IMG/VR virus record: IMGVR_UViG_3300042869_001314
Coordinates: 1-44,714 of that record
Origin: a virus
Length of the DNA: 44,714 nucleotides
Direction: 5' to 3' (one strand)
Shown here: positions 1 through 44,714 of the stretch, piece by piece
Layout: the number at the start of each line of letters is the position of its first letter
Position numbering within the stretch: position 1 is the stretch's first letter
Program-made: the position numbers and the translations under genes
The notes under the pieces: generated by a model
Databases searched by the model: none
The model's input: the letters and a program-made list of their open reading frames with translations, nothing else
What the model was told of the DNA's origin: nothing

Positions 1-2724
1 TTGGAAAATTTTAACATCTGTAATATTAAAAGAATTCTGATCAATTAAAGATGGCAGATGTCCGATCTGCTGATCGTTTTTAAATCTCCAATATTTTTGA
101 TCTACCCAAAATTGAGGATCCTGCACCGCTCCAGTTAAAAGATCTTTGGTTTTTGAAAATAAGAAGAGAGTTTCAACATCAAATACTGGAGAAATTGATT
201 TAAAATGATCTATTAATCTTTCTGAATAGACATCATTCGGTAAGAAAAATGTGTATTTATCGGTGTCACTTGATCCAGACGTTGGACTAGATACTCCAGG
301 GCTAGGGGTAGATTCTGAAAACAGAATATGATACATTTCCTTGCTTAAATATCGAGCTCTAGCGTGTATAATTTTATCCAAAACCACATATTCGAATAGT
401 CTGATTCCAGGATGCTCACTTGAATTTAAAATAGAAGCAAGATCATCAAGATCAGTAAAATATGGAATTATGTAGTTAGAAAATAGAGAAATTTGGATTA
501 CTTTACCCTCCTTTGGGTTATTCAGATAGAATCCTGCGTTAAAGTCATCCGTATAAACGGTGTTACAAAATCTTAAGAAGTAGAGAGATTTAAGAGAAAC
601 GTCTTTGAAATCTTCAACTCTTAAGTGAGCTCGATTATTACCTAGGCCCCAATATTCTTTTTTAGGATGATCCTGAATTGGATCGTTATATGGAACATAT
701 GACTGGGTACTATTATCATACAGTTCAACATCATATAAATTTTGACCCATCCCGTATCTATTCTTATAGAAAGAATTCCATTCTAAAAGATTTTTATATA
801 CATTAATAGTAGTCGCAGCATCCTCGCTGTTTAAAACATTTACCTTTGGATAATATAGAGTTGAGGCTCCAAAATCAATTAATCTGACATTTTCAAGATT
901 ACTGATGCTATAATCAAATTTATCCTCTAATCTGGTTATACCTATGATCTGAGGAACCTGGTTCTGCTGAACTGTTACAAATTTACTAAATACGCTAGTG
1001 TTTCCGTAAAAGTCATGTAATTCTAACGTAACCCTATAGGTGCCAGCATAAGGAAGAAAATGAGGTAATTCTTTTAGATCTTTTATCAATCCACGATAAC
1101 TAAAATTATAAGGGTTTGGTGAATTTTTAGTAATCCTCCAAGTTATCTCGTAGAAATTTTTAAAATCTATATTCTCCAGAGTAAAATAAGGGTTAACTGC
1201 AGCTAAATCTTGAAAGGTCACTCCTCTGAAACTTTGAAAAGTAAACTTATCTGTTACTACATTCAGTATAATAGGAGCCCCTATTAATCTTTCAGGATCA
1301 TCTCCGTCTTCCCATTCTAATCTTGCGCTTAGGTCTGGGTACCTTTGATTTTTTATTTCATCGTAAAAGTTTTTTATGTATGTATTGATTATAGGAATAG
1401 CTCCAACTGAGTACCTTTGACTGTTTTGAAAAGGATTTTCAGTTCCAGGATTCAGGATAAATGATCCAAAATTAGGACCGTTAGGAATCTCTTTTCTTAA
1501 AAGAGGGGAAAGCGATCTTAGGATTAAATTGGTGTTTAAATCAGGATAAACGGAAAGATCTGCCTCCTCATTCATATTAAAGTCATAAATTTTGGTATCG
1601 TCCTGCCAGAATTTAATGGTAATCTTTTGAAAATAGATGAATTCTCCGATGACATCTTTTATCTTTACGTTTATCGGTAAAAACTCATTCTTAAGTTTAT
1701 CCTTTAATCGGTTAAGCTTATAAAATATTTCATCTACTGTAAATTCAGTAGTCTCTTCTATTTCTGGTATTCCATCGTCATCAAATTGATCTGTCTCTTT
1801 AGTAAATTGATAAACCAGGGCCAAGAATTCAGTCTTTTTAAATTGATTTCCAAATTTAATATTTCGGTTTTTATCCAAAATATTCATATTATCAATCTTT
1901 CCGTCATCTAAATAATCAGTAACGTCGACCAATAATTGTTTATTAAAATAGGAGGAACCAGGATTGACATTTTTCCAATATTCTTTGATTTGTAGAACGT
2001 CTTTATATCCTAATAGATTGACAAAATTAGAAAGACCTTTATAAGTTCCAATATAAGGATAAATTTGGTCCTTGTTTACTAGGAGAGCTTTTCTGGATTC
2101 ATTTACTTTTTCCCAGTCAGGTAAGGCCTCTTTAATATCATAGTCTTTAAGAATATTTGCATCTTCCTTGTTAAATTTGATTCCAAAATTACGGGCCCAT
2201 ACTCCAAATCTTTCATCTTCTTCTAGTCCCTCTCCATAGAGATTAATCTCGGCAACTTTAGTTCGAGTCGCCGGACTGGATTCATCTATTAAATAGATGA
2301 ATAGGGTTCGTTCGTATCTGATTTCTAAATTAGGGTTAAATGCAATATTTACCTGTAAAGGAAGATTAATATCTACGGTAGCAGGTCCAGAAATTGGAGA
2401 TACATCTTCATATTTAATGAGCTGAGAATCCTTTTTATTGATGAAAAAGTTCTTTAGTTGATTATCTCTTTCAACGTCATATAGAAAAAACTCTTCAATC
2501 TCGTTATCATTCCATTCAAATAGAATAGATTGACCTGCTGATATTGCTGGAAATTTAAAATCCTGACCTATCTTTTCTAAAATAAATATGTTCTCATTAT
2601 CGAATAAAAAAGTTGAAAGTTCTGGAAAATAAATGGTTCCGACCCAATGTTCATTGTCAACATTGTAATCTAGATTTAAATTTTTTCCAAATTTATCAAA
2701 AAATTGAAGATTGTTAATATTCAT
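1..2724 (-). CDS. Large tail/baseplate-type virion protein, 3' end cut by the window
   Basis: This open frame starts at an ATG at 2724 (MNINNLQFFDKFG) and runs 908 codons to base 1 without a stop, so its C-terminus lies outside the window. Residues about 225-252 (GTYKGL, FVNLLGY, IKEYW) resemble the conserved core of the P2 gpI / T4 gp7 baseplate family. Residues about 555-620 look like an Ig/PKD-type beta domain (YRVTLELHD), common in tail proteins. A late-type promoter motif lies 19 bases upstream of the start, and gp55 lies just upstream. The virion role is likely from late expression and composition. The exact identity (gp7-like wedge component or other tail protein) is inference. Confidence 0.6.
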   Translation of the reverse strand, partial: MNINNLQFFDKFGKNLNLDYNVDNEHWVGTIYFPELSTFLFDNENIFILEKIGQDFKFPAISAGQSILFEWNDNEIEEFFLYDVERDNQLKNFFINKKDSQLIKYEDVSPISGPATVDINLPLQVNIAFNPNLEIRYERTLFIYLIDESSPATRTKVAEINLYGEGLEEDERFGVWARNFGIKFNKEDANILKDYDIKEALPDWEKVNESRKALLVNKDQIYPYIGTYKGLSNFVNLLGYKDVLQIKEYWKNVNPGSSYFNKQLLVDVTDYLDDGKIDNMNILDKNRNIKFGNQFKKTEFLALVYQFTKETDQFDDDGIPEIEETTEFTVDEIFYKLNRLKDKLKNEFLPINVKIKDVIGEFIYFQKITIKFWQDDTKIYDFNMNEEADLSVYPDLNTNLILRSLSPLLRKEIPNGPNFGSFILNPGTENPFQNSQRYSVGAIPIINTYIKNFYDEIKNQRYPDLSARLEWEDGDDPERLIGAPIILNVVTDKFTFQSFRGVTFQDLAAVNPYFTLENIDFKNFYEITWRITKNSPNPYNFSYRGLIKDLKELPHFLPYAGTYRVTLELHDFYGNTSVFSKFVTVQQNQVPQIIGITRLEDKFDYSISNLENVRLIDFGASTLYYPKVNVLNSEDAATTINVYKNLLEWNSFYKNRYGMGQNLYDVELYDNSTQSYVPYNDPIQDHPKKEYWGLGNNRAHLRVEDFKDVSLKSLYFLRFCNTVYTDDFNAGFYLNNPKEGKVIQISLFSNYIIPYFTDLDDLASILNSSEHPGIRLFEYVVLDKIIHARARYLSKEMYHILFSESTPSPGVSSPTSGSSDTDKYTFFLPNDVYSERLIDHFKSISPVFDVETLFLFSKTKDLLTGAVQDPQFWVDQKYWRFKNDQQIGHLPSLIDQNSFNITDVKIFQ

Positions 2725-2743
2725 TTAAAAAGATACGTTTGAT

Positions 2744-2751
2744 TTATTTAT
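2744..2751 (-). promoter_or_regulatory. Late-type promoter motif ATAAATAA
   Basis: On the minus strand this reads ATAAATAA, close to the T4 late promoter element TATAAATA used by gp55-RNA polymerase. It ends 19 bases before the ATG of the large tail/baseplate gene. Confidence 0.6.
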
Positions 2752-2753
2752 CA

Positions 2754-3155
2754 TTAAATACTATAAATTGCACTGTCTCCAGTTGTACTTAAAGAAATAA
2801 AATCTAGATTATCTCCATCGTCTAGACCCGTTCTTTTGTGAATCGCCTTCCATTGCTTAGCGTATCCGTTTTTACAGATTTGAGTAAAATAAGCGAAAGC
2901 ATTTGGATTTTCTGTTTTAGCAGGGTCAAATCCTTTCCAGTATTTTAAGCAATCTAAAAGAGCTGATTGAATACAGTCCTCACGGTCTCTATAGTCTTCA
3001 TAATACATTTTATTAACCGCTCTATTAGCTAATGAAATAAAGCAATTAATAGCAAAGTTAGAGAGTTCTCCGCTCTGTTTACAAAGGATTATTTCCTCTG
3101 TGAATTCTTTATTATTAACATAATGGGTGTCTCCCCTCTTTTTTCTTTTTGACAT
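2754..3155 (-). CDS. 55: gp55-like late-transcription sigma factor
   Basis: This 133-residue protein resembles T4 gp55, the small sigma70-family subunit that directs host RNA polymerase to late promoters. The N-terminal YVNNKEF matches the equivalent segment of gp55. Residues about 75-105 (GFDPAKTENPNAFAYFTQIC followed by a basic helix) match the sigma region 2 segment of gp55 (FDETKYKNPHAYITQAC). It is shorter than the 185-residue T4 protein, and the C-terminal clamp-binding tail is not obvious. It lies 10 bases behind the RuvC-like gene and is probably co-transcribed with it from the AAAACT/TATAAT promoter at 3861-3888. It is the expected reader of the ATAAATAA motifs listed elsewhere. Confidence 0.82.
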   Translation of the reverse strand: MSKRKKRGDTHYVNNKEFTEEIILCKQSGELSNFAINCFISLANRAVNKMYYEDYRDREDCIQSALLDCLKYWKGFDPAKTENPNAFAYFTQICKNGYAKQWKAIHKRTGLDDGDNLDFISLSTTGDSAIYSI

Positions 3156-3165
3156 CTTAATAAGA

Positions 3166-3834
3166 TTATTTTTGGAACAGGATCTGATGTACTTTAACCA
3201 CTCCTAAAAAGGAATCTATCATATCCATAATAGGAGAAACGATCTGGTCCTTTTTTAGGACCCAGTCTTCTGACTCTAGGGCTAAGTATAGATCTGATTG
3301 TTTGACTGAATCAAGGATAGGATCAGTCAAGAATTTGTTGTATATTTCCATCTTTTTTGCATTTCCTTTACATCCTATTGCATTCTTTAATTCAGATGGA
3401 CTAAAAATAAAAAGACGACTTGCGTCGTCTTTTAAGATTTGATTAACCAATTTGTCTTTGATTATTCCAGTGGCTTGCGAAATATCTACTAGAGAATTGC
3501 CAGATGAACCAAAAGAGATTCCTTCTAAAGCAATTACTAGTTCTTCATCAGGGTCTACTTCTTCTTTTATTTTTTCAATTAATAAATTAGTGGCTTCGAT
3601 GTAGTTTACCAGCTTGTTTCTTTCGGTAAGATGGTAGTGCTCTTCAGTTTTTCTTCGGGTTTCAGTTCGATAGATTTTGATCGTCGGATAAGTAGTAGTT
3701 AGATCTTCTAGATTTTTTTCCTCTTTCTTGGTAATGTTTGTGTTTGCTAAAGCTAGCCATTTATAGCTTTTAAAGTCTCGACATATGCATATTCCAGGAT
3801 ATAATATGGAAAAATCTATTCCAATTATAGTCAT
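3166..3834 (-). CDS. RuvC-like Holliday-junction resolvase
   Basis: The 222-residue protein has an RNase H-fold resolvase pattern. The first strand has an acidic residue (MTIIGIDFS, D7), a second acidic site lies in ALEGISFGSSG (E104), basic residues lie around 156-161, and a C-terminal helix carries D204 and D207 (PIMDMIDSFLGV). This is the acidic-residue layout of RuvC enzymes, which cut four-way junctions. T4 resolves junctions with the unrelated endonuclease VII (gp49), so this would be a functional replacement. It is first in a two-gene unit with gp55. Function is inferred from motif order only. Confidence 0.75.
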   Translation of the reverse strand: MTIIGIDFSILYPGICICRDFKSYKWLALANTNITKKEEKNLEDLTTTYPTIKIYRTETRRKTEEHYHLTERNKLVNYIEATNLLIEKIKEEVDPDEELVIALEGISFGSSGNSLVDISQATGIIKDKLVNQILKDDASRLFIFSPSELKNAIGCKGNAKKMEIYNKFLTDPILDSVKQSDLYLALESEDWVLKKDQIVSPIMDMIDSFLGVVKVHQILFQK

Positions 3835-3860
3835 TCATTTGGGATAATTTTTAAAAAAAT

Positions 3861-3888
3861 ATTATACTCTTAGATCCTTTAAAGTTTT
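3861..3888 (-). promoter_or_regulatory. Early/middle-type promoter AAAACT-N16-TATAAT
   Basis: On the minus strand AAAACT (3888-3883) is followed by 16 bases and TATAAT (3866-3861), 27 bases before the RuvC-like ATG. Eight other sites in the window share the arrangement. Confidence 0.6.
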
Positions 3889-3906
3889 AAACTGATAAAA
3901 GATTTA

Positions 3907-4359
3907 TTAAAAGTCAGTATCTACAGTATAAGTACTTGTACCTATCGTCCAGCTTAGAGAATCATTGCTTGTAAAAGTAGTCATTTTTGTTTTAATTTCA
4001 CCCAATAGGCTGCTCAATAGGGTTACATAATCCTGATGCATCATACTAGTTTTCAAAGAAGGAGCAATATTCGTATTCCACCAATTTTGAAACGCAGTAA
4101 ATGCTCCTCCTTCATCGTCATCACCTGATACTCCCCAGCTAAAGAATGTAGCGGCACTAAGTTGATCTTTATAAGGTTCCCAGAAAGATTCATTTTTAAA
4201 CAGATTTTCAATTTTACTAGATAATGATTTTGCTGTTTCTAATCCAAGTGCATTCGGATTCTTTAATTGTAAATTTGAAGGAGCAGATACTCCTGAAACT
4301 GATCCGACAGTTTCATTAATTCTTATAAATTGTTTAAAATTTAAAACGTTTTTCTTCAT
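3907..4359 (-). CDS. Unknown protein with capsid-targeting-like N-terminus
   Basis: The 150-residue product is not recognised. Its N-terminus, MKKNVLNFKQFIRINE, has the F-x-x-F...I-x-E form shared by several unrelated proteins in this window and resembles the gp21-cleaved leaders of T4 internal proteins. The predicted cut would be after E16. The remainder is Ser/Thr/Asn-rich with no Cys and no membrane segment. Upstream, the A/T-rich run is only an imperfect late motif, and one copy of a 24-base inverted repeat lies at 4389-4412. A role as a packaged internal protein is inference. Confidence 0.6.
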   Translation of the reverse strand: MKKNVLNFKQFIRINETVGSVSGVSAPSNLQLKNPNALGLETAKSLSSKIENLFKNESFWEPYKDQLSAATFFSWGVSGDDDEGGAFTAFQNWWNTNIAPSLKTSMMHQDYVTLLSSLLGEIKTKMTTFTSNDSLSWTIGTSTYTVDTDF

Positions 4360-4388
4360 TTGAAATACTATTTTTTTATTTTTACTTT

Positions 4389-4412
4389 AGTAAATCTATA
4401 GTAATACTAAAG
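4389..4412. repeat. 24-base inverted repeat, left arm
   Basis: This 24-base sequence (begins AGTAAATCTATAG, ends TACTAAAG) occurs in perfect inverted orientation at 5193-5216. The two arms flank the TylF-type methyltransferase gene at 4448-5089. Confidence 0.8.
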
Positions 4413-4447
4413 TTTTGAATAGATCAAAATTTATTAAAATCAAGTAT

Positions 4448-5089
4448 CTATCTATTTTTAATTATTTTTATACCAGTATAGTCAATTTTGTTAATTTCAA
4501 TATCTGAGTTAGAAAAGTATTCGTCTACTGCTTTTTTAGAACCTTGCCAGTGTCCATAGTCGTCAACTATTAAGACTCCGTTAACTGACAAGTTAGGATA
4601 AAGAACATCTAATTCAATCTTGGTAGATTGATACCAGTCGGTATCTAATCTGAGTAGAGAAATCTTATCAGGTACGTTATTGGCATCAGTTAAGGTTTTC
4701 AATATGTCACCGATCACATAATTTACTTGGTCTTGTGAAAATTTAGAAGTCTGAAGCAGACTCTTTACTGAATCTAAAGAGGCATAACACATAACTGATT
4801 CTAGTATATCCTTTGCCTTATTTGAGCGTAAGTCGACGTCATTTTCATCTGGCTCCGTCATGCCTTCAAAAGTATCATATAACCATACCTTTTTATCTTG
4901 GATATCATGATAATGAAGATAGTCCATGATTCCTTTTATGTTTCCACCTTTCCAGACTCCACATTCTACAATGTCTCCTGGTATTTTATTAATTCTGATG
5001 TACTCTAAAGAATTAAATAATTCAGTTATTCTTTCCACGCTAGTCATGGAATAGGGTTTTACAATTTTGATAAATTCTTCTAGGATCAT
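4448..5089 (-). CDS. TylF/MycF-type class I methyltransferase
   Basis: The 213-residue protein matches the TylF (macrocin O-methyltransferase) family of SAM-dependent sugar O-methyltransferases. The SAM-binding motif is PGDIVECGVWKGGN (residues 37-50). WLYDTFEGMTEP (69-80) carries the conserved DTFEGM. LRLDTDWYQST (147-156) and VDDYGHW (175-181) give the acidic metal and substrate residues of this family. Such enzymes methylate hydroxyls of sugars. In a phage this could alter a surface glycan, but the substrate cannot be read from sequence. The gene sits between the two arms of a 24-base inverted repeat, which suggests a separately acquired module. Confidence 0.82.
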   Translation of the reverse strand: MILEEFIKIVKPYSMTSVERITELFNSLEYIRINKIPGDIVECGVWKGGNIKGIMDYLHYHDIQDKKVWLYDTFEGMTEPDENDVDLRSNKAKDILESVMCYASLDSVKSLLQTSKFSQDQVNYVIGDILKTLTDANNVPDKISLLRLDTDWYQSTKIELDVLYPNLSVNGVLIVDDYGHWQGSKKAVDEYFSNSDIEINKIDYTGIKIIKNR

Positions 5090-5101
5090 AGTTCTATTTT
5101 T

Positions 5102-5109
5102 TTATTTAT
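5102..5109 (-). promoter_or_regulatory. Late-type motif ATAAATAA, short spacing
   Basis: ATAAATAA on the minus strand, 12 bases from the methyltransferase ATG. This is closer than the 16-20 bases at other sites, so late use is less certain. Confidence 0.4.
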
Positions 5110-5151
5110 TTCTCATATATTAAAACTTTTGCTTTTTTCAGTAGTAAAAAA

Positions 5152-5165
5152 GGGTGGAGGGTGGG
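5152..5165 (+). other. G-rich patch, possible G-quadruplex, in the divergent spacer
   Basis: GGGTGGAGGGTGGG stands out in very AT-rich surroundings. It has three GGG tracts and one GG tract with one-base loops. It lies in the 204-base spacer between minus-strand and plus-strand genes. The spacer also holds the right arm of the inverted repeat and a GCGCGCG run near 5229-5235. Confidence 0.4.
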
Positions 5166-5192
5166 AGATTACTTTATCTTTCTTTATCTATA

Positions 5193-5216
5193 CTTTAGTA
5201 TTACTATAGATTTACT
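5193..5216. repeat. 24-base inverted repeat, right arm
   Basis: Perfect reverse complement of 4389-4412. The two arms are separated by 780 bases that contain the methyltransferase gene. Confidence 0.8.
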
Positions 5217-5270
5217 TTAGAGTTACTTGCGCGCGAAGGGTAAAAATTTTTAAGATTCAATTCAGTGTGG

Positions 5271-5276
5271 TATAAT
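5271..5276 (+). promoter_or_regulatory. Probable -10 element TATAAT for the UV-endonuclease operon
   Basis: TATAAT lies 17 bases before the ATG at 5294 in the divergent spacer. No clear AAAACY box is present 16-17 bases upstream, so the promoter class is uncertain. Confidence 0.4.
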
Positions 5277-5293
5277 TACTTAAAATAAAAAAT

Positions 5294-5608
5294 ATGACAC
5301 TGAGAAAAAAAATTAAAGCCAAGATTCTTTCTTCAGCTCGAAGATTGGGATTTATCAAGAAAGAAGTTTCTCCTGAGTTTACTAAATTACAGATACAGTC
5401 TGCGATTGATCAGAGCGGGAATCGATTTGATCATTCCGATTTTGTGCTAGCTAAACAGCGTTTGCGTGGAATCTATAAAAAGACTACTCAGCAACAGCAG
5501 TCGTGCCATTATGATTTTATCAAGCATACCTGCCGCTGCGGTTTAACAATTGACAAGATAAAATCAGGAGAAACCTGTGTGTTAAACAGTAGTAAAAATA
5601 GAGTATGA
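5294..5608 (+). CDS. Small basic protein of unknown function
   Basis: This 104-residue protein is not recognised. The N-terminus is strongly basic (MTLRKKIKAKILSSARR). The C-terminal part has CHYDFIKHTCRCGLTI, with Cys and His residues that could bind a metal. It is the first gene after the divergent spacer. Its stop overlaps the start of the UV-damage endonuclease (ATGA), so the two are probably translationally coupled. Confidence 0.55.
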   Translation: MTLRKKIKAKILSSARRLGFIKKEVSPEFTKLQIQSAIDQSGNRFDHSDFVLAKQRLRGIYKKTTQQQQSCHYDFIKHTCRCGLTIDKIKSGETCVLNSSKNRV

Positions 5609-6537
5609 ATCTGGGATATTGCTGCATCAATCTTACTCTAGGTGAGAAAGGAATCACCACTAATCGTGGTATGATCAAACGTACCTTTCAAGCTGAAGGT
5701 AAACAGCGAGCAAGTGACTTGGCCTTGTTGAATCTTCAAGATGTGCTTCAAGTTCTACACTGGAATCTGGAACAGGGTATCCTGATCTATCGTATGTCTA
5801 GTGATATTTTTCCCTGGATGAGCGAATACAGATTCGAGGATCTGCCTAACTATCCTAAAATTCAGCAAGCATGCGAAGAGATCGGCAACTTTGCCCTAGC
5901 TAACAATATAAGACTCTCTTTTCATCCCGGTCAATTTGATGTCCTTGCTTCTGAACGCGAATCAGTAGTTGAAAAGACGATATACGATCTGGATCAACAT
6001 GCTCGAATCATGGACCTGATGCGTCTTCCAAGAACACACCAGTTTCCCCTTAACATACATGTTGGAGGCACTTATGGTGATAAAGAATCGGCTGCCTATC
6101 GTTTCTGCCAAAATTTTTCCCGACTCTCCGAGTCTACTCGATCCCGATTGGTGGTAGAAAATGACGATAAAGAGACCCAATACAGCGTGACGGATCTACA
6201 CCAGCTGATTTTTTCCAGAGTTGGAACCCCAATCACCTTTGATTTCTTTCATCATCTCTTCTGCACAGGCGACTTGACCTCAGATCAGGCAGCCGCTCTA
6301 GCCGCATCTACTTGGCCGGTCGGTATTCGTCCCTTAGCTCATTATAGTAGCAGTCGTAAGATCAATGAAGATCAATCATCAAAGTCTCCAAGATCACATG
6401 CTGACTTTATATACGAAGAGATACCTGAAATAGGTAGATTCTTTGACATTGAAATAGAGGCTAAAGCCAAAGAATTGGCTCTTTTTAGATATCAGGAACA
6501 ATTTAATCAAATAGAAAATGAATCAAATAAAGTTTAA
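5605..6537 (+). CDS. uvdE: UV-damage endonuclease (UVDE family)
   Basis: The 310-residue protein has the TIM-barrel UVDE pattern. GYCCIN at residues 4-9 and YRMSSDIFPW at 62-71 are conserved. Metal and catalytic residues lie in SFHPGQFD (H107), NIHVGG (H152), VENDD (E185), DFFHH (H216), LAHYS (H246), SHADF (H265) and DIEIEAKAKELA. The enzyme nicks DNA 5' to UV photoproducts and starts alternative excision repair. The start codon overlaps the preceding stop. Codon choice looks richer in G/C (CTG, CGT, GCC) than in the replication genes, suggesting a different origin. T4 uses the unrelated DenV for this job. Confidence 0.92.
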   Translation: MNLGYCCINLTLGEKGITTNRGMIKRTFQAEGKQRASDLALLNLQDVLQVLHWNLEQGILIYRMSSDIFPWMSEYRFEDLPNYPKIQQACEEIGNFALANNIRLSFHPGQFDVLASERESVVEKTIYDLDQHARIMDLMRLPRTHQFPLNIHVGGTYGDKESAAYRFCQNFSRLSESTRSRLVVENDDKETQYSVTDLHQLIFSRVGTPITFDFFHHLFCTGDLTSDQAAALAASTWPVGIRPLAHYSSSRKINEDQSSKSPRSHADFIYEEIPEIGRFFDIEIEAKAKELALFRYQEQFNQIENESNKV

Positions 6538-6808
6538 ATATTGGAACTGTATTCCAGTTTTCAAGACCTATTCAAACGGCAGAAAGTCGATCAGCTTAAT
6601 CGACGCTAAGGACGGATCTCCAGTTGCAAATGCAACTCTTAATCTTCCCAGCATTGAACTTGAATTGGATGAAGTTATAGTAAAGAACTATTCCGAAAAC
6701 GAAGGCATTCGTCCAGCCCTGATTGAAGCCGGAATAATTGGTCCCAGCTTACGTACCGTTTCTACGGGTTACGTGACTGCTACTGTGCATAAAATAATCA
6801 CTAAATAA
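6518..6808 (+). CDS. Small conserved-looking phage protein, unknown function
   Basis: The 96-residue product begins 20 bases inside the end of the UV-endonuclease gene, in another frame. The central VIVKNYSENEGIRPALIEAGII looks like a conserved core seen in small proteins of many phages and plasmids, but no function is known to me. It has no Cys-rich site or membrane segment. Its stop shares a base with the next start (TAATG), so it is part of the same operon. Confidence 0.6.
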   Translation: MNQIKFKYWNCIPVFKTYSNGRKSISLIDAKDGSPVANATLNLPSIELELDEVIVKNYSENEGIRPALIEAGIIGPSLRTVSTGYVTATVHKIITK

Positions 6809-7098
6809 TGAGAGCAAGAGAAAAAAAATTGCTTGAAGCCTGGAGATCCTGTATGACTGATCTCTACGCTCAGTCCACCCCTTCAGCTGACTTTGATCAG
6901 CTTTTAGAATCTGCACCTCTTAATCCAGAAGGTCAAAAAGTAATCGACTATGATTCCTATGAAATTGATCATGAACTTTTAACCGAGATTGTCGAGGGTT
7001 ATGTTAAGAAGCTTAAAATGAATAAGTATGAGCAGACCGGATTCTACATGAATACTTATTTAGGAGCCAGTCCTCGATCTAAAAGAAAACAGGATTAA
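6808..7098 (+). CDS. Small unknown protein
   Basis: This 96-residue protein is not recognised. It is mainly helical in character, with an acidic middle (YDSYEIDHELLTEIVEGY) and a basic C-terminus (SPRSKRKQD). It starts in a TAATG overlap with the gene before it and is the last gene of the run that begins at 5294. Confidence 0.55.
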   Translation: MRAREKKLLEAWRSCMTDLYAQSTPSADFDQLLESAPLNPEGQKVIDYDSYEIDHELLTEIVEGYVKKLKMNKYEQTGFYMNTYLGASPRSKRKQD

Positions 7099-7124
7099 AA
7101 CCATTTCTCCTATTTTTATATAAT
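7097..7124 (+). promoter_or_regulatory. Early/middle-type promoter AAAACC-N16-TATAAT
   Basis: AAAACC at 7097-7102, a 16-base spacer, and TATAAT at 7119-7124, 23 bases before the GTG start of the dehydrogenase gene. Confidence 0.6.
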
Positions 7125-7147
7125 AATTAATAAAAAGTAAAATAATT

Positions 7148-8071
7148 GTGAAAAAAAGAAAAAGTATCGGAGTTATCGGACAGGGATTTGTCGGAACTGC
7201 AGTAAGAGAAAAAATGAAAGAGGAATTTTTAGTTCGAGCATACGATAAATTTAATCCTGAAAATTCGGTCGATCATACTGAATCTGAGATCTATTCAGAA
7301 GTTAAAAATTCAATCGATACTCTAGTAGAGAATTGCGATATCATCTTCGTCTGCGTGCCAACACCAATGTTTCCAGATGGAGAATGCGATACTTCGATCG
7401 TAGAATCTGTGATTCAGGATCTTGCTCAGAGTTGTGATTCTCTTGATCGTTCAGTGATTGCAGTTTTAAAATCTACAGTTCCTCCTGGAACCACTAAAAG
7501 ATTAAACCTGATTTCTAAATTAGTAGGAGTAGTGTTTAGTCCTGAATTTTTAACTGAAGCAAATTCAGTTCAAGATTTTAAAAATCAAACCCGAATCATT
7601 GTTGGTTCAGATTGGGCAGAGTATGTTAATCCTGTTCTAGAAATATTTAGTAAAAGCTTTCCAAAAGCTGACTTGATTTCCTTAAATACTCAAGATGCTG
7701 AAATGGTAAAATATATGACCAATCTCTATCTTGCTACCAAAGTAAGTTTTTTCAATGATATGTTTAGAATATGTCAAACCGTAGGAGCTGATTATGCAAG
7801 CGTGATCGAAACCACTCTTCTTGATCCTAGAATCGGCAAGTCTCATTATATGGTACCCGGACCGGATGGAGATTATGGATTTGGAGGATCTTGTTTTCCA
7901 AAGGATCTTTCAGCAATGCTCCATCTTGCAGATCAATCTAGAATCCCAGTTCCTACCTTGATGGGAGTTCATACTACTAATCTGATTGTACGACAGAATC
8001 GAGACTGGGAACAGATGGAAGGCCGGGCTGTTTCTAATCGACAAGAATCGATAACCATAGAAAATCAATAA
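7148..8071 (+). CDS. Short UDP-glucose/GDP-mannose dehydrogenase-like protein
   Basis: The 307-residue protein starts at GTG, preceded by an A-rich leader. The N-terminal Rossmann motif is IGVIGQGFVGTAV. It is followed by VCVPTPM, LKSTVPPGT, SPEFLTEA and a central domain with the conserved Lys in YLATKVSFFND. The catalytic Cys lies in GGSCFPKD. These enzymes oxidise nucleotide-sugar alcohols to uronic acids with NAD. Typical family members have about 390-460 residues. This one ends soon after the central domain, so the C-terminal nucleotide-sugar-binding domain is largely missing. It may act on a different substrate or need a partner. It heads a unit with two nuclease genes. Confidence 0.85.
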   Translation: MKKRKSIGVIGQGFVGTAVREKMKEEFLVRAYDKFNPENSVDHTESEIYSEVKNSIDTLVENCDIIFVCVPTPMFPDGECDTSIVESVIQDLAQSCDSLDRSVIAVLKSTVPPGTTKRLNLISKLVGVVFSPEFLTEANSVQDFKNQTRIIVGSDWAEYVNPVLEIFSKSFPKADLISLNTQDAEMVKYMTNLYLATKVSFFNDMFRICQTVGADYASVIETTLLDPRIGKSHYMVPGPDGDYGFGGSCFPKDLSAMLHLADQSRIPVPTLMGVHTTNLIVRQNRDWEQMEGRAVSNRQESITIENQ

Positions 8072-8073
8072 AA

Positions 8074-8802
8074 ATGTATACACCAGATCAATTAACAAAG
8101 ATCGTATTTTTCGATCTAGAAACCGCTCCAGGTTTCGAATCTCTAGACAAATTAGAGGATAGAAATCCTAAAATGGCAGAATTATGGTCTAAAAGATGCG
8201 AATACTTAAGATCTAAATTTGAAGAGAATCGTGATAAGACCGACGAGCTGCTCTATCTTGAAAAAGCCGCCTTACATGCTGAATTTAACAGAATAGTATG
8301 CGCTTCATTTGGGCGTATCACTTTTCAAAACGATCAGCCTAATATGATAGTTAAGAGCTATTGTAGTTCAGACGAATCTGAAGTTATCGAAGGTTTAACT
8401 AAAGTATTTAATAATTTTAGTAAATTAAAATTTTGCGGCCATAACATCAAGAGGTTTGATGTTCCAGTAGCATGCAAAAGAATTATCATTAACGGGCATG
8501 AATTGCCGAAAGGTTTACAAATTTCTGAATTAAAACCTTGGGAAATGCCATTTATCGATACTTCTGAAGTTTGGAGCTTTGGAGCCTGGCAGGAAGGTTT
8601 CACTTCTTTAGAACTATTTGCAACCTGCTTAGGCATTGATACCCCAAAGGATGATATCAGAGGGGAACAAGTCGGAGAAGTTTTTTGGCAAGGAGATCTA
8701 GACCGAATTTCAAATTATTGCGAAAAAGACGTATTTGCAACTGGACAGATCTTATTAAAACTTTCAGGTCTTGACTTAATGTCGGATTATCAGCAGCAAT
8801 GA
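8074..8802 (+). CDS. DEDDy-type 3'-5' exonuclease (PolB exonuclease-like)
   Basis: The 242-residue protein carries the three exonuclease motifs: FFDLET (D14, E16), GHNIKRFDVP (N124, D129) and YCEKDV (Y215, D219). The Tyr in the third motif marks the DEDDy class found in family B polymerase proofreading domains. It is a stand-alone exonuclease with no polymerase domain. The window also contains an exonuclease-bearing polymerase fragment at 25219, so this is an additional enzyme, possibly for repair or recombination. It overlaps the next gene by ATGA. Confidence 0.82.
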   Translation: MYTPDQLTKIVFFDLETAPGFESLDKLEDRNPKMAELWSKRCEYLRSKFEENRDKTDELLYLEKAALHAEFNRIVCASFGRITFQNDQPNMIVKSYCSSDESEVIEGLTKVFNNFSKLKFCGHNIKRFDVPVACKRIIINGHELPKGLQISELKPWEMPFIDTSEVWSFGAWQEGFTSLELFATCLGIDTPKDDIRGEQVGEVFWQGDLDRISNYCEKDVFATGQILLKLSGLDLMSDYQQQ

Positions 8803-9548
8803 TTGAAAAACTAGAATATTTTAAGGATCCTAATTTTATATTTGATCCTGAAGCTCATTCCTATACCTACGTCAACGAGCTAACAAAAAAACCGATTCAG
8901 ATTTTTGAATCGGTTTCTGGATTTATTGATCAATTTAAGCCTCCGTTTCCAGCGGATGTTCATAAATATGTCGCTAAGTCCAGAGGTGTAGATCCTTCTG
9001 TCATTTTAAATGAGTGGAAAATAGCAGGAGACGATGGAAAGAGAATAGGAAGCATCGTTCATGATTGGATCGAAGATTTTTATAAAGGGAAGGATCCAGC
9101 TCTTCCTGATGATAAGGGAGCAATATTAAGGATCAAACAGTTTAAAAAGATATACGCTGAGAAGCTTTTTAAATTTAAATCAATTCGTCAGGAATTAAGA
9201 ATGTTTTCTAGAAAATGGGGAATTGCGGGTACTTTAGACAATCTACTTGAATTAAATGGTAGATATTATGTTGGAGATTATAAAACTAATAAGGATTTTA
9301 AAGACGAAGATCACCCAAAGGGAAAAAATCGCAAGCTACTTCATCCATTTGAAAATCTTTGGCAAAATGATATAACTGGTTATTCTCTGCAAGTTAGTAC
9401 TTATCGTCTAATGCTAGAAGAAGTAGGCTTTAAAACTCACGGGGCATTTTTAATATCAATAGGTCCCGATTCTGCCAAAATCTATAAAGCATTAGATCTG
9501 ACTCAAGAATTAAGATTTCATTTAAATGAGAATAATTACACCTTTTAA
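8799..9548 (+). CDS. PD-(D/E)XK-family nuclease (RecB/Cas4-like)
   Basis: The 249-residue protein has the RecB-type nuclease order. A helix contains GSIVHDW (H88), followed by QELRMF (E132), GIAGTLD (D147), YVGDYKTN (D160, K162) and a final GYSLQVSTYRLML helix. Enzymes of this fold cut DNA ends or flaps. It is coupled to the preceding exonuclease by an ATGA overlap, suggesting a shared DNA-processing role. The promoter for GroEL begins inside its last codons. The specific substrate is unknown. Confidence 0.8.
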   Translation: MIEKLEYFKDPNFIFDPEAHSYTYVNELTKKPIQIFESVSGFIDQFKPPFPADVHKYVAKSRGVDPSVILNEWKIAGDDGKRIGSIVHDWIEDFYKGKDPALPDDKGAILRIKQFKKIYAEKLFKFKSIRQELRMFSRKWGIAGTLDNLLELNGRYYVGDYKTNKDFKDEDHPKGKNRKLLHPFENLWQNDITGYSLQVSTYRLMLEEVGFKTHGAFLISIGPDSAKIYKALDLTQELRFHLNENNYTF

Positions 9549-9574
9549 AACTTAAATCAGATTCACGGTATAAA
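9547..9574 (+). promoter_or_regulatory. Early/middle-type promoter AAAACT-N16-TATAAA
   Basis: AAAACT at 9547-9552, a 16-base spacer and TATAAA at 9569-9574, 17 bases before the GroEL ATG. The next nine bases after AAAACT (TAAATCxGx) are shared with the site at 16792. Confidence 0.6.
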
Positions 9575-9591
9575 ATAGAAAAAATTTATAT

Positions 9592-11211
9592 ATGAATCCT
9601 AGACAAATAACTTTTAGTTCAAAATCAAGAGAAAAATTAAAAAAAGGAGTAGATCAATTAGCTGATTCAGTTAAGGTTACTCTTGGGCCTAAAGGTAGAA
9701 ATGTAGTATTAGGCCGAAAGAATCAATATGCCATCACTAAAGATGGGGTTAGTGTTGCTCGAGAAGTATTTCTAGACGATCCAATCGAAAACCTAGGAGC
9801 CCAGATGGTAAAACAGGTTGCTTCTAATGTAGCGATGTCCGCGGGTGATGGAACTACTACCGCAACAGTATTGGCTCAATCTATATTGACCAGAGGGATC
9901 AAGATGATTGAAGCTGGATTTGATCCAATGGAATTAAAGTCCGGAATCGATAAAACAATAGAGGTGATCAAGGAATACCTTAATTCTATTAGTCTTAAAG
10001 TTGAAGGCGTAGAACAAATCGAACAGATTGCTACCATTTCAGCCAACGGAGATACTAACATCGGTAAAATTATTGCAAATGCAATGTCAGAGGTTGGATT
10101 TGACGGCGTTATTACTATTGATGATAGTAAAACTCACGAAACCTATTTGCAGACCGTAAAAGGAATGCAATTTAATTCTGGATACCTTTCTCCCTACTTC
10201 ATCAACAGCCTTTCTAAGATGGAAGCTCAATTAGAAGACGTTCTTATTTTTATATACGACGGTAAAATCAAAGGATTGAAAGGTCTAATTAACGTACTCG
10301 ACTATACATCTGCTCAAAAGAGACCTCTTTTAATTATCTCAAATAGTATCGAAGGAGACGCTCTTCAAGCGTTAATCATTAATAAGAGTAATGGTATCAT
10401 TGACGTCTCAGCTGTTAATTCGCCCGGACATGGTCAATTAAGATCTGAGCAATTAAAGGACATCGCAACTGTAGTTGGAGCAACCATACTTTCAGAAATA
10501 GAAGGACAAGACATCTCAAACCTTAATCCTCAATCTATTCCAGCTATCTTAGGATCAGCTGAACGGGTTGTGATTACGGAATCAGACACTACAATTATCA
10601 ATGGAAATGGATCTAAAGACGCAGTCGAAGATCGAGTTTCAGATCTTAAACTACAGATTGAAAATTTAGAAAATGAATCTGAAAAATTAATTGCTAAAGA
10701 ACGCCTTTCTAAATTAGACGGTGGAGTTGCAATCATCAGAATTGGAGCTTATACTGAAGTTGAATTAAAAGAAAAGAAAGACCGCGTTGAAGACGCCTTA
10801 GCTGCTACTAAAGCTGCAGTAGAAGAAGGAATTCTTCCAGGCGGTGGAATTGCTCTCTTTAGAGCCTCGAATTCAGAATATGTTCAACTTGAGCTTTCTA
10901 AACTGGAATTAAAAGAAGGAGAAAAAATAGGATCAGAAATCTTATTAGGGGCTTGCCAATCTCCTTTCATCACAATATTAACTAACGCAGGATTAAATCA
11001 TGAAGTTATTTCTAGAGATCTAATGGAATCTGAATATTCGTTTGGATATGATTCTAGAGAAAATAGATTTATAGACATGATTGAAGCTGGAATCATAGAT
11101 CCTGCTAAAGTTACTCGAACTGCTATCGAAAATGCATCATCAATATCAGGTTTAATGATAACGACCGAATGCGTTTTGATAGAAAAGTCAGATTCTAAAT
11201 CTGATCAGTAA
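9592..11211 (+). CDS. groL: GroEL-type chaperonin
   Basis: This is a complete 539-residue group I chaperonin. The N-terminal nucleotide site reads VTLGPKGRNVVL, with SAGDGTTTATVLAQ (D86) corresponding to the E. coli D87 region. The apical domain runs through SPYFIN and the central domain ends with VEDALAATKAAVEEGILPGGG. The C-terminal Gly-Gly-Met repeats of many bacterial GroELs are absent. T4 brings only a cochaperonin, gp31, for capsid folding. Here a matching GroES is at 19723. The gene has its own promoter and a hairpin terminator, so it is transcribed as a single unit. Confidence 0.96.
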   Translation: MNPRQITFSSKSREKLKKGVDQLADSVKVTLGPKGRNVVLGRKNQYAITKDGVSVAREVFLDDPIENLGAQMVKQVASNVAMSAGDGTTTATVLAQSILTRGIKMIEAGFDPMELKSGIDKTIEVIKEYLNSISLKVEGVEQIEQIATISANGDTNIGKIIANAMSEVGFDGVITIDDSKTHETYLQTVKGMQFNSGYLSPYFINSLSKMEAQLEDVLIFIYDGKIKGLKGLINVLDYTSAQKRPLLIISNSIEGDALQALIINKSNGIIDVSAVNSPGHGQLRSEQLKDIATVVGATILSEIEGQDISNLNPQSIPAILGSAERVVITESDTTIINGNGSKDAVEDRVSDLKLQIENLENESEKLIAKERLSKLDGGVAIIRIGAYTEVELKEKKDRVEDALAATKAAVEEGILPGGGIALFRASNSEYVQLELSKLELKEGEKIGSEILLGACQSPFITILTNAGLNHEVISRDLMESEYSFGYDSRENRFIDMIEAGIIDPAKVTRTAIENASSISGLMITTECVLIEKSDSKSDQ

Positions 11212-11237
11212 TTCTCTAAGTTATATTTTTTTGAGAA

Positions 11238-11266
11238 AGAGTCTAATTTAATTAGGCTCTTTTTTT
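11238..11266 (+). terminator. Rho-independent terminator after groEL
   Basis: An 11-base-pair stem with one G-T pair (AGAGTCTAATT / AATTAGGCTCT), almost no loop, followed by seven T. Confidence 0.85.
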
Positions 11267-11276
11267 GTTAAAAATA

Positions 11277-11304
11277 AAAACCTAATTTAAAATCAAAGTA
11301 TAAA
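11277..11304 (+). promoter_or_regulatory. Early/middle-type promoter AAAACC-N16-TATAAA
   Basis: AAAACC at 11277-11282, a 16-base spacer and TATAAA at 11299-11304, directly after the groEL terminator and 18 bases before the S1-repeat gene. Confidence 0.6.
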
Positions 11305-11322
11305 TCTATATAAATATAAAAT

Positions 11323-12507
11323 ATGAAAGAATTTATTGCTGATGCTGCCAACGCTGACGTCTTTGAAACCGCAGGTAAATACAATAATCAAATTAAATTA
11401 AGTGAACACGATAAAAAATCTGGAGTAAAGATTTATTGCATGGAGCCTTACGCTCAAGAGATGTATGACCGTTTATCTGCTTACGAAAAAGGAACAGGAA
11501 GAGATATAAGCCAGAATAAAGATCTTTCAGTAGATACAATATACGAAGTTTTTCCTACTAAAATTGATTTTGAAAACAAATACATTTTAGCTGAAGAAGT
11601 AAATTCTAAAATAGAAATAGTTGTTCCATTTAAAGAATTTTCTAGATCTATTGATGATCTTGTTAATAGATCTTTGGATAGATTTATAGTGATGCTTTAC
11701 AAATCCGATGCCAGTGGAGAATTTTTAGCCTCTGAAAAGAAATGTACAGCAATCAACTACAGAAATGAACTTAATGAACATTATTCTAGTAATACATGGT
11801 TCCCAGTTCAAATTAAAAAATTGATCAAAGGAGGATACTTAGCTCTTTATAAAGATACGATCGAATGCTTTATTCCAGGTTCGCATGCAGCAGCTAACGT
11901 TATTTCTAATTTCTCAGATCTTTTAAATACCACTATCAATGTGATGGTAGATAATTACGATTCAACCAACGATCTTTTTATTCTATCGTATAAGAAATAC
12001 ATCAAGCAATCAATGCCTGCTATGGTTACTGAATTAAAATTTGGTGAAAGATATACAGGTACTCTTACCACTAAACCTTATGATTTTGGAATATTTGTAG
12101 AGTTCAACAATTATTATACGGGATTGATCCATGCTTCTGAATTTAAAGATTACAATTCAATTAAATCAAGCTTTAAAGCTGGAGATAAAATAGACTTCTA
12201 TGTTAAGAATGTAACAAGTAAAGGAAAAGAATATCGAATTGTTTTAACCTTAAATCCTGACGAAATAGATCCTGAAAAATTAGAATGGGACAGACTTAGA
12301 GCAAAAACTGAAAATCAAAGTTTTGAATACGAAGTAGACTCTAAAAATAATTCTATTAAAATTTATATTGATGGATCTTTTTATGAAGTTACTTTAAAAA
12401 GAAAAGATTTAGAAGCAAATATCAATAAATACCCTAAAGTTAGAGTCTCTAAGGTAGACCCAATTAACAAAAAATTGAAGTTTGAATTTATAGAATCTCA
12501 ATCCTAA
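11323..12507 (+). CDS. Protein with tandem S1/OB-like RNA-binding repeats
   Basis: The 394-residue protein contains one clear S1 domain at residues about 236-312 (LKFGERYTGTLT, FGIFVEF, YTGLIHASEF, FKAGDKIDFYVKNV). Segments at about 68-128, 158-228 and 325-392 show a similar strand pattern and look like diverged repeats. This recalls ribosomal protein S1, which recruits mRNA to the ribosome. The gene has its own promoter and terminator. A role in translation or RNA handling is inferred. Polynucleotide phosphorylase, NusA and RNase E carry single S1 domains, but none of their other domains is present here. Confidence 0.7.
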   Translation: MKEFIADAANADVFETAGKYNNQIKLSEHDKKSGVKIYCMEPYAQEMYDRLSAYEKGTGRDISQNKDLSVDTIYEVFPTKIDFENKYILAEEVNSKIEIVVPFKEFSRSIDDLVNRSLDRFIVMLYKSDASGEFLASEKKCTAINYRNELNEHYSSNTWFPVQIKKLIKGGYLALYKDTIECFIPGSHAAANVISNFSDLLNTTINVMVDNYDSTNDLFILSYKKYIKQSMPAMVTELKFGERYTGTLTTKPYDFGIFVEFNNYYTGLIHASEFKDYNSIKSSFKAGDKIDFYVKNVTSKGKEYRIVLTLNPDEIDPEKLEWDRLRAKTENQSFEYEVDSKNNSIKIYIDGSFYEVTLKRKDLEANINKYPKVRVSKVDPINKKLKFEFIESQS

Positions 12508-12521
12508 TTTCTGAACCTCAT

Positions 12522-12529
12522 ATAAATAA
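12522..12529 (+). promoter_or_regulatory. Late-type motif followed closely by a terminator
   Basis: ATAAATAA (within TATAAATAAA) lies only about 42 bases before a strong hairpin terminator and is not placed before a normal gene. A 17-codon frame (MMIVDLNSSQ...) starts at 12535 and ends at 12588, inside the hairpin. It may produce a short late RNA or be a chance match. Confidence 0.35.
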
Positions 12530-12570
12530 ATTATATGATGATCGTCGACTTAAATAGTTCTCAAATGATA

Positions 12571-12599
12571 AACCGCCTCTTAACTTAAGGCGGTTTTTT
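12571..12599 (+). terminator. Rho-independent terminator after the S1-repeat gene
   Basis: Stem AACCGCCT / AGGCGGTT with a 9-base loop and a run of T. Confidence 0.85.
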
Positions 12600-12620
12600 A
12601 AACCAAAAAATTAAAGATTT

Positions 12621-13616
12621 ATGCCAAATTTATTTGAAAATAGGATTTCCTATAAACCGTTTGAGTACCCCGAATATGATTTAGAAGGTTGGATGCCTCA
12701 GTCCCAAGCCCATTGGCTTCATACTGAAATTTCAATGCAGGGAGATATTAAAGATTGGAATGAAAACCTTTCTGAATCTGAAAAAAATCTAGTAGGAAAT
12801 ATTCTTTTAGGTTTTGCTCAAACTGAGTGCGCAGTTTCTGATTACTGGACTACTCAAGTTACGAAGTGGTTTCCTAAACATGAAATTAAAGAGATGGCAA
12901 TGGCTTTTGGATATTTTGAAACGATACATGCTAGAGCATATTCGTATTTAAATGAAACTCTAGGCCTTGAAAACTTTGAAGCATTTTTACATGAGCCTAC
13001 TACCTCAGCTAAATTTGAATTTTTAACTCAAACCAAGGGAGAATATTCATATACTGATCTCTCAGAATCAGCTGCAGCAAGATCTGAAGTTGCTAGATCT
13101 CTAGCCATATTTTCAGCTTTTGCTGAAGGAGTATCTCTCTATAGTTCCTTTGCTGTTCTATATTCATTCCAATTAAGAAACCTTCTTAAAGGAATAGGTC
13201 AACAGATGAAATGGTCAGTTCGAGATGAATCCTTACATTCTAGAATGGGATGTTCTCTATTCAGACATATGTGCATAGAGTATCCTGAATTAAAGGATCA
13301 GGTGCAATCCCAAGTTGAAGACGCTGCTCGACTTATGGTTCAGATGGAACTAAATTTTATCGATAAGATGTTTGAAATGGGAGATCTTGAAAATCTTAAA
13401 AGAGATGATCTGAAGAATTTCATACTTAGACGAGCAAATGAAAAACTAGATGAATTAGGATACTCTTCAATTTTTGAATACGATGTAGAATCCGCAAATG
13501 AGCTAGATTGGTTTTATCATCTTACAGGCGGCGTAACTCACACGGATTTCTTTGCTATCCGTCCGACTGATTACGCTAAAGCAGGAGAAGGTGATGACTG
13601 GGACGATATATTTTAA
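12621..13616 (+). CDS. nrdB: Class I ribonucleotide reductase small (beta) subunit
   Basis: The 331-residue protein carries the di-metal site of class I small subunits: E69 (AQTECAVSDYW), E100 and H103 (FETIHARAY), E169 (AEGVSLYSS), E203 and H206 (RDESLH). Y107 is four residues after H103, the position of the E. coli radical Tyr122. The first ligand, Asp84 in E. coli, is Glu here. The C-terminal tail GDDWDDIF is the expected docking peptide for NrdA. It is placed directly before nrdA, the reverse of the usual order, with a 17-base gap. No AAAACY promoter was seen upstream. Confidence 0.95.
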   Translation: MPNLFENRISYKPFEYPEYDLEGWMPQSQAHWLHTEISMQGDIKDWNENLSESEKNLVGNILLGFAQTECAVSDYWTTQVTKWFPKHEIKEMAMAFGYFETIHARAYSYLNETLGLENFEAFLHEPTTSAKFEFLTQTKGEYSYTDLSESAAARSEVARSLAIFSAFAEGVSLYSSFAVLYSFQLRNLLKGIGQQMKWSVRDESLHSRMGCSLFRHMCIEYPELKDQVQSQVEDAARLMVQMELNFIDKMFEMGDLENLKRDDLKNFILRRANEKLDELGYSSIFEYDVESANELDWFYHLTGGVTHTDFFAIRPTDYAKAGEGDDWDDIF

Positions 13617-13633
13617 ATCATAAAATAATAAAA

Positions 13634-15466
13634 ATGGAAGATCAAGAACAAGGAATGCTCAGAGAGAGCAATATTAAAGAAATTAAAAAAACACTAGATC
13701 AATTAGGTTGGAAATCAGGAGTAGATCTTCCTGAATGGGGATGCACTGAAGTGTATATTAAAACTATAAGTAAAGGCTACTTACTCCAAGGGGAAACTCC
13801 AAAAGATGCATATTGGAGAGTTAGCACCACCGTTGCTCGTCGATTGAGGAGACCTGATCTAGCTTCTAAGTTCTTTGATTATATTTGGAGAGGCTGGCTA
13901 TGTTTAGCTACTCCAGTTTTATCTAATACTGGAACCGAAAGAGGGTTGCCGATTAGCTGTTTTGGAATAGACGTTGCTGACTCAATTGCAGATATTGGTA
14001 GTAAAAATCTAGAAATGATGCTTCTAGCTAAGCATGGAGGTGGAGTAGGAATCTGTATAAATCAGATTCGTCCAGCCGGCTCACCTATCACAGGAAATGG
14101 AACTTCAGACGGCGTTGTCCCATTTATTAAAATGTATGATTCAACAATTCTTGCTACAAATCAAGGATCAGTAAGAAGAGGAGCAGCTAGCGTAAATATA
14201 AATATTGAACATTCTGATTTTTGGGAATGGCTTGAAATCAGAGAACCTAAAGGAGACATTAATCGTCAGTGTCTTAATATGCACCAATGTGTTATTGTCT
14301 CAGATAAATTCATGAGAAGATTGGAACAAGGAGATGACGATGCTAGACAAAGATGGTCAGCTCTTTTGAAAAAGCGTAGACAGACTGGCGAACCATATAT
14401 CATGTACAAAGGCAATGTTAATAAGCAGAATCCTGACGCCTATAAACAAAACGGATTAAAGGTATATATGACTAACATTTGTAGTGAAATAACTCTACAT
14501 ACTGACGAATCTCATTCATTTGTTTGCTGCCTTTCTTCTTTAAATCTAGCTAAGTATGATGAGTGGAAAGACACTGATCTTATTTACACTGCTACCCTGT
14601 TTCTAGACGGGGTATTAGAGGAATTTATTCAAAAAGCAAAAGGAATGAGAGGCTTTGAAAATTCAGTAAGATCAGCCGAAAAAGGCAGAGCATTAGGTTT
14701 AGGAGTTTTAGGTTGGCACACGTATTTACAGGAAAGAGGAATTCCATTTGAAGGTCTTTTTGCTCAATATGAAACTCGAAAAATATTTTCTCAAATGAAA
14801 GTAGAATCTGAAAGAGCTTCTAGAGACCTTGCTGAACAGTTTGGAGAGCCACTCTGGTGTTCCGGAACTGGAATGAGAAACACTCACCTTAGAGCGATAG
14901 CCCCAACTGTTTCAAATTCTAAATTAGCCGGAAACGTGTCAGCCGGTATTGAACCTTGGCCTTCAAATGTTTGGACCGAACAGTCAGCTAAAGGAACTTT
15001 TATTAGAACTAACCCAACTCTTGAAAAATATCTTAAGAAAATTAAGAAAAACACTAAAGAAGTCTGGGATAAAATCTTAGCAGACGGTGGATCAGTGCAA
15101 GATCTAGATTTTCTAGATGAATGGTGGTTCCTTAACGGTGCTCTAATTGGAATAGAAAAATGGAATGAGTTTACCGACTACCAAAAGGAAGAATGCGTAG
15201 GGTTTAAAGAAATATTTAAAACCTTTAAAGAACTAAATCAGCTAGACCTGATTAAACAGGCTGGAATCAGACAACAATATATAGATCAATCGGTATCCCT
15301 TAATCTTGCATTTCCAAAAGAGGCTTCTCCAAAATGGATCAATCAAGTTCATCTTGAGGCTTGGAAACTAGGAATCAAAACCCTATACTATATGAGAACT
15401 GAATCGGTTCTTAGAGGAGATATTGCTAAAGCTGCAATGGTAGATTGCGTTTCATGTGACGGATAA
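13634..15466 (+). CDS. nrdA: Class I ribonucleotide reductase large (alpha) subunit
   Basis: The 610-residue catalytic subunit reduces ribonucleotides to deoxyribonucleotides with NrdB. Visible active-site residues are C109 (LPISCFG), N281, C283 and E285 (TNICSEI), C298/C299 (FVCCLSSLNL) and the YY pair in TLYYMRTES. The C-terminal CVSC (605-608) is the redox pair recharged by a glutaredoxin or thioredoxin. It is much shorter than T4 NrdA (754 residues). The N-terminal ATP-cone is absent, so dATP overall inhibition is probably lost. A perfect hairpin terminator follows. Confidence 0.96.
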   Translation: MEDQEQGMLRESNIKEIKKTLDQLGWKSGVDLPEWGCTEVYIKTISKGYLLQGETPKDAYWRVSTTVARRLRRPDLASKFFDYIWRGWLCLATPVLSNTGTERGLPISCFGIDVADSIADIGSKNLEMMLLAKHGGGVGICINQIRPAGSPITGNGTSDGVVPFIKMYDSTILATNQGSVRRGAASVNINIEHSDFWEWLEIREPKGDINRQCLNMHQCVIVSDKFMRRLEQGDDDARQRWSALLKKRRQTGEPYIMYKGNVNKQNPDAYKQNGLKVYMTNICSEITLHTDESHSFVCCLSSLNLAKYDEWKDTDLIYTATLFLDGVLEEFIQKAKGMRGFENSVRSAEKGRALGLGVLGWHTYLQERGIPFEGLFAQYETRKIFSQMKVESERASRDLAEQFGEPLWCSGTGMRNTHLRAIAPTVSNSKLAGNVSAGIEPWPSNVWTEQSAKGTFIRTNPTLEKYLKKIKKNTKEVWDKILADGGSVQDLDFLDEWWFLNGALIGIEKWNEFTDYQKEECVGFKEIFKTFKELNQLDLIKQAGIRQQYIDQSVSLNLAFPKEASPKWINQVHLEAWKLGIKTLYYMRTESVLRGDIAKAAMVDCVSCDG

Positions 15467-15487
15467 TATCTGACTAAAATATAAATC

Positions 15488-15516
15488 AAAGGCCTTTATT
15501 TAATAAAGGCCTTTTT
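15488..15516 (+). terminator. Rho-independent terminator after nrdA
   Basis: A 13-base-pair perfect stem (AAAGGCCTTTATT and its complement, two-base loop) followed by T. A late promoter motif lies immediately after it. Confidence 0.88.
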
Positions 15517-15523
15517 GGTTTAA

Positions 15524-15531
15524 ATAAATAA
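15524..15531 (+). promoter_or_regulatory. Late-type promoter motif ATAAATAA
   Basis: Located 18 bases before the ATG at 15550 and just past the nrdA terminator. This marks a late unit among early genes on the plus strand. Confidence 0.6.
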
Positions 15532-15549
15532 TAAAAATAAAGGTTTTAA

Positions 15550-16047
15550 ATGTCTAAACATCTTAAATACTTAAAAAATTATTCAAAATATCTTGTAGAA
15601 CAAGATATGGGAATGCCCGCTGATCCGGCGGCAGCTGGAGCCCCGCCGCCTCAGATTAAATATAATTTCATATTTATACCCGACGGAGAAAAAGGAAGTA
15701 AAAAATATCCAGACGGCAGCTCATATGAAATTTTTCCATCTTATGAAATTGCTGAAACTGACCTGGATAAATGGTTAGATTCTAACATCGTTTCATCAAA
15801 GGAAAAAGAATTAGCAGACAGCGCAATAAAAGTCAAAAAAACAAGTCTAAAGGACTTTATTTCTGGAAAAAAAGATAAAATATCCCCAGAAGATATCGGA
15901 TTCATTGAAAAATTTAAAAATTCAGTTTCAACCGATATGAAAGGAACCAAAAAAGATGATATTGAAGTAATATTTTCACAAAGCAATGGAACTCCTTATA
16001 CAAATGATCTTGACGTGACTTTCATAATAATTCCAAAAAAGAAATGA
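15550..16047 (+). CDS. Unknown late protein with capsid-targeting-like N-terminus
   Basis: The 165-residue protein begins MSKHLKYLKNYSKYLVE, an aromatic/Lys-rich leader ending in L-V-E, the form cut by the T4-type prohead protease. A Pro/Ala-rich linker follows (ADPAAAGAPPPQ), then an alpha/beta domain of unknown family. It is transcribed from its own late-type promoter and overlaps the metalloprotease-like gene by ATGA, so the two form a late operon. The linker between leader and domain fits a cleaved and packaged cargo protein, but this is inference. Confidence 0.65.
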   Translation: MSKHLKYLKNYSKYLVEQDMGMPADPAAAGAPPPQIKYNFIFIPDGEKGSKKYPDGSSYEIFPSYEIAETDLDKWLDSNIVSSKEKELADSAIKVKKTSLKDFISGKKDKISPEDIGFIEKFKNSVSTDMKGTKKDDIEVIFSQSNGTPYTNDLDVTFIIIPKKK

Positions 16048-16793
16048 TAAAATCTTTTACTGAACATTTATATGAAAACCACGATGAACTCAATGACCTT
16101 ATTCTAAAGTTATCAAGTTCATTTATCTTTTGTTGCGAAAATACAAAAACAGAGGGAGAATATCGAAGAATAAATGGAATCCATATAGAGGACCCATATA
16201 CGTTTGACGCTGAATTCATTATTAAAAAAGAATCCGACCCTAATTTTAAAGAGGACGAGCACTTTCATAAATTAAGTTGGGAAGAATTAAATTTTGATCA
16301 ATATGGATTTGCCATAGATGCTCGAATGAAAATAGATAAAAAGGATACACTTGTTCCTAAAATAATTGTCATTTGTATTATTGACCCTAATCGAGAGCCT
16401 GAATGTTATCAAGAATTACAATACCGATTAACTGACATATTTGCACACGAGATAAATCATCTCGATCAGGTAGGATGGAATCGTAAACCATTCAACACTC
16501 GACCCACCTCAGGACTAGAGAGGCAATCTGCCAAACGGTCTCATTTATACTTTAAGCTGCAGGATGAAGTTGAATCCATGGTTGAAGGAATGTATACTCG
16601 ATCAAAGAAACAGAATGTTGCAATTGACTCAGTTTTTATGAAATACCTTAATCCATTTATAAAATCTAAAAGGATATCGGTTGACGAGTGTCTAGAAGTT
16701 TTAAATATCTGGATAAAATATACTTTAGAAAATTTTCCCGACTCTAAATTTTCAAACAATGAAAAAATAAGATCAATCATTAATTCCATTTAA
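16044..16793 (+). CDS. Zinc-metalloprotease-like protein with capsid-targeting-like N-terminus
   Basis: The 249-residue protein contains DIFAHEINHLDQ, an HExxH zinc-protease motif (H135, E136, H139). Acidic residues downstream (DEVESMVEGMY) could supply the third zinc ligand, as in gluzincins. The N-terminus MIKSFTEHLYE ends in L-Y-E and matches the shared leader of other late proteins here. The gene overlaps the preceding late gene by ATGA. The peptidase family cannot be named. Neighbours suggest it is made late and may be packaged in the head. A purely structural role with a chance HExxH is possible. Confidence 0.65.
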   Translation: MIKSFTEHLYENHDELNDLILKLSSSFIFCCENTKTEGEYRRINGIHIEDPYTFDAEFIIKKESDPNFKEDEHFHKLSWEELNFDQYGFAIDARMKIDKKDTLVPKIIVICIIDPNREPECYQELQYRLTDIFAHEINHLDQVGWNRKPFNTRPTSGLERQSAKRSHLYFKLQDEVESMVEGMYTRSKKQNVAIDSVFMKYLNPFIKSKRISVDECLEVLNIWIKYTLENFPDSKFSNNEKIRSIINSI

Positions 16794-16820
16794 AACTTAA
16801 ATCTGTTTTTGCTGTATAAT
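16792..16820 (+). promoter_or_regulatory. Early/middle-type promoter AAAACT-N17-TATAAT
   Basis: AAAACT at 16792-16797 overlaps the stop codon of the metalloprotease-like gene. TATAAT is at 16815-16820, 18 bases before the Hc1-like ATG. Confidence 0.6.
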
Positions 16821-16838
16821 ATTTAAAAAGTTAAAAAC

Positions 16839-17099
16839 ATGAATCAGTTTCAATCATTTAAAAATCAAGTAGAAGAGACCAAAAAATTAGTTTTTGGAGA
16901 AATCGACAAAATCATTGCAGAATTAGAAGAAAACGGAGACGTATCTAAATTTTATGATAAAGGGGTAAAAAGTGCAGGTGGCAGAATTAAAAAAGGAATG
17001 CAAGCTATCAAAAAAGCGATACATCACCCAACTGTTAAATCTCATATGACCGCTCTTCAAACTGCTTCCAAAGAATTAAAAGAAAACATTGGAAAGTAA
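16839..17099 (+). CDS. Histone H1/Hc1-like DNA-binding protein
   Basis: The 86-residue basic protein resembles the small Hc1-like nucleoid proteins of Bacteroidota. The key segment is KFYDKGVKSAGGRIKKGMQAIKKAI (in part: FYDKGVKSAGGRIKKGM, residues about 38-54), matching their FYEKGNKAAGxRxRKGxQ core. The N-terminal part is a helical acidic segment. Such proteins bind DNA non-specifically. It has its own promoter and terminator immediately before gp32, so it is expressed alone. It may coat phage or host DNA. The family link supports a Bacteroidota host. Confidence 0.7.
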   Translation: MNQFQSFKNQVEETKKLVFGEIDKIIAELEENGDVSKFYDKGVKSAGGRIKKGMQAIKKAIHHPTVKSHMTALQTASKELKENIGK

Positions 17100-17122
17100 T
17101 TCTAAAAATCTTTAAAAAGAAG

Positions 17123-17152
17123 AAAGGATAACCAAAAGTTATCCTTTTTTTT
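17123..17152 (+). terminator. Rho-independent terminator after the Hc1-like gene
   Basis: Stem AAAGGATAAC / GTTATCCTTT with a CAAAA loop, followed by a T run. Confidence 0.88.
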
Positions 17153-17162
17153 GATTAAAATC

Positions 17163-17190
17163 AAAACTTTATTCTATAATTAAGTATTAT
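17163..17190 (+). promoter_or_regulatory. Early/middle-type promoter AAAACT-N16-TATTAT
   Basis: AAAACT at 17163-17168, a 16-base spacer and TATTAT at 17185-17190 before the gp32-like gene. A TATAAT at 17175-17180 is an alternative -10. Confidence 0.5.
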
Positions 17191-17222
17191 ATTATTAATA
17201 ATAACAAAAAAAAACTTATAAA

Positions 17223-18266
17223 ATGACAGATTTTTTTGACCTACCAGGAGATGCTTTTGTTAAGAAAACAAATTCATCAGAAAAAAAGACAGATCCGAAT
17301 ATCTATAATCCGGATCCAAATGCGCACAACGGATCGTATAAATCGGTTTTTCGATTTTTACCTTATGTGCATGACAAATCTCAGAGTAAATATACAAAAT
17401 ACTCTGCTAAGTTCTATAATCCTTTAACTAAGGAAACTCTTTGGGTTGATTGCCCTTCAAATGAAGGTAAATCTTCTATTCTTTGGGATATAGAAAAAGT
17501 AATTAGAAGTATCAAAGAGGAAGAGCCTGAACTTCATAGAGAATTAGATTCTAGCTTCTCAAGATGGCATAGCCATTTCTCTCCGATCTACGTTAAAAAA
17601 GATCCACAAAGACCTGAATTAGAAGGATCGGTTAAATGGTTTAAGTTTTCTTCTCAAATCAATACTTTGATTGAGGCTCAAATCAGTCCAGAAGAGGATG
17701 AATTGATCGAATCATCAAAGTCAGTAAATCCTTACCATCTTCTTCAAGGAAAAGATTTCTTATGTGCAGTTGGTAAAAAGACTAAAACTTTTAGAGATTG
17801 GAGCAAATCTAAATTCATGGAAGACGTCACTCCATTTATCTTTAAAATTGGAGATAAATCAGTTATCGTAGAAAATAACGAAAAATCAGTTAAATTAGTT
17901 CAAGAGTTTCTTAAAAAGAATACTCCTCTGATTGACGATTATCTTCATAAGTCATGGACTGAAGAGACTTATCATAAGGTTGCAGAATATACGATTTCGG
18001 TTATCTCAAATCGAACAATTTTGAACATGATACTTGACAGAACTAAAGATGAAAAAACCAAAGCCTTAATTTTAGAAAGACTTTCAGGTGCTACTTCAAC
18101 TCCTTCTAAACCGAAAGCTGAAAAATCTTTAGACATCGATGATGATATCCAGTTTAAATCTAGCAATGATCTTCCTTTTGAAGAAGAAGAATTAGTTAAA
18201 ACAAATGTACATGCTTCAGATGAAGAAGACGATGATGAATACGATTCTTTATTTAAAAATCTTTAA
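17223..18266 (+). CDS. 32: gp32-like single-strand DNA-binding protein
   Basis: The 347-residue protein matches T4 gp32 in order and spacing. RFLPY (residues about 43-47) opens the OB core, and IYVKKDPQRPELEGSVKWFKF corresponds to gp32 [20 protein letters not shown]. A Ser/Pro/Lys linker follows, then an acidic C-terminal tail ending DDDEYDSLFKNL. gp32 coats single-stranded DNA and recruits replication and recombination proteins through that tail. The Cys/His zinc site of T4 gp32 (CPVC) is absent, as only a lone CPS remains, so the core appears zinc-free. It heads a unit that includes the FEN nuclease and GroES. Confidence 0.88.
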   Translation: MTDFFDLPGDAFVKKTNSSEKKTDPNIYNPDPNAHNGSYKSVFRFLPYVHDKSQSKYTKYSAKFYNPLTKETLWVDCPSNEGKSSILWDIEKVIRSIKEEEPELHRELDSSFSRWHSHFSPIYVKKDPQRPELEGSVKWFKFSSQINTLIEAQISPEEDELIESSKSVNPYHLLQGKDFLCAVGKKTKTFRDWSKSKFMEDVTPFIFKIGDKSVIVENNEKSVKLVQEFLKKNTPLIDDYLHKSWTEETYHKVAEYTISVISNRTILNMILDRTKDEKTKALILERLSGATSTPSKPKAEKSLDIDDDIQFKSSNDLPFEEEELVKTNVHASDEEDDDEYDSLFKNL

Positions 18267-18280
18267 AAAAATAATTAGAA

Positions 18281-18580
18281 ATGAAAAGTAAACAAGCTGA
18301 AACTATACAAGAAGCTGAGATTGTCAACCAATCTCAGTCTTCTGAGGAAACAGGCCAAGCCGCTGACTCCGACCGAACCGTCCTATTAGGATCAATATCC
18401 TATAATAACGTTCAAGATTACGAAAGGTTTTTAGAAAAACTAGATATGAACCAGGCTATTTTTATCCTAATCGCTGGATGTAATTATGCTCAGTCTAGAG
18501 GTATATTAAACATGGAAGAATCTGAACTGATTTCTAAATCTATCAGAACCTTAAAGAAAAACTCATCAACTGAAGAATAA
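18281..18580 (+). CDS. Unknown small protein between gp32 and the FEN nuclease
   Basis: The 99-residue product is not recognised. It has a Gln/Glu/Ser-rich, probably disordered N-terminal third, then a helical segment (NVQDYERFLEKLDMNQAIFILIAGCNYAQ). It follows gp32 by 14 bases and abuts the FEN nuclease (TAA then ATG with no gap). Position suggests a replication accessory role, but no T4 equivalent was recognised. Confidence 0.55.
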   Translation: MKSKQAETIQEAEIVNQSQSSEETGQAADSDRTVLLGSISYNNVQDYERFLEKLDMNQAIFILIAGCNYAQSRGILNMEESELISKSIRTLKKNSSTEE

Positions 18581-19726
18581 ATGGATCTAATAATAGATGG
18601 TAACGCGTATCTTAACGTTTCTCTAAGCGTAATTAGATCAATGCTCTTTAAAGATAAGAGCATCGGTGCCAAATATTATGTGAACGACATCTTTAACGAT
18701 AACGGTGTAGTTTTAAAAGAACAAGTTAAAGTTCAGTTTAGAAATTTTTGCCTAAACTATCTTCACTCAATCATTGCACCTGTTGAATATGAAATCGATC
18801 GGGTGCATATGGTTTTTGATTCTAGAAGCTGGAGAAAGGAGTATATTAGAAACTTTTTTGCTGATAATGACTTTGAAACTGATCTTGCTCCTTCTGAATT
18901 TGAATACAAAGGAAATAGAAAAAAGAGTTCCGAAGATCATACCTATCTCTTCTTTGATTATTTTCAGCAAGAAATAATTCCAGCTTTAGTAGATAGAAGT
19001 GGAGTAAATTATTATAGAATAAAAGGAACTGAAGGTGACGACATCATTGCTTACTTATGCGAAACAATTAAGAACGATGTGCTAATCTATACAGTAGACG
19101 GAGATATTCGCCAAATGGTTCACTCAGATAACAAAAACGTGATCTTAATTTATCCTAAGCAAATGGCTAAACACAAGAAAATGTTTGTTCCTTCTGAATT
19201 TATTCCAGACGAGGCCGAAGAAGAGGAAGACAACTTCTTTTCTTTAAGCGAGTCACACATTGTCAAATCTAAGATTGATAGAATGATTTCCAAACTTAAA
19301 TCTAAAGAATATGTAGAATATACTGTAGATCCAGTTTTTGAAATATTCGATAAAATATTTAGAGGAGATAAAAAGGATAATGTTCCAAAGATGGATAAAA
19401 TGACTCCAACTAAAAGTTCTAAATTGATTGAGGAAATCCGAGAAAAATACGGAAAATCATCAATTGACTTATTAGATCAACTAGATGAATCCTTTATTTT
19501 ATTCCTAATTGACAGAATAAAATTACTAAACAAGATAAGTGAAGAGACTAAAATTTTAGAAACGAAAAAACATCTTCTGTTCAATACTAAAATTATAAGA
19601 CTGTCTTCTGTGTTTTTTCCAGACGAAGTTAAAGAATCCTGTGTCTCAAATGTAGATATTTCCCGATTTAAAAACTTCAATTTTAGAAAATTTAATGATT
19701 TAAAAAATAACCCACATACAATATGA
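18581..19726 (+). CDS. rnh: RNase H / FEN-type 5'-3' nuclease
   Basis: The 381-residue protein is a T4 RNase H (FEN superfamily) homologue that removes RNA primers and flaps on the lagging strand. Acidic metal-binding motifs are visible: MDLIIDGNAYL at the N-terminus, VHMVFDS, KGTEGDDIIAYL and YTVDGDIRQM. The helix-two-turn-helix motif FRGDKKDNVPKM lies further on. It is longer than T4 RNase H (305 residues), with an acidic insert (PDEAEEEEDN) near residue 210. It overlaps GroES by ATGA. Confidence 0.9.
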   Translation: MDLIIDGNAYLNVSLSVIRSMLFKDKSIGAKYYVNDIFNDNGVVLKEQVKVQFRNFCLNYLHSIIAPVEYEIDRVHMVFDSRSWRKEYIRNFFADNDFETDLAPSEFEYKGNRKKSSEDHTYLFFDYFQQEIIPALVDRSGVNYYRIKGTEGDDIIAYLCETIKNDVLIYTVDGDIRQMVHSDNKNVILIYPKQMAKHKKMFVPSEFIPDEAEEEEDNFFSLSESHIVKSKIDRMISKLKSKEYVEYTVDPVFEIFDKIFRGDKKDNVPKMDKMTPTKSSKLIEEIREKYGKSSIDLLDQLDESFILFLIDRIKLLNKISEETKILETKKHLLFNTKIIRLSSVFFPDEVKESCVSNVDISRFKNFNFRKFNDLKNNPHTI

Positions 19727-20022
19727 AGCCTCTATACGAAAGAGTTTTAATTAAACCAAGAGAAAAAGAAACGACCACTGCTTCTGGAATTATGTTGCCT
19801 GACAAAGCAGTAAAGAGACCTAACATTGGAATCGTTGTTGCCTGCGGAGACGGTTCAACACATAATCCGATGCTAGTTAAACCTGGAGATATTATCATCT
19901 GTAACAGATTTGCAGGTACTGAAATATCTTATAAAGGAGAGAAACATTATATGATTCTATCCAATGAAATCATGGCAATCCTAGATGATCTTAGCGATGT
20001 TTCTTTAGATGAATTTGAATAA
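19723..20022 (+). CDS. groS: GroES-type cochaperonin
   Basis: The 99-residue protein is a genuine Cpn10. It has KPLYERVLIKPREKE at the N-terminus, the mobile-loop segment TTTASGIMLPD (residues 17-27), GIVVACGDG and VKPGDIIICNRFAG. It caps the GroEL ring. T4 gp31 does this job but is highly diverged, whereas this protein looks like a bacterial GroES with an acidic C-terminal extension (DDLSDVSLDEFE). It is separate from groEL by about 8.5 kb and is translationally coupled to the FEN nuclease. Confidence 0.93.
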   Translation: MKPLYERVLIKPREKETTTASGIMLPDKAVKRPNIGIVVACGDGSTHNPMLVKPGDIIICNRFAGTEISYKGEKHYMILSNEIMAILDDLSDVSLDEFE

Positions 20023-20040
20023 CTAAAATAATTACACCAG

Positions 20041-20268
20041 ATGAGCCCAGAACTATACAGAATGTTAACCTCAATTGCTAATGCTGAAATAGATAAAGCT
20101 AGAATGACCCTATATCTATTAGGCAAACACCCTGCAGGAATCGGAGATCATTCAACTGAAGATTTCTATAAAAATGCAGATGAAGCTCTTACTAAATTGG
20201 CAGAAGCTGAAGATAAGTTAGAGTGTTTAAAAAGAAATTATGAATCTGCTTCTCTAGAATTGGTCTAA
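20041..20268 (+). CDS. Small helical protein of unknown function
   Basis: This 75-residue helical protein is not recognised (coiled-coil-like C-terminus ADEALTKLAEAEDKLECLKR). It follows GroES by 18 bases. Its 3' end overlaps by 15 bases the 3' end of a convergent late gene. Confidence 0.5.
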   Translation: MSPELYRMLTSIANAEIDKARMTLYLLGKHPAGIGDHSTEDFYKNADEALTKLAEAEDKLECLKRNYESASLELV

Positions 20269-20694
20269 TAAGTCCATTCCACTTTGGAGAAAATAGCTAG
20301 TTAATTCTTCTATTCCACCATTATATAACTGGTCAAGTTTAACAACTTGACCTTTTTCATTTGTTTTTTGATGTATAACTTCGGCATAATCTTCTCCTGC
20401 TTCTAGAACGATTAAATAGAGTTCCCCATTCCAATTAAAAGAAAAATTTGCAAATTCTCCTGAATTGTCCGCCACCAGATTTTTAGCCCCTAGATCCTTT
20501 AATAATTCTTCAAATTCCATCAATAATAAGGTTTTCCAACCTGCCTTAGGATCTTTTCCTCTTTCTCCCTTTTCAGCCCATTCTGCGGCATCATCGTGGT
20601 CCATCGAAAAATCAAAATCTTGTAATTCACCAAACTCATCAACATAAGCTTCATTGATAAAATTTTTAAATGAAAGTGCTCTTCGGTTCGACAT
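20254..20694 (-). CDS. Unknown late protein with capsid-targeting-like N-terminus
   Basis: The 146-residue acidic protein begins MSNRRALSFKNFINE, then AYVDEFGE. The F-x-x-F-I-x-E leader is the same kind as in other late proteins of the window, with a likely cut after E15. The rest is acidic alpha/beta with no recognised motif. A late-type promoter motif lies 16 bases upstream of the ATG. The gene is convergent with the small gene at 20041. Candidate packaged internal protein, by inference. Confidence 0.62.
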   Translation of the reverse strand: MSNRRALSFKNFINEAYVDEFGELQDFDFSMDHDDAAEWAEKGERGKDPKAGWKTLLLMEFEELLKDLGAKNLVADNSGEFANFSFNWNGELYLIVLEAGEDYAEVIHQKTNEKGQVVKLDQLYNGGIEELTSYFLQSGMDLLDQF

Positions 20695-20710
20695 TTCTTT
20701 TACTTTTTAA

Positions 20711-20718
20711 TTATTTAT
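20711..20718 (-). promoter_or_regulatory. Late-type promoter motif ATAAATAA
   Basis: Minus-strand ATAAATAA, 16 bases before the ATG of the gene at 20254-20694. Confidence 0.6.
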
Positions 20719-20734
20719 TTAAATAAAAACATAA

Positions 20735-21367
20735 CTATTCATTATCATAAAACATTCTGTCAGAATCTTCAGTATGCCATTTGTCAAATCCTTCACAGTT
20801 ATAATAGTCCCGGTTAACTAGATAATCAGGTCTTTCTGGAAAAGGTTTAGTTACGAACGAAGGTTCAGACCATTTAATACGGTTATTAGGTTGCAGCGCA
20901 ATCTGACCATTATCTAATAAAATAATATGATGACTTTTATGTTCTAATGGATCTTCTGCTAAGGACATATCTGTGTTAAGATCATTACTTCCCCAGTTAA
21001 TAGTAGCATAGTAGCTTCCTGAATAAAACTTATGATCCTTCATGTATACTTCCACCCTAGTATCGTACACATAAGAAAGATGCAGAAGGGTAAAGTTATA
21101 AGAAAAACAGTTCCAAATCTGTAAAAAGTGAAACGGTAGATCTGGATCCGGTAGCTCAGGTTCAGTAAGAAGAGCGTGGCTAGGCAACTTATCTCTCATT
21201 ACTCCGTTCTCTAATAGTACTTGAAACAATGCAGCTTGTCCCGGCATGCATCTCACTGACATGATTACTCCCGGCGTAAATTCTCCAAGACCCTTTTGGT
21301 GCTGGTACATGTACTCATTTCTAACGAATACTTTTAGAGGAAAAAAATTGTGCTCGATATAAGCCAC
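20735..21367 (-). CDS. Unknown late protein
   Basis: This 210-residue protein starts at GTG (MAYIEHNFFPLKVFVRNEYMY). It is rich in aromatic residues, His and Pro, and looks beta-rich and soluble. No family was recognised. A late-type promoter motif lies 16 bases upstream, and the next gene upstream is the tail sheath, separated by a terminator. A virion or assembly role is plausible but unproven. Confidence 0.6.
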   Translation of the reverse strand: MAYIEHNFFPLKVFVRNEYMYQHQKGLGEFTPGVIMSVRCMPGQAALFQVLLENGVMRDKLPSHALLTEPELPDPDLPFHFLQIWNCFSYNFTLLHLSYVYDTRVEVYMKDHKFYSGSYYATINWGSNDLNTDMSLAEDPLEHKSHHIILLDNGQIALQPNNRIKWSEPSFVTKPFPERPDYLVNRDYYNCEGFDKWHTEDSDRMFYDNE

Positions 21368-21383
21368 GTAAGATCTATTTTAA

Positions 21384-21391
21384 TTATTTAT
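21384..21391 (-). promoter_or_regulatory. Late-type promoter motif ATAAATAA
   Basis: Minus-strand ATAAATAA, 16 bases before the GTG at 21367 and just downstream of the sheath terminator. Confidence 0.6.
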
Positions 21392-21393
21392 CT

Positions 21394-21425
21394 AAATAAA
21401 AAACCCAGATCTTTCAATCTGGGTT
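21394..21425 (-). terminator. Rho-independent terminator after the tail sheath gene
   Basis: On the minus strand, stem AACCCAGAT / ATCTGGGTT with a six-base loop is followed by TTTTTTATTT. Confidence 0.85.
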
Positions 21426-21446
21426 CTAGTAATTTTTACATCAGTA

Positions 21447-24407
21447 TTAGAAGCTAGGCGTAAATCCAGTTGAATCTGAACTTAACTGTCCTCCTACTCG
21501 AGTAATAGTGATTCTATTAATGAATTTATGAATTCCTCTAGGGAAATTAACAATTACGTCGATGATCGCAGCATTATTTTCGATAACTTCATCTGTATTA
21601 TTAGATCGATCAAATACTACTTCATAAGAAGTTAACCCTCTAGCATTAACTACTGCATCCAAATAATTTTCAACAATTGTTTTAACTCTTAATCTTGTAA
21701 TCTCATCATTGAAATCAAATAAGAAATTAAACAAGATTCTAGCAAGATCCTTTTCAATAGTTGAAAGATTATCACGAACGTGAGCGTTATTTAGAGCTGA
21801 ATTTACTCGTTGGTAAGCAGTGTTGTTAGAGAACAATAAAGTTCCAAATCCTCTTCTTCTTACGATCAAATTGTGTCCAGTTGGCTCTAAAAAGTCTCTA
21901 TCTTCATTTGTCAATTCATATTCTAAACCTACTAATTCAGGATCAGTTAAAACTCCTCGTTTTCCACCTGCAACAATCAAGAATGGAGTTCCATTTTTGA
22001 ATTTTCTAACGTATAAATTAGAAACATAAGCAGCTGGTGGAACTGAAATGTTTCGTGTTCCACTTCTAACAATTAAGTTAGGGAAGTAATAAGTCGAATA
22101 AGAAGAAAGAGGAACCCCATTAACATCTTCTTCAGCAAATTTAAATGTAAAGCTTGGATTCAATGAAAGATCTCCACCTTCAGATATTAATCTAGCCGAA
22201 ACTAATTTATTAGTAGTGTCAATGAAACTAGGATCTACTGATTTTTCAAACTGATCAATAGAAGGAGTATTAAGAAGAGCCATAGCTTGCCCGTGTAGAG
22301 CTGCTAATTTTGCTAAATAATACTTAGAATTAGAGCTGATTTCTCCTTCATATGTATCTACTACATATCTGAAATCGATCAATTCCTTTCCAGCCAATGT
22401 TTGCGGAATCGCAGTGAAATCAAACAAATATTTTAAAATACTTGATTGTCTAGCTGCTGTACCATTAGGTAAAAGTTCGTCTCTTACCTTAAATCCTCTT
22501 AAATATTGACCTTTTAATTCAGAAACAAAATTATAGATTCCTTTATATACTTGAATTGTATTATTAGTAGCGTCTAATCCATCTATTTCTTCAACGCTTG
22601 GAGCCATAGTTGTGATAGTGTATTCTAATCGATATGGACTTAAAGAAGTTTCTCTTGATTCTACCGAAATAATTTTCAAGAAACGATCTCTAACATCTCC
22701 TGATTTTTTAGCTTTAATGTAATGATTTACTTTAATGTACTCATCAATTAATGATTTATTGCTAACATTGGCAGTATTAATTCCAAGTATCAGCTTATTA
22801 GGTTGTAAAATTGTAAAGTCGCTAAAGAAATTAGTATCAGCTAGGTTAAATGACTGCTTAAAATCATCTCCAGAAGAGATTTTAATTTTAACATAATCAT
22901 TTCCACTAAATGTATAGAAATTAACGTCCTGCTGATTCAATAAAGTGATATCTTGATATATAAATACTTTTACATAATTTAAAGTATTTGATCCTACGGT
23001 AATACTAAATCCATCCTGATATTTAACATAATAATTTAAAGTACCGTCAGATACAACGTCTCCGGTTTTAGTAAATCCATCGTAGTATGATTTGTATAGC
23101 TTGCTTCCTTGCATTGCAATTAAATAACTATCACCTACTGCTGGGTTAACTAAATAAAGATCTCCAATTGCAGGAGGAAGAGTTGAAATAAATGCAGATT
23201 CCGCAATAGACTGATTGATTTCAAAAATCAATTCAGCGTCAGCCGGTTTTGAATAGCTAAGAATGTCGATTAAAGGAGTGGCATCAGCTGTAGATCCATT
23301 AGTATCAAATCCTCCGTTATCTGCGGTGTATACATTTCCAGAATTTAATTCGTCGAATCCGTATCCTACTAAATCAATTCTATGAGTGTCAACTTCCTGA
23401 TCGTTAAAAGAATTGTTAGACAAATCGATAAGATCTAATTTCTTATCATCGATTGAGCAAATAACCCCAGTCTGAGGAAATAATCTGTTTATTAGCCTGT
23501 CTATCGAAATAGTTGTTCCGGTTTGATCTATAAAATTAGGGATTAAACATCCTACTAATCTACCAATAACCTTAATTTCTCTTAAAGCTAAAAATTCACT
23601 TATTCGTGCTTCAATTAAACCAGATTCATTGAAATATGTTTTATAAATCGGATCTTTAGATAATTTAATATAATTGGTCCAATCGCCGCTTACCATGATA
23701 GTTTCAACCATGTAATCTGAAATAAAATCATCAGGATGTACACACGTAGGGAATTCAATGTCTTCTCCAAATCCACTATACCATTCTTTAGCAGTAATAT
23801 CAAATCCAGTAACAGCTGCCCTCTTTGTCCAAATTGTAATATTCGATTTACCCGCGTTTACAAAAGATAATATTTTATTAGAATCTATCGAAACATTTCC
23901 AAATCCTCCAGGATTAGTTATAAAGTCATCACCTAAGGCAAGGTTTTTAGTTCTATTTAATTGATCCGAACTTGCAACCCATAATTTTCTCTTATTAAAA
24001 AAGTCAATTAGAGGATTTTGTACTGGATTAGAATCGGAATTATTAGATGAAGATTCGGTATTAAATGTCGTAAAATAAACCTGATCTTTATTTAATAACT
24101 TGTCGTCTTCATTATCAATTGGTAGAATATTTAATGCAAATACCGGTCCTTCTCTAAGAGCTACTTCAATAGATCTATGAAAAAAGCTTCCACCTTTTTC
24201 TAATTTTGAGTCGATCTCTCCAAACACTGCCTTTAGTGTTCTAAGATCGTTAATTAATACTATTGTATTAAACGGTCCAACTCTGCTTGATCCTACAATC
24301 AATCTACCCGTTGATAACGGTAAAGCTACGTTTTCGCTTTGATCAATCTCAACAGTGTACACACCGCTGGATTTAAAATTATTCAAATTGATCCTTCTTT
24401 CGGCCAT
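21447..24407 (-). CDS. 18: Contractile tail sheath protein (gp18-like)
   Basis: The 986-residue protein has the sheath layout. The N-terminal SSGVYTVEIDQS, LIVGSSRVGPFN and REGPVFALN segments are typical of the gp18 family. The C-terminal domain (residues about 850-975) carries LIVRRRGFGTLLFSNNT, NNAAIIDVIVNFPRGIHKFINRITI. The C-terminal domain forms the conserved inner layer of the sheath around the tube. It is much larger than T4 gp18 (659 residues), and the extra length lies in the middle (about 300-600), probably surface domains. A late-type promoter lies 20 bases upstream and a terminator follows, so it is transcribed alone. Confidence 0.92.
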   Translation of the reverse strand: MAERRINLNNFKSSGVYTVEIDQSENVALPLSTGRLIVGSSRVGPFNTIVLINDLRTLKAVFGEIDSKLEKGGSFFHRSIEVALREGPVFALNILPIDNEDDKLLNKDQVYFTTFNTESSSNNSDSNPVQNPLIDFFNKRKLWVASSDQLNRTKNLALGDDFITNPGGFGNVSIDSNKILSFVNAGKSNITIWTKRAAVTGFDITAKEWYSGFGEDIEFPTCVHPDDFISDYMVETIMVSGDWTNYIKLSKDPIYKTYFNESGLIEARISEFLALREIKVIGRLVGCLIPNFIDQTGTTISIDRLINRLFPQTGVICSIDDKKLDLIDLSNNSFNDQEVDTHRIDLVGYGFDELNSGNVYTADNGGFDTNGSTADATPLIDILSYSKPADAELIFEINQSIAESAFISTLPPAIGDLYLVNPAVGDSYLIAMQGSKLYKSYYDGFTKTGDVVSDGTLNYYVKYQDGFSITVGSNTLNYVKVFIYQDITLLNQQDVNFYTFSGNDYVKIKISSGDDFKQSFNLADTNFFSDFTILQPNKLILGINTANVSNKSLIDEYIKVNHYIKAKKSGDVRDRFLKIISVESRETSLSPYRLEYTITTMAPSVEEIDGLDATNNTIQVYKGIYNFVSELKGQYLRGFKVRDELLPNGTAARQSSILKYLFDFTAIPQTLAGKELIDFRYVVDTYEGEISSNSKYYLAKLAALHGQAMALLNTPSIDQFEKSVDPSFIDTTNKLVSARLISEGGDLSLNPSFTFKFAEEDVNGVPLSSYSTYYFPNLIVRSGTRNISVPPAAYVSNLYVRKFKNGTPFLIVAGGKRGVLTDPELVGLEYELTNEDRDFLEPTGHNLIVRRRGFGTLLFSNNTAYQRVNSALNNAHVRDNLSTIEKDLARILFNFLFDFNDEITRLRVKTIVENYLDAVVNARGLTSYEVVFDRSNNTDEVIENNAAIIDVIVNFPRGIHKFINRITITRVGGQLSSDSTGFTPSF

Positions 24408-24427
24408 TTCTCTAAAAATATTTTTTA

Positions 24428-24435
24428 TTATTTAT
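24428..24435 (-). promoter_or_regulatory. Late-type promoter motif ATAAATAA
   Basis: Minus-strand ATAAATAA, 20 bases before the tail sheath ATG. Confidence 0.62.
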
Positions 24436-24475
24436 TCATGCCCACACTAAATAAATCTAAAAAATGGTCAAAATC

Positions 24476-24504
24476 AAAATCCAATTTAATTTATATAGTA
24501 TAAG
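24476..24504 (+). promoter_or_regulatory. Early/middle-type promoter AAAATC-N17-TATAAG
   Basis: A slightly diverged member of the AAAACY-N16/17-TATAAT set, 14 bases before the dCTPase/dUTPase ATG and divergent from the sheath late promoter. Confidence 0.5.
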
Positions 24505-24518
24505 ATTTAAAAAATAAT

Positions 24519-24986
24519 ATGGCAAATACTGATAATCAATGTTCTGATCTTAAAATACAAGATCTTTATTCAGAATCTAAAGACACGTTAGGAGACATTA
24601 TGAATCTCCAAAAGGACACTCAGTTGAATATATACGGATACGACTTTTCTAAAATGTCTCTTCGTGAAATTATGTTTTTCTGGCATGCAAATACTCATGC
24701 TCTTATTGATGAAATTCATGAAGCAACCGACGCTCTTGGTGGAATCAAGGACGGAAGTGGCAATGCGATCTGGAAGTACTGGAAGAGTGACTATTCAAAA
24801 TACCAAAATATGAAATTCTCGGATCTATCTGAATCAGACCAGTTAGAATGTAAGTTTGAAATCATCGACATTCTTCATTTCTTTTTAAATATGGCTACTT
24901 CAATTGGCATGACTCCACAAGAAATGTTTAACATGTACATGAGTAAGAATCAGGAGAACCGGGATCGTCAAGCTAGAGGATACTAA
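24519..24986 (+). CDS. 56: Dimeric dCTPase/dUTPase (gp56-type all-alpha pyrophosphatase)
   Basis: The 155-residue all-alpha protein has the dUTPase_2/MazG-type metal site: ALIDEIHEA (E65, E68) and CKFEIIDILHF (E114, D117). The family signature at the end, SKNQENRDRQARGY, contacts the base. T4 gp56 has the same architecture and hydrolyses dCTP and dUTP to the monophosphates, keeping unmodified dC out of T4 DNA and feeding gp42. With the hydroxymethylase at 34606 and the dCMP deaminase, this fits a T4-like pyrimidine pathway. Whether it acts on dCTP as well as dUTP cannot be read from sequence. Confidence 0.85.
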   Translation: MANTDNQCSDLKIQDLYSESKDTLGDIMNLQKDTQLNIYGYDFSKMSLREIMFFWHANTHALIDEIHEATDALGGIKDGSGNAIWKYWKSDYSKYQNMKFSDLSESDQLECKFEIIDILHFFLNMATSIGMTPQEMFNMYMSKNQENRDRQARGY

Positions 24987-25000
24987 AATAACAAATAAAT

Positions 25001-25222
25001 ATGGAAAATCAAAATGGCCAATTTAACGTCAACGTAAATCTTAAAGATGCAGAGGACATTAAATGCGAACAGTGTGAATCTCTTGTTTTTGAAGAGAAAA
25101 TCATGATTAAAAAAATAAGTAAATTCCTGACCGGATCAGATCGAGATAGTATTTCTCCTATTCCAGTTATTGCATGTGCTAAATGTGGTAATATTAACGA
25201 TATGTTTAAACCTAAACTATGA
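25001..25222 (+). CDS. Small zinc-ribbon protein
   Basis: The 73-residue protein has two CxxC pairs (CEQC at residues 23-26 and CAKC at 59-62) that can bind one zinc ion, with MIKKISKFLTG between them. The same pattern occurs in small T4-like phage proteins of unknown function. It overlaps the polymerase start by four bases (ATGA) and is therefore coupled to it. Confidence 0.7.
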   Translation: MENQNGQFNVNVNLKDAEDIKCEQCESLVFEEKIMIKKISKFLTGSDRDSISPIPVIACAKCGNINDMFKPKL

Positions 25223-26649
25223 TAATAGGAGTTGAAGCTGTTGATAATGAGTTAATGATTTCTTATTTTAATGAAAAAGGAAAAATATCCTTTATCAAAA
25301 AGAAACTAATTGATCATGAATTGTTTAATTGGGTTGAAAGTGATAAGCCGAGTTTACATAGAAACTGGGACGGAAAATACGTTAAAAAAGCAAAGTCCGA
25401 TGCTAAGTGGCTTACTCGAACTAGATTAGAGGAATTGATCATTGAAAAGCTAACTCCAGAAGAAAAAGAACTAATCTATTCATTCGATAACACCCCTAAG
25501 AAAGAATATCTAGATATCGAGATCAAGCTTACTGATTCCACCTTTCCAGATCCTGGAAAAGTAGCAATGCCAGTCGGAATGATTTCTTTTTGTAATGAGG
25601 AAGGAGTAAATTATGTCCTGTCTATCATGGATTCAAACGATCACCCTAATGGTCTTTCACAAGAAGAAGTTAAGAAGATGGAGTTGGACATCAAAGACTA
25701 TTTTCAAAACATAATTCCTCATGAAGAAAAGGATAGAAAACTCTTTAATCAAGATTTTAAAATAAAATACATGCAGTTTAAGACCGAAAGGGAACTTCTT
25801 GAATTTTATTTTCATAAAATAGCTCCAAAGCAATCAATGATATCGGGTTGGAATGTAATAGATTTTGACTGGAGATATTTAATGAATAGATCCTCAAAAA
25901 TAGGAGTTGATCCCTTTTTAAACATGCCTTCAAGGAAAACCTTTTCTAAGAAGCATAAATTGATGACCCATTTAGGTTTGATAGATTACATGCAAGTCTT
26001 TCAAGATCCAGGTTTTAAGCCGTATAAAGTCGTAGAAAATTATACACTTGATTACATTTCTAAATTGGCCCTAAACGCAACTAAATTAAAGCATCCTTAT
26101 AAAAACATGCTAGAATTTCAAAAAGACGTTTATCTTTTCACAATGTATAACGTAATAGATAATATTCTAGTTAAACTTTTAGAAGATAAATTAGGTCTTT
26201 TAGATGTTGCCTTTTCTCTTGCCAATGTCGCTCAAATAGAAGTGAATAAAATATTTAGTCCAGTTCATATAACCGAGGTTTTAATGTGTAGAGAATTTCT
26301 AAATCATAATCTTAAAATGTTAAAGAAACCTTGGGACGGTGAAGCTGACGACTCAAACGAAACTTATGAAGGTGCATACGTAATGCCACCGGTTCCAGGC
26401 TATTATCAGTACATAACTTGTTACGATTTTAAATCAATGTACCCTAACATTCAAATGCAATTCAATATTTCTCCCGATTCATATCTTGGAAAAATAGAAA
26501 AAGTAAAATTAAAAGGAGGAGAGATTGTTACTAAGAATCAAACAATATTTAGAAGTGATAAAGATTCAGTGGCCCGAACTATTCTTAATAGATTATATAA
26601 CGCAAGGATCGAAGCACAGGACGAGATTAAACAATTAAAATATAAATAG
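25219..26649 (+). CDS. 43A: Family B DNA polymerase, N-terminal part (gp43A-like)
   Basis: The 476-residue protein is the first part of a T4 gp43-type polymerase. Proofreading motifs are complete: YLDIEIK (D99, E101), SGWNVIDFDW (N212, D215) and YNVID (Y310, D314). Palm motif A is present: YDFKSMYPNIQMQFN (D403). The frame ends at TAG after NARIEAQDEIKQLKYK, in the region that begins the fingers, before motif B (Kx3NSxYG) and motif C (DTD). Neither missing motif occurs elsewhere in the window. No intein splice residues are visible. The C-terminal half must be a separate gene outside the window, as in Aeromonas T4-like phages with genes 43A/43B. Confidence 0.88.
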   Translation: MIIGVEAVDNELMISYFNEKGKISFIKKKLIDHELFNWVESDKPSLHRNWDGKYVKKAKSDAKWLTRTRLEELIIEKLTPEEKELIYSFDNTPKKEYLDIEIKLTDSTFPDPGKVAMPVGMISFCNEEGVNYVLSIMDSNDHPNGLSQEEVKKMELDIKDYFQNIIPHEEKDRKLFNQDFKIKYMQFKTERELLEFYFHKIAPKQSMISGWNVIDFDWRYLMNRSSKIGVDPFLNMPSRKTFSKKHKLMTHLGLIDYMQVFQDPGFKPYKVVENYTLDYISKLALNATKLKHPYKNMLEFQKDVYLFTMYNVIDNILVKLLEDKLGLLDVAFSLANVAQIEVNKIFSPVHITEVLMCREFLNHNLKMLKKPWDGEADDSNETYEGAYVMPPVPGYYQYITCYDFKSMYPNIQMQFNISPDSYLGKIEKVKLKGGEIVTKNQTIFRSDKDSVARTILNRLYNARIEAQDEIKQLKYK

Positions 26650-26655
26650 TCTTTG

Positions 26656-27348
26656 ATGTTTCAATTCATAAAAAAATGGTTTAATAAAAAAAATAAAAAA
26701 GATATGATAACCGAAGAACAAATTATTAATTATAAACAGAACTTCACAGGTCAAACCTTTCAATGGGTTAAGCCTGATGACTCTAAACTTTTAGGTAAAG
26801 TTGTAAAATGTAGAGACATCGATGTATACGGAGGAAGAGTGATGGCAATATTTGATAACGGATCAAAAGTTGACATTCGGGATCTAAATCGAAAACTATT
26901 TATGGTCCACGGAGACATGCCTCCTCTAACTATACAAGAAATAGAATCGATCTATCCTTCACAAAAACCTTCTACCCCTCCTCCGGTTCAGCCTAAAGTT
27001 CACGTAGAGTCTAACTCAAATTATAATTCAGATAACGCTTCACAATCTTCTTCGTCTTCTTCTAGATCTAATCCATTTGAGATGTTTAATTCCGACGCAT
27101 ATGAATTGCTTTTAAAATTAAACATTAAATTACCAAATCAAGATCTTTTAAAATTAATGTACACTAATGCTAAAGACAAGGAAGATTTTCTAACTGAGCT
27201 ATCTGAGCATGTAATGAGTATGATAAATAAAAATATAGTTCATGAGTCTCTAAGACAGATTCTTGATCCGGGATCGAAGGCTCCTAAAACAGGTCAGCCT
27301 AAAAAGAGTAGTGGAACTGAAATAAAATTAACTGAAGTAAATGATTAA
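26656..27348 (+). CDS. Unknown protein with Ser/Pro-rich linker, downstream of polymerase fragment
   Basis: The product has 230 residues from the ATG at 26656 (a TTG one codon earlier is possible). The N-terminus is strongly basic (FIKKWFNKKNKKD). The first domain (about 20-95) is beta-rich (GQTFQWVKPDD, GGRVMAIFDNG). A low-complexity Pro/Ser/Asn linker covers about 105-145, and a helical domain follows. No polymerase motif is present, so it is not the missing polymerase half. No family recognised. Its end overlaps the next start by eight bases. Confidence 0.6.
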   Translation: MFQFIKKWFNKKNKKDMITEEQIINYKQNFTGQTFQWVKPDDSKLLGKVVKCRDIDVYGGRVMAIFDNGSKVDIRDLNRKLFMVHGDMPPLTIQEIESIYPSQKPSTPPPVQPKVHVESNSNYNSDNASQSSSSSSRSNPFEMFNSDAYELLLKLNIKLPNQDLLKLMYTNAKDKEDFLTELSEHVMSMINKNIVHESLRQILDPGSKAPKTGQPKKSSGTEIKLTEVND

Positions 27349-27895
27349 TAGGAAGTTTGAAAATAAAGAGGAGTATCAAGATGGAAAGTATAAATTTTTC
27401 ACTATTTCAAATGGAGAAAAAAATTACAGAAGAGTCTTATGCGAAACTGAAGGCATCTGTTTGATTCCATTCGATATTAATGATGCAAATAACATTAAAA
27501 ATGTCTATCTTGCAAGATACACCGATTATCTAAATGGAGAAGAAGGGCATTGCTGTCTTACGTGTGAATCTGTTCCTAATCATGATTCAGATTTTGAAGA
27601 GATAAGTGAGTTTATAAACTCAGAACTTGGAATTAATCCGGAAATCAACGATGTCTACTTTTTAGGTAGAATACAGCATCAGCTTCCATTTTCTAAAACA
27701 TACAAATGCTATGCAATAGATTTGACTCAATATTCAAAAGATCCTACTGGATTTAAAATAGATATGCCCGACGAAGAATCTAAAAATAGAACGTATTCTC
27801 TAGATAAAGTAAACTTTAATAGAATATTTAAAGGTGATGTTGAGGATTCTCTATGCCTATCAGCTTCGATGCTGTTAATTTCTTATATCAATTAA
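27341..27895 (+). CDS. Unknown protein upstream of uvsX
   Basis: The 184-residue protein is not recognised with confidence. The segment SDFEEISEFINSELGI followed by VYFLGRIQHQ weakly recalls the helix and strand of a Nudix domain, but the catalytic REUXEEXGU pattern is missing. It contains Cys residues (GHCCLTCES), not in a clear zinc pattern. It lies in the replication operon between the linker protein and UvsX. Its stop is 41 bases before the preferred UvsX start. Confidence 0.55.
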   Translation: MINRKFENKEEYQDGKYKFFTISNGEKNYRRVLCETEGICLIPFDINDANNIKNVYLARYTDYLNGEEGHCCLTCESVPNHDSDFEEISEFINSELGINPEINDVYFLGRIQHQLPFSKTYKCYAIDLTQYSKDPTGFKIDMPDEESKNRTYSLDKVNFNRIFKGDVEDSLCLSASMLLISYIN

Positions 27896-27936
27896 GAAAC
27901 TTACTTAAATTTATCGGTAAAAAAATAAAAAACAAT

Positions 27937-29130
27937 ATGTCAGATACTAAAGACTTGATTTCTGCGTTCAATCGCTTCAATGATTTGTTAGAAAAGAAAA
28001 CAAAATCACACGTTAAACTTAAAGGATTTTCAGATATTGATGATTTCATTCCTACTGGAAATTATATGCTAAATGCCCTGATGTCAGGATCCTTATTTGG
28101 GGGATATCCTAATACTCGAAGTTTAGGAATAGCCGGAGATTCAGGCACCGGTAAAACATTCTTATGCATGAACGCAGTCAGAGAAGCTCAGCATAAAGGC
28201 TATGTAGTTTTCTATATAGATACAGAAGGAGCCTTAGACACCGAGGACTTTGAAAAATTTGGAGTAGATCATAAGATGTTAAAATATGTTCGACTTGGAT
28301 TAATTTCAGAAGTTAAATTTTTCATGAATGATTTAATAAAAACAGCTGAAGACAATGAAGGCCTTAAAATAATGGTGATCGTAGACTCAGTAGGTATGCT
28401 AGAAACCGATAAAGAAGTTGCAGACATCGATAAAGGTAAAAACGCAAATGATATGGGTCTTAGAGCTAAAGAACTTAGAACTCTATTCAAATCCTTTACT
28501 TTAGATATGTCTAATCTTAAGATTCCTCTTCTTTTTACGAATCATACTTATGCTGGAACTGACATGTATTCAGGTAAGAGTATGAGCGGTGGAGGTGGAC
28601 CATTGTATGCAGCTAGCGTTATTTTGATGCTAAGCAAGAGTGCACTTAAGGACGAAACAACTAACACTAAAACCGGTGTTATCTGCCGAGCTAAAACCGA
28701 TAAAAACCGATTAGCTAAGCCTGACGATATTGAAATACACATTTCATTTCATAAAGGGATGAACAGATACGTAGGTCTTCATAAGCTTCCATTTAATTTT
28801 GATAATTGTGGAGTAGGTCGAGGCAACAAATTTACTGAAAAAGAGTATAATAAAATGAAACCTGCCGAACAAGCCCAGTGCACTGAGTTTGAAATAGGAG
28901 GAGAAAAATTCTATTTTATTGCTAAAGAAACCGCTAGAAATTATATCTTAAAGCATACTGGAGAAGCTATTCCACTTAGAGAATTATTTTCTGAAAAGGT
29001 TTGGACTCCTGAAGTTTTAAAAGAATTAGACGAAAACGTGGTTAAGCCTAAGTTTAAATATAGTACGATTCAAGATGTGTTACAGGAAGAAACCGAAGAC
29101 TTTGAAAATTTAGAGGATGATAGCCTATAA
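27937..29130 (+). CDS. uvsX: UvsX/RecA-type recombinase
   Basis: The product has 397 residues from ATG 27937, chosen because it has the A-rich leader typical of this genome and avoids a 43-base overlap. An in-frame ATG at 27853 would add 28 residues. Walker A is GDSGTGKT (residues 67-74) and Walker B is IMVIVDS. The conserved SGGGGPLYAASVILML region lies in loop 2 of the RecA fold. The C-terminus is acidic (EETEDFENLEDD), as in RecA and UvsX. It forms filaments on single-stranded DNA for strand exchange and repair. The next gene overlaps its end by 14 bases. Confidence 0.93.
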   Translation: MSDTKDLISAFNRFNDLLEKKTKSHVKLKGFSDIDDFIPTGNYMLNALMSGSLFGGYPNTRSLGIAGDSGTGKTFLCMNAVREAQHKGYVVFYIDTEGALDTEDFEKFGVDHKMLKYVRLGLISEVKFFMNDLIKTAEDNEGLKIMVIVDSVGMLETDKEVADIDKGKNANDMGLRAKELRTLFKSFTLDMSNLKIPLLFTNHTYAGTDMYSGKSMSGGGGPLYAASVILMLSKSALKDETTNTKTGVICRAKTDKNRLAKPDDIEIHISFHKGMNRYVGLHKLPFNFDNCGVGRGNKFTEKEYNKMKPAEQAQCTEFEIGGEKFYFIAKETARNYILKHTGEAIPLRELFSEKVWTPEVLKELDENVVKPKFKYSTIQDVLQEETEDFENLEDDSL

Positions 29131-29449
29131 TAAGAACCTGCCAATTAAGTATATATTGAATCTTCATTTAACTTCTAATTTTTTAAATGAAGATTCAATT
29201 GGATTTGAATTAACTCGATATACTATTGAAAATAATTCAGATCCTTTAAAAATAGATCTAGACAATCTAAAATTTACTTCTAAAACCCTGAAATATATTT
29301 TTGGAGACAGATTAAAGTCTGAAAACTTTAAAGAATTCATGGTAGAATCAATTAAATCCCTAATTAAACAAGAATTAATTAAACCAAATGGATCTTCGAT
29401 GTATATAACAAATAGATTACTTAATAAATTTTATTCAATTAGCGAATGA
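29117..29449 (+). CDS. Unknown protein between uvsX and the helicase
   Basis: The 110-residue protein is not recognised. The C-terminal half (SENFKEFMVESIKSLIKQELIKPNGSSMYI, read as helix-helix-wing) could be a winged-helix fold. In T4 the gene between uvsX and 41 is 40, a protein of similar size, but no sequence match is claimed. It overlaps uvsX by 14 bases and the helicase by ATGA. Confidence 0.55.
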   Translation: MIAYNKNLPIKYILNLHLTSNFLNEDSIGFELTRYTIENNSDPLKIDLDNLKFTSKTLKYIFGDRLKSENFKEFMVESIKSLIKQELIKPNGSSMYITNRLLNKFYSISE

Positions 29450-30927
29450 TAGATTTCACAGAAAATATAGATTCTCTTGAGTCAATGGTTTGGAATTTTA
29501 TTCTCAATTCAGATAATGATTATAATGAGCTTAGGCCTCAAAACCATGAATCCTTATCTAGAGAGGAGTTAGTAACTTTAATTACTCCAAAATTCTTTAA
29601 TAACGATCTTAGGTCTGAAACCTATAAATATGCCATCAAGTTCTTTAGAGAATTTGAAAAGATACCGAATAAAAAAGAGCTTTCTAGCTATTTAGAAGTC
29701 AATAACTATTTCCTAGAACAGGAAGAGATCGATGATCTTTATATGTTCAGCATTAGAGAATATAATTACAACTATTTATATCAATACGTAAAAGCTTTTA
29801 TTCTTCTTAGAAATTTAAATATTACGGTGTTTGATATATTGGCCTATTTAAAAACGATATCAATAAATCCTAAAAACGTCGATGAGGTTTCTCAAAAAGT
29901 TAGAAATGACATAAACAGCAAGCTATCAATAGATTTTAACAATAAAACTGCTGGCTTAAACTTCTTTGATCCTAAGTCCCATATTCAAATAGCTAAAAGT
30001 GGAACCCCTAGCGGATTTCCATTTATTAATAAAGTATTAGGAGGAGGATGGAATGCTAAAACCTTGGTTGTGTTTCAAGGTCGCCCTAAAGTCGGAAAAT
30101 CAATGGTTCTAGGAAATATTGCAGCTCGATCGTTTTTATCAGGTAACAATACTGGTTTGGTAACCGTAGAATTAGCTGATCGTAGTTATATGAAGAGAAT
30201 AGGATCCAATATTCTAGGAATAGACGGTGATACCTATTCTAATATAACTGACGCCGAGTCTTCTAAATTAATCTCTGATAAATTATCTGAATTGCAGCAA
30301 TCTGGAAAAGAATTAGGATATCTAGAAATAGTAGAATTTGCAACAGGCGGAGCTACTGCGATCGATATCGAAAATTATTTTCTAAGATTGGAAAGCCAGC
30401 TTAATAAAAAATTTAAAATCATCGTCGTTGACTATCTAAATCTTCTAAGACCTATTAAGGATCAAAGCGGACTGTATGAAAAAATCAAATCAATCAGTGA
30501 GGAATTAAGAGGAGTTGCAATGAGAAATGAATGGTGCATAATTAGCGCTACTCAAATTAGAAGAGAAGATGTTGACAATTTTGATCTTGGAATGGAGTCA
30601 GTAGCTGAATCTTTTGGATTAATTCACACTGTTGATTCTCTATTTGGCCTAATGAGAAGCCCTCTTGAATCCAGAATGAAAATAAAGGTAATTGCCAACC
30701 GAGATAATGGATTTGAAGAGAGTTATAAATTCTATGCTATGGAAAAATCTTATTTTAGATTAACCGAAGAGATTGGAATGAATAGCGAATATTATAGTGA
30801 TGATGACAATACTTCTCAATTGCAAGATCAAGTAAGAGAAGAATATACCAATATTTCAGAATCTAGCCAGGCTGCAACTGCCAGCATGCCAGACGATGAA
30901 TACGACGAATTATTTAATTCGATTTAA
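29446..30927 (+). CDS. 41: gp41-type replicative DNA helicase (DnaB family)
   Basis: The 493-residue protein has a helical N-terminal domain and a RecA-like C-terminal domain. Walker A is GRPKVGKS (212-219), Walker B is IIVVDYLNLL, and an arginine-finger region follows (SATQIRRED). As the hexameric 5'-3' replicative helicase it unwinds the fork and works with primase. The C-terminal peptide DDEYDELFNSI closely matches the tail of the gp32-like protein (DDEYDSLFKNL), suggesting a common partner. It is coupled to the preceding gene by ATGA. Confidence 0.92.
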   Translation: MIDFTENIDSLESMVWNFILNSDNDYNELRPQNHESLSREELVTLITPKFFNNDLRSETYKYAIKFFREFEKIPNKKELSSYLEVNNYFLEQEEIDDLYMFSIREYNYNYLYQYVKAFILLRNLNITVFDILAYLKTISINPKNVDEVSQKVRNDINSKLSIDFNNKTAGLNFFDPKSHIQIAKSGTPSGFPFINKVLGGGWNAKTLVVFQGRPKVGKSMVLGNIAARSFLSGNNTGLVTVELADRSYMKRIGSNILGIDGDTYSNITDAESSKLISDKLSELQQSGKELGYLEIVEFATGGATAIDIENYFLRLESQLNKKFKIIVVDYLNLLRPIKDQSGLYEKIKSISEELRGVAMRNEWCIISATQIRREDVDNFDLGMESVAESFGLIHTVDSLFGLMRSPLESRMKIKVIANRDNGFEESYKFYAMEKSYFRLTEEIGMNSEYYSDDDNTSQLQDQVREEYTNISESSQAATASMPDDEYDELFNSI

Positions 30928-30941
30928 AATAATAATTTAAA

Positions 30942-31547
30942 ATGTTTGAAGATGAAGAAAGAATAGATGATTTTTTTGAGGAAGAAACAGATCCTTTAGA
31001 AGATGAAGAAGTAGAAGAGACTGACGATTCTCCAGTAAGAGAAGACAAAATATTCAATAACCGATATAAATTTGGAGAAGGAATAAGAGACGAAGACGAT
31101 ATTGAAAGATCTAGTAAGATAAATATAAATTCCAATTACTCAGATGTGTATTTAAAGGACATATATGAATATGAAGAGTCGCTAGATTATAACATTGGAG
31201 TTGGAAAGGTCTTCGAATTTATTGAAACTGATCCCGAATTAAAAAGTCTGCTGTATAAATTAGACAAGGAATCAAAAATAAAGCTCTCTAAAGATGAAAT
31301 AAATTGGTGCTTTAATCGGATTCTAAACAATATAGATGGAGTAGAAGAAAAAGAAAGTTTTTATAGTCCAATTTATGTTTTAGAGGCAATTTCTTCTATC
31401 TTAAATATCAACTCTGGCGATCCAGTAAAAGATTACAGAAAAATATTTGATTGCTTAGAGGTAGAAATTCAGGAAGAACTAATTCTTGAGTTAAATAAAA
31501 AATATAATTTTCTAGATAATAAAATTAATAAAAAAAGAATACACTAA
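30942..31547 (+). CDS. Acidic protein of unknown function downstream of helicase
   Basis: The 201-residue protein has a very acidic first 35 residues (MFEDEERIDDFFEEETD...), then a helical domain. It lies 14 bases after the helicase gene. Its early FEDEERIDDFFEEE resembles the acidic tails of gp32 and helicase in composition. No family recognised. A replication accessory role such as loader is only a guess from position. Confidence 0.55.
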   Translation: MFEDEERIDDFFEEETDPLEDEEVEETDDSPVREDKIFNNRYKFGEGIRDEDDIERSSKININSNYSDVYLKDIYEYEESLDYNIGVGKVFEFIETDPELKSLLYKLDKESKIKLSKDEINWCFNRILNNIDGVEEKESFYSPIYVLEAISSILNINSGDPVKDYRKIFDCLEVEIQEELILELNKKYNFLDNKINKKRIH

Positions 31548-31771
31548 TGGCTTGGATTAAAATTACCCACTTAGCTGGAACATCTAATATAAATTTAGAT
31601 AACGTCTCCAATTTTGAATCATATAGCACTGATTCCATAAGATTTTATGGAGTTGATCTGATAGGATTTAATCAGCTAACCTTCTCAACTGTCGTAGAAA
31701 GAGATGAAATCATCTTTAAATTAAAAAATTATTTAAACATACCTAATATCGAAGATTTAGTATATGCATAA
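31547..31771 (+). CDS. Small unknown protein
   Basis: The 74-residue, probably beta-rich product (MAWIKITHLAG, SIRFYGVDLIGFNQLTFSTV) is not recognised. It begins in a TAATG overlap and its end overlaps gp47 by eight bases, so it belongs to the same translational chain. Confidence 0.55.
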   Translation: MAWIKITHLAGTSNINLDNVSNFESYSTDSIRFYGVDLIGFNQLTFSTVVERDEIIFKLKNYLNIPNIEDLVYA

Positions 31772-32882
31772 CATTAGAAATATTTACCTGTTAGGTGATC
31801 TTCATTTTGGAATAAAGAATAGTTCGACTGAATGGTTTGAAATTCAAAAATCTTTTCTATTGGACTGGTTCTTTAAGAAGATAGACGAAGACGGATTTGA
31901 TCCTGAGCAGGACATCTTAATTCAGGCAGGAGATTGGAATCATACTCGAGAATTTACTAATGTTAGAATTCAAAATGAATCTCTTGAAATATTTAAAATT
32001 CTTTCTGCTAAATTTAAGAGAGGAATACACATAATTCTAGGCAATCATGATGTTTACTATAAAGACCGAAACGATATACACTCTCTAAAAGGCATTGATA
32101 CTATTTTTACTAATATTAAAATATATGAATCTCCTCAGGTTTTAAATATTAACGGCATTCATAAGTTTTTAATGCTGCCATGGGAACATGATTTAGATGT
32201 CTTAAAACAACAGATTCAATCTAACCGATCTAAAGCAGATTACATAATATGTCACGCTGATATTAAAGATTTTAAATTGATCGGTAACGTTAAAGTCGAG
32301 CATGGAATTGACACCTCAGTCTTAAAAAATTATAAAAAGATCTATTCTGGTCATATTCATATTAGACAGAGCAAAGGAAACATTACTTATGTTGGAACTC
32401 CTTATCAAATGGACAGAGGAGACTTTGGAAATATAAAAGGATTCTATAAAATAGGAGTAGCTGGATCTGAATTAGAAGAAACCTTTTTTGAAAATGACTA
32501 TTCACCTAGATATTTAAAAATAAAAGCAGAGGATCTATTGAATCTCTCACTCGAGGAGGTAAATAAAATGTTTAACAATAATTTTATTGACATCTTAATA
32601 GATGATGACCTGGCTAAGATATTTCCAATATCCAGATTTGTAGACCTTATTTCTAAATCCGGAAACCGATCCCTTGAGTTTCTACCTTATCAAAAGAATA
32701 AGGCTATTGATTCCAACGGTCCTGAACTTGTAGATTCAAGAGGATATGCGTATAGCCTATATGAAATAGCAGAAGGATTTTTATCGATTAGAGAATTACC
32801 GTCTTCCCTTCAAGATCGTTCAATCTCTAAATTTAAAGAAATACACTCAGAAGTTTTAAATTCTAAAAAGATATACGGATAA
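31764..32882 (+). CDS. 47: gp47-type nuclease subunit (SbcD/Mre11 family)
   Basis: The 372-residue calcineurin-like phosphoesterase has all family motifs in order: GDLHFG (D12, H14), QAGDWNH, LGNHDVY, ICHADI and YSGHIHIRQ. With gp46 it forms a nuclease complex that processes DNA ends and helps make single-stranded ends for UvsX-dependent replication and host DNA breakdown. The gp46 gene begins three bases after its stop. Confidence 0.94.
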   Translation: MHNIRNIYLLGDLHFGIKNSSTEWFEIQKSFLLDWFFKKIDEDGFDPEQDILIQAGDWNHTREFTNVRIQNESLEIFKILSAKFKRGIHIILGNHDVYYKDRNDIHSLKGIDTIFTNIKIYESPQVLNINGIHKFLMLPWEHDLDVLKQQIQSNRSKADYIICHADIKDFKLIGNVKVEHGIDTSVLKNYKKIYSGHIHIRQSKGNITYVGTPYQMDRGDFGNIKGFYKIGVAGSELEETFFENDYSPRYLKIKAEDLLNLSLEEVNKMFNNNFIDILIDDDLAKIFPISRFVDLISKSGNRSLEFLPYQKNKAIDSNGPELVDSRGYAYSLYEIAEGFLSIRELPSSLQDRSISKFKEIHSEVLNSKKIYG

Positions 32883-32884
32883 TC

Positions 32885-34573
32885 ATGAAATTTAAAAAAA
32901 TACAATGGAAGAACCTGTTATCATACGGTAATATGGTTCAAACTTTAGAATTTAAAGATACCCCTAATTTAGTTATAATTGAAGGTGAAAACGGCAGTGG
33001 AAAGTCATCGATAAAAGAAGCCTTGACTATTTCTACTTACGGAAAATCAGCAATTAGAAAGATGAAAGATCTTCCAAATTGGATTAATCGTAATCTCTAT
33101 ACTCGAGTTGAACTTGAAACTTCGTCTGGAGATGAGGTAGTAATAGAAAGAGGAATCGATCCCAATTTTAGTAAAATCTATAGAAATTCAGTTCCATATA
33201 ACTTGCCCGACAAACGAAAAATAGATGAATATATCGAAGAAGAACTTTTAAATTTATCCTTTTCTATATTTTGCAATACAATCAGTCTTTCGTTCGATGA
33301 TTTTAAGTCGTTTATTAATTTAAATGCAACCGATAAGAGAAAAATAATTGATCCTATGTTCGGAATCGACATACTATCTGACATGAAGGAGATAGTAAAG
33401 GACAAATTAAAAGAAGATAGAAAAAAAATAGATGCGTCCGAAACTCAGATAACTAGAAGCACCTCTCTATTAGATAATTCAATGACTCAGCTATCTAATT
33501 TAAGGGCTAAAATAAAAGAGAACAAGAAGGATAAATCAGACAAATTATCAACTGAAATCAAAGAACTTCAAACCTCTTTAAAAAATCATCAATCTGAATA
33601 TAAAAAAATAAAAGAAGAAGTAGACTCTAAAAAGGAAGGCTTAACATCTTTAGGTAATGAGATTGTTTCGATGAATCAGCAGATAAAGGATTTAAATTCA
33701 AAATTAACACTTTTTGAAAAGAATACATGTCCTCATTGTTTAAATGACCTTACTTCTCAAACTTCTCTAAATATTAAAGATGAGCTAAACAGTAAATTAA
33801 AAAACCAAAATTCAAAGATTGAAAAATTTAAGATCAAGTATAATTCTTTAAAAGAGGAAGTAAACCGGATCGCCGCTAATCGAGATGCTGAAAAAGAATC
33901 CTTTTACTCAGTCAGTGCAAAAATAGAATCCTTGGAAACAGAATTAAAAAAGGCTGATGTTGAAGAGGATAATCAGGAAGAATCAATACTTTCCATTATT
34001 TCTACAATCAAGCAAACTATAAAAGAATCTGAAGAAGAAATCAAAACAATTAGGATCGATGTCGAGGTATATGAAGTAGTAAACGAGATGTTATCTGATA
34101 ATGGAATTAAAAAAAATCTAATGGATAAAATAATTCCTCTTCTAAACGATAGAATTACTGAAATTTCTCAGATCTTAGATTTTAAATTTAACTTTCAATT
34201 TGATAATGAGTTCAATGCTGTCATCACTTATTTAGGCCTTGAAGTTTCTTCTGACAGCCTTTCAACTGGCCAAAAGAAAAAAATGAATTTAATTGTTTTG
34301 CTTGCGTTTATTGAGATTATCAAGATGAAGTATAACAATATGAATGTCATGTTCCTAGACGAAATATTTAGCGGACTGGACAAGCAAAACGTCTACCGAG
34401 CAATCAAAATATTAAAGGACTACTCGATTAGATATAATATGACCATATTTGTAGTGTCTCATGAATCTCTTCCTGAAGAATTGTTTGATTCTAGGATCGA
34501 GGTAAAAAACATAAATGAGTTTTCTCAAATGTCTATAAAGGATCAACAGTCCCAGGTTAAAAACCTTAATTGA
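32885..34573 (+). CDS. 46: gp46-type ATPase subunit (SbcC/Rad50 family)
   Basis: The 562-residue protein has the SMC/Rad50 plan. Walker A is GENGSGKS near residue 37, two long coiled coils flank a zinc hook CPHC near residue 280, the ABC signature is LSTGQKKKM, and Walker B is VMFLDEIFSGLD. The hook dimerises two complexes, and the ATPase controls the gp47 nuclease. It follows gp47 directly, as in T4. The promoter for the next unit begins inside its last codons. Confidence 0.95.
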   Translation: MKFKKIQWKNLLSYGNMVQTLEFKDTPNLVIIEGENGSGKSSIKEALTISTYGKSAIRKMKDLPNWINRNLYTRVELETSSGDEVVIERGIDPNFSKIYRNSVPYNLPDKRKIDEYIEEELLNLSFSIFCNTISLSFDDFKSFINLNATDKRKIIDPMFGIDILSDMKEIVKDKLKEDRKKIDASETQITRSTSLLDNSMTQLSNLRAKIKENKKDKSDKLSTEIKELQTSLKNHQSEYKKIKEEVDSKKEGLTSLGNEIVSMNQQIKDLNSKLTLFEKNTCPHCLNDLTSQTSLNIKDELNSKLKNQNSKIEKFKIKYNSLKEEVNRIAANRDAEKESFYSVSAKIESLETELKKADVEEDNQEESILSIISTIKQTIKESEEEIKTIRIDVEVYEVVNEMLSDNGIKKNLMDKIIPLLNDRITEISQILDFKFNFQFDNEFNAVITYLGLEVSSDSLSTGQKKKMNLIVLLAFIEIIKMKYNNMNVMFLDEIFSGLDKQNVYRAIKILKDYSIRYNMTIFVVSHESLPEELFDSRIEVKNINEFSQMSIKDQQSQVKNLN

Positions 34574-34588
34574 TTTTCTAAGTATAAA
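34560..34588 (+). promoter_or_regulatory. Early/middle-type promoter AAAACC-N17-TATAAA
   Basis: AAAACC at 34560-34565, a 17-base spacer and TATAAA at 34583-34588, 17 bases before the hydroxymethylase ATG. Confidence 0.6.
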
Positions 34589-34605
34589 ATAAAAAAAGTT
34601 TAAAT

Positions 34606-35478
34606 ATGAGAGTATACTCAGGTGAATCCTTTTCTGAAGTCTATAGAGACAGTCTATTTGATCTTTTTCAAGATCCTGACTTTAAAACCAATCCACGCGG
34701 TTTACAGATAAAAGAAAATTTAAATGTTTCTCTTGTAATTAAAGACCCTTCTCTTTCTCTTTATCAAAATGAAAGAAGAAGTTCTCAGCAAAAGTATATT
34801 GCGGCTGAATTGCTATGGTATTTCCTAGGTAGAAATGACGTTGAGTTTATTTCTAAATTTGCTAAGTTTTGGGAATCCATTCAAAACGAGGATGGAACCG
34901 TAAATTCTTCATATGGAAAATTGCTCTTTAATAAAAAGAATCGATTCGGTAAAAATCAATACGATTGGGCTCTTTCTTCCTTGATGAAAGACCCAGACTC
35001 TAGACAGGCAATACTGCATTTTAATCTTCCTGAACATCAATATGATGGTAACAAAGATTTCGTATGTACAATGTATGGAATATTTCATATCCGAGATAAT
35101 CGATTAAACTTTACAGTTTCAATGAGAAGTAATGATGCAATACTCGGAACTCCAACCGATGTTGCCTTCTTTACTGTTCTGCAACAACAAATGCTGGCCC
35201 ATTTAAAATTTAAAACCTATCCTAATCTAGAACTTGGATCGTATACTCACATTATAAACTCATATCATATATACGAGAGAAACTTTAAAATGGTGGATGA
35301 AATGCTAATGTGCGGATTTCATACCATGCCTTTTCCTAATCTTTCTCAAAATTTAATAAAAATAGACGGCCAGCCTGCAAACGATCTAAAAATATTAGAA
35401 AATAATTACACTAGCTCCACTCCAATAAATAACGATCCACTATATAATTGGATTCAACAAAAAATAAATCAAGTATGA
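34606..35478 (+). CDS. 42: Thymidylate-synthase-fold enzyme, probable dCMP hydroxymethylase (gp42-like)
   Basis: The 290-residue protein has the thymidylate-synthase fold. The catalytic Cys lies in DFVCTM (C154), matching T4 gp42 DFMCTN. The phosphate and folate regions are DPDSRQAI and MRSNDAILG. The base-recognition residue that is Asn in dUMP-specific thymidylate synthases (LGLPFN) is Asp here (LGTPTD, D185), as in T4 dCMP hydroxymethylase (D179). This points to hydroxymethylation of dCMP rather than methylation of dUMP. The His and Tyr in YHIYERN (H221, Y223) are kept. A dCMP deaminase lies in the same unit. Thymidylate synthase remains possible. Confidence 0.75.
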   Translation: MRVYSGESFSEVYRDSLFDLFQDPDFKTNPRGLQIKENLNVSLVIKDPSLSLYQNERRSSQQKYIAAELLWYFLGRNDVEFISKFAKFWESIQNEDGTVNSSYGKLLFNKKNRFGKNQYDWALSSLMKDPDSRQAILHFNLPEHQYDGNKDFVCTMYGIFHIRDNRLNFTVSMRSNDAILGTPTDVAFFTVLQQQMLAHLKFKTYPNLELGSYTHIINSYHIYERNFKMVDEMLMCGFHTMPFPNLSQNLIKIDGQPANDLKILENNYTSSTPINNDPLYNWIQQKINQV

Positions 35479-35741
35479 AGTTAATTGCATCAGTATTTTC
35501 TTGGATTATTGCTCAGCTCGGATTAAGTCTAATATGTTATCTAATGTATAATTTTTTCTTAGATGATCTGTTTAAAATCGAGATTGGGTACATACAATGG
35601 GTTTCAATCATCGTAATATCTGCGTGTATTATTCCATCCGGAAAAATATTAAGAGCTAATCCTGGATCCAAAGAAAATGTTGAAAAGGAAGCAACTAATC
35701 CTCTTGAAAAGTACCTATCAAACTTTAAGAATGAAAGATAA
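35475..35741 (+). CDS. Small membrane protein with two transmembrane segments
   Basis: The product has 88 residues from ATG 35475, which overlaps the preceding stop as ATGA. An in-frame ATG at 35448 would add nine residues. Two hydrophobic helices are clear, LIASVFSWIIAQLGLSLICY and WVSIIVISACIIPSG, followed by a charged C-terminal tail. No family recognised. It sits between two nucleotide-metabolism genes. Confidence 0.6.
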   Translation: MKLIASVFSWIIAQLGLSLICYLMYNFFLDDLFKIEIGYIQWVSIIVISACIIPSGKILRANPGSKENVEKEATNPLEKYLSNFKNER

Positions 35742-36150
35742 AGAAATTAAAAAACACCTTTCCTATTTAAAAATGGCAAGTGAGTGGTCACAGAATTCAT
35801 GTTGCCGTCGAAAAAAAGTAGGCGCATTAATCGTAAAAGATCAAATGATCATCTCTGACGGATACAACGGTACACCTATTGGTTTTTCAAATGATTGCGA
35901 AGATCCTAATGGAGATACTTATTGGTATGTTCTTCATGCAGAAGCAAACGCAATTACTAAACTAGCAAAATCTACTCAAGGCGCTCAAGGATCTACACTA
36001 TACGTCACTCTTTCTCCTTGCAAAGAGTGTTCAAAACTGATAATTCAAACTGGAATTAAAACTGTAATTTATAAAGAAGAATACAGAGATCTTTCAGGTT
36101 TAAAGATTTTAAAAGAATCTGGAATTCAAATAATTCAATTAGACTATTAA
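35731..36150 (+). CDS. cd: dCMP deaminase
   Basis: The product has 139 residues from ATG 35731 (MKDKEIKKHLSY), preferred over the upstream in-frame ATG at 35677 because it fits the family N-terminus and short overlaps used here. Zinc and catalytic residues are in LHAEANAI (HAE) and SPCKECS (PCxxC). The enzyme converts dCMP to dUMP for thymidylate synthesis. T4 has the same enzyme (gene cd). It lies downstream of the hydroxymethylase, so the two enzymes may compete for dCMP. Confidence 0.93.
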   Translation: MKDKEIKKHLSYLKMASEWSQNSCCRRKKVGALIVKDQMIISDGYNGTPIGFSNDCEDPNGDTYWYVLHAEANAITKLAKSTQGAQGSTLYVTLSPCKECSKLIIQTGIKTVIYKEEYRDLSGLKILKESGIQIIQLDY

Positions 36151-36551
36151 TGGAAGAAGAAAGATCGATTAAGATAATATTCGTAAGAGAATTTAAAGGT
36201 TTTACGTCAGTTTGTGGTAGAAAGGGAAAAGAGGACTATATCCTGAACGTCAATAAAATAATAAAGGATAAATTTAAAACTAAATTTATTACTCCGAATA
36301 AAATTCAATCTTTCCTGATTAACTATGAAATCAAAAAGCTGCTAGACAAATCCATTAACATTAAAAATAAAAAATACAAAAAGATCGTCTATTTAAATTC
36401 TAATCTTTCAATCGGAGTCATCAATAACGCCATCCAATTTATTTCCGATGAATATTATCCTATAAATTTTACATATATGCTAATTGAATCTAAAGAATTT
36501 GAGGGCGACAATCTAGATTCTATTAAGGAACTTGAGATTATTAGAATCTGA
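36150..36551 (+). CDS. Unknown protein at the end of the operon
   Basis: The 133-residue basic alpha/beta protein (IKIIFVREFKG, KKYKKIVYLNSN) is not recognised. It begins in a TAATG overlap with the deaminase and ends directly against the stop of a convergent late gene. Confidence 0.55.
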   Translation: MEEERSIKIIFVREFKGFTSVCGRKGKEDYILNVNKIIKDKFKTKFITPNKIQSFLINYEIKKLLDKSINIKNKKYKKIVYLNSNLSIGVINNAIQFISDEYYPINFTYMLIESKEFEGDNLDSIKELEIIRI

Positions 36552-38390
36552 TTAAATAAGATTCATTCCGGAAAGAGATCCTTCCCCATTATACAACTGA
36601 GCTACGCATCCCTTTCCTAGTGTTGCTCGATTATCATAATTATCTATATTAAAAGTGTGATCAAAATAATTAGCAATTCCTGAAATTGTGTTCGAAATTA
36701 ATTTATAAGCCGGAGAAGTTGCACTGAAAAAGAAGTCTAGTATTCCAGCTCCAGCTGCAGCTTTAGGACCGAAAAATTGTTTAATTACGTTAGAAATCAA
36801 TGAAGGAGCCGCAGGTAGTCCAAAAGAAGCGTTTATACCATCGATCATAGATTTCCACTTGTCGGGCCCAGATTTGCTCTTATATCCTGACATTATTCCA
36901 TTAAGCTCACTCTGCTCGTATTCTACCAATCGATTATCTAAGGTCTGTCCTTGAACTGACTTATCTAATTTAATGGTTTTACCTTTAGCACTTGTAAAGC
37001 TTTTATTTAGGGTACCTAATAGCATCTCTTTAGCGGTAACTATATTTCTCTTTAATAACTCAACTCCACAATATTTTAACATTTCTTCAGTTTCATCTGA
37101 AATAATCCATAGATTCCAATTATCTGCTGCTCCAAGAGCATTTGCCTGATTTACTGCCGCTGCCGCTTGAAACCAATTAGAATGTATAGGCTTTAAATTG
37201 AAGGATTCAATAGCAGCTTTAGCTTCCGCATTAGGTTTAGCGTATAGAAGTTCATGAATTTGTCTATAGAATGTCTGTCTTGCTTGAAAGGTTCCTTCAT
37301 ACGGAGCAGTGTTCCCGTTCATCACATTCTTTATAGTTTCTCCATAGGTTGTAGATTTTCCAGTTGAGTTCCAAGAATTATTTGCGGCTTCACTATCTTC
37401 TTTTCCTATTTTAGATTTAACAATATCATTAAACTTTTTAGCTATGGCATCAAGAGTCTCTTTTCCAGCTTGTCCATCTACTCCTATTCCTAATCTTTTT
37501 TGAAGCTCAGATACTGTAATCTTTTGTGGATTTTTAAGATCGTCCTTTGGAAGACTTTCAGTTCCATATAAATAAATTGCAATCGCAGTAGCTGTATCTT
37601 CTCCAAATGATCCATCTTTAGTTAAATAAGAAGTACCTCCGTTACCGTCGACTGACTTGGTTCCCATATCAATCATAAACTGCTGAATTTCTCCAATATC
37701 TCCCGTTATCGGTGATTTTTCATATTTATAATACGCAGGATCTAGAGATCCTGCCGCATATTTAAATTCATCGGATATCAGTTTATCGCTGTAGATTCCA
37801 ATTAATTTTCCTGCGTACGTTAGTGCTCCCCAATGATCAGTTCCATCTGGAGTTTTTATATTTCCTTCTTCAAAATTTTCAGAACCTCGGTTAGGAGTCG
37901 GTCCCAATATAATTTGATTTTTTGGAATTCCATCTGGTATGTTTATTTTTCCAGACGGTTCTACGACCCAGATGTTAGATTTATTAGATATATGTTTTGC
38001 AATATTGCCTAGATATTCACAACCTTTACCTATACATATAATTTTTCCAGTTTTATTTCTCTTTAAATCAGCGACTAGTCTTTCACTTTCACTTCTGGCA
38101 TCTTCCCATCCGGTTATGTGCATTTGTTCACCTCCAGGTCCGCCGATTAATTTAATCTGATCCCCCATCATTTTCTGTCCAGGGCTGGTTTCTCCGTGTA
38201 AGTCTGAGATGATAAAATGGTGGCGCTCTTTCCATGAATCGTCCTCTTCAAACAACCTATTTGAATTCTTAAAATTTCTAAATTCTTTGATAAAATTCTT
38301 ACTTTTAAGATGTGAGGATCTATTTAGACATGATCTTTGATATTGAGAAGATTCATTTAGGTAATCTCTATATGATCTTAAATATTTCAT
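36552..38390 (-). CDS. Large late protein with peptidoglycan-binding-like repeats and capsid-targeting-like N-terminus
   Basis: The 612-residue protein begins MKYLRSYRDYLNE, ending in L-N-E like the other leaders in this window. A second F-rich segment near residue 40 (FRNFKNSNRLFEE) could hold another site. Two segments resemble peptidoglycan-binding (PGBD-1) repeats: residues about 230-275 (IGEIQQFMIDMG, DGSFGEDTATAI) and about 290-318 (VSELQKRLGIGVDGQAGKETLDAI). An Ala/Gly-rich hydrophobic segment lies near 540-560. No lytic catalytic motif was recognised. It is part of the late tail-tube cluster. A packaged or injected cell-wall-interacting protein is an inference. Confidence 0.65.
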   Translation of the reverse strand: MKYLRSYRDYLNESSQYQRSCLNRSSHLKSKNFIKEFRNFKNSNRLFEEDDSWKERHHFIISDLHGETSPGQKMMGDQIKLIGGPGGEQMHITGWEDARSESERLVADLKRNKTGKIICIGKGCEYLGNIAKHISNKSNIWVVEPSGKINIPDGIPKNQIILGPTPNRGSENFEEGNIKTPDGTDHWGALTYAGKLIGIYSDKLISDEFKYAAGSLDPAYYKYEKSPITGDIGEIQQFMIDMGTKSVDGNGGTSYLTKDGSFGEDTATAIAIYLYGTESLPKDDLKNPQKITVSELQKRLGIGVDGQAGKETLDAIAKKFNDIVKSKIGKEDSEAANNSWNSTGKSTTYGETIKNVMNGNTAPYEGTFQARQTFYRQIHELLYAKPNAEAKAAIESFNLKPIHSNWFQAAAAVNQANALGAADNWNLWIISDETEEMLKYCGVELLKRNIVTAKEMLLGTLNKSFTSAKGKTIKLDKSVQGQTLDNRLVEYEQSELNGIMSGYKSKSGPDKWKSMIDGINASFGLPAAPSLISNVIKQFFGPKAAAGAGILDFFFSATSPAYKLISNTISGIANYFDHTFNIDNYDNRATLGKGCVAQLYNGEGSLSGMNLI

Positions 38391-38405
38391 TATTGAGTAA
38401 ATCCA

Positions 38406-38867
38406 TTATTTGGATTTTTTAGTTTTCTTAGTTTTTGTATGACAATCACATTCATCTTCGCAATCACATTCTGATTTCTTAGAAGACTTTTTAGCATCTG
38501 ATTCGTTTAACATGAATGCAATAAAACTTGAATTACATTTTCCTTCGTTAGTTTCTCCTACTTCAACTACTGGAATTCCCATATTAGAATAGGGATCTGG
38601 ATAGTTATAAGGTTTTCTTCCTTCTTGTCTATAAATCAAATCATTACTCATTGCTTTATAGGTAGGATTAAAAACCTGATTTGAGAACATAGGATCACGT
38701 TCAACGGTTCTTTGATATCCTTTTAACTTGTGATCTTTCTCTACTCTCTTTCCTCGATTGTCAGCGAATGCCTTTGCAGAACTCGGTCCACCGAATCCAG
38801 GCTTTTTAAGATTCATATAATCATCAAAAGTATGAACATCCCTTCTATGTACGTTGAACATTTCCAT
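38406..38867 (-). CDS. Unknown late protein with Cys-rich, Lys-rich tail
   Basis: The 153-residue protein is Asn/Pro/Tyr-rich in the middle. It ends in a tail with ECDCEDECDCHTK and a Lys-rich end (KTKKTKKSK). Before the tail is FIAFMLNESD, which contains an L-N-E that resembles a prohead-protease site placed internally. The four Cys and one His could bind metal. It lies three bases behind the tail tube gene and is likely co-transcribed. No family recognised. Confidence 0.55.
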   Translation of the reverse strand: MEMFNVHRRDVHTFDDYMNLKKPGFGGPSSAKAFADNRGKRVEKDHKLKGYQRTVERDPMFSNQVFNPTYKAMSNDLIYRQEGRKPYNYPDPYSNMGIPVVEVGETNEGKCNSSFIAFMLNESDAKKSSKKSECDCEDECDCHTKTKKTKKSK

Positions 38868-38870
38868 TTT

Positions 38871-39440
38871 TTAAACATTAATTTGTCCGATTCTGCTTTC
38901 TCTATAAGTATCACTGATAAATTTAGCTGAAATTGAATAGATATCCTTTTTAGTATATTCTAAATCCATTGCTGGAAGTTGTTCAGCAAGAAATACTGGT
39001 AGGAATCTATACTCTCTAAAGATATCCCCTGCCTTATTAAATACAACTACAGCAATTTCTCCAATATAATCCTTTTTCAAGCCCTGTCGACCAGTTAATG
39101 GATCATAGATCAAGTCTCCCCATGCTCTTAATATGTTGTATATATACATATTGTTATCATCGTTTAAGTTGACTTCAAAATCGATCGTTAAACTAACTGA
39201 AGTTGAATCCGGAGCACCATCTGCAAAGTTTCTTTCAGCAAACTTATATCTCTGCTTCTGTCCTGCTTTAGTTAATTGCTCAGGAAGACCTGATATTTTC
39301 TTCACGTGTTCAACTAGAAGCTCAGTATTCTCAGAAATTGAAGCCGGCGGAGTGATTACAACCTCAAACTGATTTAAGTATACAGGTTCGTAATATTGTC
39401 TCGCTGCTTGTGAATTATCCCAATGTGGTAATCCAGCCAT
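38871..39440 (-). CDS. 19: Tail tube protein (gp19-like)
   Basis: The 189-residue protein matches the T4 gp19 tube fold in length and pattern. It has LNQFEVVITPP in the first strand, the loop with ERNFADGAPDSTSVSLTIDFEV, YNILRAWGDLIYDPLTG, and a final strand set with SISAKFISDTY. Tube subunits form the inner conduit for DNA under the sheath. A late-type promoter lies 20 bases upstream. Confidence 0.85.
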   Translation of the reverse strand: MAGLPHWDNSQAARQYYEPVYLNQFEVVITPPASISENTELLVEHVKKISGLPEQLTKAGQKQRYKFAERNFADGAPDSTSVSLTIDFEVNLNDDNNMYIYNILRAWGDLIYDPLTGRQGLKKDYIGEIAVVVFNKAGDIFREYRFLPVFLAEQLPAMDLEYTKKDIYSISAKFISDTYRESRIGQINV

Positions 39441-39460
39441 GTTAAAATGATTTTTTTTAT

Positions 39461-39468
39461 TTATTTAT
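39461..39468 (-). promoter_or_regulatory. Late-type promoter motif ATAAATAA
   Basis: Minus-strand ATAAATAA, 20 bases before the tail tube ATG. A second overlapping copy lies at 39457-39464. Confidence 0.62.
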
Positions 39469-39481
39469 CTTAAAAAAGAGT

Positions 39482-39745
39482 TTAATCCTTCTTTTTCTTG
39501 CTATCTCTAACTCTAGTGTAGTTCTTCCATAGTTCGTTATAGATATCACAAGAAGCCCCTAAGAAATTGATAATACCAACGTATTTCTTTTTCTGTTCAC
39601 CTTCCATGTTAGCAACTTTAACACCGATCTTTTTGGCATCATCAGTCGTTAATTCTTCTTCTTGTTTTTTATTGACCAGCTTTTTAAGGTCTCCTTTCTT
39701 TTCAAGAAGGGCAAATTTAGTAAAGCTAGGAATTGCTCTATTCAT
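39482..39745 (-). CDS. Small late protein with capsid-targeting-like N-terminus
   Basis: The 87-residue basic protein begins MNRAIPSFTKFALLE, then KKGDL. The F-x-x-F...L-x-E form matches the other candidate leaders, with a likely cut after E15. The remainder is Lys-rich helical, like small DNA-associated internal proteins. It follows the 77-residue gene by six bases and shares its late promoter. Confidence 0.58.
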   Translation of the reverse strand: MNRAIPSFTKFALLEKKGDLKKLVNKKQEEELTTDDAKKIGVKVANMEGEQKKKYVGIINFLGASCDIYNELWKNYTRVRDSKKKKD

Positions 39746-39751
39746 CTTGAT

Positions 39752-39985
39752 TTATTTTTTTCCAGTAAATGGACTCTTTTTCTTAACATTCGCTAAGTAT
39801 TGCTTAGTGTGTTTGTCAAGACTTGGAGTTCCTTTACCTTTAATAGCTTCACCTGACATTTCTTGCTTGATAGAAGAATTAGTCTTAGCGTCTTTTGAAG
39901 CAGTGTTAGCTTTCTTTGCATAAGCAGTGCTTGCGCTTTTAAAAACTGACATAAACTGATTATAGTTCATTACAGGGTTTTTCAT
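39752..39985 (-). CDS. Small basic late protein
   Basis: The product has 77 residues from the ATG at 39985. An in-frame GTG at 39991 would add two residues but is only 12 bases from the late motif, while the ATG is 18 bases away, as at other late genes. The sequence is Lys/Ala/Ser-rich (STAYAKKANTASKDAKTN). The N-terminus MKNPVMNYNQFMSVF has the aromatic spacing of the shared leaders but no (I/L)-x-E. Function unknown. It is the first gene of the late cluster. Confidence 0.55.
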   Translation of the reverse strand: MKNPVMNYNQFMSVFKSASTAYAKKANTASKDAKTNSSIKQEMSGEAIKGKGTPSLDKHTKQYLANVKKKSPFTGKK

Positions 39986-40003
39986 CGTCACTTGATTTTT
40001 TTA

Positions 40004-40011
40004 TTATTTAT
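40004..40011 (-). promoter_or_regulatory. Late-type promoter motif ATAAATAA
   Basis: Minus-strand ATAAATAA, 18 bases before the ATG at 39985, in the spacer divergent from the Fpg-like gene. Confidence 0.6.
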
Positions 40012-40078
40012 CTTTAATCCGTATAAAAATATTTATTTGCAAGCTTTTAAAAATATTATTTTTTAAGTAATATTTAAT

Positions 40079-40864
40079 ATGCCAGAACTAGCCGAAGTAA
40101 AAATAATGTCAGACTACATTAATTCAGTCTGCTCCGATCAAGATTTCACCAGTATCTCCTTTTCTGAGAGCGCTCAAACTCGCAGACTTGGAATAGTTCA
40201 GCCGACTGATCTGCAGATATTTAGTATCAAAGCAGAATCCAGAGGCAAGGAATTAATTCTCAATCTGATTCAAGGTGAATCCACCTATTTAAAAATAAAA
40301 TTTGCGATGGGAATGTCAGGATTTTGGTTCTTATCTGATCAAGATCGTTTGCCCAAGCATACTCATTTAAAATTTAATTCAATCAGCGGTAAATCTCTTT
40401 GTCTAGTCGATGCTCGTAGATTTGCTAGGTGGAAGGTAGTAGAAAGCTGGTCGCCTGACCGGAGTCCATGCCCTATGACGGATTTTACAGAGTTTAAACA
40501 CCATGTCTTAACTAATCTACATAAGAAAGAATTCGATAAGCCGATTCACCTAGTGATGATGAATCAAAAATACTTTAATGGAATCGGAAATTATTTGAGA
40601 GCTGAAATCCTATTTAGAGCAGATCAAGATCCTTTTGAATCAGCTAGATCTGCTATATCTAATAATCCTCTCGTAATTGAACTTTGTGAAACTGTTACAA
40701 AGGAGTCCTATCTCTTAGGCGGAGGCCAACTCAAAGATTGGGATAATCCGTTTCAGGTTCCAGCAGGCGGTTTCTCGGACTGGATCCAATGCTATGGAAA
40801 GGGAAAAAGAATAACAGATCGAAATGGTAGAACCTTTTGGTTTAATCCTAAATTTAATCCTTGA
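40079..40864 (+). CDS. Fpg/Nei-family DNA glycosylase lacking zinc ligands
   Basis: The 261-residue protein has the family N-terminus PELAEV (catalytic P2, E3), K57 in SRGKELIL, DARRFARW, and the helix-two-turn-helix QKYFNGIGNYLRAE. The C-terminal hairpin GRTFWFNP keeps the catalytic Arg, but the four zinc Cys of bacterial enzymes are missing, with Asn in place of Cys in FCP. This resembles the zincless finger of NEIL1-type enzymes. It excises oxidised bases and nicks the strand. Promoter not clear. The next gene has its own promoter. Confidence 0.9.
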   Translation: MPELAEVKIMSDYINSVCSDQDFTSISFSESAQTRRLGIVQPTDLQIFSIKAESRGKELILNLIQGESTYLKIKFAMGMSGFWFLSDQDRLPKHTHLKFNSISGKSLCLVDARRFARWKVVESWSPDRSPCPMTDFTEFKHHVLTNLHKKEFDKPIHLVMMNQKYFNGIGNYLRAEILFRADQDPFESARSAISNNPLVIELCETVTKESYLLGGGQLKDWDNPFQVPAGGFSDWIQCYGKGKRITDRNGRTFWFNPKFNP

Positions 40865-40866
40865 TT

Positions 40867-40894
40867 GAAACCTTTTCTCCATTTCTAATAGAAT
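40867..40894 (+). promoter_or_regulatory. Early/middle-type promoter GAAACC-N16-TAGAAT
   Basis: GAAACC at 40867-40872, 16-base spacer and TAGAAT at 40889-40894, seven bases before the helicase ATG, so the leader would be nearly absent. A weaker member of the set. Confidence 0.45.
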
Positions 40895-40901
40895 ATAGTA
40901 C

Positions 40902-42488
40902 ATGAAAGACATTAAATTAGAATTTGAGCCTAGGCCTCAACAGACTGAAATTCTAGAATTTGTAAAAAAATCAATCGATTCAGAACATAAATTCTCTATC
41001 ATTGACGCTCCAACTGGAGTCGGAAAATCCTATGCTGCTGTCATGATTGCGGACTGGTATGTTCGAGAAATCAACAAAGAAGCAAGGATAACAGTTTTAA
41101 CCAATAGCAAAATTTTACAGGACCAATACATAAAGGATTTTGACTTTATGTCCTCTCTTAAAGGTAATAATAATTATTTTTGTAAGAAGAATTCAATGCC
41201 GTGCGGGGAATCTAAAATTCTAAACAAAGCAAAAGGAACTCGATGTACCCTTTGTCCTCATACTATTGCCCAATCCAGATTTATTAAGGAAAGAGTAAGT
41301 CTAACTAATTATCATCTCATCACAGCATATTCAATCTATTCTCCAGAGATTCTAGCTGATCGGCATGCCAATCTTCTTATAGTTGACGAGGCTCACTCCT
41401 TTGAAGAAACCTTTTGTGACTTTATATCTTCAACATTTTCTGAAAGAAGCTTAACCCTGCTTGAAATCTGGGAACCCTGGATGGAATCTGACCTAGACGG
41501 TATCTCAACAATTAAGGAATTAGCAAACTACGTTAAAAAAATAATAATTCCTCGACTTCAACATAACATTTCTACCTATATTGAAGAGGCAAAATTTACC
41601 AGGTCTAGGAAGAAAAAGACAGACTTTATTAAAAAAGCAGATCATTGCGATAAATCGATGTGCAAATACAATAGATTTATCAATGATGAGGATAATTATT
41701 CCAAAAATTGGGTTTTTGAAAAGGACCTAGACTATAAGGGATCTCCCCGAATCTTGGTTGAACCCATCTGGGGCCGTCAATATCTAAAGGAAACATTTTG
41801 GGATAAATACGACCATGTGATCTTTATGTCAGGAACCATATTAGATCCTAAGATATTTACATTTTTAATGGGAATAGAATCAGATAAATGGACCTATTTA
41901 GATCTTCCGTGTCCGTTTAAAGAGGAGAATCGGCCTATAATCTACGTTAAATTTGGTAAAATGTCATACTATGATAAGAAAGACACCTTTAAACGGGCAA
42001 TTCCGATTATTAAAAAGATCCTGGAAAAGAATGAAAATAACAAAGGAATCATTCATAGCGGGAATTATGAATTAAATGGATGGATCAAGAATTCAATTCA
42101 CGATCCTCGACTCCTGATTCACGATCCTTCTACTCGAGAAGAATCCCTAATTGAACATCTTAAAACTGGAGACAAAACTGTTCTAGTATCTCCATCAATG
42201 ATGAGTGGAATTGACCTAAAGGACGACTTTTCCAGATTTCAAATCATTTTAAAGATACCTTTTCCGAATCTAATGAGCTCTAAGATTAAAAAGAGACTAG
42301 AAACCTATCCAGACTGGTATAATTGGAAGACCCTAGTTGAAGTAATGCAGGCATATGGTAGATCCATTAGAAATGACGAAGACTGGGCAGAAACATATAT
42401 TCTAGATTCGTGTTTTGATCAAGTGATACGAAGCAGCAAGGCTCCTCAATACTTCTTAAGGGCCCTGAAGACAAAAAAATTGAATTAA
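40902..42488 (+). CDS. XPD/DinG-type superfamily 2 helicase with Fe-S cluster Cys
   Basis: The 528-residue helicase has Walker A APTGVGKS (36-43) and DEAH (162-165). Four Cys lie between them, C94, C101, C115 and C118, in the position of the iron-sulfur cluster of XPD and DinG. MSGTILDP and the motif VI segment QAYGRSIRNDEDW complete the helicase core. XPD/DinG enzymes unwind 5'-3' on DNA during repair or at R-loops. T4 Dda and UvsW belong to other branches, so this is not a T4 core gene. The topoisomerase gene starts one base after its stop. Confidence 0.88.
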   Translation: MKDIKLEFEPRPQQTEILEFVKKSIDSEHKFSIIDAPTGVGKSYAAVMIADWYVREINKEARITVLTNSKILQDQYIKDFDFMSSLKGNNNYFCKKNSMPCGESKILNKAKGTRCTLCPHTIAQSRFIKERVSLTNYHLITAYSIYSPEILADRHANLLIVDEAHSFEETFCDFISSTFSERSLTLLEIWEPWMESDLDGISTIKELANYVKKIIIPRLQHNISTYIEEAKFTRSRKKKTDFIKKADHCDKSMCKYNRFINDEDNYSKNWVFEKDLDYKGSPRILVEPIWGRQYLKETFWDKYDHVIFMSGTILDPKIFTFLMGIESDKWTYLDLPCPFKEENRPIIYVKFGKMSYYDKKDTFKRAIPIIKKILEKNENNKGIIHSGNYELNGWIKNSIHDPRLLIHDPSTREESLIEHLKTGDKTVLVSPSMMSGIDLKDDFSRFQIILKIPFPNLMSSKIKKRLETYPDWYNWKTLVEVMQAYGRSIRNDEDWAETYILDSCFDQVIRSSKAPQYFLRALKTKKLN

Positions 42489-42489
42489 T

Positions 42490-44355
42490 ATGGCAAAACA
42501 AAAAGCTGTAGAACAGAAATATCAAAAATTAACCGACATTGAACACGTTCTTCTTAGACCGTCAATGTATATTGGATCAATAGTTCCGCATACTGGCCAA
42601 CAATATCTATACAATGGCGAAACTGTCACCCTTGAGACTGTAAATTACAATCCAGGATTTATTAAAATATTCGATGAAATTGTGTCTAATTCAGTAGATG
42701 AACATCGTCGAAATCCAAAATTAAATGAGATTCGAGTTACTCTTGATTTAGACAAAGGATCTATCTCAGTATGGGATAACGGTGGAATTCCAGTTGAAAA
42801 GCATAAAGTTCATAAAGAATGGATTCCAGAGATGATTTTTTCAAATCTTAAATCTGGATCTAACTTTGATGATACTGAACAAAGAACAGTAGCGGGAACA
42901 AATGGTGTAGGTTCAACCTTGACCAATATTTTTAGTAAAGAATTTAAAGTTACCACATGTGATGGTGTGAATAAGTTCGAGCAGACTTTCACCGCTAACA
43001 TGAACAAACGCACCTCTCCTAAAATTTCTCAAGCTAAAAAGGGATTCACTGAGATCCACTTCATTCCAGATCTAACTCGATTCGGAATGTCGAAAATAGA
43101 TCCTATCACTTTTAAAATTCTGTTTAAAAGATGTTTAGACCTAGTTGCATGTAATACTAAATTGCAGCTTAAGTTTTCTCTAGTAGATGGAGGAACTAAA
43201 AAAGACTGGAGTCTTAAATTTAAGAGCTTTGAAGAATATATTAAGCTCTACACTGAAGAATTTTTCTATGAGGAATCCAAAGATTGGAAAATCGGCTTTG
43301 CTAAATCTGAATCCGGATTTCAGAATGTTAGTTTTGTGAATTCAGTGCACACTAAAGACGGAGGAACTCATGTCGAATACATTACTAATCAATTGATCTC
43401 TCAATTACGTGAAATGATCAAGAAAAAGTATCGAGTTGATGTTCGGCCTAACGATATCAGAATACATCTCCAGGTTTTTATAGACGCTACTATATTTAAT
43501 TCTCTATTTAGTTCTCAGACCAAAGAAAAACTAATAACTGAAATCAAAGATTTTGGAACCCGATTCGAAGTCACTGATAAGATAGCAAAAGCCATCTTTA
43601 AATCCGAGATCATACAATCAGTTTTAGACTGGATTGAAAAGAAACAATTAGCTGAAGAACGTGCTGAACTTAGGAAATTAAATAAATCATTAGATCGAGG
43701 CAGAATTGCTAAACTAATCGATGCACAGAAAAAAGATGACAGGAAGAAATGCATATTGGGAATTTATGAAGGAATGTCTGCTCTTTCAGCTGTCCGTAAA
43801 TTTAGAGATACTCAGATCATAGGAGCCTATCCTCTTAAGGGTAAGTTTATTAACGTTCATGAGCTCTCAAATTCTAAAGTGATACAGAATGAAGAGGTAA
43901 AAGGTCTAATGGGTTCAATTGGACTTAAATTAGGAGAAGATGCAGTTAATCTAAGATACGGAAAGATCTATATCTATACTGATGCCGATCCTGACGGCAA
44001 TTCAATTGCAGCACAGCTGATTAACTTCTTTGCTAAATATTGGCCAGAGTTATTCGATAATGGAATGGTCTATAAAGTAATGACCCCTCTGGTTGTAGCT
44101 AAAAAAGGAAAGGAATCTATCAATTTTTATACTACTCAGGAATTTGAAAAGTGGACCTCTAAAGGAAATATCAATCCTTCTACGTGGAACATCGAATATA
44201 AAAAGGGACTTGCAGCCCTCGAGGACGAAGAATACGAACAGATAATTAAGAATCCTTATGCAATTAAAATAAAGCTGGACAAGGAATCAAAAAATACTCT
44301 TCAATCCTGGTTCGGCGAAGACTCACAGCCTAGAAAAGATAGACTTTTAAACTAA
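42490..44355 (+). CDS. 39: Type II DNA topoisomerase ATPase/TOPRIM subunit (gp39-type)
   Basis: The 621-residue protein has the GHKL ATPase (EIVSNSVDEH, VWDNGGIPV, GTNGVGSTLTN), a transducer domain, and a TOPRIM domain with YEGMSALSA and YTDADPDG. In T4 this subunit is split into gp39 and gp60; here both parts are in one frame. With gp52 (not in the window) it relaxes DNA and supports replication initiation. It is directly after the helicase gene. Confidence 0.93.
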   Translation: MAKQKAVEQKYQKLTDIEHVLLRPSMYIGSIVPHTGQQYLYNGETVTLETVNYNPGFIKIFDEIVSNSVDEHRRNPKLNEIRVTLDLDKGSISVWDNGGIPVEKHKVHKEWIPEMIFSNLKSGSNFDDTEQRTVAGTNGVGSTLTNIFSKEFKVTTCDGVNKFEQTFTANMNKRTSPKISQAKKGFTEIHFIPDLTRFGMSKIDPITFKILFKRCLDLVACNTKLQLKFSLVDGGTKKDWSLKFKSFEEYIKLYTEEFFYEESKDWKIGFAKSESGFQNVSFVNSVHTKDGGTHVEYITNQLISQLREMIKKKYRVDVRPNDIRIHLQVFIDATIFNSLFSSQTKEKLITEIKDFGTRFEVTDKIAKAIFKSEIIQSVLDWIEKKQLAEERAELRKLNKSLDRGRIAKLIDAQKKDDRKKCILGIYEGMSALSAVRKFRDTQIIGAYPLKGKFINVHELSNSKVIQNEEVKGLMGSIGLKLGEDAVNLRYGKIYIYTDADPDGNSIAAQLINFFAKYWPELFDNGMVYKVMTPLVVAKKGKESINFYTTQEFEKWTSKGNINPSTWNIEYKKGLAALEDEEYEQIIKNPYAIKIKLDKESKNTLQSWFGEDSQPRKDRLLN

Positions 44356-44357
44356 GA

Positions 44358-44714
44358 ATGAAATCCTCTTTTAGAATAATAATAGCAGGCGGCAGATCAT
44401 TCGATGATTTTGATCTTCTAAAAACCAAATTAAACCTGTATTTTAGTAAGCTGGATCTCTCTGATCTTGAAATAGTCAGCGGAGGAGCTAAAGGTGCCGA
44501 TTCTCTAGGCGAATCTTATGCAAATATAAACGGTATAAAATTAAAAAGATTTCCAGCAGAATGGGACAAGTATGGACAGGGAGCTGGATACCGAAGAAAT
44601 TCTGAAATGGCTAATTATGCCAACGGATTAATAGCTTTTTGGGACGGTCGGAGTAAAGGAACTCTACACATGATAAACCTAGCTAAAAGCAAAGGAATCG
44701 CAGTAAAAATAGTA
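44358..44714 (+). CDS. SLOG-family (YspA/DUF2493-like) protein, 3' end cut by the window
   Basis: The frame starts at ATG 44358 and stays open for 119 codons to the window end. It has FRIIIAGGRSFDD at the N-terminus, IVSGGAKGADSLGESYA near residue 40, and FPAEWDKYGQGAGYRRN followed by GLIAFWDGRSKGT. These are the nucleotide-binding signatures of the YspA-type branch of the SLOG superfamily, which includes DprA and lysine-decarboxylase-like proteins. Members are often thought to bind nucleotide-derived ligands. The role in this phage is unknown. Confidence 0.8.
   Translation, partial: MKSSFRIIIAGGRSFDDFDLLKTKLNLYFSKLDLSDLEIVSGGAKGADSLGESYANINGIKLKRFPAEWDKYGQGAGYRRNSEMANYANGLIAFWDGRSKGTLHMINLAKSKGIAVKIV

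Follow-up and report, generated by a model that had tools for sequence, protein, structure and literature searches.

The 44,714-base virus record analysed here (the window, meaning that whole stretch of DNA) is of T4 type and encodes a 249-amino-acid protein (P0001; positions 16044 to 16793, plus strand) that is probably best explained as a T4-type internal head protein. In this reading, the protein would be a zincin metalloprotease with an 11-residue capsid-targeting leader, clipped in the head and delivered with the DNA, cleaving one or more host proteins. Packaging in the phage head is very probable from the sequence, an active metalloprotease is predicted with good likelihood from sequence and model, and the chances are judged to be even that the protease would act in the host and not within the head. 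During prohead assembly, the leader, being like one scaffold repeat of the relatives, would dock into the core, and a gp21-type prohead protease would then cleave after L-Y-E11. The mature enzyme of ~238 amino acids would remain in the head with a co-packaged partner of 165 amino acids and, because of the precedent set by the T4 internal proteins (IP) and Alt, would most likely enter with the DNA and cut host protein(s) early in infection. For catalysis, zinc would be held by H135, H139 and E175, with E136 acting as the base, as suggested by the invariance of these residues and their predicted secondary structure.

The open reading frame, beginning with ATG, was found exactly where the earlier note had placed it, while the opposite strand presented stops throughout. 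The T4-type gene content of the window included a UvsX-like recombinase, a DnaB-like helicase, ribonucleotide reductase, GroEL, GroES and the tail sheath and tube. A Bacteroidota host is likely, since Flavobacterium and Prevotella phages were among the best-covered matches of the tail sheath. Both chaperonins are encoded by the phage itself (GroEL-like, 9592-11211; GroES-like, 19723-20022). The protease gene was flanked upstream by nrdB/nrdA and downstream by the genes of a histone H1-like (Hc1) protein, a gp32-type single-strand DNA-binding protein (SSB), a 5'-3' exonuclease/RNase H and GroES. The gp32-type SSB (17223 to 18266, plus strand; phrog_224, E 1.8e-18) marks this genomic context as a replication cluster and not a late head operon. 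The description of the product as a late-operon protein is therefore not supported, as the gene sits between nrdA and the SSB and the T4 late-promoter word TATAAATA was not enriched in the window (10 copies versus 8.1 expected). The word was also absent from the gap upstream of the partner and protease genes. Neither prohead protease nor capsid genes were found in the 44.7-kb window. The Hc1 neighbour (16839 to 17099, plus strand; 86 amino acids; PF07432, 33.9 bits against a cut-off of 23.5) has no leader, lies directly downstream of the partner-protease pair and is kept beside it in relatives.

The first 10 residues of T4 IPIII are enough for packaging, residues 4 and 7 determining targeting and residues 8 and 10 processing (Kuhn and Thomas, PMC9026906), and gp21 cleaves after L/I-x-E (PMC9026906). 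A leader rule was built from these IPIII determinants ([FY]xx[FYH][LIVM]xE near the N-terminus). Applied to 49 kb of T4 (62 ORFs), it matched ipII and ipIII and nothing else; IPI, which starts MKTFKEFTS, was missed, so the rule is specific but incomplete. In the window protease, the leader MIKSFTEHLYE (16044 to 16076, plus strand), with a predicted prohead-protease cut after E11 (L-Y-E), presented the determinants F5, H8, L9 and E11 at the spacing of the capsid-targeting signal (CTS), with H8 in place of F/Y8. The motif appeared exactly at the CTS positions in 36 of the 37 relatives with an N-terminus in the alignment. In particular, the leader columns of low entropy were S4, F5, F/Y/H8, I/L/V9, N10 and E11 (S4 and N10 being largely kept), K3 was mostly kept, and positions 2, 6, 7 and 12-18 were variable. 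In L007, which at 61% identity is the nearest distinct relative, the leader had decayed, SND replacing [LIV]xE. Residues 1-11 of the AlphaFold2 model had pLDDT values below 50, the leader thus being predicted as disordered.

The motif was also enriched at N-termini across genomes. In the window, it was found in 4 of 49 ORFs, a count that includes the protease gene under study, versus 0.09 expected from internal positions (P 2e-6). In two of the relatives the counts were 9 versus 1.57 expected (P 3e-5; the 207-kb G001) and 6 versus 1.18 expected (G003), and no enrichment was found in Flavobacterium phage Immuto, the only isolate relative (1 versus 0.83 expected). Overall, the capsid-targeting-like leader that the earlier note had recognized from the sequence at the start of the protein was conserved at positions 5, 8, 9 and 11, and a capsid-targeting function is strongly supported by the sequence, with the T4 CTS determinants correctly spaced and kept family-wide. 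Further support came from the several leader genes per genome and from the scaffold repeats and the sister-branch LxE junction described below.

The partner gene (15550 to 16047, plus strand) encodes 165 amino acids with a leader of its own (KNYSKYLVE/Q, the slash marking the predicted cut) and was paired with the protease gene in nearly all relatives with upstream sequence. Its end overlaps the protease start in ATGA, which points to translational coupling. The partner leader (residues 1-17; 15550 to 15600, plus strand) followed the pattern [FY]xx[FYHL][LIVMA]xE in 33 of 34 homologues, with L055 deviating, and its Glu17 was invariant among the 34. The partner matched nothing among phage records, Pfam families or PDB folds and may serve as a regulator or as co-cargo. 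Furthermore, many relatives harboured a third small leader-bearing gene just upstream of the pair (MLNFNQFINES). The motif scan of the window also found two leader-bearing proteins on the minus strand, one of 146 amino acids without a Pfam match (20254 to 20694; leader MSNRRALSFKNFINE/A) and one of 612 amino acids with a peptidoglycan-binding domain (36552 to 38390; leader MKYLRSYRDYLNE/S; PF01471, E 7e-5), the latter adjoining the tail genes. The N-terminus of another minus-strand frame (3907-4359), MKKNVLNFKQFIRINE, is leader-like with two extra residues and falls outside the strict motif. In G001, a leader-bearing Nudix hydrolase (L070:10051-10542; PF00293, E 2e-12) is another possible packaged enzyme, and a 321-amino-acid protein (L068:13644-14609; G001 133644-134609, minus strand) combines the leader FTQFVAE with an HExxH motif. 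The latter was discarded as a family member for having no detectable relation to the window family, and no relatives of it were found.

The scaffold argument was drawn from the relatives G001 and G003, the head genes being outside the window. A gp21-type (S77) prohead protease was present in the records of five out of nine relatives, most of these records possibly being fragments. The S77 ORFs of G001 (659 amino acids, L064:12877-14856; head maturation protease by PHROG, phrog_207, E 2.5e-38) and G003 (661 amino acids, L073:8954-10939) run on into a scaffold-like region of 10-11 tandem 14-residue repeats, e.g. INYSEYIKENLNNS, and contained 10 and 12 copies of the leader motif, respectively, versus ~0.4 in shuffled sequence. 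Because the same motif repeats in this way in the fused protease-scaffold ORFs, the leader resembles one unit of the scaffold repeat, suggesting a route by which the protein could be docked into the core and cut by the same protease.

The main rival explanation shares the packaging and proposes a second maturation protease within the prohead, trimming or clearing the core, the scaffold or the partner, rather than a host effector. Such a role has been suggested for the zincin of one jumbo-phage group (PMC7824862), and the leader-bearing partner, being paired in nearly all relatives, would be a natural co-substrate or regulator. Moreover, the gene occupies one genomic place across the clade, unlike the patchy spread expected of host-range effectors. 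However, maturation is already explained by the S77 protease and its LxE sites, and the protease gene lies away from the head genes, so that a prohead role is considered rather unlikely.

The HExxH motif (H135-E-I-N-H139; 16446 to 16460, plus strand), which had been read from the sequence at residues 135-139, would provide two zinc ligands and the catalytic Glu, and it was the sole HExxH among the window ORFs of at least 60 amino acids. By our own estimate, roughly 1% of proteins of 249 amino acids would have such a motif by chance, so the motif alone is little proof and the weight rests on its conservation. Two scans of viral contigs yielded a family of ~54 loci from uncultured phages, 35-100% identical, while a scan of cellular genome contigs found no cellular relatives. 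H135, E136, H139 and E175 were invariant in the alignment of 40 relatives, and the same four residues were invariant in a second branch that is 22-29% identical to the window protein. The conservation across branches was read from a mixed alignment of 21 sequences, whose invariant columns were D131, H135, E136, H139, R160, Y169, L172, E175, G182, M183, Y201, L202 and W223. Among the acids downstream of HExxH, E175 (16566 to 16568, plus strand) alone was invariant across both branches, being the candidate third zinc ligand of a gluzincin-type site (HExxH...E). The earlier note had pointed to downstream acidic residues in general, which holds for E175 and for none of the others; the conservation of H/E/H among homologues, the lack of which it had named as refuting, was found in both branches.

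The AlphaFold2 model, obtained with 40 sequences, reached a pLDDT of 83 and a pTM of 0.78. HExxH was found in a predicted helix (121-143) and E175 near the start of a later one (173-190), a placement that would be as expected of a gluzincin third ligand. The proposed examination of the zinc site by structure prediction was thus favourable at the level of secondary structure only, with the two elements on two helices. The PDB fold search with this model gave no match at E <= 1e-3, a few weak zincin entries appearing among many unrelated folds and not being counted as evidence, and the PDB profile searches matched no zincin. Neither the protease nor its 40-member alignment had a match beyond chance in Pfam, PHROG or NCBIfam. 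Among the BFVD predicted viral structures, one clear relative was found (A0A6J5SV68, TM 0.87), together with two weaker matches (E about 1e-4), all of them uncharacterised. The assignment as a metalloprotease is consequently supported by the invariance of HExxH and of E175, each placed on a predicted helix.

That the protein is packaged but degenerate, or binds zinc and has no protease activity (e.g. as an inhibitor-type internal protein like T4 IPI-III), is improbable. T4 Ip1-3 inhibit type IV restriction enzymes (PMC12373910), and HExxH is found in non-proteases too (PMC12633501), but in an inactive enzyme one or more of the four residues should have been lost, and E136, both His and E175 were invariant down to 22-29% identity.

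The only isolate match of the protease was the C-terminal part of the 907-amino-acid 'NadR' protein of Immuto (YP_010114595), with 28% identity (tblastn E 6e-7, hhalign E 1.3e-13) and with HExxH and E175 kept; by sequence comparison, the two branches are homologous. A search with this C-terminal part gave 88 relatives; the 80 that were retained form the second branch. The domain was C-terminal in most of these loci, within multidomain proteins of 500-1400 amino acids, preceded by an NMNAT-like part (TIGR00482, E 1.1e-5, under the curated cut-off) and by another HExxH domain, two HExxH domains in one chain being frequent. Directly before the sister-branch domain, a junction xLxE/G[RK]YD was found, with Glu in 58 of 58 cases, L, M or I at P3 in 57 of them, and P2 and P4-P6 variable. 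This junction is suggestive of gp21-type processing, although EGRYD may alternatively be kept for the fold. The standalone proteins L159 and L162 (214 amino acids) had leader-like N-termini ending NE/GRYDK (MKYIKQFENFLINE and MKYIKMFESFTLNE), and many long forms open with the leader-like MNSLVKSLIQPILE, while Immuto-type forms do not, the Immuto form (900-amino-acid class) starting with MSGVAGG and lacking a leader. The frequency of LNE in the sister branch was 1.55 versus 0.58 per 1000 amino acids, a difference that is suggestive only, the sequences being related, and the broader [LI][NTKS]E set was not enriched compared to neighbouring ORFs.

Other members of the sister branch varied in composition. 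The standalone L123 and L131 (208 amino acids) begin at the mature N-terminus (MRNNKYN) without a leader and are possibly non-packaged versions. The Immuto gene (NC_055915.1, KNV73_gp088) is annotated solely as NMN adenylyltransferase, and the C-terminal part of its product holds two HExxH domains, the first of which could not be aligned to the window family and was rejected as a member. In L101, L130, L158, L170 and ~50 more loci, the NMNAT-like part was combined with two HExxH domains and, in some cases, with a nucleotidase-like part. LNE-type sites occurred near the domain borders of the long NMNAT-like/HExxH proteins, which may be packaged polyproteins.

These possible polyproteins bear on a further explanation, in which the substrate of the metalloprotease is its own polyprotein or the partner, and LxE/G[RK]YD is its own site instead of that of the prohead protease. 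The zincins of polyvalent proteins are predicted to process multidomain polypeptides (PMC5512222), in line with the chains of the sister branch that often have two HExxH domains. Against this, the junction is identical to the gp21-type consensus (L/I-x-E, with any residue at P2), the same site terminates the leaders of unrelated proteins without HExxH, and the window protein is not a polyprotein, which makes self-processing more improbable still. Finally, a coincidental leader on an intracellular enzyme that simply belongs to the replication cluster would suit the gene position between nrdA and the SSB and the decay of the leader in L007, but it is very improbable given the motif at exact CTS positions in all but one of the relatives, the leader of the adjacent partner, the genome-wide enrichment in the window and G001, and the location of T4 ipII and ipIII, likewise outside the head-gene cluster.

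The preferred reading, a packaged and injected protease, has partial precedents in several systems. T4 Alt (PMC5512222) and Ip1-3 (PMC12373910) are precedents for delivery into the host, while the N4 vRNAP (PMC12633501) and the polyvalent proteins (PMC5512222) are precedents for a delivered zincin, known or predicted. T4 IPII and IPIII (and IPI) have a leader with the same determinant spacing (YxxFIxE in T4, FxxHLxE here), and IPII and IPIII share the predicted gp21-type cut after Glu and genes outside the head cluster. In contrast, the internal proteins of T4 are small and inhibit restriction, with no described HExxH function, and packaging is proven for T4 only. Alt is a head-packaged enzyme that gp21 processes and that acts on host proteins once injected (PMC9026906, PMC5512222), but it is an ADP-ribosyltransferase with another chemistry, and no sequence relation to it is claimed. 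The N4 vRNAP and the polyvalent proteins, which are delivered together with the phage DNA, contain a zincin-like domain with HExxH (PMC12633501, PMC5512222), and the multidomain habit of the sister branch resembles them; however, they are giant multidomain proteins of N4-type phages, without a T4-type leader and with no sequence match here. The uncharacterised zincin of 'group 1' jumbo phages, for which a part in virion maturation has been suggested (PMC7824862), belongs to another phage group and is set beside the window protein by its description. The C-terminal domain of the Immuto 'NadR' protein is a true relative of the window protease, but it shares its chain with a nucleotidyltransferase/NMNAT-like part and another HExxH domain, and the protein has no N-terminal leader.

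No T4-type packaged metalloprotease was found described in the profile libraries and the openly licensed literature. Within these sources, the statement of the earlier note that no T4 counterpart has been described was borne out, injected HExxH domains being known or predicted elsewhere. Internal proteins bearing a CTS and injected zincins are thus already known, and what is new to us is their combination, its breadth and the polyprotein branch. As a tentative wider picture, which we consider possible though less than likely, T4-type phages, probably of Bacteroidota, may package a set of enzymes in the head by means of leaders imitating the protease-fused scaffold repeat, with a zincin as standard cargo. 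In the sister lineage, a polyprotein (NMNAT-like part, two metalloproteases and sometimes a nucleotidase) would be cut at LxE junctions by the prohead protease into an injected enzyme kit.

Inhibitors and an ADP-ribosyltransferase make up the packaged T4 proteins studied to date, so that a protease that is packaged and conserved would be novel as cargo of a T4-type head. With the leader rule, uncultured T4-like phages can simply be screened genome-wide for proteins that may be injected, and the LxE junction allows the polyprotein idea to be tested in an existing isolate, Flavobacterium phage Immuto. If the packaged protease is real, one would have to ask which host proteins a phage needs to eliminate within minutes of infecting the cell.
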